This document shows, one piece after another, positions 1 through 64,000 of a stretch of DNA of 64,000 nucleotides. Below the pieces are notes generated by a model. The model was not told the DNA's origin, ran no database searches, and was given only the letters and a program-made list of their open reading frames with translations. The DNA lies in NCBI RefSeq assembly GCF_018409545.1, contig NZ_AP024563.1, positions 124,001-188,000 on the forward strand, in the 5' to 3' direction. Numbering within the stretch: position 1 is the stretch's first letter; every line of letters starts with the position of its first letter. The DNA is from Allochromatium tepidum (GTDB taxonomy: Bacteria > Pseudomonadota > Gammaproteobacteria > Chromatiales > Chromatiaceae). Position numbers and translations under genes: made by a program.

Positions 1-389
1 GGAAGCTGGTCCGACGCCGCCGGCTCGGCCGCTGGAGCCGGTTCGGACGCCGCCACGGAGTCGATGCCGATCTGCGGCGGTTGTGCCTGTGGCTGTGGTC
101 GCGGTGCCGGCGGCGGCGGCGGCGGCCCCTTGCTGATGTCGACTTCGGTTTCTCTCAGGATTCGCTCATAGGTGAAGGTCGGCTGGGGCACGGGCTGGCC
201 GGCGCGCGTCGTGCCGCCCCCGTCCTCGGGCGATTCACCCTTGGGCGCGAGAACCTGGGAGCCGACCACGCCCAGCGCCACGCCGCCGACCATCCAGCCG
301 ATACAGGAACGGCTGGGCTTGCGCCGGATGGGCGGCGTCGATGGCGGGGAGGGCGGCGCGGGTTTGCCGCGATAATAGTCCTTGGGCAT
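1..389 (-). CDS. SPOR/FtsN-like membrane protein (5' part only, runs off the window)
   Basis: Reading down from the ATG at 389, the protein begins MPKDYYRGKP, has a proline-rich cytoplasmic stretch, then one short hydrophobic segment (about residues 30-47, around WMVGGVALGVVGSQVL), followed by a Pro/Ala/Gln-rich linker with a run of prolines. The C-terminal domain lies beyond base 1. It starts one base after the argS stop, so it is surely in the priA-argS operon. In many Gammaproteobacteria the gene after argS encodes a SPOR-domain, FtsN-like protein that binds denuded septal peptidoglycan, often followed by hslVU. The SPOR domain itself is not visible here, so the assignment rests on architecture and synteny. 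Confidence 0.7.
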   Translation of the reverse strand, partial: MPKDYYRGKPAPPSPPSTPPIRRKPSRSCIGWMVGGVALGVVGSQVLAPKGESPEDGGGTTRAGQPVPQPTFTYERILRETEVDISKGPPPPPPAPRPQPQAQPPQIGIDSVAASEPAPAAEPAASDQL

Positions 390-390
390 C

Positions 391-2172
391 TCACATGCTC
401 TCCGGTGCCGAGACGCCGATCAGACCCAGTCCGTTGCGCAGTACCTGGCGTGTGGCCAGGATCAGCTTGATCCGGGCGTCGCGCAGATCGGCGTCCTCGA
501 CCAGAAAGGGATGGGCGTTGTAATAGGTGTGCAGATCATTGGCCAGCTCGCGCAGATAGTGCGTGATCTGGTGCGGCTCGGCCTTGAGCGCGGCCTGCTC
601 GACGGTCTCGGGGTAGCGGCTCAGGGTGCGCAGCAGATCCTGTTCGTGGGCCTCGGTGAGGCGTTCCAGGTTGTGCGTGCCCGCACTCGGTTCGATCACC
701 AGTCCGCGTTCGGCGGCCTGACGCAGCACGGCACAGATGCGCGCATGGGCGTACTGGACATAGTAGACCGGGTTGTCGGAGGACTCGGACTTGGCCAGAT
801 CCAGGTCGAAGTCCATGTGCTGCTCGCAGCGGCGCATCACGTAGAAGAAGCGCGCGGCGTCGCGTCCGACTTCCTGACGCAGCTCGCGCAGGGTCACGAA
901 CTCGCCGGAGCGGGTCGACATCTGCGCCTTCTCGCCGCCGCGATAGAGGATGGCGAACTGCACCAGCAGCACGTCGAGCCTGTCGGCGTCGTCGCCGAGC
1001 GCCTGGAGCGCGGCCTTGATGCGCGGGATGTAGCCGTGATGGTCCGCGCCCCAGATGTCGATCACCCGGTCGAAGCCGCGTTCGAGCTTGTCCATGTGAT
1101 AGGCGATGTCGGAGGCGAAATAGGTGCTCTGACCGTTCTCGCGCACGACGACCCGATCCTTCTCGTCGCCGAAAGCGGTCGAGCGGAACCAGAGTGCGCC
1201 GTTCTGCTCGTAGACGTGCCCGGACTCGCGCAACCGCTCGATGGCGCGATTGACCGCGCCGCTCTCGGTCAGCGAGCGCTCCGAGTACCACTCCTGATAG
1301 GTCACGCCGAACTGGGCCAGATCCTCGCGGATGTCGTCGAGGATGGTGTTCAGGCCCAGTTCTAAGACATAGCGATAACGGTTGTCGCCCAAGAGCCGCT
1401 TGGCCGCCGCGATCAGGCCGTCGATATGGGCTTCCTTGTCGCCCGGCTGATCCTGCGGCTCGCCCTCGACCGGGGCGTCGGCGGGAAGCCCCGCGAACAC
1501 CTGCTCGGCCTCGACCCGGTAGGCATCGCCGTGCTCGCGGTGCAGTGTGGCGGCGATGTCCCAGACATAGTCGCCCTTGTAGCCGTTGCTCGGGAAACGC
1601 AGTTGCTCGCCGCACAGCTCCAGATAGCGCAGCCAGACCGAGGTGCCCAGGATGTCCATCTGGCGTCCGGCGTCGTTGACGTAGTACTCGCGATGCACGT
1701 CGAAGCCGACCGCTTCGAGCAGATCGGCGACCACGGCGCCATAGGCCGCCCCGCGACCGTGGCCGACATGGAGCGGCCCGGTCGGGTTGGCGGAGACGAA
1801 CTCGACCTGCACCCGTTGACCGGCACCGAGGCGGCTACGGCCATAGTCGGGACCGGCGTCGAGGATGCGCGGCACCAGGCTGCGATAGGCGTCCTCGGCG
1901 AGGAAGAAGTTGATGAATCCGGGGCCGGCGATCTCCACCCGCGCCACGAGCGGTGAGGCGGGCAGGGCGTCGACCAGGTGCTGGGCCAGATCGCGCGGCT
2001 TGGCACGCGCGGGCTTGGCCAGCAGCATGGCCAGGTTGGAGGCGAAATCGCCGTGCGCGCCGGCCTTGGCGCGCTCGACCTGGATCTCGGGACGCTCGGA
2101 GAGCGTGAGCCGGCCTTCGGCGATCAGGGTGTCGAGCGCGGCGGACAGGAGGGCTTTGATGTCTGGCTTCAT
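391..2172 (-). CDS. argS: Arginyl-tRNA synthetase
   Basis: Class Ia synthetase that charges tRNA-Arg with arginine. The N-terminal Add1 domain is followed by the HIGH-type signature HVGH at about residues 135-138. The KMSKS region has the degenerate form typical of ArgS (QMSTRSGEF), and the anticodon-binding domain ends ...GVSAPESM. The reading frame extends 34 codons further upstream, but [16 protein letters not shown] matches the usual ArgS start, so I place the start at 2172, giving 593 aa. It lies about 180 nt after priA and immediately before the SPOR gene. All expected motifs are present, and nothing suggests decay. Confidence 0.96.
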
Positions 2173-2351
2173 TGCGGATAAAGGCTCGATCGCCGCGCGC
2201 CGGGACGAGTACGCCGGAAGCCGGTTGTCGGCTCCGGGCCGTCGGGCGAGGCGGTCTGCTGGAGTGAATGACATGATCGGCGGCTGGACCGGGGAATCGG
2301 CTGGGTCCGATCCGAAGCGCTAAGCATACCTGAATCGGCGACCTGAATGGC

Positions 2352-4667
2352 TCACAGCAGATCGCGCGGATCGACGTCGAGCGACCAGCGCAACCCTTTG
2401 CGTCTGGACAGGGTGCGGACGTCGCTCACCCAGCGGGTGAGGAAGCGTTGCAGACGCGGACGCTCGGCACACTGGATCAGGAGCTGCGCGCGATGGCGTC
2501 CGGCGCGGCGTTCCATCGGTGCCGGGATCGGTCCCAGCAGCAGGATCGCGCCCGAGTCGCCGGCGAGCCGTTCGCCGAGTTCGCGCGCCCGGCGCAGAAA
2601 GGCGAGTGCGTCCTCGGGATCGGGCGCCTCGGCCCGTGCCAGTGCCAGATGACTGTAAGGCGGCAGCTCGGCCTCGGCACGCTCGCGCAGGGCCGCGTCC
2701 GCGAAGCCCGAATAGCCCTCGCGCAGCAGCGATTGCAGCAGCGGATGCTCGGGATGACGGGTCTGGAGCACCACCCGTCCCGGACGCTCGGCCCGTCCGG
2801 CGCGTCCGGCCACCTGGACGATGAGCTGGGCGGTACGCTCGGCGGCGCGGAAATCACCGGCATAGAGCGACTGATCGAGTTCCAGGATGCCGACCAGTGT
2901 CACGCCCGGAAAGTCGTGCCCCTTGGCCAGCATCTGGGTGCCGAGCAGGATCTGAGTCTCGCCCTTGCGGACCGCGTCCAGCACCCGCCCGAGTTCGCCC
3001 CGGCGGCGCGTGCTGTCGCGATCGAGCCGGGCGATGCGCGTCTCGGGGAAGAGTTCGATCAATTCCTCTTCCAGCCGCTCGGTGCCGCGTCCGAGCATCC
3101 GCAGTTCCAAACTCTTGCACTTCGGGCACCGGCCCGGCTGGAGACAGGACCAGCCGCAGTGATGACACCACAGTCGCCGCTCGCTCAGATGCAGGGTCAG
3201 ACGCGCGTCGCAGTGCGGACACTCGCCGACCCAGCCGCAGGCATGACAGCTGAGCACGGGCGCATAGCCGCGCCGGTTGAGGAAGAGCAGGATCTGATTG
3301 CCCGCCGCCAGCTCGGCCTGCATGTGTTCGCGCAGCACCGGTGAGAGTCCGGCGCGCAGCGGCTGATTGCGGATGTCGAGGATCGAGATCGTCGGCGGTC
3401 GCGCCCCGCCGGCGCGCTCGGTCAAGCGCAGCCGGCCGTAGCGTCCGAGCCGGGCGTTGTGCAGGGTCTCCAGCGAGGGCGTGGCCGAACCCAGCACCAC
3501 CGGACAGCCGGCGAGCTGGGCGCGGCGCACCGCCAGATCGCGTCCCGAGTAGCGCAGTCCGTCCTGCTGCTTGAGCGAATCGTCGTGCTCCTCGTCGACC
3601 ACGATCAGTCCCAGACGCGGAATGGGCGCCAGCACCGCCGAGCGCGTGCCGAGGATCAAATCGGCCTCGCCGCGCGCGGCACGCAGCCAGTTGCGCTCGC
3701 GTTCGCCGGCCTTGAGCGCCGAATGCAGCACGGCGATGGGGCCGGGCAGTCGGGTGCGGAAGCGTTCGCGCAACTGGGGCGTCAGGCCGATTTCAGGCAC
3801 GACGACGAGTGCCTGTCGACCCTGGGCGATGACGGACTCGATCAGGCGGATATAGACCTCGGTCTTGCCGCTGCCGGTCACGCCGTCGAGCAGAAAGGCG
3901 CCAAAGGTGCCGAAAGCGGCTTGAACGGCCTCGACGGCGGCCTCCTGCTCGGCATGGAGTTCGGGGCCGGCGAGCGGCGGCGTCTCGGCGACGGAATCGG
4001 CCGCGCGCGCGAGCTGAACGTCGGTGATCCATCCCTTGGACCGGAGCGCGCGGATGGCGCTCCGGCTGTCGCCGAGTCGCGCCGTTAGCTCGTCGAGCGT
4101 CAGCCCTTCAGGTTCGGAACGCAGGGCGTCGAGGAGCGCACGTTGCTTGGGGGCGCGTGCGAGCGTCTCCAGATCCAGCACCCGGCCCGACGCGGTCGCC
4201 TGGAGTCCGGGCGCCGTTTCCACCGGCAATGGTTCCGGATCGCGTAGACGCGCCGGGATCGCCGCGAACAGCGCCTCGCCGATCGGTTGTTGATAATAGG
4301 TCGCCGCCCAGGCCAGCAGTTTCAGATCCGGCTCGTCGAGCAGCGGCTCGGCATCCAGCACCCGCTCGACCCGCCTGAGCTTGTCGGCCGGATGCGTGCT
4401 CCGGTCGACGATCGCCATCAGGATCCCGACCCGGGAGCCGCGTCCAAAGGGCACCAGCAGACGCTGCCCCGGACGCAACCGGGCGAGCGGCGCATCGATC
4501 GGCGGCAGATAGTCGAAGGTGTCGGCCAGCGGCGCCTCGACCGCGACACGCAAGACGGCTTCAACGGCGGTGTCTGGCTGTGGAGCGTTCACGATGGGCG
4601 TCGAACCGTCTGTTTCGGGGTTGTCGTTGCCAAGGTTTTTCGGGGCCACCGGATAGGCGTCGGCCAT
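2352..4667 (-). CDS. priA: Primosomal protein N' (replication restart helicase PriA)
   Basis: Superfamily 2 3'-5' DNA helicase that reloads DnaB at stalled forks. It shows Walker A (GVTGSGKTEVY, about residue 265), a DEEH Walker B, a GSATPS motif and the eight-cysteine zinc-binding insert (CHACGWVGECPHC ... CHHCGW ... CPKCKS). The open frame begins at 4742. The ATG at 4667 (MADAYPVAPK) is a conservative start. A GTG at 4592 (VNAPQPDTAV) lies closer to the conserved ADTFDYLPP motif and could be the real start. It heads the argS operon and is divergent from the HNH gene. Confidence 0.95.
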   Translation of the reverse strand: MADAYPVAPKNLGNDNPETDGSTPIVNAPQPDTAVEAVLRVAVEAPLADTFDYLPPIDAPLARLRPGQRLLVPFGRGSRVGILMAIVDRSTHPADKLRRVERVLDAEPLLDEPDLKLLAWAATYYQQPIGEALFAAIPARLRDPEPLPVETAPGLQATASGRVLDLETLARAPKQRALLDALRSEPEGLTLDELTARLGDSRSAIRALRSKGWITDVQLARAADSVAETPPLAGPELHAEQEAAVEAVQAAFGTFGAFLLDGVTGSGKTEVYIRLIESVIAQGRQALVVVPEIGLTPQLRERFRTRLPGPIAVLHSALKAGERERNWLRAARGEADLILGTRSAVLAPIPRLGLIVVDEEHDDSLKQQDGLRYSGRDLAVRRAQLAGCPVVLGSATPSLETLHNARLGRYGRLRLTERAGGARPPTISILDIRNQPLRAGLSPVLREHMQAELAAGNQILLFLNRRGYAPVLSCHACGWVGECPHCDARLTLHLSERRLWCHHCGWSCLQPGRCPKCKSLELRMLGRGTERLEEELIELFPETRIARLDRDSTRRRGELGRVLDAVRKGETQILLGTQMLAKGHDFPGVTLVGILELDQSLYAGDFRAAERTAQLIVQVAGRAGRAERPGRVVLQTRHPEHPLLQSLLREGYSGFADAALRERAEAELPPYSHLALARAEAPDPEDALAFLRRARELGERLAGDSGAILLLGPIPAPMERRAGRHRAQLLIQCAERPRLQRFLTRWVSDVRTLSRRKGLRWSLDVDPRDLL

Positions 4668-4703
4668 CGAGTGGCAGGATGCAAACCATGCAGTGAAACA
4701 CGG

Positions 4704-4731
4704 TTGCGCGACCGAAGCGAGCATGTATGAT
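4704..4731 (+). promoter_or_regulatory. Candidate sigma70 promoter for the HNH gene
   Basis: TTGCGC (4704-4709), a 16-nt spacer and TATGAT (4726-4731, five of six to TATAAT) lie 32 nt before the ATG at 4764. The site overlaps the longest possible priA 5' region, so divergent transcription is likely. It was found by eye only. Confidence 0.45.
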
Positions 4732-4763
4732 GGCTCGAACATTGCGAGCCGTATCCAGCCACT

Positions 4764-5369
4764 ATGTCTTCACTGACTCAACAGGTACTGCGAACGGATC
4801 TGGCGGGTATGCCGCTGGAGTGGGTCGACTATCGCGACGCCGCGCGACTCCATGTCCTCGGCCAGGTCGCCTATTCCTGCGGTGATCCGCTGTTCCTGCT
4901 GCGCGGCGGGATCAACGCCGGTACCGGTCTTCGGAGCCGGCTTCGGATCCACTCCATCATCGCCACCCATGGTCTGCATCACGCACTCGACCAGCCGCGC
5001 GACGGTTATTCACCCCCGCTCTCCAACCGCACGCTCTTCCAGCGCGACGACCACATGTGTCTCTACTGCGGTCAGCGTTTTCCGGCGCGTCAGCTCTCGC
5101 GCGACCATGTCCGCCCCACCAGCCGGGGCGGACAGGACGTCTGGAGCAACGTCGTCACCGCCTGCGTGCGCTGCAACAACTACAAGGCCGGACGCACCCC
5201 GGAGGATGCCGGGATGGAACTGCTCGCGGTGCCCTTCACCCCGACCCATGCCGAGTACGTCTATCTGATGGGACGCCACGTCCTGGCCGACCAGATGCAT
5301 TTTCTGCGCGCGCACTTCCCGCGTTCCAGTCCCCTGCATCGGCGTCTGGGGCGCGGGGGAACCGCATGA
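4764..5369 (+). CDS. HNH endonuclease family protein
   Basis: A 201-aa protein with a C-terminal zinc-stabilised HNH fold: CLYCG (about residue 98), the catalytic-type SRDHVRPTSRGG, then NVVTACVRCNNYKAG. The N-terminal 80 residues are specific to this group and carry no motif I recognise. Stand-alone HNH proteins of this type are widespread in Proteobacteria and cyanobacteria, and their cellular substrate is generally not known. It overlaps the next gene by ATGA, so the two are translationally coupled. Confidence 0.85.
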   Translation: MSSLTQQVLRTDLAGMPLEWVDYRDAARLHVLGQVAYSCGDPLFLLRGGINAGTGLRSRLRIHSIIATHGLHHALDQPRDGYSPPLSNRTLFQRDDHMCLYCGQRFPARQLSRDHVRPTSRGGQDVWSNVVTACVRCNNYKAGRTPEDAGMELLAVPFTPTHAEYVYLMGRHVLADQMHFLRAHFPRSSPLHRRLGRGGTA

Positions 5370-6241
5370 CGCGCTGGGATCTGATCGCCGAACACATCGG
5401 CGCCGCCACGGGTGAACCCTTCGAGATCCAACGGCAACGTCCGGTCGGCGGCGGCTGCATCAACCGCGCCGCCGTCGTCGAGGACAGGGGACGCGCCTAC
5501 TTCGTCAAGCTCAACACCCCCGAACGGCTCGACATGTTCGAGGCCGAGTCCGAGGGACTGGCGGCACTCGCCGCCGCGCACGCCATCCGGGTGCCCGAGC
5601 CGGTCTGTGTCGGACTCGCCGGCGGCGAGAGCTTCCTGGTGATGGAACGGCTGGATCTGGGCGGACGACTCGACGGCGAGCGCGCCGGGCGCCGGCTGGC
5701 CGAGCTGCACCGCGTCACCGCCGAGCGCTTCGGCTGGCATCGCGACAACACCATCGGCTCCACCCCTCAGCTCAATGCGCCCCACCATGACTGGGTCGCC
5801 TTCTGGCGTGACCGTCGACTCGGTCCGCAGCTCGCGCTCGCCGCCGCCAACGGCTATCGCGGGCGACTCCAGCCGGCCGGCGAGCGGTTGATGTCCAAGC
5901 TCGACGCCCTCATCGGCCATGCGCCGCCCCCATCACTCCTGCACGGCGACCTCTGGGGCGGCAACATCGGCGCCACGCCCGAAGGCGAGCCGGTCGTCTT
6001 CGATCCGGCCGTCTATCATGGCGACCGCGAGGCCGACCTGGCCATGACCGAACTCTTCGGCGGCTTCGACGCACGCTTCCAGGCCGCCTATCGCGAAGTC
6101 TGGCCGCTCGATCCCGCCTATACCGTGCGCCGGGTGCTCTACAACCTCTATCACGTCCTCAATCATCTCAATCTGTTCGGCGGCGGCTATCTCAACCAAT
6201 CGCAATCCATGATCGAACGTCTGCTCGCCGAAGCCGCTTGA
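5366..6241 (+). CDS. Fructosamine kinase family protein
   Basis: A 291-aa protein-kinase-like (APH/FN3K fold) enzyme. The family phosphorylates ketosamines on glycated proteins or amines, leading to deglycation. Visible motifs are the glycine-rich VGGGCINRAAVV, the ATP-binding lysine in YFVKLN, the catalytic loop LLHGDLWGGNIG and the metal-binding DPAVYHGDREADLAM. The ATG at 5366 overlaps the HNH stop codon; the open frame extends far upstream but only inside the HNH gene. Length and motifs match bacterial FN3K-related proteins. The in vivo substrate is unknown. Confidence 0.9.
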   Translation: MTRWDLIAEHIGAATGEPFEIQRQRPVGGGCINRAAVVEDRGRAYFVKLNTPERLDMFEAESEGLAALAAAHAIRVPEPVCVGLAGGESFLVMERLDLGGRLDGERAGRRLAELHRVTAERFGWHRDNTIGSTPQLNAPHHDWVAFWRDRRLGPQLALAAANGYRGRLQPAGERLMSKLDALIGHAPPPSLLHGDLWGGNIGATPEGEPVVFDPAVYHGDREADLAMTELFGGFDARFQAAYREVWPLDPAYTVRRVLYNLYHVLNHLNLFGGGYLNQSQSMIERLLAEAA

Positions 6242-6370
6242 GGTGACGCGAAAATGACGAATGTGTTAAAACCGCGTTCCAATCGAACGATTTCCTGTCT
6301 TGCGACCGCCGACGGCGCGAGACTCTGCGGTTTACAAACATCCCTTGAGTTACGCCGACCCTTTTTTCAC

Positions 6371-6874
6371 ATGCCACGCGAGCTGCTGTTACTGCGTCAC
6401 GCCAAATCGGACTGGGACTCGGATGCCGCGAGTGATTTCGAGCGTCCGTTGGCCAAGCGCGGCAAGAACGACGCGCCCAAGGTCGGCTCCTGGCTCTATC
6501 GCGAAGGGCTGGTTCCGGATCATGTGGTCAGCTCGCCGGCCGAGCGCGCGCGCCAGACCGCAAACAAGGTCTGTAAGCGCATGGACTTCAAGAAGAAGCA
6601 GATCGTCTGGGACGCCGAGATCTACGAGGCCGATGTCCCCGCACTGCTCGGTGTGCTCGCCCGCTGCCCCGGCGAGGCCGCGACCGTGCTGCTGGTCGGG
6701 CACAATCCGGGACTGGAAGAGCTGGTGCTGCACCTAGTCGGCGAAGAGGTCGAACGGCCCGCCGACGGCAAGCTCCTGCCCACGGCCACGGTCGCGCGTC
6801 TGGAGATGCCGGACGACTGGAGCCGCCTGGCCGCCGGCAGCGCGCATCTGGTCTCGATCACCCGTCCACGTTGA
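6371..6874 (+). CDS. sixA: SixA-like phosphohistidine phosphatase
   Basis: A histidine-phosphatase-superfamily protein of 167 aa. The catalytic RHAK sits at residues 8-11 (MPRELLLLRHAKSDWD), with the conserved SSPAERARQTA in the middle and VGHNPGLEEL carrying the second catalytic histidine. SixA removes phosphate from histidine phosphotransfer domains. The frame is open upstream to 6254, but the family start is MPRELLLLRHAK, so I begin at 6371. Identity with E. coli SixA function is inferred from the family only. Confidence 0.85.
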   Translation: MPRELLLLRHAKSDWDSDAASDFERPLAKRGKNDAPKVGSWLYREGLVPDHVVSSPAERARQTANKVCKRMDFKKKQIVWDAEIYEADVPALLGVLARCPGEAATVLLVGHNPGLEELVLHLVGEEVERPADGKLLPTATVARLEMPDDWSRLAAGSAHLVSITRPR

Positions 6875-6934
6875 AACGGCCGTCCGGGCACCTACAATCC
6901 ACTCCAGGTCTTCGTTTCCACAGGGATCCATCCA

Positions 6935-7507
6935 ATGGCCGTACTCATCCTCGGGCTCGTGCTCTTTCTCGGGATGCACTCCATCTCGATCGTCAAACCC
7001 AATCTGCGTACCACGGTCGTCGAGCGCTTCGGACTCGTGCCCTGGCAGGCCGTCTATGGTCTGATCTCGCTGATCGGCTTCGTGCTGATCCTCCAGGGCT
7101 ATGGTCAGGCCCGACTGTCGCAGGTCGTGCTCTATGAGCCGCCGACCTGGCTCAGACACATCAATCTGCTGCTGATGCTGCCGGTGTTCCCGCTGCTGTT
7201 CGCCGCCTATCTGCCGGGGCGCATCCGGAGCACCGTCAAGCATCCGATGCTGCTGGCCGTCAAGATCTGGGCCTTGGCCCATCTGCTGGCCAACGGGATG
7301 CCGGCGGATGTGCTGCTGTTCGGTTCCTTCCTCGCCTGGGCGATTGCGGACCGGATCTCGCTCAAGCACCGCACGGCGCCGCCGGTTCAGGGCGCGCCTC
7401 CCGGTCCGATCAATGACGCCATCGCCATCGTCGGCGGGCTGGGACTCTATCTGCTGTTCATGTTCTGGCTGCATCGCGCCATGATGGGTGTGGCGCCGAT
7501 CGGTTGA
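6935..7507 (+). CDS. nnrU: NnrU family membrane protein
   Basis: A 190-aa integral membrane protein with five or six hydrophobic segments, beginning MAVLILGLVLFLGMHSISI. The early HS pair, LLANGMPADVLLFGSFLAW and the C-terminal LGLYLLFMFWLHR are typical of NnrU. Family members occur beside nitric-oxide reductase genes in denitrifiers and in many other bacteria. No nitrogen-oxide genes are adjacent here, so the physiological role is not fixed by context. Confidence 0.85.
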   Translation: MAVLILGLVLFLGMHSISIVKPNLRTTVVERFGLVPWQAVYGLISLIGFVLILQGYGQARLSQVVLYEPPTWLRHINLLLMLPVFPLLFAAYLPGRIRSTVKHPMLLAVKIWALAHLLANGMPADVLLFGSFLAWAIADRISLKHRTAPPVQGAPPGPINDAIAIVGGLGLYLLFMFWLHRAMMGVAPIG

Positions 7508-7549
7508 TCCCTGGGCGATCAGTCGTCCTCGAATCCTTGCCGCTATTCC

Positions 7550-7575
7550 GGTCACGAAGCTCCAGCTTCGTGACC
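7550..7575. repeat. Perfect 11-bp inverted repeat between nnrU and moaE
   Basis: GGTCACGAAGC and GCTTCGTGACC flank a 4-nt loop (TCCA). A second short palindrome, GAAAC-gcc-GTTTC, follows around 7583-7595. There is no T-tract, so a simple intrinsic terminator is unlikely. The arrangement resembles a small REP-like or bidirectional hairpin element. Confidence 0.6.
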
Positions 7576-7719
7576 TCGGCATGAAACGCCGTTTCACGAC
7601 TCCGCACGCACCTTTTTGAGCAGCGGTTGCTCGCGGAATATCAAGCCGATGCGGACAGCGCTTGAGGTGTCATTCATGACGCCTCGTTCCCGTCGAAAAC
7701 GATCTCAAACGACTCGAGC

Positions 7720-8169
7720 ATGAACATGATCCGGATCCAAACCGAACCCTTCGACATCTGCGCCGAGCAGGAGGCGCTGTGTCGGGACAATCCGCGGATC
7801 GGTGCGCTTGTGACCTTCGTCGGGCTGATGCGCGATCTCAACGCGGGCGTGGGTGTCGCGCGGATGACGCTGGAGCACTATCCGGGCATGACCGAGAAGG
7901 CGCTCGGCGCGCTTGCCGCCGAAGCGACCGAGCGCTGGGCGCTGGAAGGACTCCGCATCGTGCATCGCGTCGGGACGCTGGAGCCGCTTGACCCCATTGT
8001 CTTCGTCGGGGTCGTCAGCCGGCACCGGGGCGAGGCGTTCCGCGCCTGCGAGTTCCTGATCGACGCGCTCAAGACACGCGCGCCCTTCTGGAAGAAGGAG
8101 CTTACCGAGGCGGGTGAGCGCTGGGTCGAGGAGCGGGCGACGGACCTGGAGGCGGCTCGCCGCTGGTGA
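7720..8169 (+). CDS. moaE: Molybdopterin synthase catalytic subunit MoaE
   Basis: The large subunit of molybdopterin synthase, which together with thiocarboxylated MoaD turns precursor Z into molybdopterin. The 149-aa product has the MoaE landmarks FVGLMRD, MTLEHYPGM, HRVG-LEP, VGVVSRHRGEAF and the active-site KTRAPFWKKE. The start is the ATG at 7720 or, two codons on, the one at 7726 (MIRIQTEPFD). No moaD or other moa gene is adjacent. Confidence 0.95.
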   Translation: MNMIRIQTEPFDICAEQEALCRDNPRIGALVTFVGLMRDLNAGVGVARMTLEHYPGMTEKALGALAAEATERWALEGLRIVHRVGTLEPLDPIVFVGVVSRHRGEAFRACEFLIDALKTRAPFWKKELTEAGERWVEERATDLEAARRW

Positions 8170-8196
8170 GGCCGGTGTGATCGGTGGCGTCGACCA

Positions 8197-8234
8197 GCGG
8201 CCGTGGCGGTGTTCATGATAGGACTGATCTCGGA
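8197..8234 (+). pseudogene. 38-nt relic of a GT2 glycosyltransferase 3' end
   Basis: Reading AAVAVFMIGLISD, this stretch matches 34 of 38 bases of the C-terminal transmembrane code of the GT2 gene at 15644-15681 (AAVVVFMMGLISE), in the same orientation. No other part of the gene is recognisable around it. It marks the left edge of the accessory region. Confidence 0.6.
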
Positions 8235-8301
8235 TGCGCGTTCCCTATGCAAGGCATATCCGAACATGGCGATCAGGTCTCGTGGCCATTGACACGGGTG
8301 C

Positions 8302-8871
8302 TCACGGGGTATCGGCTGTGGCGTTCAAGGTGTTCAGGATGATTTGGCGTTCGATGTCGTCGAGTGTTTTGTTCAGGGCGGCAGGGTTTTGGGCGTGCAG
8401 GAGTTCTTGGCCGGCGGGGCTGTGCAGGAATTGGTGCAGGGCTTGTCCGAGTGGGTGGCCTTTGCGGGCGGCGGTGTCGATCCACTGGACGCCGGTTTCC
8501 AGGTTGCACTCGATGCCTTCGCCGGAGAGGTAGGCGCGTGCGAGCCGGCACATGGCGTCGGGGTAGAAGGCGTTGGCGGAGCGTTGGAACCAGGGGATGG
8601 CGTCGGTGGGGCGTTGGTTCATGAGCAGGAGGATGCCGAGGTCGCATTGGGCGACAGGGTCGCCTCGGTCGGCGTCGACGATGGTGGGGTGGTATTGGGG
8701 GTCGATGGTCAGTCCTGACAGGGGCAGGATTTCTTCCAGGTGGACGTGGGCTTTTTCGCCCGGCTCGCTGGGGTTGGCGACGGTGAGGCGTCCGCTGTCG
8801 ATGTAGCGCCAGAGGGTGCGTTTGGTTAGGCCGGTGAGGGCGGCGGCGGTGTTGAGGCTGATCAGGTGCAT
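8302..8871 (-). CDS. MerR-like helix-turn-helix / Sel1-repeat protein
   Basis: A 189-aa protein. Residues 1-40 look like an excisionase/MerR-type winged helix (TAAALTGLTKRTLWRYIDSG). Residues 65-150 carry Sel1/TPR-type helices (AQCDLGILLLMNQRPTDAIPW; LARAYLSGEGIECNLETGVQW). The frame is open to 9042, but that extension runs into tnpA and the IS left end, so I start at MHLISLNTAA. The IS target site lies 36 nt upstream of the start, so the promoter has probably been displaced. Role unknown; a DNA-binding regulator with a protein-interaction tail is an inference. Confidence 0.7.
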   Translation of the reverse strand: MHLISLNTAAALTGLTKRTLWRYIDSGRLTVANPSEPGEKAHVHLEEILPLSGLTIDPQYHPTIVDADRGDPVAQCDLGILLLMNQRPTDAIPWFQRSANAFYPDAMCRLARAYLSGEGIECNLETGVQWIDTAARKGHPLGQALHQFLHSPAGQELLHAQNPAALNKTLDDIERQIILNTLNATADTP

Positions 8872-8980
8872 GGTTGAGGGGCCGTGGTGGTGGATGTGCG
8901 TGTAGCTTACCCGTCTTGCGCGAAAAGCCCCGCCGTTCAGGGCGGGGATGGATAGCGCCCGCTGTCGTCGCGGTTTCCGC

Positions 8981-9394
8981 TTAGTTCGGCGTCCGCTGCT
9001 GTTCGATGTATTGGCGCACGATGGCGATCGGCGCGCCGCCACAGCTTGAAGCGAAGTAAGAGGGCGACCACAGCGCGCCCTTCCAGTAGCGTTTCCGGAT
9101 GTCGGGCCGCTCCTTGCGCAGCAGACGGCTGGACACGCCTTTGAGGCTGTTCACGAGGTTGGAGACGGCCACCTTGGGCGGATACTCGACCAGCAGGTGG
9201 ACGTGATCGTCCTCGCCGTCCATCTCGATCAGTTGTGCCTCGAAGTCGGCGCAGGTCTTGGTGAAGATGGTACGCAGCCGGTTGATGGCGTCGCCGTCGA
9301 AGACTTTGCGGCGATACTTCGTCACAAAGACCAAGTGAACGTGCATTGCAAAAACGCAGTGCCGACCTTGCCGAATATCGTTGTCATCGCTCAT
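8981..9394 (-). CDS. tnpA: IS200/IS605 TnpA, HUH tyrosine transposase
   Basis: A 137-aa Y1 transposase that moves the element as single-stranded DNA. It has the MHVHLVFVTKYRRKVF start of the fold, the metal-binding HUH pair (DDHVHLLVEY) and the helix with the catalytic tyrosine (GGAPIAIVRQYIEQQ). The open frame reaches 9457, but MSDDNDIRQGRH (9394) gives normal length and leaves a 22-nt gap to the divergent tnpB start. Confidence 0.93.
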   Translation of the reverse strand: MSDDNDIRQGRHCVFAMHVHLVFVTKYRRKVFDGDAINRLRTIFTKTCADFEAQLIEMDGEDDHVHLLVEYPPKVAVSNLVNSLKGVSSRLLRKERPDIRKRYWKGALWSPSYFASSCGGAPIAIVRQYIEQQRTPN

Positions 9395-9416
9395 AGACCA
9401 AAGTATAATTTTAACC

Positions 9417-10640
9417 ATGCAACGCTTCCAAGCCTTCAGATTTGAGTTGAAGCCCAACGGCGACCAGGCGCGCGACCTGCGCCGCTTCGCGGGGGCGTGC
9501 CGCTTCGTCTACAACCGGGCGTTGGCGTTGCAACAGGAGCGGTACGCGGCCGGTGAGAAGAAACTCGGGTATGCCGGTCTGTGCAAGGCGCTGACCGCGT
9601 GGAAGGCCGATCCCTCGACCGCCTGGCTGAGCGAGGCTCCCGCTCAAGCCTTGCAGCAGGCGCTCAAGGATCTGGAGCGTGCCTACGCCAACTTCTTCGC
9701 CAAGCGGGCCGACTTCCCGCGCTTCAAAAAGAAAGGCCGGTCGGACAGCTTCCGCTATCCCGACCCGAAACAGATCAAGCTCGACCAAGCCAACAGCCGC
9801 CTGTTCCTACCCAAGCTGGGCCGGCTGCGCTACCGCAATAGCCGGGACGTGCTGGGCACGGTGAAGAACGTCACCGTCAGCCAGTCCGGCGGCAAGTGGT
9901 TCGTGTCGATCCAGACCGAGCGCGAAGCCGAGATCCCGGTTCATCAGGGCACGGCCGTCGGGATCGACCTGGGCATCGTCCGCTTCGCCACCTTGAGCGA
10001 CGGGACGGTCTACGCCCCGCTCAATAGCTTCAAGCGCCACGAACAGGCATTGGCGAAGGCGCAGCGCGCGATGAGCCGCAAGGTCAAGTTCAGCAACAAC
10101 TGGAAGAAGGCCAAAGCCCGCGTCCGGAAGATTCATTCCCGCATCGGCAATGCCCGCCGCGACTTCCTGCATAAGACCTCGACCGCGATCAGCCAAAACC
10201 ACGCGATGGTGTGTATCGAGGACTTGCAGGTGAGGAACATGTCGAAGTCGGCGGCAGGCACAGCAGAGGCGCCGGGAAGAAACGTTCGGGCCAAATCCGG
10301 CCTGAACAAGTCCATCCTCGATCAGGGCTGGTTCGAGTTTCGCCGCCAACTGGACTACAAGTTGGCGTGGAACGGCGGTCATCTCATTGCCGTACCGCCG
10401 CAGAACACGAGCCGCACCTGTCCTTGTTGCGGCTATATGTCGGCGGAGAATCGCCGGACACAAGCCCGGTTCGAGTGCGTGGAATGCGGTTTCGAGGAAA
10501 ACGCCGATGTGGTCGGCGCGATCAACGTTCTAAGGGCGGGACACGCCCGGTTAGCCTGTGAAGCGAGCGGTGCGGTAAGGCCGCCGGCCGCAGGAACCCA
10601 CCGAAGCGACTCGGGGGCGGCGGCTCGCTGCCGCGCCTGA
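9417..10640 (+). CDS. tnpB: TnpB, RNA-guided RuvC nuclease of the IS element
   Basis: A 407-aa TnpB (OrfB), the ancestor-type of Cas12. The RuvC acidic residues appear intact: D184 in GIDLGI, E268 in CIEDLQ and D364 in NADVVGAINVL. The zinc ribbon is CPCCG (335-339) and CVECG (354-358). The N-terminus MQRFQAFRFELKPNGDQ is typical. TnpB family proteins use an omegaRNA made from the 3' end of the gene and right end, with a guide from the flank, to cut DNA next to the element's target motif; here that would predict a TTAC TAM. Activity is not shown. Confidence 0.92.
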   Translation: MQRFQAFRFELKPNGDQARDLRRFAGACRFVYNRALALQQERYAAGEKKLGYAGLCKALTAWKADPSTAWLSEAPAQALQQALKDLERAYANFFAKRADFPRFKKKGRSDSFRYPDPKQIKLDQANSRLFLPKLGRLRYRNSRDVLGTVKNVTVSQSGGKWFVSIQTEREAEIPVHQGTAVGIDLGIVRFATLSDGTVYAPLNSFKRHEQALAKAQRAMSRKVKFSNNWKKAKARVRKIHSRIGNARRDFLHKTSTAISQNHAMVCIEDLQVRNMSKSAAGTAEAPGRNVRAKSGLNKSILDQGWFEFRRQLDYKLAWNGGHLIAVPPQNTSRTCPCCGYMSAENRRTQARFECVECGFEENADVVGAINVLRAGHARLACEASGAVRPPAAGTHRSDSGAAARCRA

Positions 10641-10683
10641 GCGCCGTAGGAATCTCCGGCCTTCAGGCCGGGGAGGATGTCAA
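10500..10683 (+). ncRNA. Predicted omegaRNA (reRNA) scaffold overlapping tnpB 3' end and right end
   Basis: In characterised IS200/IS605 elements the guide RNA comes from the end of tnpB through the right-end hairpin, with the guide lying just outside the element. The hairpin CCGGCC-ttca-GGCCGG ends shortly before TCAA at 10683. The guide would then begin at 10684 (AGCCATCTGGTGTGAC...). The 5' boundary given is arbitrary. Confidence 0.35.
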
Positions 10684-10693
10684 AGCCATCTGG

Positions 10694-10765
10694 TGTGACA
10701 TCGGCTGGAGGCTGTCACAGGGGGCTGTGACATCGACCGGCTTATGGCACGGTGGGGGTGTGACA
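10694..10765 (+). promoter_or_regulatory. Array of TGTGACA motifs upstream of pilA
   Basis: TGTGACA occurs at 10694-10700, 10726-10732 and 10759-10765 (32 and 33 nt apart, about three helical turns), with an inverted copy TGTCACA at 10713-10719. They lie 70-145 nt upstream of the sigma54-type promoter. Pseudomonas PilR binds repeated (C/G)TGTC cores in an equivalent place, so this may be the enhancer of a PilR-like activator. Confidence 0.5.
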
Positions 10766-10837
10766 GATGCGCGGGGATCACGGCGACATCTCTAGCCATT
10801 GCAAGGGTTCAGGCGCGTTGGCCGGGTTAATGGAGAT

Positions 10838-10853
10838 TGGCACGCAAGCTGCT
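10838..10853 (+). promoter_or_regulatory. Sigma54 (RpoN) -24/-12 promoter of pilA
   Basis: TGGCACG-CAAG-CTGCT matches the consensus TGGCACG-N4-TTGCW at every defined position but one. It would start transcription near 10864, about 100 nt before the pilin ATG. Type IV major pilins are classically RpoN/PilR dependent. Confidence 0.75.
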
Positions 10854-10961
10854 GTCTCCCGCTCGGGAGACTTCAGCGGGGCGGTGAGCCGTATCAGACC
10901 GACCGCCACACGGCCTCCTCGTTCAGACCGGTTTATCATCCATTGCGTTGCGGAGAATGTT

Positions 10962-11369
10962 ATGAAAAAGTTCCAACAAGGCTTTACCCTGATCGAACTC
11001 ATGATCGTGGTGGCGATCATTGGTATTTTGGCGGCGATTGCGTTGCCGGCGTATCAGGACTACACAAAAAAAGCGAAGGCCTCTGAAGTCGTTCTTGCTG
11101 CAAGCTCGGCACGCACCTGCGTAACTGAAGTAGTCGCGGGAGGCGGAACAGCTTACGGTGGTTGTACTCCTTCTCCTTTCACCGCTACCCAATATGTTTC
11201 GGGTTTGTCCGTTGATAGCGGCGGTAAGATTACCGCAACAGGTAATAGTAGTACTATTGGTGAGGCCGTGACGGTAACTTTAAGCCCGACAATAGGTAAT
11301 GGGACAGTCACAAATTGGCTATGCAGAGGCACTCCTGAGAGGCTGATGCCTGGTTCCTGCCGTCCGTAA
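10962..11369 (+). CDS. pilA: Type IV major pilin PilA
   Basis: A 135-aa prepilin. The leader MKKFQQG is cut by PilD before F8 of [22 protein letters not shown], which keeps the Glu at mature position 5. The globular domain has four cysteines; C121 and C133 bracket the C-terminal disulfide-type loop. A good ribosome-binding site (GGAG, 10952) precedes the ATG; the longer upstream frame (to 10767) is only promoter DNA. It has its own sigma54-type promoter and a strong terminator. No other pil gene is adjacent, so assembly genes must be elsewhere. Confidence 0.93.
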
Positions 11370-11385
11370 GCCGATCTTTCGTCAT

Positions 11386-11414
11386 ACAAAGCCCCGGCAT
11401 CACCGGGGCTTTGT
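11386..11414 (+). terminator. Rho-independent terminator after pilA
   Basis: A perfect 12-bp stem, ACAAAGCCCCGG / CCGGGGCTTTGT, with loop CATCA is followed by a T-rich tract (TGCTTTTATT). The longest downstream frame begins with a TTG inside this hairpin, which therefore cannot be the real start of the next gene. Confidence 0.85.
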
Positions 11415-11440
11415 ATGCTTTTATTACTCAGGTTGGTTTC

Positions 11441-13390
11441 ATGTCCGACAAGATGCGCATGATACAGCTCAAGCCATTGCTCCCACTGAGCGTCCTCGCA
11501 CTGGCTATCATTGGGATTTGGTTTGCTTACACCGCCGCCTTGCCGGGCTATTTTCTTTTCGACGATGAAATCAATTTGCAGGGTCTTCAGACCGTTCGGG
11601 ATTTTAAGTCTGCCTTCATTTTCACGTTTTCTGGCGAGAACGTTCTCGGGCGTCCGCTGTCGCTCGCGACCTTTGCTGCACAAGCGCAGGCTTGGCCTGA
11701 TCGCCCAGACCTTTTCCTGCGGGTCAATTTTGCCATTCATCTGCTCGCAGTGGCTGCTTGCTTTCTGCTTGCCGTTGGCTTGGTGCTCCTGCGCGGCGCG
11801 GCTCACCTGAACAAAACGCTCTGGATCGGTGTTGGAGTCGCGGCGCTATGGGGTTTCAGCCCGTTTCTGGCGACAACGCACTTAATGATCATCCAGCGTA
11901 TGACCAGCTTAGCCGGACTGTTGACCTTGACCGGTCTAACCGCATTTGCCTGGGCGCATCTTTTTGCAGCAAATCAATCTATTAAATTGGCGCGCGGGTT
12001 ATTGATCCTGACCGGCTTAATGATTCTCCTTGCGACCTTGGCGAAGGAGAATGGTGCGTTGCTCCCCTTACTCGCTCTGGTAATAATTTGGCTGTGGATT
12101 CCGAAGCAGCATCGCCTAACCGAACGGCCAGAACGAATTCTGCTCTTTGTGTTTATAATACTGCCAAGTCTTTTTCTGGCAATCTATCTTTCCCATCTGT
12201 TTATCATTATTCTCGATCACGGGTATAGTGCACAGCGTTATTTTACGCTTGATCAACGGCTCATGAGTCAGCCAACGATCCTGCTTGACTATCTTCGAAA
12301 TCTTTTTTTACCGCAGGCGTTTTCGGTGACGCCTTTTATGGATCACATTCCTGCACCGCAAGGCTGGTTACAACCGCCGCTGACTTTGCTAGCCATGTTG
12401 TTTTGGGTTTTTCTGCTTGTTTTTGCGTTTTGGTGGCGGCGTGTAGCCCCCGTTGTTTTATTCGGTATCTTGTTTTTTTTGACCGGGCATCTTCTCGAAT
12501 CAACTTTTATTGGTCTGGAATTATATTTTGCCCATCGAAATTACGTCCCGGCGTTCGGTCTGTATTTTGCATTAGTTTATAGCCTTGCATATGTTCCAAA
12601 ACGTTTTTCAGGACTTGCAGTATTCTTTTTTTCGGCTTACCTAGGACTCTTTGCCTTCGTGTTATTCCAAGTGACATACGGTTGGCACCAAGTCCACATC
12701 GCTACTCGGTTTTGGTTGGAAAAGAATCCTTACTCGGAGCGAGCCGTTCAAGTCTTTGCCAATCAGCGCATCACGCAAGGAGAACCTACTGAGGCGCGGC
12801 GGGCTTTTGATCACGCAGCCGCACTTAGCCCGGAAATCGCGATTTTGCAAATCCAGCGCACGCAATTTTGCTGGGGTGAAGAAGATCAGTTTCCAGTGCT
12901 GTTGCAAGAAGTAAAAGAACATTTGAGAACCGCCGCGTTTCATCAGGTTGCGGCTGTGGAACTGTTTAAGGCCGCTTATGGCAATCCAACCGCATCGTGC
13001 GCTCCACGAGACTATAGCGCATTGTCCGTACTAGCTCAGGCTTTGCTGGACAACCCTGCCTATGCCGAGAGCGACTTTGCCAAAGGCTATTTGCTAGCTA
13101 CCGAAGGTTTGGTCGCGCTAAATCGGGACGAGGATCTTGCGCGTGCCATCGCGTTGTTCGAGCAGGCGTTTCATACTTTTCCAGCCCAGGATTTTGCTAC
13201 CTATGGGGCCTTGCTGATGGCTAATGCCGATCAATTCGAGCGAGCCTATGCATTTTTGGAGGATGCGCGTGAGCAGTTGCCAAAGCACCCGTTTAAGCGT
13301 ATGGCGCAATTGAGGTATTACGCCGATGTCCAACAAAAAATCGAAGCGGCGCAACGAATAAAAGAGCAAACGAGCGAGGTAGCGAGGTAG
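11441..13390 (+). CDS. Membrane GT-C-like glycosyltransferase with C-terminal TPR region; candidate pilin glycosyltransferase
   Basis: A 649-aa protein starting MSDKMRMIQLKP. An N-terminal transmembrane helix leads to a periplasmic-loop acidic motif (YFLFDDEINLQGL) of the kind used by GT-C enzymes. About ten further membrane segments reach to residue 410, and a soluble TPR-like C-terminus follows (EPTEARRAFDHAAALSPEIA). The layout resembles TMTC-type or TfpW/PilO-like transferases. Its position right behind pilA suggests pilin modification, but this is inference. Base composition is clearly lower in GC than its neighbours (one sampled 60-nt line 43%, against 70% at 15.1 kb), a sign of transfer. 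A terminator separates it from pilA. Confidence 0.6.
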   Translation: MSDKMRMIQLKPLLPLSVLALAIIGIWFAYTAALPGYFLFDDEINLQGLQTVRDFKSAFIFTFSGENVLGRPLSLATFAAQAQAWPDRPDLFLRVNFAIHLLAVAACFLLAVGLVLLRGAAHLNKTLWIGVGVAALWGFSPFLATTHLMIIQRMTSLAGLLTLTGLTAFAWAHLFAANQSIKLARGLLILTGLMILLATLAKENGALLPLLALVIIWLWIPKQHRLTERPERILLFVFIILPSLFLAIYLSHLFIIILDHGYSAQRYFTLDQRLMSQPTILLDYLRNLFLPQAFSVTPFMDHIPAPQGWLQPPLTLLAMLFWVFLLVFAFWWRRVAPVVLFGILFFLTGHLLESTFIGLELYFAHRNYVPAFGLYFALVYSLAYVPKRFSGLAVFFFSAYLGLFAFVLFQVTYGWHQVHIATRFWLEKNPYSERAVQVFANQRITQGEPTEARRAFDHAAALSPEIAILQIQRTQFCWGEEDQFPVLLQEVKEHLRTAAFHQVAAVELFKAAYGNPTASCAPRDYSALSVLAQALLDNPAYAESDFAKGYLLATEGLVALNRDEDLARAIALFEQAFHTFPAQDFATYGALLMANADQFERAYAFLEDAREQLPKHPFKRMAQLRYYADVQQKIEAAQRIKEQTSEVAR

Positions 13391-13531
13391 CGAGGGTGGA
13401 CACTCGACGGCGATAAAAAAACAGCACTGGATATCTTGCAAAAATCCAAGCAGATAGCGAGGTAGCGTGCAAAAAGCCAGGAGGAGAAAAGGGGAGAAAA
13501 GGGGCCAGGGGAGAAAAGGGGCCAGGGTCAA
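13374..13531. repeat. Short tandem repeats downstream of the GT-C gene
   Basis: The last codons and stop lie in GAGGTAGC-type 8-nt repeats (13374-13396), a copy of which recurs at 13455-13467. From 13482 GGGGAGAAAAGGGG units follow, ending GGGGCCAGGGTCAAATTA (13513-13533). Strings like the last one commonly flank REP/IS200-like (RAYT) remnants, but no transposase gene is recognisable here. Confidence 0.6.
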
Positions 13532-13632
13532 ATTATCTCAGAGATGACCGTGCCGAACGACCCACCGCCCGCCGCCTCCCGGTGATGCGTAGCCAAGCGC
13601 GTAGCGACGATTTGACTTTGTCTTGATGTGAG

Positions 13633-13661
13633 CCGCACTCGTACAAACCGTGCGGTTTTTT
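13633..13661 (+). terminator. Rho-independent terminator before the PIN toxin
   Basis: CCGCAC (13633-13638) pairs with GTGCGG (13650-13655) across an 11-nt loop, extended by a G-U and an A-T pair, and is followed at once by six T's. It insulates the toxin-antitoxin operon from upstream transcription. Confidence 0.75.
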
Positions 13662-13713
13662 CGTGTCTGGGATGTAGGTTGCCCAATGCCATGCTGTCGT
13701 ATATGCTGTCACC

Positions 13714-14133
13714 ATGATTCAACTGGTGATTGACACACATGTGTTTGTCGCGGGACTGCGCTCGGCCGGCGGTGCGTCGCGCGAGGTTTTGCGCCGCGCG
13801 CTTTCCGGCACCTATCAACCGCTGTTCGGCAATGCCTTGTGGCAGGAGTATTGCGACCTATTGGGGCGTGATGTCTGGGGAACGGCCACGACAGCCCAGG
13901 AAAGACAAACGGTGCTGGCCGCCCTCGCCCAACGCGGTCGCTGGGTCACCATCTACTACGGCTGGCGTCCCAATCTGCCGGATGAGGCCGACAACCACTT
14001 GATCGAGCTTGCGCTGGCAGGCCGCGCAGCCGGGATCATAACGCACAATGTGCGCGATCTTGACCGAGGCGAACTGATATTCGATCACCTGCGCTTGTTG
14101 ACACCCGCTCAATGTCTGGAGGAATGGCGATGA
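13714..14133 (+). CDS. PIN-domain toxin (PIN family TA toxin component)
   Basis: A 139-aa putative RNase. It begins MIQLVIDTHVFVAGLRS with the first catalytic aspartate, has an internal acidic LPDEADNHLIELAL motif, and ends with IITHNVRDLDRGEL carrying the later aspartates. This is the PIN subfamily normally paired with a small ribbon-helix-helix partner, as found directly downstream. Here toxin precedes antitoxin, the reverse of many TA operons. The two genes overlap by ATGA. Confidence 0.85.
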   Translation: MIQLVIDTHVFVAGLRSAGGASREVLRRALSGTYQPLFGNALWQEYCDLLGRDVWGTATTAQERQTVLAALAQRGRWVTIYYGWRPNLPDEADNHLIELALAGRAAGIITHNVRDLDRGELIFDHLRLLTPAQCLEEWR

Positions 14134-14363
14134 CGACATTAACGATCCGCTTGCCGGACGATACAGCGGAACGCTTGAAATCGCTGGCACGCAGTCGCGG
14201 CCTCAGCACCAACAAACTGGTGGAGGAACTGAGTGCTCGGGCCTTGGCGGCCTGGGATACCGAAAACCATTTTCGAGCGATGGCAGCGACGGGCGATATC
14301 AAACAGGCGCTGGCCATCCTGGATCGACTGGATGCCGATGATCGGCGTTCCGGGAACGGTTAG
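14130..14363 (+). CDS. Ribbon-helix-helix antitoxin
   Basis: A 77-aa protein. MTTLTIRLPDDTAERLKSLA is a CopG/Arc-type beta strand plus helix and SRGLSTNKLVEELSARAL the second helix, with a C-terminal tail that would wrap the PIN toxin. The ATG at 14130 has a GGAGG ribosome-binding site 7 nt upstream and overlaps the toxin stop; the ATG at 14124 is too close to that site. It likely autoregulates the operon. Confidence 0.85.
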   Translation: MTTLTIRLPDDTAERLKSLARSRGLSTNKLVEELSARALAAWDTENHFRAMAATGDIKQALAILDRLDADDRRSGNG

Positions 14364-14496
14364 CGAAATGCTGTCCGAGTCATGCAGCGTGCAATGCGCC
14401 AACTGCTCGATACCAACATAGAAATAAGGTTCCAGGGTCGATTTTCTGCTGATCATAACGCCGACCTGGATGCACACCGACGAGATGAGGCAAGCC

Positions 14497-14812
14497 ATGA
14501 GCACCCTGAAAGCCTTCTCCGACAAAGACCGCGCCTATCACGCCTACCAGGCACGCCAGAACTATCTGCGTGAACAACGCAGCATCCAGCGCCACCTAGA
14601 CGAACTGAAAGCCGAGGCCGAACACGCACGCGCCGAAAAGGAACAGGCACGAGTTCTGGAGGAACAGGCACGGGTTCGGGAGGAGCAAGCGCGGATGCGG
14701 GAACAGACTCGCCGAACAAGAGCGGGCCGCCAAAGAAGCCGCCCTGGCCGAAATTGCACGCCTAAAAGCCCAACTGCACGACCGGGGTCACACCGATTCG
14801 ACGCCCGACTGA
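14497..14812 (+). pseudogene. Frameshifted C-terminal fragment of an Rpn-type nuclease gene
   Basis: MSTLKAFSDKDRAYHAYQ begins a helical segment like the C-terminus of Rpn/PD-(D/E)XK transposase-family nucleases. Glu/Ala/Arg-rich heptads follow (RAEKEQARVLEEQARVREEQ). Near 14705 the frame breaks, and the continuation LAEQERAAKEAALAEIARLK lies in another frame and stops at 14812. The N-terminal nuclease domain is absent. An intact relative lies at 15908-16921. Confidence 0.55.
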
Positions 14813-14863
14813 CGGCACAGTCCGCGTCGCCCTGCGCAATCCGATCAGCCCTGACGGAATAAC

Positions 14864-15721
14864 ATGACCCTCTCCATCATCCTTCCCGCCAAGAACGAGT
14901 CGGCCTGTCTCGGATCGCTACTGTCCCGCCTGCGCGAACACGCCCCGGACGCCGAACTCATCCTGGTCGACGACGGCTCGACCGACGACACACCCCGGAT
15001 CGCACAGGAGCATGGCGCACGAGTCATCAGTCATCCCTACAGCCTGGGCAACGGCGCCGCCGTCAAGAGCGGCGCACGTGCCGCCACCGGCGAGATCCTG
15101 GTCTTCATGGACGCCGACGGCCAGCACGACCCTGCCGACATCCCGCGCCTGCTCGCCGCCCTGAACGCCGGTCATGACATGGCCGTCGGCGCACGCGATC
15201 GCGGCTCACAGGCCAGCCTCGGACGCGCCCTGGCCAATGCCTTCTACAACGCCTTCGCCTCGCTCATGACCGGGCATCGCATCCAGGATCTGACCTCCGG
15301 CTTCCGCGCCGTGCGCGCCGACCATTTCCGGCGCTTCCTCTACCTGCTGCCGAACGGCTTCTCCTATCCGACCACCATCACCATGGCCTTCTTCCGCACC
15401 GGCTATCCGGTCGCCTATGTCCCGATCCACGCCGGATCGCGCCAGGGCCGCCCCAGCCATCTGCACCCGCTGCGCGACGGCGTGCGCTTTTTGCTGATCC
15501 TGTTCAAGGTCGCCACGCTCTACTCGCCGCTCAAGGTGTTCTTTCCGGTCAGCGGCGCCCTGTTTTTCACCGGGCTGGGCTACTACCTCTATACCTTCAC
15601 GACGATGAACAAATTCACCAATATGAGCGCGTTGCTGTTCACCGCCGCCGTGGTGGTGTTCATGATGGGACTGATCTCCGAGCAGATCACGGCGCTGTCC
15701 TATCGCGAGGGGGACCGATAA
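14864..15721 (+). CDS. Glycosyltransferase family 2, polyprenyl-phosphate sugar synthase type
   Basis: A 285-aa protein. The GT-A domain begins LSIILPAKNESACLG with VDDGSTDDT and the metal-binding DADGQHD, then QDLTSGFRAVR. Two C-terminal transmembrane helices follow, including TAAVVVFMMGLISEQ. DPM1-like enzymes transfer a sugar from an NDP donor to polyprenyl phosphate on the cytoplasmic face. It could supply a lipid-linked sugar to a GT-C enzyme such as the one at 11441-13390; that link is speculative. Its 3' end exists a second time as a relic at 8197-8234. Confidence 0.85.
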   Translation: MTLSIILPAKNESACLGSLLSRLREHAPDAELILVDDGSTDDTPRIAQEHGARVISHPYSLGNGAAVKSGARAATGEILVFMDADGQHDPADIPRLLAALNAGHDMAVGARDRGSQASLGRALANAFYNAFASLMTGHRIQDLTSGFRAVRADHFRRFLYLLPNGFSYPTTITMAFFRTGYPVAYVPIHAGSRQGRPSHLHPLRDGVRFLLILFKVATLYSPLKVFFPVSGALFFTGLGYYLYTFTTMNKFTNMSALLFTAAVVVFMMGLISEQITALSYREGDR

Positions 15722-15728
15722 TCCCTGA

Positions 15729-15800
15729 CTATCGGCAGGAAATCACCAACTCCTCACGCTGGATCTGCGGCGAGCCGAAAACGATGAATGGCTGATCCAT
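15729..15800 (-). pseudogene. N-terminal stub of a DegT/DnrJ/EryC1-type aminotransferase
   Basis: MDQPFIVFGSPQIQREEL followed by five residues and a stop. FIVFGSPxIxxEE is the usual opening of nucleotide-sugar aminotransferases, which continue into an SGWxGTGPKV motif that is missing here. Only about 18 codons survive. It is adjacent to the GT2 gene, so the two probably come from a former polysaccharide cluster. Short, hence uncertain. Confidence 0.35.
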
Positions 15801-15907
15801 CCGAACGCCTCTCTCTTGAAACCTGCGTTATAACACTTGACGCCTGAGGCGACTCAAGCCCGAAACCCCGCCAATCAGAGCGCGCTCGCCGCCCGCACCT
15901 GGACGAG

Positions 15908-16921
15908 TCACGCCTCACCATCGGCGCAGAGCAGCAACTGATCGCCCAACTCCTCCAACCGCTGGAGATCGACGATCCGCGCCAACAGCGGCACCGTCTG
16001 CTCCGCGACCGCCGGACCGAACCGCAGTCGAACCAAACGGATGAGGATATGCCGGGCCGCCTCGCGGCCCTGCTCCAAACCACGCTCCAGTCCTTGCTCC
16101 AGTCCCTGCTCCAGTCCCTCCTGCTTCCATTGGTCGGTCCAGGCCTCTACATTTTCAGCCAGCATGTCATAGACCTCGATCAGATCATTCAAGGGTGGAA
16201 AGGACACCCCCGGTAGCCGCTTGGGCAGAAACACCCGCCCGAACCAGACCGCGAACGCCTGCCGCAACCCGGTCTGCGCCGGATCGGCCAGCCAATCGAC
16301 CGGCGCCCGCACGATCGCCAGCGCCTCATCCGACCCCCGACTCGCTTCGAGCCGAAACAGCGCCGCACTGAGATTGCGCACCGGCAGACGCTCGCCCCGC
16401 GCCAGACGCCGCTCATCGAGCAGCAGATACCGCTGCCGGGGACGATACTCCGCCAACCCCGGCGGCGCCGGCTCGATCAGCGGCTCCAGGGTTTCAGGCG
16501 CATTCCAGACCTGAGCCCCATTGTAGAGCACGATCGGCAACACCGGCGGCAACCGCCCGTCCCGACTCAACTGCTCGGCACGCACCAGATCCTGATAGAG
16601 CAGACCGATGTAGGTCTGGATACGCACCGCCATCCAGGGATCGATGCTCGACTGAAACTCCAGCAGCAGGTAGACATAGAGCCACTCATCGCCCCAGCGC
16701 ACCCGCCAGATCAGATCATCGGCCCGATCGCGCAGATCGTCGGTCACATAGCTGCCGCTACAGCGCTCCAGCGTGTTCAGATCCAGCGCCCGCACCCAAT
16801 CACCGGGCACGAAACCACACAGCAGATCCCGCACCATGGCCGCATGAGCATAGAGCAGCTTGTAGCCACTGTCGTGCGTCGGGTCGCGCGGGGTGGTCTT
16901 GGGTTTTTGGTGCTTATTCAT
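15908..16921 (-). CDS. Rpn family recombination-promoting nuclease / putative transposase
   Basis: A 337-aa protein starting MNKHQKPKTTPRDPTHDSGYK. The PD-(D/E)XK nuclease core is visible as HDSGYKLLYAH, then DLIWRVRW and the catalytic LLLEFQSS. A helical C-terminus contains tandem EQGLEQGLERGLEQG repeats. RpnA-type proteins are DNA endonucleases that raise recombination, and many are mobile or multicopy. The ATG at 16919-16921 overlaps the stop of the GH31 fragment just upstream. The gene appears intact. Confidence 0.8.
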   Translation of the reverse strand: MNKHQKPKTTPRDPTHDSGYKLLYAHAAMVRDLLCGFVPGDWVRALDLNTLERCSGSYVTDDLRDRADDLIWRVRWGDEWLYVYLLLEFQSSIDPWMAVRIQTYIGLLYQDLVRAEQLSRDGRLPPVLPIVLYNGAQVWNAPETLEPLIEPAPPGLAEYRPRQRYLLLDERRLARGERLPVRNLSAALFRLEASRGSDEALAIVRAPVDWLADPAQTGLRQAFAVWFGRVFLPKRLPGVSFPPLNDLIEVYDMLAENVEAWTDQWKQEGLEQGLEQGLERGLEQGREAARHILIRLVRLRFGPAVAEQTVPLLARIVDLQRLEELGDQLLLCADGEA

Positions 16922-17100
16922 GTTTGAACAGCGGTCACGCCCGGCTCGCGATAGGGGCGGTCGACGATCGACGGCTCGTTCATGTCGCACCAGAGGCCGT
17001 CGACGCCGAGCTCGATCAGCGAGCCATGCAAATCGCCCCACCAGTGGCGGGTGCGCTCACTGCAGAAATCCGGGAACAGCGACTCATCATCGAGTGTGGG
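16918..17100 (-). pseudogene. Fragment of a glycoside hydrolase family 31 (alpha-glucosidase) gene
   Basis: On the minus strand the sequence reads TLDDESLFPDFCSERTRHWW and continues GDLHGSLIELGVDGLWCDMN with EPS next. This is the GH31 active-site region, whose nucleophile is the Asp of the GVDGxWxDMNEP motif. The frame ends 17 codons later at a TGA (16918-16920) overlapping the Rpn start codon. Upstream of about 17100 no GH31 similarity is evident. About 60 of the usual 600-800 residues remain, so it is non-functional. Confidence 0.65.
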
Positions 17101-17253
17101 TCGACGTCCGTTCGAGAGCCGGGGTCGACTGAAAGACCGATAGGAGGCGACCGATTATTCAGTATCATGCCGGGCGATCCAAGCGCGGATGTGCGCCTGG
17201 GTCACAACGGCCGATCGCCTTCGACTTCACGCCTGTGGTTAAATGCCGACCCT

Positions 17254-18504
17254 ATGTTCCATCCCCTGTCACTCTACATCGGCCTGCGCTACACCCGCGC
17301 CAAGCGCCGTAATCACTTTATCTCCTTCATCTCGGGCACCTCGATGGTCGGGATCGCGCTGGGGATCGTCGCGCTCATCGTCGTGCTGTCGGTGATGAAC
17401 GGGTTCCACAAGGAGATCCGGCAGCGCATCCTGGCCATGGCCTCGCATGCGACCCTGTCCGATCCCTATGGCGGCGGCATCACCGACTGGCGCGAGGTGC
17501 TCGGGCAGGTACGCGCCAACCCACACGTGGTCGGTGCCGCGCCCTTCGTCGAGATCCAGGGGATGCTGGCCAGCGGCGCGCAGGTGAGCGGGGCCGTGGT
17601 GCGTGCCATCGAGCCGGTCGAGGAGGACGAGGTCGCGGATCTGCGCCGGCACATGGTCAGCGGCTCGGTCGACGATCTGGTCGACGGCGAGTTCAACATC
17701 GTCCTGGGCCGGGATCTGGCCAACTATCTCGGCGTGGGACCGGGCGACAAGGTGACTGTGGTCACACCTCAGGTCAGCTCGACGCCGGTCGGGGTCATGC
17801 CGCGTCTGAAGCGCTTCACGGTCAGCGGGATCTTCGCCGTCGGCATGGCCGACTACGACCGCAACGCCGCCTTCATCCATCTGGCCGACGGCGCGCGCCT
17901 GATGAGCCTGGGCGAGGGGGTCGGCGGGGTGCGGCTCAAGCTCGACGACATGTGGCAGGCGCCGCGTCTGGCGCGCGAGATCGCCTACGAACTCGGCGGC
18001 GTCTATCGTCTGGTCGACTGGACTCAGGTCCACAGCAACTTCTTCAGCGCGCTGGCGATGGAGAAGCGGATGATGAGCATCATCCTGTTCCTGATCGTGG
18101 CCGTGGCCGCGTTCAACATCGTCTCGACCCTGGTGATGGTCGTCACCGACAAGCAGTCCGACATCGCGGTGATGCGCACGCTCGGGATGTCGCCGGCGCG
18201 GGTGATGGGCATCTTCATGGTCCAGGGCACGGCCATCGGTCTGATCGGCACCGTCGTCGGCATGGTCGCGGGCGTGATCCTGGCGTTCAATGTCGAATCG
18301 GTGGTGGCCGGGATCGAAGGCCTGTTCGGTATTCATTTCCTCGATCCCGATATCTACTACATCAGCGAGCTGCCATCCGACGTGCATCTGTCGGATGTGC
18401 TCAGGGTCGGCGGCGGGGCCTTTCTGATGTCGGTTCTGGCGACCCTCTATCCGGCCTGGCGCGCGGCCAAGACCCAACCGGCGGAGGCACTGCGCTATGA
18501 ATGA
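17254..18504 (+). CDS. lolC: Lipoprotein-releasing ABC transporter permease LolC/LolE
   Basis: A 416-aa inner-membrane protein that releases outer-membrane lipoproteins to LolA. It has an N-terminal helix with the family signature [25 protein letters not shown], a periplasmic MacB-like domain (about residues 45-265), and three C-terminal helices ending [19 protein letters not shown]. The frame is open to 16924, but [13 protein letters not shown] (17254) is the family start. It overlaps lolD by 8 nt. Only one permease gene is present; a second one elsewhere, or a homodimeric LolF-like arrangement, cannot be told apart here. Confidence 0.93.
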
Positions 18505-19198
18505 GTCGACATCCGTCCTGGAGGTCCGGGATCTGGTCCAGACCTTCCGTCAGGGACCGCAGGAGGTCCGGGTACTCAAGGGTGTGAGCTTCCGGATCCG
18601 GGCCGGCGAGCGCATCGCCATCGTCGGCGCGTCCGGTTCGGGCAAGAGCACGCTGCTGCACGCCGTCGGCGGACTGGAGCGCCCCACGTCCGGGAGCATC
18701 CATTGGGGTGGTGAGGACATCGGGCGGCTCGGTGAGGCCAAGCTCGGACGACTGCGCAACCGCCGGCTCGGTTTCGTCTACCAGTTCCATCATCTGCTGC
18801 CCGAGTTCACGGCGCTGGAGAACGTGGCCATGCCGCTGCTGATCGGCGGGACCAAGCCGGCCGAGGCGCGCGAGCGGGCGTCACAACTGCTGGAGCGCGT
18901 CGGTCTGGGTCATCGCGGTGCGCACAAGCCGGGCGAGCTATCCGGCGGCGAGCGCCAGCGCGCGGCCGTCGCCCGTGCCCTGGTGACACGTCCGGCCTGT
19001 CTGCTGGCCGATGAGCCGACCGGCAACCTCGACCGGCACACGGCCGCCGGGGTCTATGAGCTCATGCTCGAACTCAACCGCGAGATCGGCACCAGTCTGG
19101 TCATCGTCACCCATGATCCCGAGCTGGCCGCTCGCATGGATCAGGTCTGGCGGCTCGACGACGGGGTCTTGTCCAACGCCTCGAACAGCGCCCGATAG
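18497..19198 (+). CDS. lolD: Lipoprotein-releasing system ATPase LolD
   Basis: A 233-aa ABC ATPase of the MacB/LolD group: Walker [11 protein letters not shown]-loop [15 protein letters not shown] (typical of LolD), signature [15 protein letters not shown], Walker [12 protein letters not shown] and the switch histidine VTHD. It powers lipoprotein release by LolC. Its last 58 nt overlap the convergent DUF2062 gene. Confidence 0.95.
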
Positions 19199-19716
19199 CG
19201 CGCCTGACGCCGTTCGACCTGGCGCGCCACGCGCCAGCGCCAGAGGATCCGGATCGTCACATAGCCGACGAGCGCGCAGATCGTCGCGCAGATCAGGCAG
19301 CCGATCAGCATGGGTTCGAGGATCTCGAACCAGTGATGCCAATCCAGCCAGAAGGCGACCTCGAAGCCGCGGGGCTGGAGGCCGAGCACCCAGCATCCCA
19401 GCACATAGGCGAAGTAATACATCGCCGGGATGGTCACTGGATTGGAGATCCAGACCAGGCTGACGGCGATCGGCAGATTGACCCTCAGCCGGATGGCCAG
19501 CGCAGCGGCGATGAAGGTGTGACCCAGTGGCGGCAGGTACATCACGAACAGACCGACCGCCACTGCACCCGAGACCGAACGCCGGTTCAGGTGCCAGAGG
19601 TTGGGGTCGTGCAACAGCGTGCCGAAGATGCTCAGCCAGCGATGGCCGTGGATCTCGGCTGGGGTCGGGGTGACCCGTTCAAGCCACTTTCTCACAAATC
19701 GAACTCTCTCGATCAC
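19141..19716 (-). CDS. DUF2062 membrane protein
   Basis: A 191-aa protein with the DUF2062 pattern: a cytoplasmic N-terminus, [49 protein letters not shown], and a last helix [18 protein letters not shown] before a basic tail. Function is not established for the family. The 3' end overlaps lolD on the opposite strand. It is divergent from comEC, with a 40-nt gap. Confidence 0.85.
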
Positions 19717-19756
19717 GGTGTGGTCGCGAGTATAAATCCAGAGGCGAGGCTTAGGG

Positions 19757-22072
19757 ATGTTGCTTCATGCCGGATTGGGCTTTGCGTTGGGTGTCGGGGC
19801 GCTGCATCTGCTGCCTGGGATGCCGCCGTGGTGGTCGGGAGCACTGTTCCTGTCCATGTCTGCTGTTGCGGCCTGGACCCGGCCGCGCCTGCGCTGGGCG
19901 TTCTTTTTCGCGCTTGGATTCTGTTGGGCCTGGTTCCACGCTTGTCAACGGCTGTGCGCGCCCTTTCCGGACGGGCTGGCGCGCGCGCCTCTGGTCGTCG
20001 AGGGGCGAGTGGCCTCGATCCCGAGCGTCGAGGGACATCGCACGCGCTTTCTGCTCGACGTCGAACGCACCTGGGACGCGCATGGGGCGGAGCTGGACTT
20101 CGGCGGTCGGGTCCGCCTCACCTGCTATCGGGACTGTCCGAGGCTGTCGGCCGGTGAGCGCTGGCGTATCGCGGTGCGTCTCAAGCCGCGTCATGGCTCG
20201 CTGAATCCGGGCGGTTTCGATTACGAGCGCTGGCTGTTCGAGCAGGGCATCGCGGCGACCGGCTATCCGCGCGGTCGCGAGGCGTTCGAGCGTCTGGACG
20301 CGGGGCCGGGGGCCTATTGGCTGACCCACCGGCGTCAGCGGCTGGCCGAGCATCTGGCCGGAGTGCTGGAGGATTCGCCGCAACTCGGGCTGATCCAGGC
20401 GTTGACCCTCGGCGAACGCGGCGCACTGGCGCGCGAGACTTGGGACACCTTCACCCGTACCGGCACCAACCATCTGGTGGCCATCTCGGGGCTGCATGTG
20501 GGACTGGTGGCCGGCGGCGTCTTCTGGCTGGCGCGTTGGTCGTGGTCGCTGAATGCACGTCTGACCCTGATCCTGGCGGCTCCGCGCGCGGCGGCGGTCT
20601 TCAGTCTGCTGGCCGGTTTCGGCTATGCGGCGCTGGCCGGATTCGCCATCTCGACCCAGCGCGCGCTCATCATGCTGGCTGTGGTGCTGGGGGCGTTGTT
20701 CCAGCAGCGCACGCTGCGGCCCTATCATGCCCTGACGCTGGCTCTGGTCGGCGTGCTGGTCTGGGATCCGGGGGCTGTGCTGTCATACGGCTTCTGGCTG
20801 TCGTTCGGGGCCGTGGCCTTCCTGCTGCTGCATCTGGGTCAGCGCTTGCCGAGCCGCGATCTCTGGACGCGCTGGGGACGGGCGCAATGGGCGGTCGGTC
20901 TGGGGCTGCTGCCGCTGCTGTTGCTGTTCTTCGGTCAGGCGTCGCTGATAGCGCCGCTGGTCAATCTGGTGGCGGTGCCGCTGTTCAGTGTGCCGATCCT
21001 GCCGCTGGTGTTGATCGCCGGTCTCCTGAGTCTGGTTCCGGTCGCCGGACTCGATGTGCCTTTGCATCTGGTCGCCGATGGACTCGGCTGGTGTCTGAGC
21101 GGGCTGGATTGGCTCGCCGCTCAACCCTGGGCTGCCGTTCAACTGCCTGCGCGACCGCTGTGGGCCTGGGCGTCCGCGCTGCTGGGGGCGGTGCTGCTGC
21201 TCGCTCCGCGCGGTCTGCCGGGACGTTGGCAGGGGCTGATTCTGATGTTGCCGCTGGTGGCGGCGCGTCCGGATGCGCCGGGTTGGGGCGAGGTCCGGTT
21301 CAGTCTGCTCGATGTGGGGCAGGGGCAGGCCGTTGTGATCGAGACCCAGGACGGCATTCTGGTCTATGACAGCGGACCGGCGTATCCGGGCGGATTCGAC
21401 ACGGGGGCAATGATCGTCGCGCCCTTTCTCCAGTCGCGCGGGATCGAGCGCATCGACCGGCTCGTCATCAGCCATGCCGACCGGGATCATGCCGGAGGTA
21501 CATCGGGTCTGCTGGCGCGCGTGCCTGCCAAGCGTCTCCAGACCGGCGAACCCGAGCGGTTGGGGCTGGCCGGTGCCGAACCCTGTATGGCCGGCGAGAC
21601 CTGGAACTGGTCAGGCGTCGACTTTCGGCTGCTGCATCCGCAACGCGCGGATCTCAAGGGCAACGAGGCGTCCTGTGTGCTGGAGATTCGCACCGGCGAG
21701 CGAGCCATCCTGCTGACGGGTGATGTGGGCGCCCGCACCGAAGAGCGCCTGGTCGCACGTCTCGGGGCCGACTGGCGGGTTGCCGTCTTGATCGCCGGAC
21801 ATCACGGCAGCGCGACCTCGACGTCGGCGCGTCTGCTGGATGTCGTGCAACCCGAGTGGGTGCTGTTCTCGTCCGGTTATGCCAATCAATTCGGCTTTCC
21901 GGCACCTTTGGTGCGTGAGCGTCTGGCCGAGCGCGGGATTCCGACCCTGAACACGGCACTCGACGGCGCCGTTCAGTTCAGGCTGGGGCCGGACGGCTGG
22001 ATCGACGAGCCGCAGGGCCGGCGCGAGCGTGCCGGGCGGCTGTGGACGCATCGACCGGCGTTGCCGCCTTGA
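19757..22072 (+). CDS. comEC: DNA uptake channel protein ComEC/Rec2
   Basis: A 771-aa inner-membrane channel for transforming DNA. An N-terminal membrane/OB region (DUF4131, residues 1-180) is followed by the Competence domain with many helices, including NHLVAISGLHVGLVAGGVFW. The C-terminal metallo-beta-lactamase-like domain starts at about residue 520 (FSLLDVGQGQAVVIE) and keeps SHADRDHAGG, TGDVG and AGHHGS. All parts look intact. With the type IV pilin in this window, natural competence is possible but unproven. Confidence 0.95.
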   Translation: MLLHAGLGFALGVGALHLLPGMPPWWSGALFLSMSAVAAWTRPRLRWAFFFALGFCWAWFHACQRLCAPFPDGLARAPLVVEGRVASIPSVEGHRTRFLLDVERTWDAHGAELDFGGRVRLTCYRDCPRLSAGERWRIAVRLKPRHGSLNPGGFDYERWLFEQGIAATGYPRGREAFERLDAGPGAYWLTHRRQRLAEHLAGVLEDSPQLGLIQALTLGERGALARETWDTFTRTGTNHLVAISGLHVGLVAGGVFWLARWSWSLNARLTLILAAPRAAAVFSLLAGFGYAALAGFAISTQRALIMLAVVLGALFQQRTLRPYHALTLALVGVLVWDPGAVLSYGFWLSFGAVAFLLLHLGQRLPSRDLWTRWGRAQWAVGLGLLPLLLLFFGQASLIAPLVNLVAVPLFSVPILPLVLIAGLLSLVPVAGLDVPLHLVADGLGWCLSGLDWLAAQPWAAVQLPARPLWAWASALLGAVLLLAPRGLPGRWQGLILMLPLVAARPDAPGWGEVRFSLLDVGQGQAVVIETQDGILVYDSGPAYPGGFDTGAMIVAPFLQSRGIERIDRLVISHADRDHAGGTSGLLARVPAKRLQTGEPERLGLAGAEPCMAGETWNWSGVDFRLLHPQRADLKGNEASCVLEIRTGERAILLTGDVGARTEERLVARLGADWRVAVLIAGHHGSATSTSARLLDVVQPEWVLFSSGYANQFGFPAPLVRERLAERGIPTLNTALDGAVQFRLGPDGWIDEPQGRRERAGRLWTHRPALPP

Positions 22073-22145
22073 GGCGATTGCCAAACTGGATTCGTCCTCT
22101 GCCGGCGTCTTCGTAGACTGGGGACGAGGAAACGACACGGCAGCA

Positions 22146-23327
22146 TTACCCGGGCATCTGCGCGTGTGCCTCCAGCCCACGCTGTGCCAGTCTGTTGATA
22201 TGCGCCAGCATGGCGGTGCGCGACGCTTCACCCGAGCCATCGAGCAAGTCGGCTGTTGCAGATACCAGCCAGGCCAATCCTTGAACGCACTCATACATCG
22301 CTCGCTCAAGCTGTCTCGGCGTCAGGCCACAGGCCTCGATCCCAAAGCGCCGCATCTGTGCCGGAGACACGAAACGCTTCGTTCCTCGTAAGGTCAACGC
22401 CTGCATATCCCGGCGAATATAGGCTGTGGTGCAGACCACATCGTAGATCGGAGCCAGGCGGACATCGCTCAGGCTCGAATAGAGCACGCCGAAATTCTTC
22501 AGATGCGCATCGCCGTTTTGCAGCCATTGGTTCAGCAGCAAGGCTTTGAAAAACTGAGTCATGGCCGGCTGCCGATGCGCCGGACTCACGAACTGCACGA
22601 TGCTTTTGGCCAGTTGCTCATAGCTTCCCGTGTATTTTTCGTCACGCGATTTGGCTTGTAGCACGCAGAAATCTGCAAAGCCCCAGTAGCCGCCGTGCGG
22701 ATGGAGGTCAAAGCGGCGCATCACGAAAAACCGCTCGTCCTCGGACAAATAGAACTCCGGAACCTCGACCTGCGCTTCCAGCAGACAGCGCATACAGAGC
22801 CATTCATTGAGCGCCAGATGCGGATAATCCGGTCCCCAGGACTTCACCACGAAGTCTTCGACCCTGAGCGTGGCCTTGTCCAACAGCGGAGCCAGCACCT
22901 TGGGCTGGACACCGCTGAGCGGCGAGTGCAGGGCAAACCGCTGCACCAGCGCCTCGAACAGGTCGGGCGAGGTGTTGTGCAACACATCCGCCAGCGCCAG
23001 TTCAGCCGTGTCCGCATGCGCTTGCTCATTCAGCGTCACCCGGCCTTTCAGGCTGGGGGCCAACAGCGACAACAGCGCAAAGTCGTCGGCGATGCCCAGC
23101 TTGCCGAAATGCTTTTTGATGACGGAGAGCAAATAGCCTTCCGGCAAGTGCATCTCGAACAGGGGCAACAGGCGCGCGTGGGCATAGCTCTTCGCCCGCA
23201 CCGGCATGGTCAAGGATACGAAAGCGTCGGGGAGTGGTGTGTGATAATTGAACACGCACTCGCCGTCGCTCTCTTGCAGCAGCTCACCGGCGGGCTGGGT
23301 AGCGATGAAGACCGGCAAGCGTTTCAT
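22146..23327 (-). CDS. hipA: HipA-family toxin kinase
   Basis: A 393-aa HipA-type serine/threonine kinase; E. coli HipA phosphorylates glutamyl-tRNA synthetase. The N-terminal subdomain (MKRLPVFIATQPAG) is followed by the LLSVIKKHFGKLG region, the GVQPKVLAPL loop, the catalytic-type LNQWLQNGDAHLKNFGVLY and the metal-binding APIYDVVCTTAY. It is slightly shorter than E. coli HipA (440 aa). It overlaps hipB by 4 nt. Confidence 0.9.
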   Translation of the reverse strand: MKRLPVFIATQPAGELLQESDGECVFNYHTPLPDAFVSLTMPVRAKSYAHARLLPLFEMHLPEGYLLSVIKKHFGKLGIADDFALLSLLAPSLKGRVTLNEQAHADTAELALADVLHNTSPDLFEALVQRFALHSPLSGVQPKVLAPLLDKATLRVEDFVVKSWGPDYPHLALNEWLCMRCLLEAQVEVPEFYLSEDERFFVMRRFDLHPHGGYWGFADFCVLQAKSRDEKYTGSYEQLAKSIVQFVSPAHRQPAMTQFFKALLLNQWLQNGDAHLKNFGVLYSSLSDVRLAPIYDVVCTTAYIRRDMQALTLRGTKRFVSPAQMRRFGIEACGLTPRQLERAMYECVQGLAWLVSATADLLDGSGEASRTAMLAHINRLAQRGLEAHAQMPG

Positions 23328-23608
23328 CGGTCTTGCTCCGACCTGTATTCCTGCCGGCGCTCCTGTTCGCGCTCGGCACGCAGTTGTTCGAAGGTCGGGA
23401 AGGGCGACTGCGGACTGGGTTCCAGCGTAAAGCCCAGGTAATCGAGCATCTTCAGCACCTTGCGCAAGCCGACATCACCGGCGCGACCCTGCTCGAAGGC
23501 GTTGATCGTGCTGCGGGAGATGTCCAGATCCTGCGCCATCCGCTGCTGAGTGACGCCCTGTGCCCGGCGCGTGTGCTTGAGGAATTGACCGAGCGTGGAG
23601 AAGTCCAT
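23324..23608 (-). CDS. hipB: HipB-type antitoxin, XRE helix-turn-helix regulator
   Basis: A 94-aa protein with a Cro/C1-type helix-turn-helix in residues 6-62 (FLKHTRRAQGVTQQRMAQDL; ISRSTINAFEQGRAG) and a charged C-terminal tail. It neutralises HipA and represses the operon. Two matching operator-like palindromes sit immediately upstream, which fits autoregulation. Confidence 0.9.
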   Translation of the reverse strand: MDFSTLGQFLKHTRRAQGVTQQRMAQDLDISRSTINAFEQGRAGDVGLRKVLKMLDYLGFTLEPSPQSPFPTFEQLRAEREQERRQEYRSEQDR

Positions 23609-23614
23609 GATGTC

Positions 23615-23664
23615 TGAAATATTCTACATTTTTGCTGTCTAGCCCTGAAATGTAGCATATTTCA
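23615..23664 (-). promoter_or_regulatory. Two HipB operator-like palindromes upstream of hipBA
   Basis: TGAAATGTAGCATATTTCA (23646-23664) is a near-palindrome. Its reverse complement, TGAAATATGCTACATTTCA, matches TGAAATATTCTACATTTTT (23615-23633) at 16 of 19 positions. The sites are 31 nt apart (three helical turns), and the proximal one ends 6 nt before the hipB start codon, an ideal place for repression. Confidence 0.7.
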
Positions 23665-23669
23665 AACAA

Positions 23670-24416
23670 TCACTGGATAATGAGCGCGCACAGCAGCAAT
23701 ACCAGCGTTTCGGTCAGCTCGACCAGAGCACCGGCCGTGTCACCGGTAAAGCCCGAGATCCGCGTGAGCATGGCGTGCCGCGCGATACGGTAGAGCGCCA
23801 GCGCCGCCAGGATCAGCGCCAGACCAGACCAGCCGCCGAGCACTAGCGTCACGACTCCAGCCGCCGTAACGCTCAGCCAGGCCGCCCGCCGGGGCAGATG
23901 ATTGAACTGATCGGCGGCCATACCCTGCCGGCGCGCATAGGGCACGGTCAGCAGCAGCAGCGGCAACTGCGCCCGCGCCAGCATGGGAACGGCGAGCAAC
24001 GGCCAGATGACGCCGGCCAGGATCAGCGTCTTCAACGCCGCCCACTTGGCGAGCAGCACCAGCCCGATGAGCGTCACAGCCGCCGGACCGCTGCACGGAT
24101 CCTTCATGATCTCCAGCGTGCGTTCACGACTGCCGAGTCCGCCGATCCAGGCATCCGCGCTATCCGCCAGCCCATCCAGATGCAGCGCGCCGCTCGACCA
24201 GACCCAGAGCATCAGCACCAGCACCGCCGCGACATCAATCGGCGCGCCGGCGAGCGCTAGTGCCGCGAGCGCCGCCGGTCCTCCCATCAGGAGGCCGACG
24301 AACGGATACCAGGGCACCGAACGCCCGGTCTCGTGCGGTTGCGTCTCTCCTGGGTCGGGGAAGGGCAGCCGTGACAGGAAACGTCCGGCGATCCGGAGTG
24401 GGCGGAGTCGTGTCAT
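23670..24416 (-). CDS. cobS: Adenosylcobinamide-GDP ribazoletransferase (cobalamin synthase)
   Basis: A membrane enzyme joining adenosylcobinamide-GDP and alpha-ribazole in the last steps of B12 synthesis. The 248-aa product shows FLSRLPFP, the conserved HLDGLADSADAW, GSRERTLEIMKDPCSGP and several hydrophobic helices. The frame is open to 24530, but MTRLRPLRIAGRF (24416) overlaps the cobC stop by ATGA and gives normal length. It is the last gene of the btuB-cobT-cobC-cobS operon. Confidence 0.93.
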   Translation of the reverse strand: MTRLRPLRIAGRFLSRLPFPDPGETQPHETGRSVPWYPFVGLLMGGPAALAALALAGAPIDVAAVLVLMLWVWSSGALHLDGLADSADAWIGGLGSRERTLEIMKDPCSGPAAVTLIGLVLLAKWAALKTLILAGVIWPLLAVPMLARAQLPLLLLTVPYARRQGMAADQFNHLPRRAAWLSVTAAGVVTLVLGGWSGLALILAALALYRIARHAMLTRISGFTGDTAGALVELTETLVLLLCALIIQ

Positions 24417-25009
24417 TCGATCGAACCGTGAGCAATCAGACTCGGACGCCCCGGCGGCGGATAGATCCGCAGTCGGGTGAGACAGGCGTGTGGGACTTCG
24501 AGCAGCAGCAATCCCGCTTCGGCCATGCACAACACCTCGGCGACCAGCACGCGGATGACGCCGCCGTGGGTGATCAGAAGCGTCCGGGGTTCGCGCACAT
24601 CGAGCAGGTCGCGCCAGGCCGCCAGCACCCGTGCGCGGAAATCGGCGAAGGGTTCGGCTCCAGGCGGCGTATAGCCGACCGGATCGCTCCAGAAGCGCTG
24701 GAGTTCATCGGACGGAATCTCGCTGACGGCGCGGCCTTCCCAATCGCCGAAACCACGCTCGCGAACAGCGTCCGTCAGGGTCAGCGGCAGGTCATGCGTC
24801 TCGGCCAGCTCACGCGCGAACTCGGCGCACCGGCGTGCCGGCGAGCTGACGAGTCGCGTCCAGTCCGACCGGTCCGCCGTCGCGCGCCGCATCTGCTCCC
24901 AGCCGAGCGGACTCAGCGGATCGTCAAGCGCGCCGCGAAAACAGGCGCCGCCCTCGACATCGCCATGCCGCAACAGCTCGATGAGCGGCTCGGATCCCGA
25001 TCCGTTCAA
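24413..25009 (-). CDS. cobC: Alpha-ribazole phosphatase (histidine phosphatase family)
   Basis: A 198-aa phosphoglycerate-mutase-like phosphatase with catalytic LLRHGDVEGG at about residue 14, VSSPARRCAEFA, an acidic RERGFGDWEGR and the second histidine in LLITHGGVIR. In the nucleotide-loop pathway it removes the 5'-phosphate from alpha-ribazole phosphate. The cob operon context supports this over a generic phosphatase. It overlaps both neighbours by 4 nt. Confidence 0.88.
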   Translation of the reverse strand: MNGSGSEPLIELLRHGDVEGGACFRGALDDPLSPLGWEQMRRATADRSDWTRLVSSPARRCAEFARELAETHDLPLTLTDAVRERGFGDWEGRAVSEIPSDELQRFWSDPVGYTPPGAEPFADFRARVLAAWRDLLDVREPRTLLITHGGVIRVLVAEVLCMAEAGLLLLEVPHACLTRLRIYPPPGRPSLIAHGSIE

Positions 25010-26061
25010 GCCTCGCTCACGCCCGCTTCGTCGAAGGTCGCCATCTTTCGGTGCACGACACAGGCCATGCGGAGCAGGGGCACCAGGGTCGCGCCGCCCG
25101 TGGCCTCGCCGAGGCGCAGTCGCAGATGCAGATAGGGATCGGCGTCGAGTGCCTCCATCATGTGGCGATGTCCGGGCTCCGCCGAGCCGTGCGAGAACAG
25201 CATCCAGTCGCGCGCGCCGGGGTTGATCCGGGTGGCGACCAGCGCCGCCGCGCTGATGATGAAGCCGTCGACCAGGATCGGCAATCCGAGCTGCGCGGCG
25301 CGGATGAAGGCGCCGGTGCTGGCGGCGATGTCGAAGCCGCCGAGACGGCGCAGCAGCTCCACCGGTCCGTGCTCGGGGCGGGCATGGAGAGCCAGGGCCG
25401 CCGCGACCACCTGAGCCTTGCGCGAGACGCCTTGGCGGTCGAGCCCGGTGCCGGGTCCGGTCAGGATCGCCGGTTCCAGATCCAGCAGGGCACAGGCCAG
25501 GGCCGTCGCCGGGGTGGTGTTGCCGATGCCCATCTCGCCACAGATCAGGAGGCGTGCGCCCTCGTCGAGCGCGCGTTCGACCGCCGTGCGCCCGATGTCG
25601 AGCGCACGCGCGAGCTGGTCGTCGGTCATGGCCGGTTCACGGGCTATGTTGCCTGTGCCCGGACCGAGCCGCTCGGAGCGCACGCCGGCGACCGGGCCGG
25701 GATCGGTGGCGATGCCCAGATCGAAGATCTCCATCACGGCGTCGATCGCCTCGGCCATCACCGAGACGGCCGCGCCGCCGCGCGCGATGTTGTGCAGCAT
25801 CTGGAGCGTGACTTCGCGCGGGAAGCAGGAGACGCCCTCGACGGCCACGCCGTGATCGGAGACGAATTGCAGGATGCGCACCGGGTCGGGCGTGGGTGTG
25901 TCCGTGCCCTGCATCCCGGCGAGCCGGATCGCCATCTCTTCCAGGCGACCGAGCGAACCGCGCGGTTTGGTGAGTCGATCCTGACGCGCCTGAGCCGCCG
26001 CGGCGGCCTGCTGGTCGATGGGACGGCAGGGGGCTTGGAGCCAGTCGAGTGTCATGTTCAT
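25006..26061 (-). CDS. cobT: Nicotinate-nucleotide-dimethylbenzimidazole phosphoribosyltransferase
   Basis: A 351-aa enzyme that activates the lower ligand base to alpha-ribazole phosphate. Conserved stretches are KPRGSLGRLEEMAIRLAG, the SDHGVAVEGVS pocket, GEMGIGNTTPA and LGGFDIAASTGAF. It follows btuB by 5 nt and overlaps cobC by 4. The start is the ATG at 26061 or two codons later. Confidence 0.95.
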   Translation of the reverse strand: MNMTLDWLQAPCRPIDQQAAAAAQARQDRLTKPRGSLGRLEEMAIRLAGMQGTDTPTPDPVRILQFVSDHGVAVEGVSCFPREVTLQMLHNIARGGAAVSVMAEAIDAVMEIFDLGIATDPGPVAGVRSERLGPGTGNIAREPAMTDDQLARALDIGRTAVERALDEGARLLICGEMGIGNTTPATALACALLDLEPAILTGPGTGLDRQGVSRKAQVVAAALALHARPEHGPVELLRRLGGFDIAASTGAFIRAAQLGLPILVDGFIISAAALVATRINPGARDWMLFSHGSAEPGHRHMMEALDADPYLHLRLRLGEATGGATLVPLLRMACVVHRKMATFDEAGVSEA

Positions 26062-26066
26062 CGATC

Positions 26067-27938
26067 TCAGGGTTGGTAGCGGAGCGTCAGATAGACCGAA
26101 CGCCCGAGCTGGTTGTACAGGTAGGCCGTTTCGTACTCTTCATCGAGCGCGTTTTCGAGACTGGCCTGAAGACGGAGTGCCGGATTGATCCGGTATTCGG
26201 CGCGCAGATCGAGCAGCGCATAGCCGTCGAGCCGGTTCTTGTTGGCCAGGTCGTCGTAACGCCGGCCGGCGACGAAGACCGTGCCCCCGAGCGACCAGCG
26301 GTCGAAGCGCCGCTCCAGGTCGATCTCCAGACTCTGCTCGGGGCGGCGCGGCAACAGGTTGCCCTGATTGGCGCCGGGCGAGCGGTTCTCGGGATCGAGC
26401 AGGGTCAGGCTGGTCTTGAGGCTCCAGTCCTGATAGTCGGCGCGGGTCGTCGCTTCCAGTCCGCGAATGCGCGCGCGCCGGACATTGACGGCGGACGAAC
26501 TCGCCGCATCATAGGCGATCAGATCGTCGATGTCGGTCTCGTAGAGACTCAGATCCCAACGTCCGTCGATCCCCGGACCGACCGGCAGCTCACCGGCGAT
26601 CCCCAGCTCCCAGCTTCGCGAACGCTCCGGATCCAGGTCCGGGTTGCCGTAGTCGGGATAATAGAGATCGTTGAAGCTCGGCGCCTTGAAGGCGGTGCCA
26701 TAGGCCAGAGAGACGCGCAGTCCGGTGTCGAACAGATAGCCGAGCGCCGCATTGCCCGTGCCGTGCCCGCCCAGATCGCCATCTTCGTCCTGGCGCAGAC
26801 TGAGCTTGAGATCCGCCGCGCCGAGGCCGGCCTGATATTCGCCGAAGACGCCCAGATTGTCGCGGGTGTCGCGGCTGTAGTCGATAGTGCTCGCGACACG
26901 CTCCTCGCGATAGTCCAGGCCCAGCGTGGCCAGTTGGCTCTTGGTGAGACGCCAGTCGTTCTGCAGCGAGAGACTGTCGCGCGTGGTCTCGAAGCGATCG
27001 ACGAAGCGCTCGCCGGCATCCGTGTCCGGGTCGTCGAAGAAGGAGCGGTAGCTGTCCCAGCTCTGGCCGGCGGCCAGCGTCAGGGTCCAGGGGGCGAGCG
27101 GTTTGAGGATCGCCTTGGCGCCCAGCACCTGCTGCTCGGAGCGCGAGACGTTGCCGGCGAAGGCCGAACCGTCGAAGTCGAGTCGGCCTTCAGTACGCAG
27201 GGCGTTGAACTCCAGCTCGGCCTGTTCGCTGAAGCTGTAACCGGCGCGCAGACTCAGACCCGGATTGCGATAGGGGTCGCGGTCGTCCTGCTCGACACCA
27301 CAGCCGGCGAAGGGCTTGGAGCGTCCTGAGCAGGCGTCGATACCATCGGTGCGGTCGAAGCTGGCGCCCAGATCGATCCAGCCGCGTTCGCCGCCGCCCG
27401 AGAGTCCGGCGGCGACCCGCGCGGTGTGGAGCGTGCCTGCGCCCAGCGTCAGCCGTGGCGACCAGTCGCCGCCGCCGCGTCGGGTGAAGATCTGGATCAC
27501 GCCGCCGATGGCCTCCGAGCCGTAGAGACTGGAACGCGGTCCGCGCACGACCTCGATGCGCTCGATCTGCTCGATCGGCAGATCCTCCAGCGAGGCCGTG
27601 CCCGAGGTCGCCGAGCCGATCTTGACGCCGTCGACCAGCACCAGCACGTGATCCGAGTTGGTGCCGCGCAGAAAGAGCGAGGACTGATGGCCGGGGCCGC
27701 CGGTGCGGGTGAGACTGACGCCGGGCAGTCCGCGCAGCAGATCCGGCACCGAACGCGCCTGACGGCGTTCGATCTCGGGGCGGTCGATGACGGTGACCGA
27801 GGCCAGGGTCGTGCTCTCGGGTTCGGCGGTCCGGGTGGCTGTGACCACCACGGATTCGAGTTGAGTGGGCGTCTCGTCGGCCAGGACGAGACCGGCCAGC
27901 GGCAGCATCAGTGCCGCCGGCATCCAGGAATGGGACAT
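26067..27938 (-). CDS. btuB: TonB-dependent vitamin B12 receptor BtuB
   Basis: A 623-aa outer-membrane barrel that imports cobalamin. It has a short signal peptide (to about residue 20), a TonB box region (LESVVVTATRT), a plug domain with SLFLRGTNSDHVLVLVDGV and VVRGPRSSLYGSEAIGG, and a long barrel ending in the aromatic-rich SVYLTLRYQP. Its leader carries a cobalamin riboswitch, and the cobT-cobC-cobS genes follow, so the operon serves uptake plus lower-ligand assembly (salvage). Confidence 0.94.
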   Translation of the reverse strand: MSHSWMPAALMLPLAGLVLADETPTQLESVVVTATRTAEPESTTLASVTVIDRPEIERRQARSVPDLLRGLPGVSLTRTGGPGHQSSLFLRGTNSDHVLVLVDGVKIGSATSGTASLEDLPIEQIERIEVVRGPRSSLYGSEAIGGVIQIFTRRGGGDWSPRLTLGAGTLHTARVAAGLSGGGERGWIDLGASFDRTDGIDACSGRSKPFAGCGVEQDDRDPYRNPGLSLRAGYSFSEQAELEFNALRTEGRLDFDGSAFAGNVSRSEQQVLGAKAILKPLAPWTLTLAAGQSWDSYRSFFDDPDTDAGERFVDRFETTRDSLSLQNDWRLTKSQLATLGLDYREERVASTIDYSRDTRDNLGVFGEYQAGLGAADLKLSLRQDEDGDLGGHGTGNAALGYLFDTGLRVSLAYGTAFKAPSFNDLYYPDYGNPDLDPERSRSWELGIAGELPVGPGIDGRWDLSLYETDIDDLIAYDAASSSAVNVRRARIRGLEATTRADYQDWSLKTSLTLLDPENRSPGANQGNLLPRRPEQSLEIDLERRFDRWSLGGTVFVAGRRYDDLANKNRLDGYALLDLRAEYRINPALRLQASLENALDEEYETAYLYNQLGRSVYLTLRYQP

Positions 27939-28114
27939 GGTTCTTCGACTCCGTACACTGAGTCAGACACACCCGCCTGACTCGACAGGGGAGGGCCGTG
28001 ATGGGGAGTCGAATGGACGCACGCGAAATCGCCGGACGAACCGGGGCGTAGACGCACGGTCGTCGCCCCACGCGACCCCGTTCATGGAATCGGCCTTCAG
28101 TCGGCGCGATTCCG

Positions 28115-28297
28115 ATCCCCAGGCCGGTCTCCGGGCTCACGAGCGGGGCAGTGACGCCCCGACGCGACGCCTTCCCATGAGCCTGTGCTCACAGTGGCTG
28201 TCGTGTCGCGTCTTGACTCGTCTACCGTTGCGGGGGCAGCGCCGGCTTTCCCAGGTTCCAATGTCGGATGGGGCACCGGCTTCCCGTTCAACCGCTT
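28115..28297 (-). promoter_or_regulatory. Cobalamin (AdoCbl) riboswitch
   Basis: On the minus strand the order is GAACGGGAAGCCGGTG, then AAAGCCGGCGCTGCC running into CCCCCGCAACGGTA (28223-28237 on plus), GCCACTGTGAGCAC (28191-28198 region), ATGGGAAGGCG and finally the B12 box GAGCCCGGAGACCGGCCTG (about 28121-28140). These are the conserved core elements of the class. It sits about 180 nt before btuB and should shut off btuB-cobTCS when cobalamin is plentiful. The effector mechanism (termination or start-site masking) is not obvious from the short spacer. Confidence 0.93.
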
Positions 28298-28316
28298 GGT
28301 GAAGACCACCAAGCGG
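28292..28316 (-). repeat. 10-bp hairpin at the 5' edge of the riboswitch
   Basis: CCGCTTGGTG and CACCAAGCGG flank a 5-nt loop. It lies directly 5' of the riboswitch core on the btuB transcript and may protect its 5' end or shape early folding. It has no T-tract on either strand. Confidence 0.6.
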
Positions 28317-28392
28317 CACCGGGGGATCAAGGGCGGCTATTAAACCGCGTTCGAGGTGAAATGACGAGTTTTTCGTGGGGATTTCATCGACG

Positions 28393-28428
28393 AAAAGACC
28401 CGGCCGAGCATCGACTCGACCGGGTCTT
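28393..28428 (-). terminator. Rho-independent terminator of groESL
   Basis: On the minus strand AAGACCCGG pairs with CCGGGTCTT around a 16-nt loop, ending in TTTTC. It lies 43 nt after the groEL stop and also separates the operon from the riboswitch transcript. Confidence 0.8.
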
Positions 28429-28470
28429 GGACATCAGCCCTTTAGGGGCGATTCAGCGGGAGGCGGCGCC

Positions 28471-30129
<1,659 letters not shown>

Positions 30130-30206
30130 TCAGGATGTTCGGTCGATGCGATCCGTCGGCGTTGTGTGAGAACCGGCGGATCGCGCCTGTCGGGGGATGT
30201 CTGCGC

Positions 30207-30494
30207 TTATTCGATGACGCCCATCAGGTCGTCTTCGCGCATCACCAGCAGCTTCTCGTCGCCGACCTTGACCTCGGTGCCGGAATACTTGCCGAACAGC
30301 ACCCGGTCGCCGACCTTGACGTCGAGCGCGCGCACATCGCCGTTGTCGAGGATCTTGCCCTTGCCGACGGCGACGACTTCGCCCTGACTCGGCTTCTCGG
30401 TCGCGGTGTCGGGGATGAGGATGCCGCCGGCAGAGGTGCGCTCCTCTTCACTGCGACGGATGACGACACGATCATGCAAAGGACGGAGTTTCAT
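30207..30494 (-). CDS. groES: Co-chaperonin GroES (10 kDa)
   Basis: A 95-aa lid of the GroEL cage: [18 protein letters not shown], the mobile loop [22 protein letters not shown] and the ending MGVIE are all typical. The frame is open 20 codons further upstream, but the conserved start is MKLRPL at 30494. Confidence 0.98.
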
Positions 30495-30547
30495 GGATCT
30501 TGGATCTCCCTTGAGGAAGGTCAGTGTGGATCGTTGGGTTGAGGTTG

Positions 30548-30574
30548 TTAGCACTCTTGCGGTGCGAGTGCTAA
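30548..30574 (-). promoter_or_regulatory. CIRCE operator (HrcA binding site)
   Basis: TTAGCACTC-N9-GAGTGCTAA is a perfect match to the CIRCE consensus and lies 54 nt upstream of groES. It implies an HrcA repressor elsewhere in the genome and heat-induced derepression of groESL. Confidence 0.95.
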
Positions 30575-30701
30575 CAATGTAATCGCAAAAACGGCGCTGT
30601 CAAGGGGGATGCACGCGGCTTGATGGCGGCGCCGTTTCCCGACACACTGCGCGGCCTGTCTCATCGATACGCGCTCGACTTCAGGAATACCAACTGCCGC
30701 C

Positions 30702-32435
30702 GTGACCGCCATCCGTATTCGCCGCGTCCCCGACCAGGACGCTCCCATCCAAGCCCGCCACCCGGACGAACTCTTGAGCGTCCTCTATGCCCATCGCGGC
30801 CTGAGCGATCCGGCCGAGGCCGCGCCCGGACTCGGAACGCTCGCGCCCGTGACGTCCTTGCATGGCATGGACGCCGCCGTGGACCGGCTGGTCTCGGCGA
30901 TCCAATCCGACCAGTCCATCCTGGTGGTCGGCGACTACGACGCCGACGGTGCCACCGGCAGCGCCCTCGCGGTGCGCGGGCTGCGCGATCTGGGGGCACG
31001 CCGGGTGTCGTTCCTGGTGCCGAGCCGCTTCTCCAACGGCTATGGTCTCAGTCCCGCCGTGGTCGAGGCGGCGCACGTCCAGGGCGCGGATGTCATCCTG
31101 ACGGTCGACAACGGCATCTCCAGTCATGCGGCCATGGCGCGCGCCCGCGCCCTGGGTCTCTCGGTCGTCGTGACCGATCATCACCTGCCCGGCGACGCGC
31201 TGCCCGAGGCCGACGCCATCGTCAACCCCAATCAGCCGGGCTGCGGCTTCCCGAGCAAGCATCTGGCCGGGGTCGGTGTGGTCTTCTATCTGCTCGCTGC
31301 ACTACGCGGACGACTGCGTGAGATCGGCTGGTTCGGTACCGGTTGTCCCGAACCCAATCTGGCCGAGCGGCTCGATCTGGTCGCGCTCGGCACGGTCGCC
31401 GATGTGGTCAGTCTGGATCGCAACAACCGCATCCTGGTCGAGCAGGGACTCAGACGAGTGCGCGTCGGACGCGCCTGTGCCGGGGTGCTGGCCCTGCTCC
31501 GGGTGGCCGGACGCGATCCGGCACGTGCGACGGCGGCCGACTTCGGCTTCTTCGTCGCGCCCCGGCTCAACGCGGCCGGGCGCCTGACCGAGATGTCGCT
31601 CGGGGTCGAGTGTCTGCTGACCGACGACCCGGATCGGGCGCTCGCGATGGCCCAGCAGCTCGATGCCCTCAACCGCGAGCGTCGGACGATCGAGGGCACC
31701 ATGAAAGAGGCCGCCGAGACCGTGCTCGACGCCCTGATCCTCGATGGCGAGTCGCTGCCGCCCGGACTCTGTCTGTTCGGCGAGGACTGGCATCAGGGCG
31801 TGTCGGGAATCGTCGCCGCGCGTCTGCGCGAGCGCTATCATCGTCCGACCATCGCCTTCGCCGACGCCGGTGATGGTCGGTTGCGCGGCTCGGGGCGCTC
31901 GATCGAGGGGCTGCATCTGCGCGATGCCATCGACTGGGTCGACCGGCGGCATCCGGGGCTGATCGAGTATTTCGGCGGACATGCGATGGCGGCGGGGCTG
32001 ACGTTGCGCCCAGGGTGTCTGGAGCCGTTTCGAGACGCCTTCGTCGAGGCGGTGCGGGTGCAGCTCGGCGATGTGCCGCCGACCCCGGAGATCCGTTCCG
32101 ACGGCGCGTTGCCGGTCGAACTCCTGACTCTGGAAACCGCCGAGGCGCTACGCTTCGCCGGTCCCTGGGGCAAGGATTTCCTCGAGCCGCGCTTCGATGA
32201 CGTGTTCGAGGTCGTCGAGGCGCGCCTCGTCGGCGATGACCGACGGCATCTGAAACTCAGGGTCGCGCCGCCGGGCGGGGGCGTGATCGAGGCCATCGCC
32301 TTCGGTCTCGGCGAGCGGATCGATGCCGCGCGCGGTGCGGTGCGTCTGGTCTATCGGCTGGACGTGAACAGTTATCGCGGGCGGCAATCGCTGCAACTGC
32401 TGGTCGATCATCTGGCCGATCCAGTGGAGACGTGA
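30702..32435 (+). CDS. recJ: Single-stranded-DNA-specific exonuclease RecJ
   Basis: A 577-aa DHH-family 5'-3' exonuclease used in recombination and mismatch repair. It shows GDYDADGATG, TVDNGIS, the eponymous TDHHLPG, NPNQPGC and, in the DHHA1 part, GRSIEGLHLRDA and GGHAMAAGL. The start is the GTG at 30702 (VTAIRIRRVP). It is divergent from groES. Length and motifs are normal. Confidence 0.96.
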   Translation: MTAIRIRRVPDQDAPIQARHPDELLSVLYAHRGLSDPAEAAPGLGTLAPVTSLHGMDAAVDRLVSAIQSDQSILVVGDYDADGATGSALAVRGLRDLGARRVSFLVPSRFSNGYGLSPAVVEAAHVQGADVILTVDNGISSHAAMARARALGLSVVVTDHHLPGDALPEADAIVNPNQPGCGFPSKHLAGVGVVFYLLAALRGRLREIGWFGTGCPEPNLAERLDLVALGTVADVVSLDRNNRILVEQGLRRVRVGRACAGVLALLRVAGRDPARATAADFGFFVAPRLNAAGRLTEMSLGVECLLTDDPDRALAMAQQLDALNRERRTIEGTMKEAAETVLDALILDGESLPPGLCLFGEDWHQGVSGIVAARLRERYHRPTIAFADAGDGRLRGSGRSIEGLHLRDAIDWVDRRHPGLIEYFGGHAMAAGLTLRPGCLEPFRDAFVEAVRVQLGDVPPTPEIRSDGALPVELLTLETAEALRFAGPWGKDFLEPRFDDVFEVVEARLVGDDRRHLKLRVAPPGGGVIEAIAFGLGERIDAARGAVRLVYRLDVNSYRGRQSLQLLVDHLADPVET

Positions 32436-32453
32436 CAAGACAGGTCGAATCGA

Positions 32454-32975
32454 ATGTACGTATATGACGACGAGCTTGAGTACGATGGCGAGGACGATCA
32501 GCCGCAAGGCCCGAGCAAGAGCCGGATCAAGCGCGACAAGCTGGCGCTCCAGGCGCTCGCCGAGCGCATGGCCTCGATGCCGCGTTCCGAGCTGGAGCGA
32601 CTGAATCTCAGCGAGGCGACCTGGGTCGCACTCGACGAGACGCCGCGCATCAAGGATCTGCGCGCCCGCAAGCGTCACTGGAAACGTATCGCCAATCTGC
32701 TCGAGCGCGAGGACATGGAGGCCGTCCATGTGTTGATCGACGGTGCCGAGGAGCGCGAGCGTGCCGCCACCGCGCATCATCATGCGCTGGAACGCTGGCG
32801 CGAGCGCCTTATCGTCGAGGGCGACGCGGCTGTGACCGAGTTCATCGAAGCGTGCCCGCAGGTCGACCGCCGGCAACTGCGCGCCCTGGTCCGCGCCGCC
32901 CAGCGCGACACCGAGCGCGGTAAGCCGGATGCACCGCGCAAGCTGTTCCGGTTCGTGCGCGACTCCCTGGACTGA
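32454..32975 (+). CDS. darP: Ribosome-associated protein DarP/YjgA (DUF615)
   Basis: A 173-aa, highly charged helical protein. GPSKSRIKRDKLALQALAE, the RHWKRIANLL segment and the C-terminal RKLFRFVRDSL are family hallmarks. E. coli YjgA/DarP binds late 50S assembly intermediates. It lies 18 nt after recJ. Its 3' end meets a convergent pseudogene. Confidence 0.92.
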   Translation: MYVYDDELEYDGEDDQPQGPSKSRIKRDKLALQALAERMASMPRSELERLNLSEATWVALDETPRIKDLRARKRHWKRIANLLEREDMEAVHVLIDGAEERERAATAHHHALERWRERLIVEGDAAVTEFIEACPQVDRRQLRALVRAAQRDTERGKPDAPRKLFRFVRDSLD

Positions 32976-32984
32976 TCGATCCAA

Positions 32985-33542
32985 GGACGCGCCTGCTGCT
33001 TCTCCTGCCGCAGCAATTCGATCCGCTGTGCCGGGGCGAGCGAGAACAGCATCACTTCCAGCGACACGCCCATCTGGAACGCATGTTCGGTCCAGAGTGC
33101 ATCCGGGGCGATCCCGAGTGCACGCGCCAGGGTCACGAGCGCGCCGGCCAGCGGGGCGAACTGGGCGAGCAGGAACAATCGCGCCGGTCGATCGGGACAT
33201 AGAGACGCAGATCGTCCAGTGACGGCAGGGCCACCTCCAGCCACCAGTGGCCGTCGCCCGGCTTCAAGGCCCCGGCGTTCTCATGCACGTCGAGCTTCAG
33301 CCAGATGACATCACGGGTGAATCCAAAACCGGCTTGTCCCGCGAGCGGCGTGAAGGGGCGTTCGCGTATCTGGTCGAAGTCCAGTCGACCGCTGGGGTCG
33401 CGCAACACGGAGAGATAACCCTCGGCGCGCTGGCCCTGGGGGCGATCCTCCAGCACCAGGGGGGGGCGGACAGGGCATCACTCAGCCAGAGCGTCGTCAG
33501 CACCAGCGCGGTCGCGATTTTGTACAGCACATGACTTTTCAT
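32985..33542 (-). pseudogene. 7TMR-DISM receptor gene with frameshift and large internal deletion
   Basis: Three pieces lie in sequence. First comes a signal peptide, MKSHVLYKIATALVLTTLWLSDALSA (N-terminal 20 residues MKSHVLYKIATALVLTTLWL). After a C8 tract (33459-33466 on plus) the frame shifts into a 7TMR-DISMED2 sensor start (LDFDQIRERPFTPL ... DVIWLKLDV ... LRLYVP). At about 33183 it jumps into the end of the seven-helix domain (RLFLLAQFAPLAGALVTLARA, shortened here to residues RLFLLAQFAPLAGALV; then MGVSLEVMLFSLA). The rest of the sensor, most helices and any kinase or cyclase output domain are missing. Confidence 0.7.
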
Positions 33543-33782
33543 CGTTATTTTTTGGTCTGGGCGCGACAGGGGCCGGCGAGCGTGACGCAGGGAACGACGA
33601 TGATAGGGGATGTGGCGTCATTTGTGATGAGCGGCTGTCGTCTTCAGGTGGCCGGCGCGTCAGGCCGGATTTACACAGGCGTACCGGTATGGCCATTGGG
33701 TGGCGCCTGATTCTTGGGGTTGTCCGCCGGCTATGCCTGTCCGATACTCGACCCATCAGACTCAACATCGAGGAGACGCGAG

Positions 33783-34022
33783 ATGCAGTTGAACCTTGGT
33801 CAGCGCGTGGCATTGCCGGAGGTGGTGTCCTCGATGAACCTTGAGGTCGGCATCGACCTTCAGGGAGTCGCGGTCGACGTCTCCTGCTTCGGTGTCGATG
33901 CCGCCGGGCGGCTCGCCGATGAGCGCTACATGACCTTCTTCAACCAACCACGGACGCCCTGCGGCGGCGTGCAGCCGATGGCCGTCACGCTTCTGCCATC
34001 GATCTTGATCACTGTGACGTGA
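33783..34022 (+). pseudogene. Truncated TerD-family protein
   Basis: MQLNLGQRVALPEVV opens a TerD fold, continuing VGIDLQGVAVDVSCFGVDAA and ERYMTFFNQPRTPCGGVQ; TerD domains are calcium-binding stress proteins of about 190 aa. After residue 64 similarity ends and the frame stops at 79 aa, losing more than half the domain, including most metal ligands. An ATG with a GGAG-like site (33772) is kept, so a short product could still be made. Confidence 0.65.
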
Positions 34023-34079
34023 CCCGCTTGGCGCGGCAGGTTTTCGTGCCCGCACGCGCGACAGGCCGGGTCCGGCGAG

Positions 34080-34820
34080 TCATGCGTCAGGGTAGTAGGG
34101 ACCGATGAAGCGCGCCTTTTTACTCCGAAAACGCATCGACAGCCGCGCCAGCTTACGCAGTTCGTCGAGCGGATGCTCGAACTCCAGATCCAGTGTGACA
34201 AGACATGGACGATCGCTATCGCCCGGATCACTCACACATTGAGATTTGACACGGGTGCGCAGACGCAGGCCCGGAAAATCATCGACATGCTCGATCAGCA
34301 GCAACAGGCTCTGACCGACCCGGTAGGTGCCGAAGGCGGTGATGCACAAAGATCCCTCAGCGATCTGGGACAGTTTGTCGCACATCTCTTCCGGGTCGTG
34401 GAGCACCAGTTCCAGCATGGGCATGGTCGGTGCGGTGGCGACATTTGACGCTTCGTGTGAGTTGGGCGAAAGCAATTCGATCAGCTTGGCAAGTCGCCGG
34501 TCGTCTTGATGACCGACCGTCGCGAATCGCACCGCCACACGCTGAGCTGTGGGTTCCAGCGGCTCGCACCGCACGACATCGGCCTCGATCGCGAAGGTCT
34601 GCCCATTGGTCCAGGGAAAACGCATGATCACTCGCTGGCCATGCCGAATCCCGAGATCACTGGTGACGAAGCTGGCGCCGCCCCAGGAGAGATCCTGATA
34701 GCGCGCTGCAATGGCTGCATCAGAGCCGGGCAGGTAGACCTGGATGGGCACCTCGATTCCGACCCGTCGCTGTAAACGCTTTTCCGGGCTCGGATTCGGG
34801 GGCGATGCGGGCTGGGGCAT
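34080..34820 (-). CDS. PilZ domain protein (putative c-di-GMP receptor)
   Basis: A 246-aa protein. The PilZ domain occupies about residues 12-115, with the c-di-GMP-binding arginines in KRLQRRVGIEVPIQV and the second motif DLSWGGASFVTSD (D/NxSxxG). The C-terminal half has no motif I recognise. It should bind c-di-GMP and alter motility or surface functions. It stands alone, 58 nt from the TerD relic and 46 nt from suhB. Confidence 0.85.
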   Translation of the reverse strand: MPQPASPPNPSPEKRLQRRVGIEVPIQVYLPGSDAAIAARYQDLSWGGASFVTSDLGIRHGQRVIMRFPWTNGQTFAIEADVVRCEPLEPTAQRVAVRFATVGHQDDRRLAKLIELLSPNSHEASNVATAPTMPMLELVLHDPEEMCDKLSQIAEGSLCITAFGTYRVGQSLLLLIEHVDDFPGLRLRTRVKSQCVSDPGDSDRPCLVTLDLEFEHPLDELRKLARLSMRFRSKKARFIGPYYPDA

Positions 34821-34866
34821 GAAACACCTCCATAGGCGAGGATCGTGATCGGTGCGCCCGCTTGGC

Positions 34867-35667
34867 TCACGCCTTGAGCTGATCGTTCAGACACGGCTGG
34901 ATCAGCTCCAGCATGGCGCGATGCACCCGCAGATTGCCGGCGACCAGATTGCCGGTGTCGAGGTAACGCTCGCCACCGACCAGATCGGTCACGGTGCCGC
35001 CCGCCTCCTTGATGAGCAGCGCACCCGCCGCGCAGTCCCAGGGCGAGAGTCCCAGCTCCCAGAACCCATCCGTGCGCCCGGCCGCGACATAGGCCAGATC
35101 GAGCGAGGCCGAGCCGGGACGACGCACGCCGGCCGTGGCCAGGGTAACAGCCTTGAACATGGCGAGATAGGCGTCGATGTGGCGCTGATCGCGGAAGGGA
35201 AAGCCGGTGCCGATCAGCGCCCCGTCGAGCGACTGACGATTGGCCACCCGGATCTTGCGGTCGTTGAGCTGAGCACCCCGACCGCGCGCGGCGGTGAACA
35301 GTTCCTCGCGCAGCGGATCATAGACCACGCCGCATTCGAGCCGCCCCTTGTGCAGCAGGGCGATGGAGACGGCGAACTGCGGAAAGCCGTGCAGATAGTT
35401 GGTGGTGCCGTCGAGCGGGTCGATGATCCACTGGAAGTCGCCCTTGCCCGCCTGCTCGCCGCTCTCCTCGGCCAGGATGGCGTGACTGGGGAAGCGTCCG
35501 CGCAGCTCCTGGACGATGGCCGCCTCGGCGGCTCGGTCGACGTCGCTGACGAAGTCGTTGCGGCTCTTGGTCTCGACCTTGAGCTGATCGACTCGATCGG
35601 AGAAACGCAGGATGATCTTGCCGGCACTGCGGGCGGCACGGATGGCGATATTGAGGCTTGGGTGCAT
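34867..35667 (-). CDS. suhB: Inositol-1-monophosphatase SuhB
   Basis: A 266-aa Mg-dependent phosphatase that in E. coli also acts in rRNA transcription complexes. Metal-site motifs are present: EESGE, WIIDPLDGTTNYLHGFP, and near the C-terminus GLSPWDCAAGALLIKEAGG. The frame is open to 35835, but MHPSLNIAIRAARSAGK is the family start. It is divergent from trmJ. Confidence 0.95.
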   Translation of the reverse strand: MHPSLNIAIRAARSAGKIILRFSDRVDQLKVETKSRNDFVSDVDRAAEAAIVQELRGRFPSHAILAEESGEQAGKGDFQWIIDPLDGTTNYLHGFPQFAVSIALLHKGRLECGVVYDPLREELFTAARGRGAQLNDRKIRVANRQSLDGALIGTGFPFRDQRHIDAYLAMFKAVTLATAGVRRPGSASLDLAYVAAGRTDGFWELGLSPWDCAAGALLIKEAGGTVTDLVGGERYLDTGNLVAGNLRVHRAMLELIQPCLNDQLKA

Positions 35668-35732
35668 CGGTTGCGGGATATCCGGGACGGTCGCTGTATC
35701 ATAGCGGTCTTGAGACAGCGAATAGAGACGTG

Positions 35733-36530
35733 ATGATTGAGTCGCCCATGATAGACCAAATGACCGAGTCGCTGGCGCGAATCCGTTTCGTGCTGGTCGA
35801 GACGACACACAGCGGCAACATCGGCGCGGTGGCACGCGCCATGAAGACCATGGGCCTGTCGCGCCTGGAGCTGGTCGCCCCGCGCCAGCGGCCCGATGCC
35901 GAGGCCCTGGCGCGCGCCTCAGGGGCCGATGACCTGCTCGAACGCGCCGGGGTCCACGACGACCTGACCGATGCCCTGGCCGGCTGCCGGCTGGTGGTCG
36001 GTGCCAGTGCGCGCCTGCGCTCGATCGAGTGGCCGCTGCTGGAGCCGCCCGAATGCGCGGCGCGTCTGCTCGCCGAGGCCGGCGAGGGCGAGGTGGCCCT
36101 GATGCTGGGACGCGAGAGTTCCGGCCTGACCAACGACGAGCTGGCGCGCTGTCACTTCCTGGTCCATATCCCGACCAACCCCGACTTCAGCTCGCTCAAC
36201 GTCGCGGCCGCCGCCCAGGTGCTCGCCTACGAGATCCGCCGCGCCGCCCGTCTGGCGACCGGCGAGCGACTGACCGAGACCCCGCGCGACCTGGCCGGCG
36301 CCGAGGCGATGGAAGGCTTCTACGCCCATCTGACCGAGACCCTGATCCGGATCGGCTTCAGCGACCCCGAGCAGTCGCGCACGCTCACCCGTCGCCTGCG
36401 TCGTCTCTTCAACCGCGCCCGGCCCGATCGGGTCGAACTCAACATCCTGCGCGGCATCCTCAGCGCCGCCCAGGGGCGCAAGACGCCCGAACGCTTCGCC
36501 CGTTCGGACGAGGCCCCGCAACCGGATTGA
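35733..36530 (+). CDS. trmJ: tRNA (cytidine/uridine-32-2'-O)-methyltransferase TrmJ
   Basis: A SPOUT methyltransferase of up to 265 aa. [20 protein letters not shown], the SAM-knot [14 protein letters not shown] and [22 protein letters not shown] are diagnostic. In-frame ATGs at 35733, 35748 and 35760 are all possible; the last ([10 protein letters not shown]) best matches the E. coli start, the first has the more natural spacing to an upstream AGAG. It is 23 nt before cysE, the usual trmJ-cysE-iscR order. Confidence 0.95.
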
Positions 36531-36553
36531 ACCCACGAGGTATCGGGACATCC

Positions 36554-37366
36554 ATGTTCGATCGCATCCGAGAAGACATCCTCTGCGTCTTCGACCGTGA
36601 CCCGGCCGCGCGCAACGCCTTCGAGATCCTCACCACCTATCCGGGGCTGCACGCCGTCATGGTGCACCGGATCGCCCATCGGCTCTGGCGGCGCGACCTC
36701 AAGTGGCCGGCGCGCCTACTCTCGAACGTCGCGCGCCTGTTCACCGGCATCGAGATCCATCCGGGCGCCGTGATCGGGCGGCGCTTCTTCATCGACCACG
36801 GCATGGGCGTGGTCATCGGCGAGACGGCCGTCATCGGCGACGACTGCACCCTCTATCATGGCGTCACCCTGGGCGGGACGAGCTGGCAGAAGGGCAAGCG
36901 TCACCCGACGCTCGGACGCGACGTTGTGGTCGGCGCCGGGGCTAAGGTGCTCGGTCCGATCGAGATCGGCGACGGGGCGCGCATCGGTTCCAACGCCGTG
37001 GTGGTCAAATCGGTCCCGCCCGGCGCGACCGCCGTCGGGGTGCCCGGACGCATCATCGAACCCGAGCGCGACGCGACCACACGCCGCCGCGCCGACACCG
37101 CCAAGCGCATCGGTTTCGACGCCTACGGCGCCACGCGCGACGCGCCCGACCCGGTCGCCAACGCCATCAACCGGATGCTCGATCACATCCACCACATGGA
37201 CCAGCGGCTCGAATCCATGTCGCGCATCCTGGAGCGGCATGGACTCATGACGCACTTCGAGCACGACGGCGATCTGGACGCCGTGGCGATCGAACCGGCG
37301 AGCCGGCCCGACCTCACCCGATCGGATGGCCCGCCGACGGATGACCCGACAGGCGCTAGGGGATAA
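36554..37366 (+). CDS. cysE: Serine O-acetyltransferase
   Basis: A 270-aa left-handed beta-helix acyltransferase making O-acetylserine for cysteine synthesis. [20 protein letters not shown], then [20 protein letters not shown] with the catalytic His, [16 protein letters not shown] and [19 protein letters not shown] hexapeptides are all clear. The C-terminal 90 residues extend past the helix. The ATG is at 36554; the frame continuing upstream overlaps trmJ and is not coding. Confidence 0.95.
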
Positions 37367-37395
37367 TTGATCGTCCTGCTTGGGTAACGTATGAT
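37367..37395 (+). promoter_or_regulatory. Sigma70 promoter of iscR
   Basis: TTGATC (37367-37372), a 17-nt spacer and TATGAT (37390-37395) lie 32 nt before the iscR GTG. No clear IscR type 1 site is visible around it. Confidence 0.6.
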
Positions 37396-37427
37396 GCCGA
37401 ACGTACGTCACGCAAGAGAGGTTGCCC

Positions 37428-37910
37428 GTGAGACTGACGACCAAAGGCCGTTATGCCGTCACTGCGATGCTGGATCTGGCCATCCATCAGGGGCAGGGTC
37501 CGATCGCCCTGGCCGACATCGCCCAGCGGCAGGGGATCTCGCTCTCCTATCTCGAACAGCTCTTCGCCAAGCTGCGCAAGCGCGGACTGGTGACGAGCGT
37601 GCGCGGTCCGGGCGGCGGCTACAATCTGGCCCGAACGCCGGCCGAGATCCATGTCGCTGAGGTCATCGCCGCCGTCGACGAGAGCGTGGACACGACCCGC
37701 TGCGGCGGTGCCCACAACTGCCAGAACAACGGTCCCTGTCTGACCCATAGTCTCTGGCACGACCTGAGCGATCGCATCTACGACTACCTCAACCGGATCG
37801 ATCTTCAGGCTCTGGTCGATCAGCGTGACAGCCTGGGTCAGCGTCCGCCGACCACCTGCGCGGCGGTCGACGTCAAGCTCGACGTCCAGCGGATTCGCCT
37901 CGGCGCCTGA
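37428..37910 (+). CDS. iscR: Fe-S cluster regulator IscR (Rrf2 family)
   Basis: A 160-aa winged-helix regulator. It starts [18 protein letters not shown] at the GTG, has the recognition segment [19 protein letters not shown] and GPGGGYNLA, and the three cluster cysteines in [14 protein letters not shown]. It should sense [2Fe-2S] status and normally heads iscRSUA-hscBA-fdx. Here hscB follows directly, and iscS, iscU and iscA are missing from the locus. Confidence 0.95.
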
Positions 37911-37948
37911 GCATTTTTAGCCTGGATGGTCCGACGACGGCACGAGCC

Positions 37949-38491
37949 GTGTTGAACTCACAGAAAAACTACTTCGAACTCTTCGACTTGCCGGTCGGCT
38001 TCGCGCTCGACTCCGGGGTGTTGGCCGAGCGCTATCGCGCCCTGGTGCGCGCGTTGCGGGCCGACTTCCTCAGCGACGAGGAAGACGAGACCGCCCGTTC
38101 GCTGGCGCGCATCGATCTGGCCTATCAGACGCTGACCGAGCCGCTGGCGCGTGCCGAGTATCTCTTCCGGCTCTATGGCGTGGAGGGGACCGAGACCGGC
38201 GGCGACGACGACCCGGCGAGCACCACGCTCGTCGAGGAGATGGAGCGCCAGGAGGCTCTGGTCGCGGCCACCAACCGTTCCGATCCGGGTGCGGCCCTGT
38301 CCGAGGTGCTGACCCGTCTGGCCGAGCGCGGCGCGGCGCTCGACAAGGAACTGCACCAACTCTTCGCCGATCCCACGCCGCACAATCTGGGCGCCGCGCG
38401 CGAGGTCGTGCGTCAGCTCCAGGGACTCGCCCGTTGCCGGCGCGAGACCGAGGAGCGGCAGGCCGAACTGCTCAGGCCGCGTCCGGCCTGA
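37949..38491 (+). CDS. hscB: HscB-like co-chaperone with degenerate J-domain
   Basis: A 180-aa protein, GTG start. NYFELFDLPVGFALD, RIDLAYQTLTEPLARAEYLF and the helical C-terminal IscU-binding domain identify HscB. The HPD signature that all J-proteins need to trigger Hsp70 ATPase is replaced: the aligned segment reads VRALRADFLSDEED, so residues 37-39 are RAD. Its normal partners (iscU, hscA, fdx) are not next to it. It may be inactive, or act only as an IscU-type scaffold binder. The sequence is otherwise open and of standard length. Confidence 0.8.
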   Translation: MLNSQKNYFELFDLPVGFALDSGVLAERYRALVRALRADFLSDEEDETARSLARIDLAYQTLTEPLARAEYLFRLYGVEGTETGGDDDPASTTLVEEMERQEALVAATNRSDPGAALSEVLTRLAERGAALDKELHQLFADPTPHNLGAAREVVRQLQGLARCRRETEERQAELLRPRPA

Positions 38492-38513
38492 GTCCGAACC
38501 GGACGCGGTCGGG

Positions 38514-38951
38514 TCAGCACTGTTCCCAGGGCAGTCCGTGGAAACGCCAGCCGCCGCGGGTGCTGCGATGATGCTGCTCGTCGAGTTCGCCCTCGAATCC
38601 CTCCTCGACGTGGAACACCGACTTGAAGCCCTCGCGGATCAAGGCCCGGCCGGCCTCCAGCGAGCGCTTGCCGCTACGGCAGATGAGGATGATCGGCGCG
38701 CAGCCCCGGCGCTGCTCACAGACCGCGCCGCCGAGCACCAGTTTGCGGATCTCGGTGACGAAGTCGGGGTTGACCACCCAGTCGGGTTCGTCGATCCAGG
38801 GGACGTGGACCGCGCCCTTGGGGTGCCCGACGAACAGGAACTCCATGGACGAGCGGATATCGACCAGAATGGCCTGTGGATGGGATTCGAGCATCTCGAA
38901 GGCTTCGCGGGGCGAGAGGCCGGTCGGCAGGTCTTCGTTCGTGGCGCTCAT
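38514..38951 (-). CDS. Rhodanese-like sulfurtransferase
   Basis: A 145-aa single rhodanese domain. SPREAFEMLESHPQAILVDIRSS starts the fold, and the active-site loop is CRSGKRS, with the persulfide cysteine at about residue 91. The C-terminus carries EGFEGELDEQHHRSTRGGW, a pattern common in single-domain rhodaneses of sulfur bacteria. It is convergent with hscB. Donor and acceptor are unknown. Confidence 0.88.
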   Translation of the reverse strand: MSATNEDLPTGLSPREAFEMLESHPQAILVDIRSSMEFLFVGHPKGAVHVPWIDEPDWVVNPDFVTEIRKLVLGGAVCEQRRGCAPIILICRSGKRSLEAGRALIREGFKSVFHVEEGFEGELDEQHHRSTRGGWRFHGLPWEQC

Positions 38952-39095
38952 GATGGGTGATGCCTCGTTTTGGTGGTTGGTGGGCGATGCTTGTTATCGT
39001 GCCTCGACGGTCCACGCCGGCCGGCGAGCCGGGCCCGCCAGTGTAACCGGCGCACGTCGTCTTTGATCACGCACACCCCCAGCGGGTGGCTTGAA

Positions 39096-39116
39096 TTTAT
39101 CTATTGAATCGATAAA
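39096..39116. promoter_or_regulatory. 21-nt operator-like palindrome between rhodanese and acyltransferase genes
   Basis: TTTATCTATTGAATCGATAAA reads the same on both strands except for one mismatched pair and the central base. AT-rich and sited between two divergent genes, it looks like a LysR-type or similar regulator site. The regulator is unknown. Confidence 0.5.
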
Positions 39117-39142
39117 ACCAAACTGCGCCAGTCGGATTTCGG

Positions 39143-40171
39143 GTGGGAGCGGTGGGAGCGATTGCCTTGACTCGCCAAGCGAAGCGGGACTCGAACCAGG
39201 GGAAAGGGGACGCGGCACGCCCCGGACAGGTGCTCAAGGAGCGTGGATTGCGGGTGCTGATGCGACTCATGGCGCGTCTGCCCCTGCCGCTGATCCACCG
39301 GCTGGGCGGTGCCGTCGGCTGGATCGTGGCGCGCTGGCCGAACCGGCAGCGACGCAATGCGCTGCTCAACATCGCGCTCTGCTTTCCGGAACTGACGGCG
39401 GATGAACAGCGACGTCTGCGCGACCGCAATCTCGGCGAGTTCGGCAAGACCTATCTGGAGATCGCTTATCTCTGGCTACGGCCGGTCGATCATGTGCTGT
39501 CGCTGGTGCGCGAGGTGCGGGGCGCCGAACGGCTCGAACGCCGGCCGGGGCAGGGGCTCATCGTGCTCTCGCCGCATCACGGTGCCTGGGAGCTGGCCGG
39601 ACTCTATCTGGCGGCCCAGGGACGCACGGCCATCTTCTACAAGCCGCAGCGCTATCTCGACGACCTGATCCGCGAGTCGCGCGCGCGCACAGGCGCGGAT
39701 CTGGCGCCCATCACGGCGCGCGGCATCCGGGTGCTGGTGGAGGCGCTGGAGCGGGGGGATTTCGTCGGCATCCTGCCCGATCAGGAGCCGAAAGCCGACA
39801 AGGGCGCGGTCTTCGCGCCCTTCTTCGGGATTCCGGCCTTCAGCATGCTGCTGGTCAACCGGCTGGCGAGGCGTACCGGCGCACCCGTGATCTTCCTGTT
39901 CGCCGAGCGATTGGCGAATGGAAGCGGATTCATCATCCACTGTCTGCCGGCCCCCGAGGGCACCGACAGCGCGGACGACGCCGTGGCGGCGGCGGCGCTC
40001 AATCGCGGCATCGAGCAATGCGTGCGCGTCTGTCCCGAGCAGTATCTCTGGCCCTACAAGCGCTTTCGGCGTCGTCCGGAGGGGATGCCCAAGGTCTACA
40101 GCGGACCGCTCGACGACGGGCACGCGCTCGAACAGGCGCGCCGCGTGCGCGAGGCCCTGGCGCGGCGCTAG
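39143..40171 (+). CDS. LpxL/HtrB-family lipid A acyltransferase
   Basis: Up to 342 aa. A membrane-anchoring N-terminus (LMRLMARLPLPLIHRLGGAV) is followed by NIALCFPELTADEQ and the catalytic HHGAWEL motif (His-x4-Glu), then ILPDQEPKADKGAVFAPFFG. Enzymes of this group add a secondary acyl chain to lipid A. The start is uncertain: the GTG at 39143 is the longest, with the GTG at 39230 or the ATG at 39260 as alternatives. The first codons are a duplicated GTGGGAGCG. Confidence 0.88.
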   Translation: MGAVGAIALTRQAKRDSNQGKGDAARPGQVLKERGLRVLMRLMARLPLPLIHRLGGAVGWIVARWPNRQRRNALLNIALCFPELTADEQRRLRDRNLGEFGKTYLEIAYLWLRPVDHVLSLVREVRGAERLERRPGQGLIVLSPHHGAWELAGLYLAAQGRTAIFYKPQRYLDDLIRESRARTGADLAPITARGIRVLVEALERGDFVGILPDQEPKADKGAVFAPFFGIPAFSMLLVNRLARRTGAPVIFLFAERLANGSGFIIHCLPAPEGTDSADDAVAAAALNRGIEQCVRVCPEQYLWPYKRFRRRPEGMPKVYSGPLDDGHALEQARRVREALARR

Positions 40172-40193
40172 CCTGCGGCGATGTCGACGCCGT

Positions 40194-41021
40194 TCACGGC
40201 TGACAGCGCGGACAATGGAAGCTCGACCGCTGTCCGATCCGCTGCTGTTGGATGAGCGTGCCGCAGATCCGGCAGGGTTCGCCCGCACGTCCATAGACCC
40301 GCAGCGACTGGGCGAAATAGCCCGGAGCACCGGACTCGTTGACGAAGTCGCGCAGCGTGGTGCCCCCCTGTTCGATCGACGCCCCGAGCACCAGACGGAT
40401 CGTCTCGGCCAGACGGTCGTAGTCGGCCTGGTCGATTTGGTTGCAGGCACGCGCCGGATGCAGACCGGCGAGGAACAGCGATTCACTGGCGTAGATGTTG
40501 CCGACACCCACCACGACCGCCGAGTCCATGATGAAGGACTTGACGGCGACCCGACGCGCGCGGCTCGCACGGTAGAGATGTGCGCCGTCGAAATCGTCGC
40601 CCAACGGCTCAGGCCCCAGCTTGCACAGGAGCGGATGCTCGACGAGCGCCGTATCCGGCGACTGGGGTATCCAGAGAAAGATCCCGAACCGGCGCGGGTC
40701 GTGGAAGCGCAGGAGGCCGCCGTCCGAGAGCACCAGATCGAGATGATCGTGCGTCCTGGGCACACTCTCGGGTGCGGCCAGGCGCAGACTGCCCGACATG
40801 CCCAGATGCACGAGCAGGCTGCCCTGCTCCAGTTCGATCAACAGATATTTGCCGCGTCGCCTCAGTGAACGGATCGGCTGACCGGCGACCCGCTCGGGCA
40901 TCTCGGGCGGGATCGGTCGGCGCAGACGCGGTTCGCGCACGATCAGACGCGCGATCCGGCGTCCGTCCAGATGGGGCCGGATGCCGCGCAGCGTGGTTTC
41001 GACCTCGGGCAGTTCAGGCAT
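40194..41021 (-). CDS. mutM: Formamidopyrimidine-DNA glycosylase (Fpg/MutM)
   Basis: A 275-aa bifunctional glycosylase/AP lyase for oxidised purines. The catalytic N-terminal proline and glutamate are in PELPEVETTLRGI, the conserved lysine in LLVHLGMSGSLR region, and NIYASESLFLAGLHP lies in the helix-two-turn-helix. The C-terminal zinc finger is CRICG ... CPRC. It follows the DUF4340 gene by 33 nt and may be co-transcribed with the ABC operon. Confidence 0.96.
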   Translation of the reverse strand: MPELPEVETTLRGIRPHLDGRRIARLIVREPRLRRPIPPEMPERVAGQPIRSLRRRGKYLLIELEQGSLLVHLGMSGSLRLAAPESVPRTHDHLDLVLSDGGLLRFHDPRRFGIFLWIPQSPDTALVEHPLLCKLGPEPLGDDFDGAHLYRASRARRVAVKSFIMDSAVVVGVGNIYASESLFLAGLHPARACNQIDQADYDRLAETIRLVLGASIEQGGTTLRDFVNESGAPGYFAQSLRVYGRAGEPCRICGTLIQQQRIGQRSSFHCPRCQP

Positions 41022-41054
41022 CAGTGGGTTCCAGGCGAGGCCCTGTTCGAGCGT

Positions 41055-42242
41055 TCAGTCGGCGGGCGGATCGGCATACATGGCCGGATCCGGCGCGAAG
41101 GGATCCTGGCCGAAACCGCTGGGCGCGGCCTTGTCCGGCTCGCCCGGCAGCCGGAACTCGGATGGGGCCGGGGTGGCATCAGGGGTCTCGACCGGCACGG
41201 CCCGGCCATCCGGTGTCAGGCGGACCATGGGCGGCTCGCTCGGCAGTGTGTCGCCCGGAACGATGATGGACTCCGGATCATCGGTCGGCTCCCGATCCAG
41301 GGCGCCGAAAGATTGGAAAGGATCGGCATCGAGCGTCTCGGTCGAGGGTTCCGGTTCGAACCGGGGCGCCTGGACGGATTCCGGACGCGCTCCAGGCGGG
41401 GCGTAGAGGGCCGGCACCGGATCGACGGGTCCGTCGAACGCCGTAGGTGGCGCCGGTGTCGGCTCCGGCGGCGTCGGATCGACCGCATTCGGATCGAGCG
41501 TCAGCTCGGGCGCGTCGGTCAGGACATAGAGCAGGCGCTGGTCGAGCCGCGCCCAGCGGCGCCTGTCCTCCGAGATCAGGAAGCGCAGCGTGGTCCCGTC
41601 GGCGGACTTGAGCACGACCGGCTCGCCGCTCGGCGTCTCGGCCGGGATCTCGACGCGCTCGGCGTGCAGTCCCACCAGATCGTTCAGGGTCTCGGGTGTG
41701 AGCGGGATGCCGCCCAGCCGCCCGAAGACCGGACCGAATCCGCGCGGTACCAGTTGCGGCGAGACATAGTGGATGGGTGGGGCGATCAGCAGATGATGGA
41801 AGCGATCCCGGATCAGATGTACCAGTCCCTCGCCGGCGACATAGCGCATCTGACCGATGGGATCCGTGCCGCCGAACTGGAGTTCGCGCGCGTCCAGCCG
41901 CAGTCTGAGCCGGGCCGGCGAGAGTCCGAGTTCGCGCAGATCGACGCTCGCGGCCGGAAAGCTGCGCTCGACCGGGGCCTCAAGCAGTCCGAGCAGTTGG
42001 GTGACGCGACCGTTGTCGGCATCCACCTGGAAGGGCGTCTCCAGACGCCAGCCGATCGCGGTCTGAATCAGGGTGATGGTCGGCTCACCGGTCCGATTGA
42101 TCTCGACGCGATAGAGATCGGCGGCGTCCAGATCGGTCAGGGTCGGGACGAGGTGCGCGCGCTGGAGTTCGGCGCGGATCAGCAGCCCGAGCACGACCAG
42201 GAGGATCGCCAATGCCCCATTGACCAGCCAGCGTCCGCTCAT
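41055..42242 (-). CDS. DUF4340 domain protein, partner of the GldAFG-like ABC system
   Basis: A 395-aa protein with one N-terminal membrane anchor (WLVNGALAILLVVLGLLI). It has two DUF4340-type beta repeats (VEINRTGEPTITLIQTAIGW; LGLSPARLRLRLDARELQFG), then from about residue 265 a long Pro/Glu/Asp-rich, low-complexity tail. DUF4340 proteins regularly follow GldG-like genes; their role is unknown. It overlaps the upstream gene by ATGA. The acidic proline-rich tail is unusual. Confidence 0.8.
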   Translation of the reverse strand: MSGRWLVNGALAILLVVLGLLIRAELQRAHLVPTLTDLDAADLYRVEINRTGEPTITLIQTAIGWRLETPFQVDADNGRVTQLLGLLEAPVERSFPAASVDLRELGLSPARLRLRLDARELQFGGTDPIGQMRYVAGEGLVHLIRDRFHHLLIAPPIHYVSPQLVPRGFGPVFGRLGGIPLTPETLNDLVGLHAERVEIPAETPSGEPVVLKSADGTTLRFLISEDRRRWARLDQRLLYVLTDAPELTLDPNAVDPTPPEPTPAPPTAFDGPVDPVPALYAPPGARPESVQAPRFEPEPSTETLDADPFQSFGALDREPTDDPESIIVPGDTLPSEPPMVRLTPDGRAVPVETPDATPAPSEFRLPGEPDKAAPSGFGQDPFAPDPAMYADPPAD

Positions 42243-43612
42243 CGGCCCCTCCAGCGATACCAGCGCATCCCCAGTCCGCCGATCAGGAACACGCCCGGCA
42301 GCAGCACCAGCGCGCCCAGACCGATCAGGGTCCGGTGCTTTTCGTCCAGCTCCAGCGGTTCGGCCGCCGTCGGCGGGGGCGGGAGTTCGGGTAGATCCTC
42401 TCCCTCGCTCAGCCAGCGCAGCAGCGCCAGACCGAGCGTGCGATTGCCCCGGCGGTCGATGTGGGCGTTGGACAGGAAATCACCGTCACCCACGATGATC
42501 AGACGCTGTTCACGCTCGCTCTCGGGCAGGGCGCGCGCGAGCGCCAGCACGACCGGCAGCGGACCGGCACGCTCGCCGATCACCTCGTCGCGCGTGAGCG
42601 GACTGGCGAGCGTGCCGGTCTCGTTCCAGCTCTCGGCGCTGCTGCTCAGATAGGTCGACAGCATCCAGCCCGGCGCGACCTGGGACTCGAAGGCCAGGGC
42701 GCCGGGCAGCAGTGCGGGCGCGTTCAGTCCCTCGGTCAGGGGGTGCGCCGGATAGTCCTCGACCAGGGCGACGGCGGCCGTGCCGAATCCGAGACGCACG
42801 GCCTTGGGATCGACCACCTGACCGGGCAGGACGGCGAGGCCCAGATGCTCCAGCAGGGGTTCGAGACCGCTCGGCGGACCCGGATCCAGCAGCCACAGCA
42901 GGTGACCGCCGCGATCCAGGAAGTCGATCAGGGCCTCGACCTCGCCGGGAAAGGGCGGCAGCCGCGGCTGGCTGAGCACCACCAGCCGTGTGTTGTCCGG
43001 GACCGCGTCGACGGCGGTCAGATCCAGCGGGCGCGCGATCAGGCCCAGTTCGAGCAGCTCGCGTCCGAACCGGCCCAGATCCGTGTCGCGCTCGCCGTCG
43101 ATGGCGCGCTCGCCATGCCCCTCGATGACCGCCACCCAGGCATGACGCGGACGGGTCAGACGGGCGATGGCCGCCGAGATGGACCGCTCGCCGATCTCGG
43201 CCAGGGTCTCGCGTCGACCCCGGTATTCGAGCAGGATCTGACCCTGGAGCGAGACCTCGGCCTCACGCGCCTGCTCGGGGAAGCGTCGCGGATCCAGATA
43301 GCGGATCTCCAGGTCGGGGTCTTGGTGCGCGTAGCGCTCTAGGAGCCGGCCGATCCGCCGCGCCAGCGGCGACTGCGGGTCGGCGAAGACGGTCAGACGC
43401 AGTGGCGCCTCCAGCCGTTCGAGGATGAGGCGACTCTCGCGGGTCAGCCGATGGGTCTCGGACTGGGTCCAGTCCCACTGGCGATCGTGCCGCGCCGTCA
43501 GCCAGCCCGCCGCGACGACACAGCCCAGCAGCAACAGCATGAACGCGGTGTCGGCGAGCGCGCGCTCGAAGCGACGGACGATGGCGCGGATCGTCTGGGC
43601 GCGCGTCTTCAT
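42239..43612 (-). CDS. GldG-like ABC-associated auxiliary membrane protein
   Basis: 457 aa. The N-terminal helix (ADTAFMLLLLGCVVAAGWL) leads to a periplasmic region opening QTESHRL-like (SETHRLTRESRLILERL), an ABC_transp_aux domain (VVLSQPRLPPFPGEVEALID; FLDRGGHLLWLLDPG) and a C-terminal helix before RWYRWRGR. GldG serves gliding motility in Bacteroidota; in Gammaproteobacteria the homologous complexes have no established substrate. The ATG at 43612 overlaps the permease stop. Confidence 0.85.
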   Translation of the reverse strand: MKTRAQTIRAIVRRFERALADTAFMLLLLGCVVAAGWLTARHDRQWDWTQSETHRLTRESRLILERLEAPLRLTVFADPQSPLARRIGRLLERYAHQDPDLEIRYLDPRRFPEQAREAEVSLQGQILLEYRGRRETLAEIGERSISAAIARLTRPRHAWVAVIEGHGERAIDGERDTDLGRFGRELLELGLIARPLDLTAVDAVPDNTRLVVLSQPRLPPFPGEVEALIDFLDRGGHLLWLLDPGPPSGLEPLLEHLGLAVLPGQVVDPKAVRLGFGTAAVALVEDYPAHPLTEGLNAPALLPGALAFESQVAPGWMLSTYLSSSAESWNETGTLASPLTRDEVIGERAGPLPVVLALARALPESEREQRLIIVGDGDFLSNAHIDRRGNRTLGLALLRWLSEGEDLPELPPPPTAAEPLELDEKHRTLIGLGALVLLPGVFLIGGLGMRWYRWRGR

Positions 43613-44346
43613 TGCAACCGCCGATTGGCCAGACGCCGATGGGCCAGGGCCAGGAAGAAGCCGGTGAAGAGGAGGAAATAGGTCAGATCGCTCAGCCGCA
43701 CGGCCCCGAGCAGGAATCGGAACAGATGCTCGTTCCAGGACAGCCAGCCGAAGAGCGAGAGCGTCTGGGCCGTGAGCGATTCGGCGCGCCCTACGATCGA
43801 GAAGAAGACCAGGACGCCGAAGGCGATCAGCACCGCCGCGCCCGGCTGCTCGGTGAGGCTGGAGGCCTGGAGTCCGATGGCGCCGAAGAACAGGGCCGCG
43901 AGCCACAGGCCCAGGGTGGCCGCCGCGACCTGACCGAGATCGAGCGTGGTCACGCCGGTCAGGAGCGCCAGATTGGCCGCCGGCAGCAGACTGAGCGGGG
44001 TGATCAGGACCGCCAGCCCGATGAACTTGCCGAGCAGGATCTCGACCAGCGTCACCGGGGCACCGGCGAGCAGATCGTAGCCGCCGTCGCGGAACTCCGC
44101 GCTCAGCATCCGCATGGCCAGCAGCGGCGCGGCCAGCATGGCGAGCACGGCGGCGAATCCGAACAGGTTCAGACACAGCTCCTGCGTGAGCGAGGCGAGC
44201 CGCTGATCGGCGTCCAGGCCGCTGAAGTTCTCGATGACCTGGAGAAAGATCCAGGCCAGCACCACCTGGCCCGCGCCCAGCAGCACCCAGAGCAGCGGCG
44301 TCACCAGTCCGCTGCGGATCTCGCGGGCGGCGATGGTCGCGATCAT
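43609..44346 (-). CDS. GldF-like ABC transporter permease
   Basis: A 245-aa ABC-2 type permease with six predicted helices. It starts MIATIAAREIRSGLVTPLLW; the conserved coupling region MRMLSAEFRDGGYDLLAGAPVT and FGWLSWNEHLFRFLLG are typical of the GldF/NosY-like group. It overlaps its ATPase and its auxiliary protein by 4 nt each. Confidence 0.9.
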   Translation of the reverse strand: MIATIAAREIRSGLVTPLLWVLLGAGQVVLAWIFLQVIENFSGLDADQRLASLTQELCLNLFGFAAVLAMLAAPLLAMRMLSAEFRDGGYDLLAGAPVTLVEILLGKFIGLAVLITPLSLLPAANLALLTGVTTLDLGQVAAATLGLWLAALFFGAIGLQASSLTEQPGAAVLIAFGVLVFFSIVGRAESLTAQTLSLFGWLSWNEHLFRFLLGAVRLSDLTYFLLFTGFFLALAHRRLANRRLQ

Positions 44347-45260
44347 GCGTGTTCCTCCGCGCCGATGAGATCGAAGAAGGTCCGTTCCAGATCACTGCGC
44401 TCGGGCGTCAGCTCGAACAGATCCAGACCCGCCTGCCGGATGGCGTGCGCCAGATCGGCCGAGGTCGCGTCCGATCTCAGATCGACCTGGAACTGGTTCG
44501 GCCCCATGGCGATCGCGCCGGCGACGGGAGGCAGGGCGTTCAGGTGCATGACATGGGTCTCGCCGCCCAGACGCACCCGCCAGAGATTGGTCGGGCGTGC
44601 CGCGCGTGTCTCGGCATCGAAACGCACCCGTCCCCGATGCAGGATCATCACCCGGTCGCACACCGACTGGACCTCGGGCAGCAGATGACTGGAGAGGATG
44701 ATGCCGGTGTCCTGCGCCAGATCGCGGATGAGTCGGCGCAGCTCGCGCATCTGCACAGGGTCGAGTCCCTCGGTCGGTTCGTCGAGGATCAGGAGCGGCG
44801 GGCGGTGCAGGATCGCCTGGGCCAGACCGAGCCGCTGGCGGTAGCCTCTGGAGAGTTTGGCGATCAGCCGTCGGCCTTGATCCTCCAGGCCGCAGCGCTG
44901 TTTGGCGGTGGCAATGGCCGCGGAGATGGCGCGCCTGGGCAAACGGTGCAGATGGGCGCAGTGGGTCAGATACTCGTCGACCCGCAGTTCGGGATGCAGC
45001 GGCGGGCGCTCGGTCAGATAGCCCAGATGGCGCTTGGCCGCGAGCGGGCGGCGCGCCAGATCGATGCCCAGGATCTCGATGCGGCCCGAGGTCGGGGCGA
45101 GCAGCCCGCTCAGAAGTCGCAGACAGGTAGTCTTGCCCGCCCCGTTCGGCCCGAGCAGACCCAGCACCTGCCCGCGTTCCAGGCACAGATCGACCCCGGA
45201 CAGGGCCGAATGGCGTCCGAAGTCGCGGCTGAGATCGGTGGCGCGAACGAGTGTCTCCAT
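44343..45260 (-). CDS. GldA-like ABC transporter ATPase
   Basis: A 305-aa ABC ATPase: Walker A GPNGAGKTT, Q-loop YLTERPPLHPELRVDEYL, signature in the variant form LSRGYRQRLGLAQAI, Walker B LLILDEPTEGLDP and the switch histidine in SSHLL. A C-terminal 80-residue domain follows. First gene of the ATPase-permease-GldG-DUF4340 operon. Confidence 0.92.
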   Translation of the reverse strand: METLVRATDLSRDFGRHSALSGVDLCLERGQVLGLLGPNGAGKTTCLRLLSGLLAPTSGRIEILGIDLARRPLAAKRHLGYLTERPPLHPELRVDEYLTHCAHLHRLPRRAISAAIATAKQRCGLEDQGRRLIAKLSRGYRQRLGLAQAILHRPPLLILDEPTEGLDPVQMRELRRLIRDLAQDTGIILSSHLLPEVQSVCDRVMILHRGRVRFDAETRAARPTNLWRVRLGGETHVMHLNALPPVAGAIAMGPNQFQVDLRSDATSADLAHAIRQAGLDLFELTPERSDLERTFFDLIGAEEHA

Positions 45261-45583
45261 GATCGCGCGAAGATAACCGGTCTCAGCCGTCTTGCCAAAC
45301 CCTTCGGAGCAGGGCTACTTCGCCTTGGCGCCTTCGGGAGTCCGTAGGTACCGGCTCGGGCGCCAGCGATGTCGCGCATCTTAGCCAGCCTGATTCACAG
45401 TCATCTCGGGTCGTCCGCATCTGTGATCCGATTCCGCGAAACAGCGTACCGGCTTTGGGTTTCTATTGTGCCGGCTCGGACTTTCAACGAAAATAAGCGG
45501 TTATTCCGCGACTCCCCTCTAGGCTGGCCGGTCGGCCTTCTCCAAGGGTTCGCCCTTACCTCCCTCCGAGAGGCCCCTCCATC
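45261..45583. other. 323-nt intergenic region, divergent ABC operon and DEAD-box helicase
   Basis: No ORF, RNA gene or repeat is recognisable. It must hold both promoters and probably a long 5' leader of the helicase mRNA, as is common for cold-inducible RNA helicases. I could not fix a promoter by eye. Confidence 0.5.
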
Positions 45584-47584
45584 ATGGATACCCCAGACGA
45601 AACGAGCGTCGGCTTCGACGCGCTCGGTCTTTCACCCGTGATCGCGCAAGCGGTCCAGAACCTCGGCTACGAATCCCCGACGGCGATCCAGAGCCGGTGT
45701 ATCCCGCATCTGCTCGCCGGTCGCGATCTGCTCGGCCAGGCCCAGACCGGCACCGGCAAGACCGCCGCCTTCGCCCTGCCGCTGCTCAGCCGTCTCGATC
45801 CCGATCTGCGCAAGCCGCAGGTGCTGGTGCTCACGCCCACTCGCGAGCTCGCGCTCCAGGTCGCCGAGGCCTTCCAGCGCTATGCCACGGATCTCAAGGG
45901 TTTCAACGTCCTGCCCATCTACGGCGGTCAGGGCTACAGGCTGCAACTCTCGCAGCTCGAGCGCAACCCACAGGTGATCGTCGGCACGCCGGGACGGGTC
46001 ATGGACCACATCCGTCGCGGCACCCTGGCGCTGGACGCGATCCGCACCCTGGTGCTCGACGAAGCCGACGAGATGCTCAACATGGGCTTCGCCGAGGACA
46101 TCGACTGGATCTTCGATCAGGCTCCGGCCGAGCGTCAGGTCGCGCTCTTCTCCGCCACCATGCCGCCGGCGATCCGGCGCGTGGCCCAGACGCGACTGGT
46201 CGATCCGGTCGAGGTCAAGATCGCCGCCGATTCCGAGACGGTCGACACCATCGACCAGCATCACTGCGTCGTCACCCGCTTCCACAAGCTCGACGTGCTC
46301 ACGCGCATCATGGAGCTGGAGCCGTTCGACGGGCTGCTGATCTTCGTGCGCACCAAGAATGCCACCACCGAACTGGCCGACAAGCTCAAGGCGCACGGCT
46401 TCGCCGCCGAGCCGCTCAACGGCGACATGAACCAGGAGATGCGCGAGCGCACCGTCGAGCGGCTCAAGCAGGGTCAGATCGATGTACTGGTCGCCACCGA
46501 TGTCGCCGCGCGCGGTCTGGACGTCGAACGCATCAGCCATGTCGTCAACTACGACATCCCGACCGATCCCTCGGCCTATGTGCACCGTATCGGTCGCACC
46601 GGGCGCGCCGGACGCGCCGGACGGGCGATCCTACTGGTCGAGCCGCGCGAGCGCGGACTGCTCAAGTCGATCGAGCGCGTCATCCGGCGTCCGATCCCGT
46701 CGATGGAACCGCCCTCGGCCGCCGCGCTCAGCGAATCGCGCATCGACCGCTTCATCGGCGAGATCCGCAAGGCGCAGTCGGAACAGGATCTGGATTTCTT
46801 CTATCGCCTGCTCTCGCGCATCAGCCAGGAGCAGGAGATCGAGATGATGGACATCGCCGCCGCGCTGGCCTATCTCAATCAGCGCGAACGGCCGTTGAAC
46901 GTCAAGGAGGATCCGCCGCGCCCGCCCAAGCGCTTCGAGGAGCGCGGCGAGCGTGGACGCGGTCGCGATGGGGATCGGCGTCAGGGCGGTTGGGAGGAGC
47001 GCCCGCCGCGCCGCGAGCGTTTCGACGAACGGGATGGGAATCGCGAGGAACACCGGCCGCGTTTCGATCGGGCCGAACGCTCGGAGCGTCCGGAGCGCCC
47101 CGAACGCGGTCAACCGCGCCGTGATGACGCCGATCTGACCAGCTATCGCATCGAGGTCGGTCATCAGCACGGCGTGAGTCCACGCGAGATCGTCGGCGCC
47201 ATCGCCAACGAATCCGGCCTGGAAGGGCGTTATATCGGCCGCATCGACATCCGTGACGACCACTCGGTCGTCGACCTGCCCAAGGGGATGCCGAACGAGG
47301 TCTTCCAGCATCTCAAGCGTGTCTACGTGCGCGGTCAGGCGCTGCGGATCACGCCGGCCGATGAGAGCGCCGGAGCAGGGCGGGGCGGAGCCTGGGAAGG
47401 TCGTCGTGACTCGGGCCGTGACCGTTCGGGTCCGCCGCGCGAGCGTGAGGCGAGACCACCGCGCGCCGGCGGCGATTTCCAGCGCCGCGACCGCGATGGC
47501 TATGCACCGCGCCGGCCGAGCTCGGGCAAGAGCAACGATGGCGGCAAGCGCGGTCCGGGTTCGGGACGTAAATTCCGCGACTGA
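45584..47584 (+). CDS. deaD: DEAD-box ATP-dependent RNA helicase (DeaD/CsdA type)
   Basis: 666 aa. Q motif, AQTGTGKTAAFALPLL, PTRELALQ, TPGRVMDHI, the DEAD box in LVLDEADEMLNMGF, FSATMPP, and the helicase-C motifs ATDVAARGLDVE and HRIGRTGRAGR are all present. An Arg/Glu/Asp-rich linker (about 450-515) follows, then a DbpA-type RNA-binding domain (YRIEVGHQHGVSPREIVGAI) and an RGG-like basic tail. Remodels RNA in ribosome assembly or mRNA decay, especially in the cold. Confidence 0.95.
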   Translation: MDTPDETSVGFDALGLSPVIAQAVQNLGYESPTAIQSRCIPHLLAGRDLLGQAQTGTGKTAAFALPLLSRLDPDLRKPQVLVLTPTRELALQVAEAFQRYATDLKGFNVLPIYGGQGYRLQLSQLERNPQVIVGTPGRVMDHIRRGTLALDAIRTLVLDEADEMLNMGFAEDIDWIFDQAPAERQVALFSATMPPAIRRVAQTRLVDPVEVKIAADSETVDTIDQHHCVVTRFHKLDVLTRIMELEPFDGLLIFVRTKNATTELADKLKAHGFAAEPLNGDMNQEMRERTVERLKQGQIDVLVATDVAARGLDVERISHVVNYDIPTDPSAYVHRIGRTGRAGRAGRAILLVEPRERGLLKSIERVIRRPIPSMEPPSAAALSESRIDRFIGEIRKAQSEQDLDFFYRLLSRISQEQEIEMMDIAAALAYLNQRERPLNVKEDPPRPPKRFEERGERGRGRDGDRRQGGWEERPPRRERFDERDGNREEHRPRFDRAERSERPERPERGQPRRDDADLTSYRIEVGHQHGVSPREIVGAIANESGLEGRYIGRIDIRDDHSVVDLPKGMPNEVFQHLKRVYVRGQALRITPADESAGAGRGGAWEGRRDSGRDRSGPPREREARPPRAGGDFQRRDRDGYAPRRPSSGKSNDGGKRGPGSGRKFRD

Positions 47585-47658
47585 TCGGAATCGAGCTGGC
47601 TGGCGTGATATTTGCCCAGATTTCGTGAAGAACCATTCTCGTATCTGGAGTCACGAAG

Positions 47659-48258
47659 ATGTCAGTCAGCCTCGAAACTCTCGCCGCCGGTCTGGCCGAT
47701 GGCGATCTGGTCCCTTATCTGGGACCGGGCGCTCTAGCCGGCGCGGTCGATCCGCAGACCGGCGAACCGATCCCGGCCGACGGCGACAGCCTCATCCTGG
47801 CCATGAACAATGGTCAGCCGGTGTCGCCGCGGCTGATGTGGGATTTCTCACGCGCGGCCATGAACGTCGAACTCAAGCGCGGTCGCGGTGCGATCCACCG
47901 TTTTCTGAACACCACCTATGCCGAGCGGACCTGGACGCGCTCGCCGCTGCACGGCCGGCTCGCGCACATCCAATACATCACCGAGCTGATGGGCGGATTC
48001 GCCATTCCGAGCTTCGTCAAGACACTCCGTACCGGCAAGCAGTACGTCTGTCTCGGACTGCGCTTCCTGCGCGACACCGAGCGCATGGTCTTCTCGGACA
48101 TGACCTATGGCTCCGGTGCTCCAACCGGCTGGGCGCTGATCCCGGAACCGACGGACAAGGAGCGTCGTTTCTGCGACAAACGCGGGATCGAGATCCTACA
48201 GGCCGACATCTCGGACCTGCTCGCGGTATCCTCGACGCCGGAACCCACGGCGGCCTAG
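47659..48258 (+). CDS. Unknown 199-aa protein, SIR2-like N-terminus, possibly internally deleted
   Basis: Residues 1-90 open LAAGLADGDLVPYLGPGALA, resembling the nucleotide-loop start of SIR2-like proteins, then SLILAMNNGQPVSPRLMWDF and a RFLNTTYAERTWTRSPLHG segment. Residues 97-199 continue YITELMGGFAIPSFVKT and end with a RRFCDKRGIEILQADISDLL module. From memory, close relatives near nif genes in other proteobacteria are roughly 290 aa, with about 90 residues between these halves; if so, this is an in-frame deletion. That comparison needs checking. No function is assigned. Confidence 0.6.
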   Translation: MSVSLETLAAGLADGDLVPYLGPGALAGAVDPQTGEPIPADGDSLILAMNNGQPVSPRLMWDFSRAAMNVELKRGRGAIHRFLNTTYAERTWTRSPLHGRLAHIQYITELMGGFAIPSFVKTLRTGKQYVCLGLRFLRDTERMVFSDMTYGSGAPTGWALIPEPTDKERRFCDKRGIEILQADISDLLAVSSTPEPTAA

Positions 48259-48293
48259 ACACCGCCACAGCGCGACACTGTCGAGGAGCCGAT

Positions 48294-49400
48294 CTGAACC
48301 CCGTCATCGAACTGGTGCGCGGCCTGGCCGCCTGGATGGTCTTCACGGCCCATGCCGCCCATCTGCTCACGCCCGATCCGGCCTTTTTGAAATTCCTCTG
48401 GACCGGAGTCGATCTGTTCTTCGTGATCAGCGGCTTCGTGTTCGCCCCGCTGCTGCTGTCGGGCGGCTTTGCGATCCGGCCCTATGCGATCAGGCGCGTC
48501 TTCCGTCTCTATCCGCTCTATCTGGTCTCGCTGCCGCTGTATTACCTGATCGCGCCCGAGTCGCCCGACAAGCTACTCTATCTGCTCAGACATCTGGTCT
48601 TTCTCGGCACCACCAGCGGCGCGCACGAAGCCTTCTTCTTCAATCCGGCCTATTGGAGTCTGCCGGTCGAGGTCGAATACTATCTGCTGCTGCCGCTGCT
48701 GGCGCTGATCGTCGCGGGCCGGTTGCGGGTGGTGCCGGCGCTGTTCGGAATCTTTTGTGTCGTGCGGTTCGGGATCGTGCTGGGAGCCACGCCCTTCGCG
48801 AGTCCGGATCCGAACCGGCTGTCGATCCTGCGGGTCCATCTGCCCGGCATCCTGATCGAGTTCCTGGTGGGAGTCTTCGTCTATGTCGCGCACCAGCGCT
48901 GGCGTGATTCGGGACAGCGCCTGTGGCCGATGCTCGCCGGTGCAGGCGGGTTGGCGCTCTGGCTGAGCCTGGGACTCTTCTTTGCGCGTCACGGCGATCC
49001 GGGGATCGGCGCTCATCTGTGGCTGAAGTCCTATTTCAGCCTGCTGTGTGCCATCGGCTATGGGCTGATGCTGTTCGGGCTACTGGGTCTGCTGGGCGGT
49101 CTGGACGGACGCGCTCGACAGTCGGCCTTCTTCCTGGGCAACCTGAGCTATGGCGTCTATCTGTTCCATATCCTGGTGCTGCGGCTCTACGAGCGGTCGG
49201 ATCTGGCGTTGCCGGGCGCCCTGGCCTTCATTGCCTGCGGGCTCGCGGTGCTGGTGCTGGCCCTGCTGGGCTATCACCTGATCGAGCATCCGGCGCGCAC
49301 CTTCGGTCGTCGCCTGGCATCGCATCGCGAGCCGACGCAAGCCCCTATCCTCTCGCGGGAGAGGGGTTGGGGAGAGGGGGAGCTCAAGCGACATGGCTGA
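48294..49400 (+). CDS. Acyltransferase 3 family membrane protein
   Basis: About 368 aa with some ten helices. VIELVRGLAAWMVFTAHAAH carries the conserved His, FLKFLWTGVDLFFVISGFVF follows, and YWSLPVEVEYYLLLPLL is typical of OafB/ExoZ-like O-acyltransferases acting on polysaccharides. No ATG is available. A CTG at 48294 lies 5 nt after GAGGAG, an excellent ribosome-binding site; a GTG at 48315 is the alternative. The last 20 codons are read from a palindromic repeat, so the natural C-terminus may have been replaced. Confidence 0.82.
   Translation: MNPVIELVRGLAAWMVFTAHAAHLLTPDPAFLKFLWTGVDLFFVISGFVFAPLLLSGGFAIRPYAIRRVFRLYPLYLVSLPLYYLIAPESPDKLLYLLRHLVFLGTTSGAHEAFFFNPAYWSLPVEVEYYLLLPLLALIVAGRLRVVPALFGIFCVVRFGIVLGATPFASPDPNRLSILRVHLPGILIEFLVGVFVYVAHQRWRDSGQRLWPMLAGAGGLALWLSLGLFFARHGDPGIGAHLWLKSYFSLLCAIGYGLMLFGLLGLLGGLDGRARQSAFFLGNLSYGVYLFHILVLRLYERSDLALPGALAFIACGLAVLVLALLGYHLIEHPARTFGRRLASHREPTQAPILSRERGWGEGELKRHG
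49343..49380. repeat. REP-like palindrome at the 3' end of the acyltransferase gene
   Basis: CCCCTATCCTCTC-gcg-GGAGAGGGGTTGGGGAGAGG forms a hairpin with inexact GA/CT-rich arms, a common intergenic element in high-GC Proteobacteria. It is translated here as the end of the acyltransferase. Confidence 0.55.
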
Positions 49401-49401
49401 T

Positions 49402-50295
49402 TCATCGCTGAGACCTGCTCAATAGATCCAGCGCCTGCCGGCGACAGAGACGGGCCGTTTCCCGATCCAGGGCTTTGAGCCGGCGTTGAGGAATGGCGTC
49501 GAATCCGTACAGGGCACCGGCGATCATGCCGAGGATGGCGCCCGTGGTATCGGCATCGCCACCGCGATTGACCACATCGATCAGGGCCGACTCGAAGCCA
49601 TCCGTGCCGAACAGCGCCTGGAAGACTGCCCGCAGGGTCTCGACGATATAGCCGCCGGGATCGTCCTGACGGCGCTCGCCGTCGAAGGCGAAGCGGGAGT
49701 CCGCCTCGACCAGTTCCGCGGCGAGTCGACGCAGATCTTCGAGCGATCCGCCGAGCAGGGCGGTCTGAGTCATCCGGATGACGGTGAGGGTGCCGAGGTC
49801 GGACAGGCTATTGTGGTGGGTGACATGGGCCTGCAGCCGATAGTCGACACAGACCCCACAGGATGGCGCACGGCAGACATAGATGCCCTCCGACTCGCAC
49901 AGTTGCTTGTAGAGGAAGCGTTTCCACTTCATGTCCTGGACGTTGCGCACGGCCAGCTCGGGGAAGTTGCGCCGCATCAGCTCGGTCAGCTCGGCGCGGT
50001 TCCAGAGTCCGAGATCGTGCCAGAGATGATCGTCGGCCAGGCAGCCGCTGGCGACCACGCGCGCCATCCAGGTCTCGGACGGCGAGCGCCCGGCGCGATG
50101 GGTCAGCAGCAGTTCGATCAGTTCCTCGCGCTCTTCCAGGCGGTTGCCCAGGAGCGGACTCGCGCCATCGCAGGAACCGAGCACGTCCGGCGAGACGCCG
50201 GGGAAATGATGCGCCATGAGGCGCTTGAAGTCGGCCTGATCCAGCCCGAGCCAGGCGGGCAGGGCGCCGCCGCCGGCCGCGCGCGTGGCGATCAT
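49402..50295 (-). CDS. Chimeric NifQ-DraG protein (in-frame fusion across a deletion)
   Basis: 297 aa. Residues 1-152 are NifQ, the molybdenum-donating FeMo-co protein: SGCLADDHLWHDLGL, RRNFPELAVRNVQDMKWKRF, QLCESEGIYVCRAPSCGVC. The cluster cysteines C141, C146 and C149 are there, but the fourth, expected near 155, is not. From about 154 the sequence is the C-terminal half of DraG (ADP-ribosyl-dinitrogenase-reductase hydrolase): HVTHHNSLSDLGTL, YIVETLRAVFQALFGTD, VVNRGGDADTTGA (245-253). The DraG N-terminal metal site is absent. The NifQ frame also runs on upstream of the ATG (GDGNDRAFAG), so its natural N-terminus is lost too. Neither half should be functional. Confidence 0.85.
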   Translation of the reverse strand: MIATRAAGGGALPAWLGLDQADFKRLMAHHFPGVSPDVLGSCDGASPLLGNRLEEREELIELLLTHRAGRSPSETWMARVVASGCLADDHLWHDLGLWNRAELTELMRRNFPELAVRNVQDMKWKRFLYKQLCESEGIYVCRAPSCGVCVDYRLQAHVTHHNSLSDLGTLTVIRMTQTALLGGSLEDLRRLAAELVEADSRFAFDGERRQDDPGGYIVETLRAVFQALFGTDGFESALIDVVNRGGDADTTGAILGMIAGALYGFDAIPQRRLKALDRETARLCRRQALDLLSRSQR

Positions 50296-50311
50296 GCCGG
50301 CGAAGGCGCGA

Positions 50312-50497
50312 TCATTGCCGTCCCCGGCTCGCGAGCGCGGAGGCGAAGAGACTCTTGCCTTCTCCCGGCTGGGCGCTCGTGATCAGAACGGCCGCCGGCG
50401 TCCGGTGTTGCAAGGCATGATCGATCGCACAGGAAATACGCTTGATTTCGGCGATCTGGCCGAGTGCTTGCCGTTGTCTATCCTCGAGATTGCTCAT
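50312..50497 (-). pseudogene. Fragment of a CpsD/BY-kinase-type ATPase gene
   Basis: A 61-aa ORF starting MSNLEDRQRQALGQ whose second half, AAVLITSAQPGEGKSLFASA, is the Walker A region of bacterial tyrosine autokinases or MinD-like ATPases of exopolysaccharide systems. It stops right where NifQ-like coding begins in another frame. Walker A', Walker B and the Tyr cluster are missing. It may still be translated as a short peptide. Confidence 0.6.
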
Positions 50498-50716
50498 CAG
50501 TCTTCGAACCCTTGGATTAGTGTTACAGGGTGCAAGCGTCTATGAGTGGTATAGCACGAAACAGGGCGTTCGAGCGGCAGGCGGGGGATCGCGTGGCTTC
50601 GACTGGGCGTCGAGTCCCGTCCGGAGTCCAGGCGGCGCCTGATGTTAGAATGCGCACTGCCCGAGGTGGGTGGCGATCTGAAAAATTTTTGAAAACGAAC
50701 TCTCGGAATCAAATCT
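50498..50716. other. Intergenic region before gmhA
   Basis: No recognisable gene. TTAGAATGC (about 50643-50651) could be a -10 element for gmhA, without a convincing -35. It contains an A/T-rich patch (GAAAAATTTTTGAAAAC) about 25 nt before the start codon. Confidence 0.4.
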
Positions 50717-51343
50717 GTGCAAAACGAGAACAGCGTCCCGGCCAACGCCTCCGAGTCCCAGGCGCTCGCGGAGCGGTTGACGAGCCGACTCGAGGCCACC
50801 CTGGAGCTGCTCGGGCGCGTGCGCGCCGATCAGGCGCTGCTGGCGGCGACGCTGGAGGCCGCGACCCGGACCGCCGAGTCCATCGCGCGCGGCGCCACAC
50901 TCTTCATCTGCGGCAACGGCGGCAGCGCGGGCGAGGCGACCCATCTGAGCGGCGAGCTGATCGGTCCCTTCCTCGACAAGGGCCGCCGTCCGTTGCCGGC
51001 CATTGCGCTCGGTTTCGACACCAGCGCCACCTCGGCCGTGGCCAATGATTTTTCCTTCGACGAGATCTTCGCGCGTCAGCTCGCCGCGCTGGCCCGTCCG
51101 GGCGACGTGCTCTGGGCCCTGTCGACCAGCGGACGCTCGCCCAATGTGCGCCGTGCCCTGGAGACGGCGACCGGCAAGGGCGTCCTGAGCGTGCTGCTGA
51201 CCGGCGCCCGGCACGCGGATCTGCCGCCCCAGGCCGACATCGTGCTCGCCGTCCCCTCGTGTGAGACGCCCCGCATCCAGGAGATGCACCTGGTATTGGG
51301 GCACTTCCTGTGCGAGGTCGTCGAGTCCCTGAATCGGGACTGA
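50717..51343 (+). CDS. gmhA: Sedoheptulose-7-phosphate isomerase (phosphoheptose isomerase)
   Basis: A 208-aa SIS-domain enzyme making heptose precursors for the lipopolysaccharide core. It shows LFICGNGGSAGEATHLSGEL, ANDFSFDEIFARQL, LSTSGRSPNV and the C-terminal PRIQEMHLVLGHFLCE helix. GTG start. DiaA-like regulators share the fold, but the conserved catalytic positions favour GmhA. Confidence 0.87.
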   Translation: MQNENSVPANASESQALAERLTSRLEATLELLGRVRADQALLAATLEAATRTAESIARGATLFICGNGGSAGEATHLSGELIGPFLDKGRRPLPAIALGFDTSATSAVANDFSFDEIFARQLAALARPGDVLWALSTSGRSPNVRRALETATGKGVLSVLLTGARHADLPPQADIVLAVPSCETPRIQEMHLVLGHFLCEVVESLNRD

Positions 51344-51358
51344 GACCGGGCGACCGCC

Positions 51359-52036
51359 TCACACGACCATGGTCAGCCCGAAGCCGATCACCAGCAGTCC
51401 GGCCAGACGCCGGATCCAGGGGCGCTCGGCCAGACGCGCTACGGCGCCGGCCAGGAGCGCGAGGCCGAGCAGGTTCGGCAGAGTGCCGAGGCCGAAGGTC
51501 AGCATGATCAGTGCCCCGGCGAGCGGATCGGCGCTCGACATCGCCATGATGAGCAGGCTGTAGACCAGGCCGCAGGGCAGCCAGGCCCAGAGGAAGCCGA
51601 TGACGGCCGCCTGTCCCAGGCGTCGGACCGGCAGGAAACGCCGCGCGATGGGCTCCAGCCGGCGCCAGAGCGGCGCCCCCAAGCGCTCGACGGCGGCTAG
51701 CGCGGCGGACCGGCCGGCCAGATAGAACCCCAGCAGGACCATGGTCAGGCCGGCCAGTCCCTGGAGCAGACGCTGCATCACGGGCAGGGTCTCGAACTCG
51801 ACCAGCACGGCGCCCAGACCGCCGAAGAGCGCACCCGCCACCGCGTAGCCACTGATGCGCGCCAGGTTGTAGACGAGCTGATAGGGCAGCATCCGCCGGG
51901 GATCGCGGCGGATCTCGGGGCTCAGTCCCAGCGTCAGTGTGGCGACCAGCCCGCCGCACATGGTCAGACAATGCACGCCGCCCAACAACCCGACGGCCAG
52001 GGCCGTGAAGTACACTTGTGGCTGTGACACTTCCAT
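51359..52036 (-). CDS. Sulfite exporter TauE/SafE-DsbD-like membrane protein
   Basis: 225 aa, six helices. [19 protein letters not shown] at the first helix pair and [15 protein letters not shown] at the fourth are the signature cysteine-containing repeats of the COG2836/DsbD_2 group. Relatives occur with cytochrome cbb3 oxidase genes and are thought to move metals or reducing power across the membrane. No oxidase gene is adjacent. Confidence 0.82.
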
Positions 52037-52120
52037 CGTGGAGACCTCGTGGAACCCGACTCACCGAGACGCGATCCCGAGGCTTCACTCACTTCCGCCA
52101 GGGCGGACAGGATCTCATCG

Positions 52121-52762
52121 ATGCTCGATTATCAACGTGAACTGCTGGATTTCGCCACCGGGATCGGCGCGCTGCGCTTCGGTGACTTCACCCTGAAATC
52201 CGGTCGCCACAGTCCCTATTTCTTCAACGCCGGTCTCTTTGCCACGGGGCAGCGGCTCGCACGGCTGGCGCGCGCCTATGCGCAAGGCATCCAGGCCTCC
52301 GGGATCGCCTTCGACGTGCTCTATGGTCCGGCCTACAAAGGCATCCCGCTGGCCGCCGCCACGGCCGTGCTGCTGGCCGTCGAGCATGGACGCGACACGC
52401 CCTATGCCTTCAACCGCAAGGAGGCCAAGGATCACGGCGAGGGCGGGCTGATCGTCGGCTCACCGCTCGCCGGGCGCATCCTCATCATCGACGACGTCAT
52501 CACGGCCGGCACCTCGGTGCGCGAGTCGGTCGAGATCATCCGCGCGGCCGGGGCCACGCCGGCGGGTGTGGTCATCGCACTCGACCGCCAGGAACGCGGT
52601 CAGGGCGCGCGCTCGGCGGTGCAGGAGGTCGAGGATCACTTCGGCCTGCCGGTCCGGAGCCTGCTGACGATGGCCGATCTCATCCTCTACCTCGAAGAAA
52701 CAGGCACGGACGCCGCCTTGCTGGAGTCCATGCGCGCCTATCGCACGAGCTACGGAATCTGA
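52121..52762 (+). CDS. pyrE: Orotate phosphoribosyltransferase
   Basis: A 213-aa type I PRTase of pyrimidine synthesis: [49 protein letters not shown] and the PRPP motif [18 protein letters not shown]. The frame extends to 52049, but [12 protein letters not shown] at 52121 with a GGACAGGA ribosome-binding site is the natural start. Confidence 0.96.
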
Positions 52763-52765
52763 ACC

Positions 52766-53767
52766 ATGAACCGCTCGGCCCCATCCAAGCCGCCCGTATC
52801 GGTCCGACGACTGGCGGTCCTGATGCTGATCCCGGCCCTTGGGCTGGCGTCCTGGACCGCTCAGGCCCAGAATCTGTACCGCTGGGTCGACGACCAGGGC
52901 GAGGTCCACTATAGCGATCAGGTGCCGCCCTCGCAGGCCGACAAGGCACGTGCCCGCTTGTCGGAGCAGGGCATCGCCGTCGAGAACCGGCCGGCGGTGC
53001 CGACCGGCGAGGAACTGGAGCGCGCCAAGGAGCTGGAGCGCCGGAAGGCCGAGGAGGAGCGGCGTCGCGTCGAGCGTCGGGCCGAGGACGAGCGTCTGTT
53101 GAAGCTCTACCGCACGGTCGATGAACTGGAGCTGGCCCGTGACGGTCGCGTCGCCGCCGTCGAGGCCGTCATCCAGGCCAAGCGCGATGGCGTGCGCAAC
53201 GAGAGCCGCCGTCTGGTCGAGCTCGACAAGGAGCGCCGGACGCTCCACAAGGACGGCAAGACTCTTCCCGACGAGCTGAGGGGCAAGATCGAGGCCGCGA
53301 CGACGCGCATCCGCGCGGACTACGCCGAGATCGTCGAAAACGAATATCGCAAGCAGGCCGTACAAGAGGAGTTCGCGCGAACCATCGAGCGGTTCAGGCA
53401 GTTGCGGCGACTGCCGCCGCCGGCCGCGTCCCAGGACACGACGGGGTCGTCACTCAACGGCTCTCTGGTGAGTTGCAGCGACAAGGCCAGGTGCCATGCC
53501 TACTGGGAGCGCGCCGTCGACTATGTCCGCACCCACTCGGATCGCGAGGGCGAGATCCTGGAGGCCGGACTCCTGATAGCCTTCCAGCACGACGAGCGCG
53601 AGAATCGCACGCTCACGATCTCCTGGACGCAACGCGCGCCCGACCAGCCGGTCCACATCTATCTGGACGTCCAGTGCAAGAATCGTCTGACCGCCAGTCT
53701 GGCCTGCCTCGACCCGAGGGTACCCGAGGTGCGCGCCGGCTTCAGGGCCGCCGTGATGGACGAATGA
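52766..53767 (+). CDS. DUF4124 domain periplasmic protein
   Basis: 333 aa. The signal peptide is cleaved after TAQA (about residue 35), and the DUF4124 motif NLYRWVDDQGEVHYSDQVPP follows. A long, charged coiled-coil (residues 70-215) precedes a C-terminal globular domain with four cysteines (SCSDKARCHAYW; VQCKN; LACLDP). It starts 3 nt after pyrE. Function unknown. Confidence 0.85.
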   Translation: MNRSAPSKPPVSVRRLAVLMLIPALGLASWTAQAQNLYRWVDDQGEVHYSDQVPPSQADKARARLSEQGIAVENRPAVPTGEELERAKELERRKAEEERRRVERRAEDERLLKLYRTVDELELARDGRVAAVEAVIQAKRDGVRNESRRLVELDKERRTLHKDGKTLPDELRGKIEAATTRIRADYAEIVENEYRKQAVQEEFARTIERFRQLRRLPPPAASQDTTGSSLNGSLVSCSDKARCHAYWERAVDYVRTHSDREGEILEAGLLIAFQHDERENRTLTISWTQRAPDQPVHIYLDVQCKNRLTASLACLDPRVPEVRAGFRAAVMDE

Positions 53768-53866
53768 CCTCGAATGCGCTCCCCCAGAGACGACGAACCC
53801 GCCTGAGAGCGGTTTTGGCGTGCCTGGCCCCGACCGCCGGACGGTGTCGGGACGGGCGGGCGATCC

Positions 53867-54091
53867 TCAGAGACGCGAGGAGCCGACGATCTCGTGCGCC
53901 AGATCCACAACCCGATTGGCCATGTCCATGTATTCCTGCCGGTAGTTGGCGAGCAGACCGTCGGAGGAGGCCCAATAGTCCTTGCCGGAGACACCGTGCT
54001 GGTGCTCGTACTCGATGAACTGCTTCTGCATCTCCAGCATCTTGTCGATCAGATCCTGCTTTTCTTTCTTCAGCGCCGCGATGTCGGTCAT
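53867..54091 (-). CDS. Small coiled-coil protein of unknown function
   Basis: 74 aa, MTDIAALKKEKQDLIDKMLEM..., two amphipathic helices around a GVSGKDYWASSDGLLANYRQ middle, ending RVVDLAHEIVGSSRL. A GG-rich ribosome-binding site lies just upstream (CACCTTCC on plus at 54094). Similar short proteins occur in sulfur-oxidising Gammaproteobacteria as far as I recall. No function known. Confidence 0.7.
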   Translation of the reverse strand: MTDIAALKKEKQDLIDKMLEMQKQFIEYEHQHGVSGKDYWASSDGLLANYRQEYMDMANRVVDLAHEIVGSSRL

Positions 54092-54198
54092 GGAAGGTGT
54101 CCCCCGGTCTGGGATTGGCTGTCGAGCCTTGTGGTTTCAGTAAATGCGGATGCATTAATATAGCACGCGCCCAGGAAAAGATGTAAAGCCCCACCGAT

Positions 54199-54675
54199 AT
54201 GTTCGAGATCATCCTCTACGAGCCGGAGATTCCGCCCAATACCGGCAATGTCATGCGTCTGACCGCCAATCTCGGCGCGCGTCTGCATCTGATCGAGCCG
54301 CTCGGCTTCTCGCTCGACGACCGGTTGCTGCGGCGGGCGGGGTTGGACTATCGGGAGTGGGCGGACGTGCGGATACATGGATCGCTGGCGGCCTGTCTCG
54401 CGACCCTGGAGCGGCCCAGACTCCTGGCCGTCAGTACGCGCGGGCGCGTGCCCTATGTCGATCTGGATTTTCAGCCGGGGGATGCCTTTCTATTCGGCCC
54501 CGAGACGCGCGGTCTGCCCGAGGGGGTACTGGAGTCCGTACCTGAGAACCAGCGCCTCCGCATTCCCATGCGTCCGGGCAACCGCAGTCTCAATCTCTCC
54601 AACTCAGTGGCCGTGGTGCTCTACGAGGCCTGGCGCCGTCAGGGATTCGCCGGCGCGGCTGAAATAGGAACCTAG
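54199..54675 (+). CDS. trmL: tRNA (cytidine(34)-2'-O)-methyltransferase TrmL
   Basis: A minimal 158-aa SPOUT enzyme that methylates the wobble base of some tRNA-Leu: IILYEPEIPPNTGNVMRL, HLIEPLGFSLDDRLLRRAGLDY, FGPETRGLP and the knot RIPMRPGNRSLNLSNSVAV. It is convergent with gpsA, overlapping by 4 nt. Confidence 0.95.
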   Translation: MFEIILYEPEIPPNTGNVMRLTANLGARLHLIEPLGFSLDDRLLRRAGLDYREWADVRIHGSLAACLATLERPRLLAVSTRGRVPYVDLDFQPGDAFLFGPETRGLPEGVLESVPENQRLRIPMRPGNRSLNLSNSVAVVLYEAWRRQGFAGAAEIGT

Positions 54676-55676
54676 CCGAACTCCGGCTTGGGTTCGCGCT
54701 CCAGGAGCGCGCGCGTGGCCTCGACCGGTGAGACGCCTTCGTGGAGCACGCGATAGACCTGCTCGCTGATGGGCATCTCGATGCCGAGCCGCACGGCGAG
54801 CCGATGGACGGCCAGGGCCGTGACCACGCCCTCGACCTCCTGACCGATCTCGGCCTTGGCCTCCTCGACCGTCTTGCCACGGGCGAGCGCCAGACCCATG
54901 CGCCGATTGCGCGACTGATCGTCGGTGCAGGTGAGCACCAGATCCCCGAGTCCGGCCAGTCCGGTGAAGGTCTCGGGTCGACCGCCGAGCGCCGTCCCGA
55001 CCCGGATCAGCTCGGCCAGTCCGCGGGTGATGAGCGCCGCGCGCGTGTTGGCGCCGAAGCCCAGACCATCGGCGATGCCGGTGGCGATGGCCAGTACGTT
55101 CTTGGCCGCGCCGCAGATCTCCACCCCGACCATGTCCGGGCTGGTATAGGCGCGGAAGGTCGAGCCGTGCAGCAGGGTGGCGAACCGGGCGGCGAACTCC
55201 GGCTGGTTGGAGGCGACCGTCACCGCCGTCGGCAGTCCGCGTGCGACCTCGCCGGCGAAGCTCGGACCCGAGACCACGGCCAGCGGTCGCTCGCCGAGCT
55301 CTTCCTGAGCGACCGTGTGCAGCAGTTGACCGCTGGCCACGTCCAGCCCCTTGGTCGCCCAGGCGACGCCGAAATCCGCCGGCAGACGCTCGGCCAGTTG
55401 GCGCGCGACCAGTCGGAAGGCTTGACTCGGCACGACCACCAGACAGTCGGTGGCCGCATCGAGCGCCGCGTCGAGCGAATCCGTCGGCTGCATCCCGGCC
55501 GGGAGCGGATGACCGGGCAGGAAGTGACGATTCTCGCCGGCGCGGCGGATCGCCTCGATCTGGGCCGTCTCATGGCCCCACAGCCGCACCGCGTGACCGT
55601 TGCGGCACAGTTGCAGCCCCAGGGCCGTGCCCCAGGAGCCGGGGCCGAGCAGAGCGATCCGGGCCGGCGCGCTCAT
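54672..55676 (-). CDS. gpsA: Glycerol-3-phosphate dehydrogenase [NAD(P)+]
   Basis: 334 aa. The Rossmann motif is LLGPGSWGTALGLQL, with SGPSFAGEVARGLPTAV, the catalytic-lysine region CGAAKNVLAIATGIADGLGFG and GLAGLGDLVLTC following. It makes sn-glycerol-3-phosphate for phospholipids. The start is the ATG at 55676, 2 nt after secB. Confidence 0.96.
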   Translation of the reverse strand: MSAPARIALLGPGSWGTALGLQLCRNGHAVRLWGHETAQIEAIRRAGENRHFLPGHPLPAGMQPTDSLDAALDAATDCLVVVPSQAFRLVARQLAERLPADFGVAWATKGLDVASGQLLHTVAQEELGERPLAVVSGPSFAGEVARGLPTAVTVASNQPEFAARFATLLHGSTFRAYTSPDMVGVEICGAAKNVLAIATGIADGLGFGANTRAALITRGLAELIRVGTALGGRPETFTGLAGLGDLVLTCTDDQSRNRRMGLALARGKTVEEAKAEIGQEVEGVVTALAVHRLAVRLGIEMPISEQVYRVLHEGVSPVEATRALLEREPKPEFG

Positions 55677-55678
55677 GG

Positions 55679-56152
55679 TCAGTGCTGGACCGGTTTGGCG
55701 CCGCCGCCCTGTTCGGCGGCCTGCTGCTGATGCCGGGCGAAGAGCACGTCGAAGTTGACGTGCTGGAGCACCAGTTGCGGGAAGCTGCCCTTGACCACCA
55801 GATCCGAGACGACCTCGCGCGCATAGGGGAAGAGCAGGTTGGGGCAGTAGGCGCCGAGCAGCGGCCCGAGATCCTCTTCGGTGAATCCGTGGGCGGTGAA
55901 GATGCCGGCCTGCTGGACCTCGACCAGGAAGGCGGTCTTCTCCTCGACCTTGACCGTCACCGTGACCGCGAGCACCACCTCGTAGACATTGGGGTCGAGC
56001 TGGTTGATCTTGGTGTTGAGGTTGAGCTCGTGACGCGGCTTCCACTCGCCCCGGAAGATCTCGGGCGCGTTGGGCGACTCGAAGGAGACGTCCTTGGTAT
56101 AGACGCGCTGGACGGAGAATTGACGTTCGTTGGTCTGCTGTTCTTCGGTCAT
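55679..56152 (-). CDS. secB: Protein-export chaperone SecB
   Basis: A 157-aa tetrameric chaperone delivering preproteins to Sec[41 protein letters not shown] and [20 protein letters not shown] are diagnostic. It usually lies between grxC and gpsA; grxC is missing here, with only a 61-nt gap to the rhodanese gene. Confidence 0.97.
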
Positions 56153-56213
56153 GCCGGTACCTGAGTGCTGTGTGAAGATGGATGGGTTCGCGGGATGGGG
56201 CGCGGCCGACGGA

Positions 56214-56636
56214 TCAGCGTTTCTTGCGCGTCAGGGGCAGGTTGGCCGACTCCCAGGCCATGATGCCGCCCTGGAGGTTGTAGACCTCCTCGAACCCGGC
56301 CTTGCGCAGATGCGCGCAGGCCACCGAGGACTGGGCGCCGGACCGGCAATTGACGATGATGGGCCGGCCCTTGTATTTGTTCAGGGTCGCCAGTTGGTTG
56401 CTGAAGCCGTTCATCGGGATGTTCAGGGCGTTGATGATGTGCCCGCGCGCATAGTCGGCCGCCGGACGCACGTCGATGATGACCGCCTCGCGATGATTGA
56501 GCATCTCGGTGGCCTGGAGCGGACCGACGCTGCCCTTGCCGCCGACGATGAGGTTGTGGGTCAGGAGGCCCAGGATCACGATCAGGGCCAGGAACAGGAA
56601 CCAGTGATTACCGATGAACTCGATGAGTTGTGACAT
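56214..56636 (-). CDS. Membrane-anchored rhodanese (YibN type)
   Basis: 140 aa. One N-terminal helix ([20 protein letters not shown]) leads to a rhodanese domain with [16 protein letters not shown] and active loop CRSGAQS (Cys about 97). This gene regularly precedes grxC-secB-gpsA in Gammaproteobacteria. It likely handles persulfide sulfur at the inner membrane. Confidence 0.9.
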
Positions 56637-56684
56637 GGTGTGAGCCGTCTCGTTCGGAATGGGGATCGGGCTGGGCGGCTCGCC

Positions 56685-57053
56685 CTAGCGGGTGTGATGA
56701 CAGAAGACCTCGCGCATCATCCCGATCAGTTGCAGGGTGCGGTTGTCGCTGACGCGATAGTAGACACGATTGGCGTCCTTGCGCGAGGCGAGGATGCCCT
56801 TGTCGCGCAGGATCGCCAGATGCTGCGAGATGTTGCTCTGCGAGGTGCCGACGTGCTCGACGATCTCCTGGACGCTGATCTCCTGATCACCGAGCGTGCA
56901 GAGGATCTTCAGACGCAACGGATGCGACATCGCCTTGAGCGAGCGCGAGGCGCGCTCGATGTCCGCGTCGTCGGCGAACAGATCCATCTCCTCGCCCGCG
57001 TGCTCGGGGAGACTCGATACCGGACGGACGGAGTGACTCGGGTTGACTGCCAT
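56685..57053 (-). CDS. ArsR-family transcriptional regulator
   Basis: A 122-aa winged-helix protein: SHPLRLKILCTLGDQEISVQ, EIVEHVGTSQSNISQHLAIL and VYYRVSDNRTLQLIGMM. Cysteines occur in the first helix (KILC) and at the C-terminus (VFCHH), so redox/persulfide or metal sensing is possible. The start is taken at 57053 (MAVNPSHS); MDLFADDAD further in is an alternative. It is upstream of the rhodanese gene in the same direction, 48 nt apart. Confidence 0.85.
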   Translation of the reverse strand: MAVNPSHSVRPVSSLPEHAGEEMDLFADDADIERASRSLKAMSHPLRLKILCTLGDQEISVQEIVEHVGTSQSNISQHLAILRDKGILASRKDANRVYYRVSDNRTLQLIGMMREVFCHHTR

Positions 57054-57160
57054 TGGATCGCATCTGATCGATTTATCACCGTACAATGATAAACGCTTTC
57101 CGACCGACTGCGAAGCGCCCGGACGAGAAGCGCGCAACGTCATCAACTCGGACACCATCG

Positions 57161-58582
57161 ATGCCTAGTATCCTTCACGGATCCAATCCGAGATTCCAGC
57201 GAGGAACTCCAGCGGCGCTCCGATGGTCCGGTTCGTCCGGACGTGCATCCCTGTGGAGCCGATGCACGGTCGTGTTCCTGACCGGGCTTCTGTCGCCATC
57301 GAGTCCGTCGTTCGCTCAATCGGACGCCTATCCGACGCTGGACGCGCGACAACGGGATCTCAGCACGGTCGAGCGCTCGCTCGAGGACATCGGACGCGAA
57401 TTGAGCGACAGGCACGCCGACCGGCGCGCCCTGATCGCGGAGCTGGAGGCGCGCGAGCGCAACGTTGCCGAGCTGGCGCTGGCCAATCGCGAGCTGGAGC
57501 GTCTGGTCGCGGAACACGATCGTATCGCCGGCGAGTTGCGCGCGCGCCAGGTCGAGGAACAGGCGGCGCTGGGTATCGAGCTCGATCTGCTCGCGGATCT
57601 GCTGCGAACGGCCTATGTCATGGGACGCGCCGACCGTCTGCGGCTGTTGCTCAACCAGCAGGATCCGACCCGCGCCAGCCGCGTCATGTCCTATTTCGCC
57701 TATTTCAATCGCGAACGCATGAAGCGCATCCAGGCCGTGCAGCAACGCGCCGAGCGACTCGAACGACTCGCCCGCGACGCCGAGGACGAGGCGCACCGAC
57801 TGGCCGATCTGGCGCGCAGTCAGGAGGCCACGCGCCTGCGGCTCGAAGAGGCCAGGACACGTCGCGCCCAGGTCTTGCGCGATCTGGAGGCCAGCATCAC
57901 CAGCCGTGCCGAGACCCTGGAGACGCTCAAGCGCGACGCCGAATCCCTGAAGCTGCTGGTCGAGCATCTGCGTCAGCACGCCCAGATCCAGGCCGAACTC
58001 GACATCCAGCAGGATCCGTTCGCCGAGCTCAAGGGCCGGCTCGCCTGGCCGCTGCTGGAGAGTCGCATCCTCGCGGCCTTCGGCACGCGCAAGGAGACGA
58101 CCGAGATCGACTGGGACGGCGTGCTGCTGGCGGCGCGCGAGGGCGAGGAGGTGCGCGCGGTCAAGGACGGGCGCGTGGTCCATGCCGACTGGCTGCGCGG
58201 CTTCGGTCTGCTGATCGTGATCGATCACGGCGACGGCTACATGACGCTCTACGGCCACAACGAGGCGCTGTTGCGCGAGGTCGGCGAATGGGTCGCGACC
58301 GGCGACCCCATCGCGCTCAGCGGCAAGAGCGGCGGACGCCGGGAACCCGTGCTCTACTTCGCCATCCGACACAATGGGCGTCCCCAGGATCCGGCCGTCT
58401 GGTGCGCGAGTCAGGGCCGATACGATCGGCGCTCCAGTCGGGCCCGGCCCGCCGCTCATGAGACAGGCGGGCGCTCTGATCGCTCGCTCACCGAATCTGT
58501 CGAATCGACGCGAAACATGCGATCCTTTCATGACACTGTGCCCAACGCCGTTTTTCGCACAATACGAACCACCGTCCGCTAG
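57161..58582 (+). CDS. envC: Murein hydrolase activator EnvC (M23/LytM family)
   Basis: 473 aa. A signal-anchor region (VVFLTGLLSPSSPSFAQS) precedes a long coiled-coil (about residues 50-270) and a degenerate LytM domain (HADWLRGFGLLIVIDHGDGY; YGHNEALL; ALSGKSGG). Metal ligands are only partly kept, as in EnvC, which activates amidases at the septum rather than cutting itself. The start is the ATG at 57161 (the frame is open to 57086). It is followed 6 nt later by ctpA, a common pair. Confidence 0.88.
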   Translation: MPSILHGSNPRFQRGTPAALRWSGSSGRASLWSRCTVVFLTGLLSPSSPSFAQSDAYPTLDARQRDLSTVERSLEDIGRELSDRHADRRALIAELEARERNVAELALANRELERLVAEHDRIAGELRARQVEEQAALGIELDLLADLLRTAYVMGRADRLRLLLNQQDPTRASRVMSYFAYFNRERMKRIQAVQQRAERLERLARDAEDEAHRLADLARSQEATRLRLEEARTRRAQVLRDLEASITSRAETLETLKRDAESLKLLVEHLRQHAQIQAELDIQQDPFAELKGRLAWPLLESRILAAFGTRKETTEIDWDGVLLAAREGEEVRAVKDGRVVHADWLRGFGLLIVIDHGDGYMTLYGHNEALLREVGEWVATGDPIALSGKSGGRREPVLYFAIRHNGRPQDPAVWCASQGRYDRRSSRARPAAHETGGRSDRSLTESVESTRNMRSFHDTVPNAVFRTIRTTVR

Positions 58583-58588
58583 GGATTC

Positions 58589-59920
58589 ATGATGATGCGC
58601 CTTCAATTCGTCCCGCCGCTATGTCTTGGTCTTCTGATCGGCGCCGTCGCCTGCGCCGAGGAACCGGCCTCCATCGCGCCGGCCCCGGCCCGAACCGCTC
58701 CGGCCGCTGAAACGCCCCAGGATCTGCCGCTCGACGCACTGCGGACCTTCGCCGATGTCTTCGGGCGCCTCAAGGAGGACTATGTCGAGGAGGTCAAGGA
58801 CAAGTCATTGATCGAGAACGCCATCCGCGGCATGTTGTCGGGACTCGATCCGCACTCGTCCTATGTCGACGGCGAGGAGTACCGTGATCTCCAGGTCGGC
58901 ACCAGCGGCGAGTTCGGCGGACTCGGCATCGAGGTCGGCATGGAGGACGGTTTCGTCAAGGTGATCGCGCCGATCGACGACACTCCGGCCCAGCGCGCCG
59001 GACTCCAGGCCGGCGACATGATCATCCGCATCGACGACAAGCCGGTGAAGGGACTGAGTCTGAACGAGGCCGTGCAGTTGATGCGCGGCAAGCCCGGCAC
59101 CCAGATCCGGCTCAGCATCCTGCGCGGGAGCGACGAGAAGCCCTTCGAGGTCGTCCTCGAACGCGCGGTCATCCAGGTGGCGAGCGTCAAGAGCCGGATG
59201 CTGGAACCCGGATTCGGCTATGTGCGTCTGACGCATTTCCAGGCGCATACCACGGACGACATGCTCAAGGCGATCGACGAGCTCAAGAAAGCCGGCGAGG
59301 GCCGGCTCAAGGGACTGGTGCTCGATCTGCGCAACAATCCCGGCGGCGTGCTCAATGGTGCGGTCGGCGTCAGCGATGCGTTCCTGACCGACGGGCTGAT
59401 CGTCTACACCGAAGGTCGGGTCAAGAACAGCCAGATGCGCTTCAAGGCCGGTCCGGACGACGTGCTCGACGGCGCGCCCATCGTGGTGCTGGTCAATTCC
59501 GGCAGTGCCTCGGCCTCCGAGATCGTCGCCGGCGCGCTCCAGGATCATCGGCGCGCCATCGTCATGGGCACCCAGACCTTCGGCAAGGGCTCGGTCCAGA
59601 CCATCGTGCCGATCGACGAGCACTCGGCCCTGAAGCTGACGACCGCGCGCTATTACACCCCGTCCGGGCGCTCGATCCAGGCCAACGGCATCGTGCCCGA
59701 CATCACCCTGGAACGCGGTGAGTTCAAGCCGCTGGCCGATCCCGGACTCGGCTCGCTCAAGGAGGCCAATCTGGTGCGCCATCTCGACGGGCAGGCGCCC
59801 GCGACCGACGAGCCGGCCGAACCCGCGCCCCTGCCGCTCGCCGTCGAGGACTTCCAGCTCTCCGAGGCACTCAACGTGCTCAAGGGGCTGAACATCCTCG
59901 GCGCGGCGGCCAAACCCTGA
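58589..59920 (+). CDS. ctpA: Carboxyl-terminal processing protease CtpA (S41 family)
   Basis: A 443-aa periplasmic serine protease with a signal peptide or lipoprotein-like start (LLIGAVACAEEP). A PDZ domain (GGLGIEVGMEDG ... AGLQAGDMIIRIDD) is followed by the Ser/Lys dyad in LVNSGSASASEIVAGAL and QTFGKGSVQT. CtpA-type enzymes trim peptidoglycan hydrolases and other envelope proteins, in line with the neighbouring envC. Confidence 0.95.
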   Translation: MMMRLQFVPPLCLGLLIGAVACAEEPASIAPAPARTAPAAETPQDLPLDALRTFADVFGRLKEDYVEEVKDKSLIENAIRGMLSGLDPHSSYVDGEEYRDLQVGTSGEFGGLGIEVGMEDGFVKVIAPIDDTPAQRAGLQAGDMIIRIDDKPVKGLSLNEAVQLMRGKPGTQIRLSILRGSDEKPFEVVLERAVIQVASVKSRMLEPGFGYVRLTHFQAHTTDDMLKAIDELKKAGEGRLKGLVLDLRNNPGGVLNGAVGVSDAFLTDGLIVYTEGRVKNSQMRFKAGPDDVLDGAPIVVLVNSGSASASEIVAGALQDHRRAIVMGTQTFGKGSVQTIVPIDEHSALKLTTARYYTPSGRSIQANGIVPDITLERGEFKPLADPGLGSLKEANLVRHLDGQAPATDEPAEPAPLPLAVEDFQLSEALNVLKGLNILGAAAKP

Positions 59921-59950
59921 GTCAACCATCCAGATTCCGGAGGATCCGCC

Positions 59951-60502
59951 ATGCGCGTACTCGTCCCGCTCGCTCAAGGCTGCGAGGAGCTCGAAGCCGT
60001 CACCATCATCGACCTGCTGCGCCGGGCCGAGATCGAGGTCGTGACCGCCGGTCTGACCGAGGGACCGGTCAAGGCCAGCCGTGATACCGTGCTGCTGCCC
60101 GACACCACGCTGGAGGCCGTTGCCGACCAGGATTTCGACATGGTCGTGCTGCCCGGCGGACTGCCCGGCGCCCAGTATCTGGAAGACGATCCGCGCGTGC
60201 TCGACATTCTGCGTCGTCACGCCGAGCGAGGCGCCTACACGGCGGCGATCTGTGCCGCCCCCAAGGTGCTGGCGAGCGCCGGGCTTCTCGACGACAAACG
60301 GGCGACCTGCTATCCGGGCTGCGTGAAGCCGGAAGACTTCCCGCGTCTGAACCTGATCGACGCCGCCGTCGCGATCGATGGCCGGGTGATCACCGGACGC
60401 GGTCCGGGAGCGGCCATGGATTTCGCGCTCGCGCTCATCGAGTCGCTCGCCGGTCGCGAGCGGCGCGAGTCCGTCGAGTCGGCCCTGATCCGCTCGCACT
60501 GA
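59951..60502 (+). CDS. DJ-1/PfpI family protein
   Basis: 183 aa with the class I glutamine-amidotransferase-like fold: MRVLVPLAQGCEELEAVTI with the conserved Glu, MVVLPGGLPGAQYL, and the nucleophile-elbow cysteine in AAICAAPKVLA (Cys about 105). TGRGPGAAMDFALALIE completes the DJ-1/YajL group. Reported activities (deglycase, oxidative-stress chaperone) are debated. Confidence 0.92.
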   Translation: MRVLVPLAQGCEELEAVTIIDLLRRAEIEVVTAGLTEGPVKASRDTVLLPDTTLEAVADQDFDMVVLPGGLPGAQYLEDDPRVLDILRRHAERGAYTAAICAAPKVLASAGLLDDKRATCYPGCVKPEDFPRLNLIDAAVAIDGRVITGRGPGAAMDFALALIESLAGRERRESVESALIRSH

Positions 60503-60539
60503 AGACGAATACAAGCCGCCATCCATCGACCGCTGTCCC

Positions 60540-61586
60540 ATGTCGCCCAGCCTCGCGCCGCTCGCCCTCGTCTCCCCGGCCGCCCTGATCCTCAGTCTGC
60601 TGCTCACGCGCCGGCTGGCGACGCGGGCGGGTTCTGGATTCGGTCCGCTCGATCATCCGAACGAGCGTTCACTGCACGCCACTCCCGTACCGCGCTCGGG
60701 CGGACTGAGTGTGCTGGCGGGCGTGCTCCTGACGCTCCTGGCCGCGCTCGGGCTGGGCTGGATGGCAGCCGAATCGGGCTGGATCGGAGGCGCGCTACTG
60801 CTGGTCGCGCTGGTGTCCTTTCTCGACGACCTCGGGGATCTCTCCCCACTGGTGCGGCTGACGGCCCATGGGCTGGCCGCCGGCCTGCTCGTGTTCGGCG
60901 GACTGGGCTGGGGCCGGTTGGATCTGCCCGGCTTCACGCTGGTGTTCCCCGGCTGGCTCGCGCTCGTGCTCACGCTGCTGTTCGTGGTCTGGATGATCAA
61001 TCTCTACAACTTCATGGACGGCATGGACGGTCTGGCCGGCGGCATGGCGGTCTTCGGCTTCCTGGCCCTGGCCTGGTTCGGCTGGCGCGGCGGCGAGTCG
61101 GGCTATGTGCTGATCTGTCTCGGCGTGGCGGCCTCCGCCGGCGGCTTCCTGGTCAGCAACTTTCCGCCGGCACGCATCTTCCTGGGTGACGTCGGCTCGT
61201 CGAGCCTGGGGCTGCTGGCCGCCGCGCTCGCGCTCTGGGGCGTCGAGCTCGGACTCTTTCCGCTCTGGGTCGCCTGGCTGGTCTTCTCGCCCTTCATCGT
61301 CGATGCGACCTGGACGCTGCTGGCGCGTCTGGCGCGCGGCGAGCGGGTCTGGGAGGCGCATCGCTCGCATCACTATCAACGTCTGGTGCTGGCCGGCTGG
61401 AGTCATCGGCAAACGGTGCTGCGCGCCTATGGACTGATGGCGGCGGTGGGCGCCTGCGCGATCGCGGCGCCCGGACTCACGACCGCCGATCAATGGAGGC
61501 TGCTCGGCGCCTGGACCCTGATCTACGGGGTCATCCATCTCAAGGTCGGGCTGGTCGAGCGTCGCGCCCGGATGGATGCCGCATGA
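60540..61586 (+). CDS. Glycosyltransferase family 4 (WecA/WbpL-like) initiating transferase
   Basis: A 348-aa polytopic enzyme that puts the first sugar-phosphate on undecaprenyl phosphate. DHPNERSLHATPVPRSGG, the acidic LVSFLDDLGDLSPLVR, NLYNFMDGMDGLAGG, FLGDVGSSSLG and the loop HRSHHYQRLVLAGWSH are diagnostic. It overlaps the next gene by ATGA, the classical wbpL-wbpM-type pair. Confidence 0.92.
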   Translation: MSPSLAPLALVSPAALILSLLLTRRLATRAGSGFGPLDHPNERSLHATPVPRSGGLSVLAGVLLTLLAALGLGWMAAESGWIGGALLLVALVSFLDDLGDLSPLVRLTAHGLAAGLLVFGGLGWGRLDLPGFTLVFPGWLALVLTLLFVVWMINLYNFMDGMDGLAGGMAVFGFLALAWFGWRGGESGYVLICLGVAASAGGFLVSNFPPARIFLGDVGSSSLGLLAAALALWGVELGLFPLWVAWLVFSPFIVDATWTLLARLARGERVWEAHRSHHYQRLVLAGWSHRQTVLRAYGLMAAVGACAIAAPGLTTADQWRLLGAWTLIYGVIHLKVGLVERRARMDAA

Positions 61587-63448
61587 ATCCGCTCGTCGAC
61601 CGGCTGCGCTCGCGCACCGCCGCCTTCACGCACGATCTGCTGAGCATTCCGATCGCCTGGATGCTCGCCTACTGGCTGCGCTTCAATCTCGACACCATCC
61701 CGCCCGAGTTCCTGAGCGGCGCGCTCCAGGCCCTGCCCTGGGTGATTCCGATCCAGGCCGGCGTCTACTGGCTGTTCGGGCTCTATCGCGGCGTCTGGCG
61801 CTTCGCCTCCGTCCCGGATCTGGTGCGCATCACCAAGGCGGTGCTGATCGGCACGGCACTGGTGGTGGTCGCGCTCTTCATCCTCAACCGCTCGCTGCAT
61901 GTGCCGCGCTCGGTGCCCGTGCTCTATTTCGGCGTCCAGCTCATCCTGCTCGCCGGGCCGCGTCTGCTCTATCGCTGGCTGAAGGATCATCGCTTCAATC
62001 TGTCGTCCGGGCAGCGGGTGCTGATCGTCGGCGCCGACCGCGCGGGCGATCTGCTGGCGCGCGATCTGCTGCGCGATCCCAGTCGCGCCTATTTCCCGGT
62101 CGGCTTCGTCGACGACACGCTCAGGCGCCAGGGGGGCGAACTCCAGGGTCTGCCGGTCCTCGGGCCGACCTCGGCCATCCCCGAGATCGTGCAGGAGCGC
62201 GACATCGAGCTCATCATGCTGGCCGTGACCGGGGCGAGCGCGCGCGAGATGCGCCGTCTGGTCGAACTCTGCGAGCAGACCGGACGCCCCTTCCGCATCC
62301 TGCCCGAGCTGCGCGAACTCCTGACCGGCGAGGTCGACTTCCATCAACTGCGTCCGGTCTCGATCGAGGATCTGCTCGGACGCGAACCGGTCGAACTCGA
62401 CTGGCGCGAGATCCACGCCGGACTGGCCGGACGCAATATCCTGGTAACGGGCGCGGGCGGCTCGATCGGCTCGGAGCTGGTGCGCCAACTGGCCGCCGCC
62501 GGTCCGGCACGCCTGATCCTGGTCGACAATGGCGAGTTCAATCTCTATCGCATCGAGATGGAACTGACCGAGACCCATCCCGGACTGCCGATCGCGCGCC
62601 GATTGCTCGACGTGACCGACGCGACCGCGATCCGGGCGCTCTTTCGCGACGAGCGGCCGGCGATCGTCTTCCATGCCGCCGCCTACAAGCATGTGCCGCT
62701 CCTGGAGGATCAGCCGCGCGCGGCCGTGCGCAACAACGTGTTCGGCACGCTCCGGGTCGCCGAAGCGGCGGCGGCGAGCGGTTGCGAGCGCTTCGTGCTC
62801 ATCTCGACCGACAAGGCGGTCAACCCGACCAATGTCATGGGCGCGACCAAGCGGCTCGCCGAGATGCTGTGCCGGGATCTGGACGGTCGCTCGGAGTGCC
62901 GTTTCATCACGGTGCGCTTCGGCAACGTGCTCGGTTCTGCCGGCAGCGTGGTGCCGCTGTTTCGGCGCCAGATCGAGCAGGGCGGGCCTGTGACCGTCAC
63001 CCATCCCGAGATCGAGCGCTTCTTCATGACCATCCCGGAGGCCAGCCAGCTCATCATGCAGGCGGCCGTGATCGGCGACGGCGGCGAGGTGTTCGTGCTC
63101 GACATGGGCGAGCCGATCAGGATCCGCTATCTGGCCGAGCAGATGATCCGGCTCTCGGGGCGCGAGCCGGGCGAGGACATCGCCATCGAATACGTCGGCC
63201 TGCGTCCGGGCGAGAAGCTCCACGAGGAACTCTTCCACGACTCCGAGCAACTCATCGAGACGCGCCACCCCAAGATCAACCGCGCGCGCCAGTCGAACGG
63301 ACTGAGCAGCCTGGAACTCAAAGAGCGTCTGAGTCGGCTGGCGCAGTCCGTCGAGGGGACGGACCAGGGGCTCATCCTGAGTGCGCTCCGAGACCTGCTC
63401 CCCGACTGGCGTTCCGAACCCGTTCATTCCAACGAGACCAGGGGCTGA
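61583..63448 (+). CDS. WbpM/FlaA1-like nucleotide-sugar 4,6-dehydratase (polysaccharide biosynthesis)
   Basis: 621 aa. Four N-terminal helices (residues 10-125) and a CoA-binding-like domain (VLIVGADRAGDLLARDLL) are followed by an SDR domain starting ILVTGAGGSIGSELVRQL. The catalytic tyrosine is replaced by methionine (STDKAVNPTNVMGATKR), as in WbpM-type UDP-GlcNAc C6-dehydratases. It makes a keto-sugar for O-antigen or capsule. Confidence 0.92.
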   Translation: MNPLVDRLRSRTAAFTHDLLSIPIAWMLAYWLRFNLDTIPPEFLSGALQALPWVIPIQAGVYWLFGLYRGVWRFASVPDLVRITKAVLIGTALVVVALFILNRSLHVPRSVPVLYFGVQLILLAGPRLLYRWLKDHRFNLSSGQRVLIVGADRAGDLLARDLLRDPSRAYFPVGFVDDTLRRQGGELQGLPVLGPTSAIPEIVQERDIELIMLAVTGASAREMRRLVELCEQTGRPFRILPELRELLTGEVDFHQLRPVSIEDLLGREPVELDWREIHAGLAGRNILVTGAGGSIGSELVRQLAAAGPARLILVDNGEFNLYRIEMELTETHPGLPIARRLLDVTDATAIRALFRDERPAIVFHAAAYKHVPLLEDQPRAAVRNNVFGTLRVAEAAAASGCERFVLISTDKAVNPTNVMGATKRLAEMLCRDLDGRSECRFITVRFGNVLGSAGSVVPLFRRQIEQGGPVTVTHPEIERFFMTIPEASQLIMQAAVIGDGGEVFVLDMGEPIRIRYLAEQMIRLSGREPGEDIAIEYVGLRPGEKLHEELFHDSEQLIETRHPKINRARQSNGLSSLELKERLSRLAQSVEGTDQGLILSALRDLLPDWRSEPVHSNETRG

Positions 63449-63452
63449 TCCG

Positions 63453-64000
63453 ATGCAAGAAGACGCCATCCTAGAGGACGCGCCGCCGATCAGCGCCCGG
63501 CGCGACGAACCGGACGACTCGTTGCCGGACGCACCGGCGGATTCGATCCCTGAGTCTTTGGCCGAAGCGCCCGCGCCGCCCGAGCCGAGCGCCGAGTCCC
63601 GGATCGCCGGTCACCTGCTCGCCCAGTCCAAGCTGACCGCCGCCGACATGGCGCGCGCCCGGCGTCTGGCCGAGGACGCGGGCGAGCCGCTCTTGCCCCT
63701 GCTGGTGCGTCTGGGGCTGGTCTCGGAGCGCGATATGGCGCAGGCGATGTCCGAGGTGCTGGCCCTGCCGCTGGCCACAGCAGCGGACTTCCCCGAGGAG
63801 CCGGTGCGTGAGGATCTGCTCACGCTGCGTTTCATGAAGGATGCGCGTGTGCTGGTGCTCGCCGAGCACGCGGAGCAGCTTCGCGTCGCCTTCGCCAATC
63901 CGGTCGACGACTTCGTCCGGGCCGCCGTCGCCCTGGCCGCCGACCGACCGATCGAGGCCGTGGTCGCCCTGCCGAGCGAGATCGACTCGGCCATCGAGCG
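63453..64000 (+). CDS. gspE: Type II secretion/type IV pilus-type ATPase GspE, N-terminal part (runs off the window)
   Basis: 182 residues visible. An acidic, Pro-rich leader (MQEDAILEDAPPISARRDEP) is followed by an MshEN/GspE N-terminal domain: GHLLAQSKLTAADMARARRL, LVRLGLVSERDMAQAMSEVL, LRFMKDARVLVLAEHAEQLR, VAFANPVDDFVRAAVALA. The Walker motifs lie beyond 64000. It could equally be a PilB-like ATPase; GspE is favoured by the leader and length. Confidence 0.75.
   Translation, partial: MQEDAILEDAPPISARRDEPDDSLPDAPADSIPESLAEAPAPPEPSAESRIAGHLLAQSKLTAADMARARRLAEDAGEPLLPLLVRLGLVSERDMAQAMSEVLALPLATAADFPEEPVREDLLTLRFMKDARVLVLAEHAEQLRVAFANPVDDFVRAAVALAADRPIEAVVALPSEIDSAIE

Follow-up and report, generated by a model that had tools for sequence, protein, structure and literature searches.

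A 490-bp deletion has very probably joined nifQ to the C-terminal half of draG in nitrogenase-less Allochromatium tepidum

NifQ is the molybdenum donor for FeMo-co, and in the relatives compared here its cysteines form a C-x4-C-x2-C-x5-C pattern, in which they serve as ligands. DraG has two metal-site motifs, TDDTEMS in its N-terminal half and GGDADTTG in its C-terminal half. NifQ is described as carrying a [Mo-Fe3-S4] group (PMC11605450), and A. vinosum is presented as a nitrogen fixer that possesses both DraT (Alvin_1882) and DraG (Alvin_3044) (PMC3368242). In the window under study, a 64,000-nucleotide stretch of the A. tepidum genome (contig NZ_AP024563.1, positions 124,001 to 188,000), pieces of NifQ and DraG are read as a single chimeric protein. 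No report of a NifQ-DraG fusion was found in the literature searched, which misses most subscription journals. Besides NifQ and DraG themselves, this locus resembles fusion pseudogenes created when neighbours are joined by deletion during the loss of a pathway: here too neighbours have been joined, the pathway is absent and other genes of the pathway are scarred, and nothing essential differs, the frame of the chimera happening to stay open across the join.

The chimeric frame (49402..50295, minus strand, read from 50295 to 49402) begins with an ATG and comprises 297 codons with no internal stop. Residues 1-152 (49840..50295) are NifQ by profile, with the Pfam model PF04891 matching residues 1-153 at 187 bits over positions 5-155 of 159, while residues 153-297 (49402..49839, including the stop codon) correspond to the C-terminal half of DraG (TIGR02662; PDB 3G9D, 2WOC) with its GGDADTTG motif, as evidenced by the Pfam ADP_ribosyl_GH match to residues 153-271 (82 bits) and by alignment of residues 153-295 to positions 146-286 of 287 in TIGR02662, albeit at 159 bits vs. 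the 337-bit cut-off of this NCBIfam DraG model. An earlier note, made from the letters alone and naming no strand, had read the frame as NifQ up to C-x4-C-x2-C followed by the DraG C-terminal half, and the profile matches place both parts accordingly. As the two parts are 97% (NifQ) and 90% (DraG half) identical in amino acids to the adjoining intact genes of A. humboldtianum, the similarity is not due to chance.

In contrast to NifQ proper, the chimera lacks the fourth cysteine, the C-terminal end and the native start, and its genome is devoid of NifB, NifH and NifDK. Three of the four cysteines are retained (C141-x4-C146-x2-C149), but the last, positioned six residues past C149 in relatives (CVDYANC, CVDYAYC), is gone, with the chimera reading CVDYRLQ. 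The DraG part starts within NRLQAHVTHH, and whatever precedes NRLQAH in DraG, including TDDTEMS, is missing, so that the loss of the fourth NifQ cysteine and of the DraG N-terminal metal site, both stated in the earlier note, is borne out. In alignment to PDB 3G9D, an intact relative covers residues 16-306 while the chimera aligns only from its residue 155 onward; in addition, DraT and NifH are absent from the genome. Judged by the features tested, the chimera would therefore stand outside both functional NifQ and functional DraG, and because the fourth cysteine and half of DraG are missing, we consider either activity improbable.

The intact state is found in three congeners, namely genome G103, which we take to be A. 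vinosum DSM 180, A. humboldtianum DSM 21881 (G124) and A. palmeri DSM 15591 (G140), in each of which nifQ and draG are separate and adjoining genes. In A. vinosum (L035), a P-loop ATPase gene, an ORF with no Pfam match, nifB, three ferredoxin-like genes (one 4Fe-4S ferredoxin-like, with Pfam matches just below cut-off, and two 2Fe-2S ferredoxins), nifQ and draG follow one another on one strand. In the A. tepidum DNA, the junction falls at 49839..49840, where nifQ, ending in GTCGACTAT (GTC GAC TAT), passes into draG at CGGCTGCAGGCC (CGG CTG CAG GCC). Exactly 490 bp are missing at this point vs. A. vinosum and A. humboldtianum, as measured between flanking anchors; the same 490 bp are missing vs. 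A. palmeri as judged by the distance between two motifs, no flanking anchor having been found there. Since nifQ and draG lie in different frames in these relatives and 490 is of the form 3n+1, the loss puts both in one frame. The two ends share at most 2 bp (AT), which points to a joining event that did not involve a repeat. These data agree with the earlier proposal of a single deletion between two nif-related genes.

A second gap borders the chimeric frame on its 5' side (50329..50334, ending at about 50333; blastn, anchors), with 4194 bp missing vs. A. vinosum and 4249 bp vs. A. humboldtianum. This gap removes the ATPase gene beyond GEGKS, the ORF with no Pfam match, nifB, the three ferredoxin-like genes and the start of nifQ. 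What remains of the ATPase gene, the intact relative of which matches ParA/AAA_31, is a stub cut just past GEGKS (50312..50497, minus strand), with its stop positioned 16 nt ahead of the ATG of the chimera in another frame. Based on the A. vinosum reading, the chimera lacks the 34 residues of the native NifQ start, of which about 22 were deleted and about 12 are left, unread, upstream of the first usable start codon (50296..50333, minus strand, where the blastn match to congeners reaches 50333). As the sequence contains neither an in-frame ATG, GTG or TTG farther upstream nor a purine-rich stretch directly ahead of the ATG, the chimera would probably be translated poorly. Whether the 4.2-kb gap also took away a sigma-54-like promoter was considered and set aside, as there is one site with a single mismatch upstream of A. 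vinosum nifB vs. 0.37 expected by chance.

Recognizing that the earlier note left a choice between a strain losing nitrogen fixation and one with other copies of these genes, the genome-wide search it proposed (nifHDK, intact nifQ, draTG) was run on the assembly of two contigs (3,384,614 bases, rated 100% complete) and found none of them. PufM, PufL and PufC of this genome show no difference, over 324, 277 and 405 aligned residues, from chains of PDB 7VRJ, the structure deposited for the A. tepidum LH1-RC (PMC9133646), while they deviate at several positions from the next-best chains (8WDU, A. vinosum); by these proteins, the genome is that of A. tepidum or cannot be told apart from it. Neither nifH, nifB, nifA nor draT is present in the A. 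tepidum genome above family cut-offs, while six of eight genomes of the genus have all four, the exceptions being A. tepidum and the metagenome-assembled genome (MAG) G146. The PF00148 search likewise yielded no nifDK, its six matches comprising two pairs near matches presumed from their position to be BchL and BchX, and two pieces of one nifE, a remnant named by eye that is 97% identical to its A. vinosum counterpart. The genome harbors no second NifQ, nor any DraG above the family cut-off; the sole other DraG match, on contig 2 (L033, G000:C2:35025-35933), scored 148 bits vs. the 337 required and was rejected as a second working copy, being a full-length general ADP-ribosylglycohydrolase with similar partial matches in congeners. 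Given these absences, the loss branch of the earlier alternative holds and the branch of other copies falls away. Only lower-identity or short matches to the main nif cluster of A. vinosum (L056, 1325 to 17743) are left in A. tepidum, and the flanks of this cluster persist at C1 2239790-2243096 and 2312671-2314428, so the cluster site has been rearranged as well. Beside one old flank (L154 2273-4076) lie two frames, one of which by eye resembles an IS607-type recombinase and the other the OrfB/TnpB protein that accompanies it. As for MAG G146 (91% complete), it carries nifB in pieces with stops alongside a full-length draG frame (L175, G146:C31:1-8000), with no match to nifH, draT or NifQ, and this member of the genus seems to be losing nif independently.

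Taken together, we consider it highly probable that a 490-bp deletion, in a lineage devoid of nitrogenase, joined nifQ to the back half of draG, and that the product is a remnant predicted to be non-functional; by mechanism, it is a deletion-made fusion pseudogene.

Other leftover nif genes bear comparable scars. In a remnant elsewhere on contig 1 (L153 8451-10561, G000:C1:2923950-2926060, minus strand), comparison with congeners revealed that nifE has an internal loss of 138 bp (46 codons) between copies of a 9-bp repeat, that nifN has lost 1018 bp and is frameshifted, and that nifX is fused in frame to a ferredoxin gene, itself with a further internal loss between copies of an 11-bp repeat; the total loss at this locus amounts to 1312 bp (about 1159 + 153). 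NifX::ferredoxin is another chimeric frame and shares its origin with NifQ::DraG. Within the window, a SIR2-like gene converging on draG (47659..48258, plus strand) lacks an internal stretch of 255 bp that the three congeners have, with its frame maintained and 199 residues left vs. 284 in A. humboldtianum; its Pfam SIR2_2 match (E 0.056) is below cut-off. Between this gene and draG lies an acyltransferase gene (48300..49400, plus strand; PF01757, 108 bits), a region that aligns in A. humboldtianum (L034) but has no blastn match in the stretches of A. vinosum, A. palmeri and G026 (L035, L036, L037). Five of the seven scars mapped preserve or create long frames (the fusions NifQ::DraG and NifX::ferredoxin, and the internal losses in the SIR2-like gene, in NifE and in the ferredoxin; binomial P 0.045). 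On this ground one might postulate that nif decay keeps frames open, and that the decaying genes, NifQ::DraG included, are turning into fused or shortened products which the cell continues to make and retain. With removal of the two scars between short repeats within coding sequence, P rises to 0.21, and we strongly doubt this reading.

We then weighed whether the chimera by itself might be a kept and working protein, with the NifQ part serving a different pathway by binding or handing on molybdenum or an iron-sulfur cluster, and the DraG half acting as a folding or binding tail. The open frame of 297 codons, the retention of three of four cysteines and a low dN/dS would favor such a role. For nifQ, dN/dS is 0.10-0.20 in pairs with A. 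tepidum vs. 0.11-0.16 among the three intact congeners, and for the draG half 0.15-0.23 vs. 0.13-0.22, ranges that leave aside the more distant L037. Values this near to those of intact congeners fit a recent event, being no proof of decay, and we surmise that they mostly reflect the time before fusion. As to conserved residues, a DraG tryptophan constant in 79 of 79 relatives is an arginine in the chimera, while among the residues left all others with a conservation of at least 95% are unaltered, those of the NifQ part included; several of 81 control loci display as many or more departures at strongly conserved residues. Taken by itself, the sequence thus speaks for a recent event and would be compatible with a young relic as well as with a kept protein. 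It is the missing partners (NifB, NifH, NifDK) and key residues that lead us to the relic, with the fourth cysteine, the native start and the DraG N-terminal half gone and other nif genes of the same genome scarred, and we deem a working chimera very unlikely.

An assembly error merging two intact genes would be conceivable insofar as the finding rests on one assembly, but the genome is in two contigs and rated complete, independent gaps occur at three places and nif genes are consistently missing, making such an error extremely improbable.

The remaining question is whether the fusion exists elsewhere. A contig scan gave 97 stretches encoding a relative, and among the best 80 of these, nifQ followed by draG on the same strand, unfused, was found in 63 loci (463-794 nt from the last aligned NifQ residue to the DraG C-terminal half) and draG alone in the DNA examined in the other 17, with no fused copy in any of the 80. 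Matches at E up to 1e-10 occur in 70 of the 146 family genomes; among those listed, none on the NifQ side extends past residue 167 except in the chimera's own genome, and the full-length architecture is absent from the other genomes of this set. In the protein search (7998 candidates scored, 2781 found), the 119 other matches listed cover at most 56% of the chimera. Homologues with the same full-length architecture, named beforehand in the earlier note as evidence that would count against it, were sought in family genomes, loci and listed proteins, and none was encountered. A family of natural fusions, whether passed down or taken up in fused form, is hardly credible: having nifQ and draG as neighbours in most loci would make fusion easy, but neither these genomes and loci nor the listed proteins hold a fused copy and the closest congeners have both genes whole. 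At one of the loci surveyed, from a Chromatiaceae MAG (L075), the draG C-terminal half, 794 nt away from nifQ, deviates at 9 strongly conserved sites; this is possibly another decaying draG.

Returning to the deletion-made fusion pseudogene, we postulate the following course of events. Nitrogenase would have been lost first, freeing the remaining nif genes of constraint; the leftover nif genes would then have eroded by deletions in the A. tepidum lineage, if the gaps are read as deletions in that order, and one such deletion would have left a frame in which nifQ runs on into draG. If produced at all, the chimeric protein could probably hold neither the Mo-Fe-S cluster of NifQ nor the two-metal site of DraG.

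Beyond this, the locus represents ordinary gene decay, and its interest is twofold. A NifQ or DraG match in the A. tepidum genome is no sign of nitrogen fixation, a caution for annotation. In addition, a member of a nitrogen-fixing genus has been caught soon after the loss of the trait, and because the intact state is present in close relatives, the order and manner of this loss could be reconstructed.
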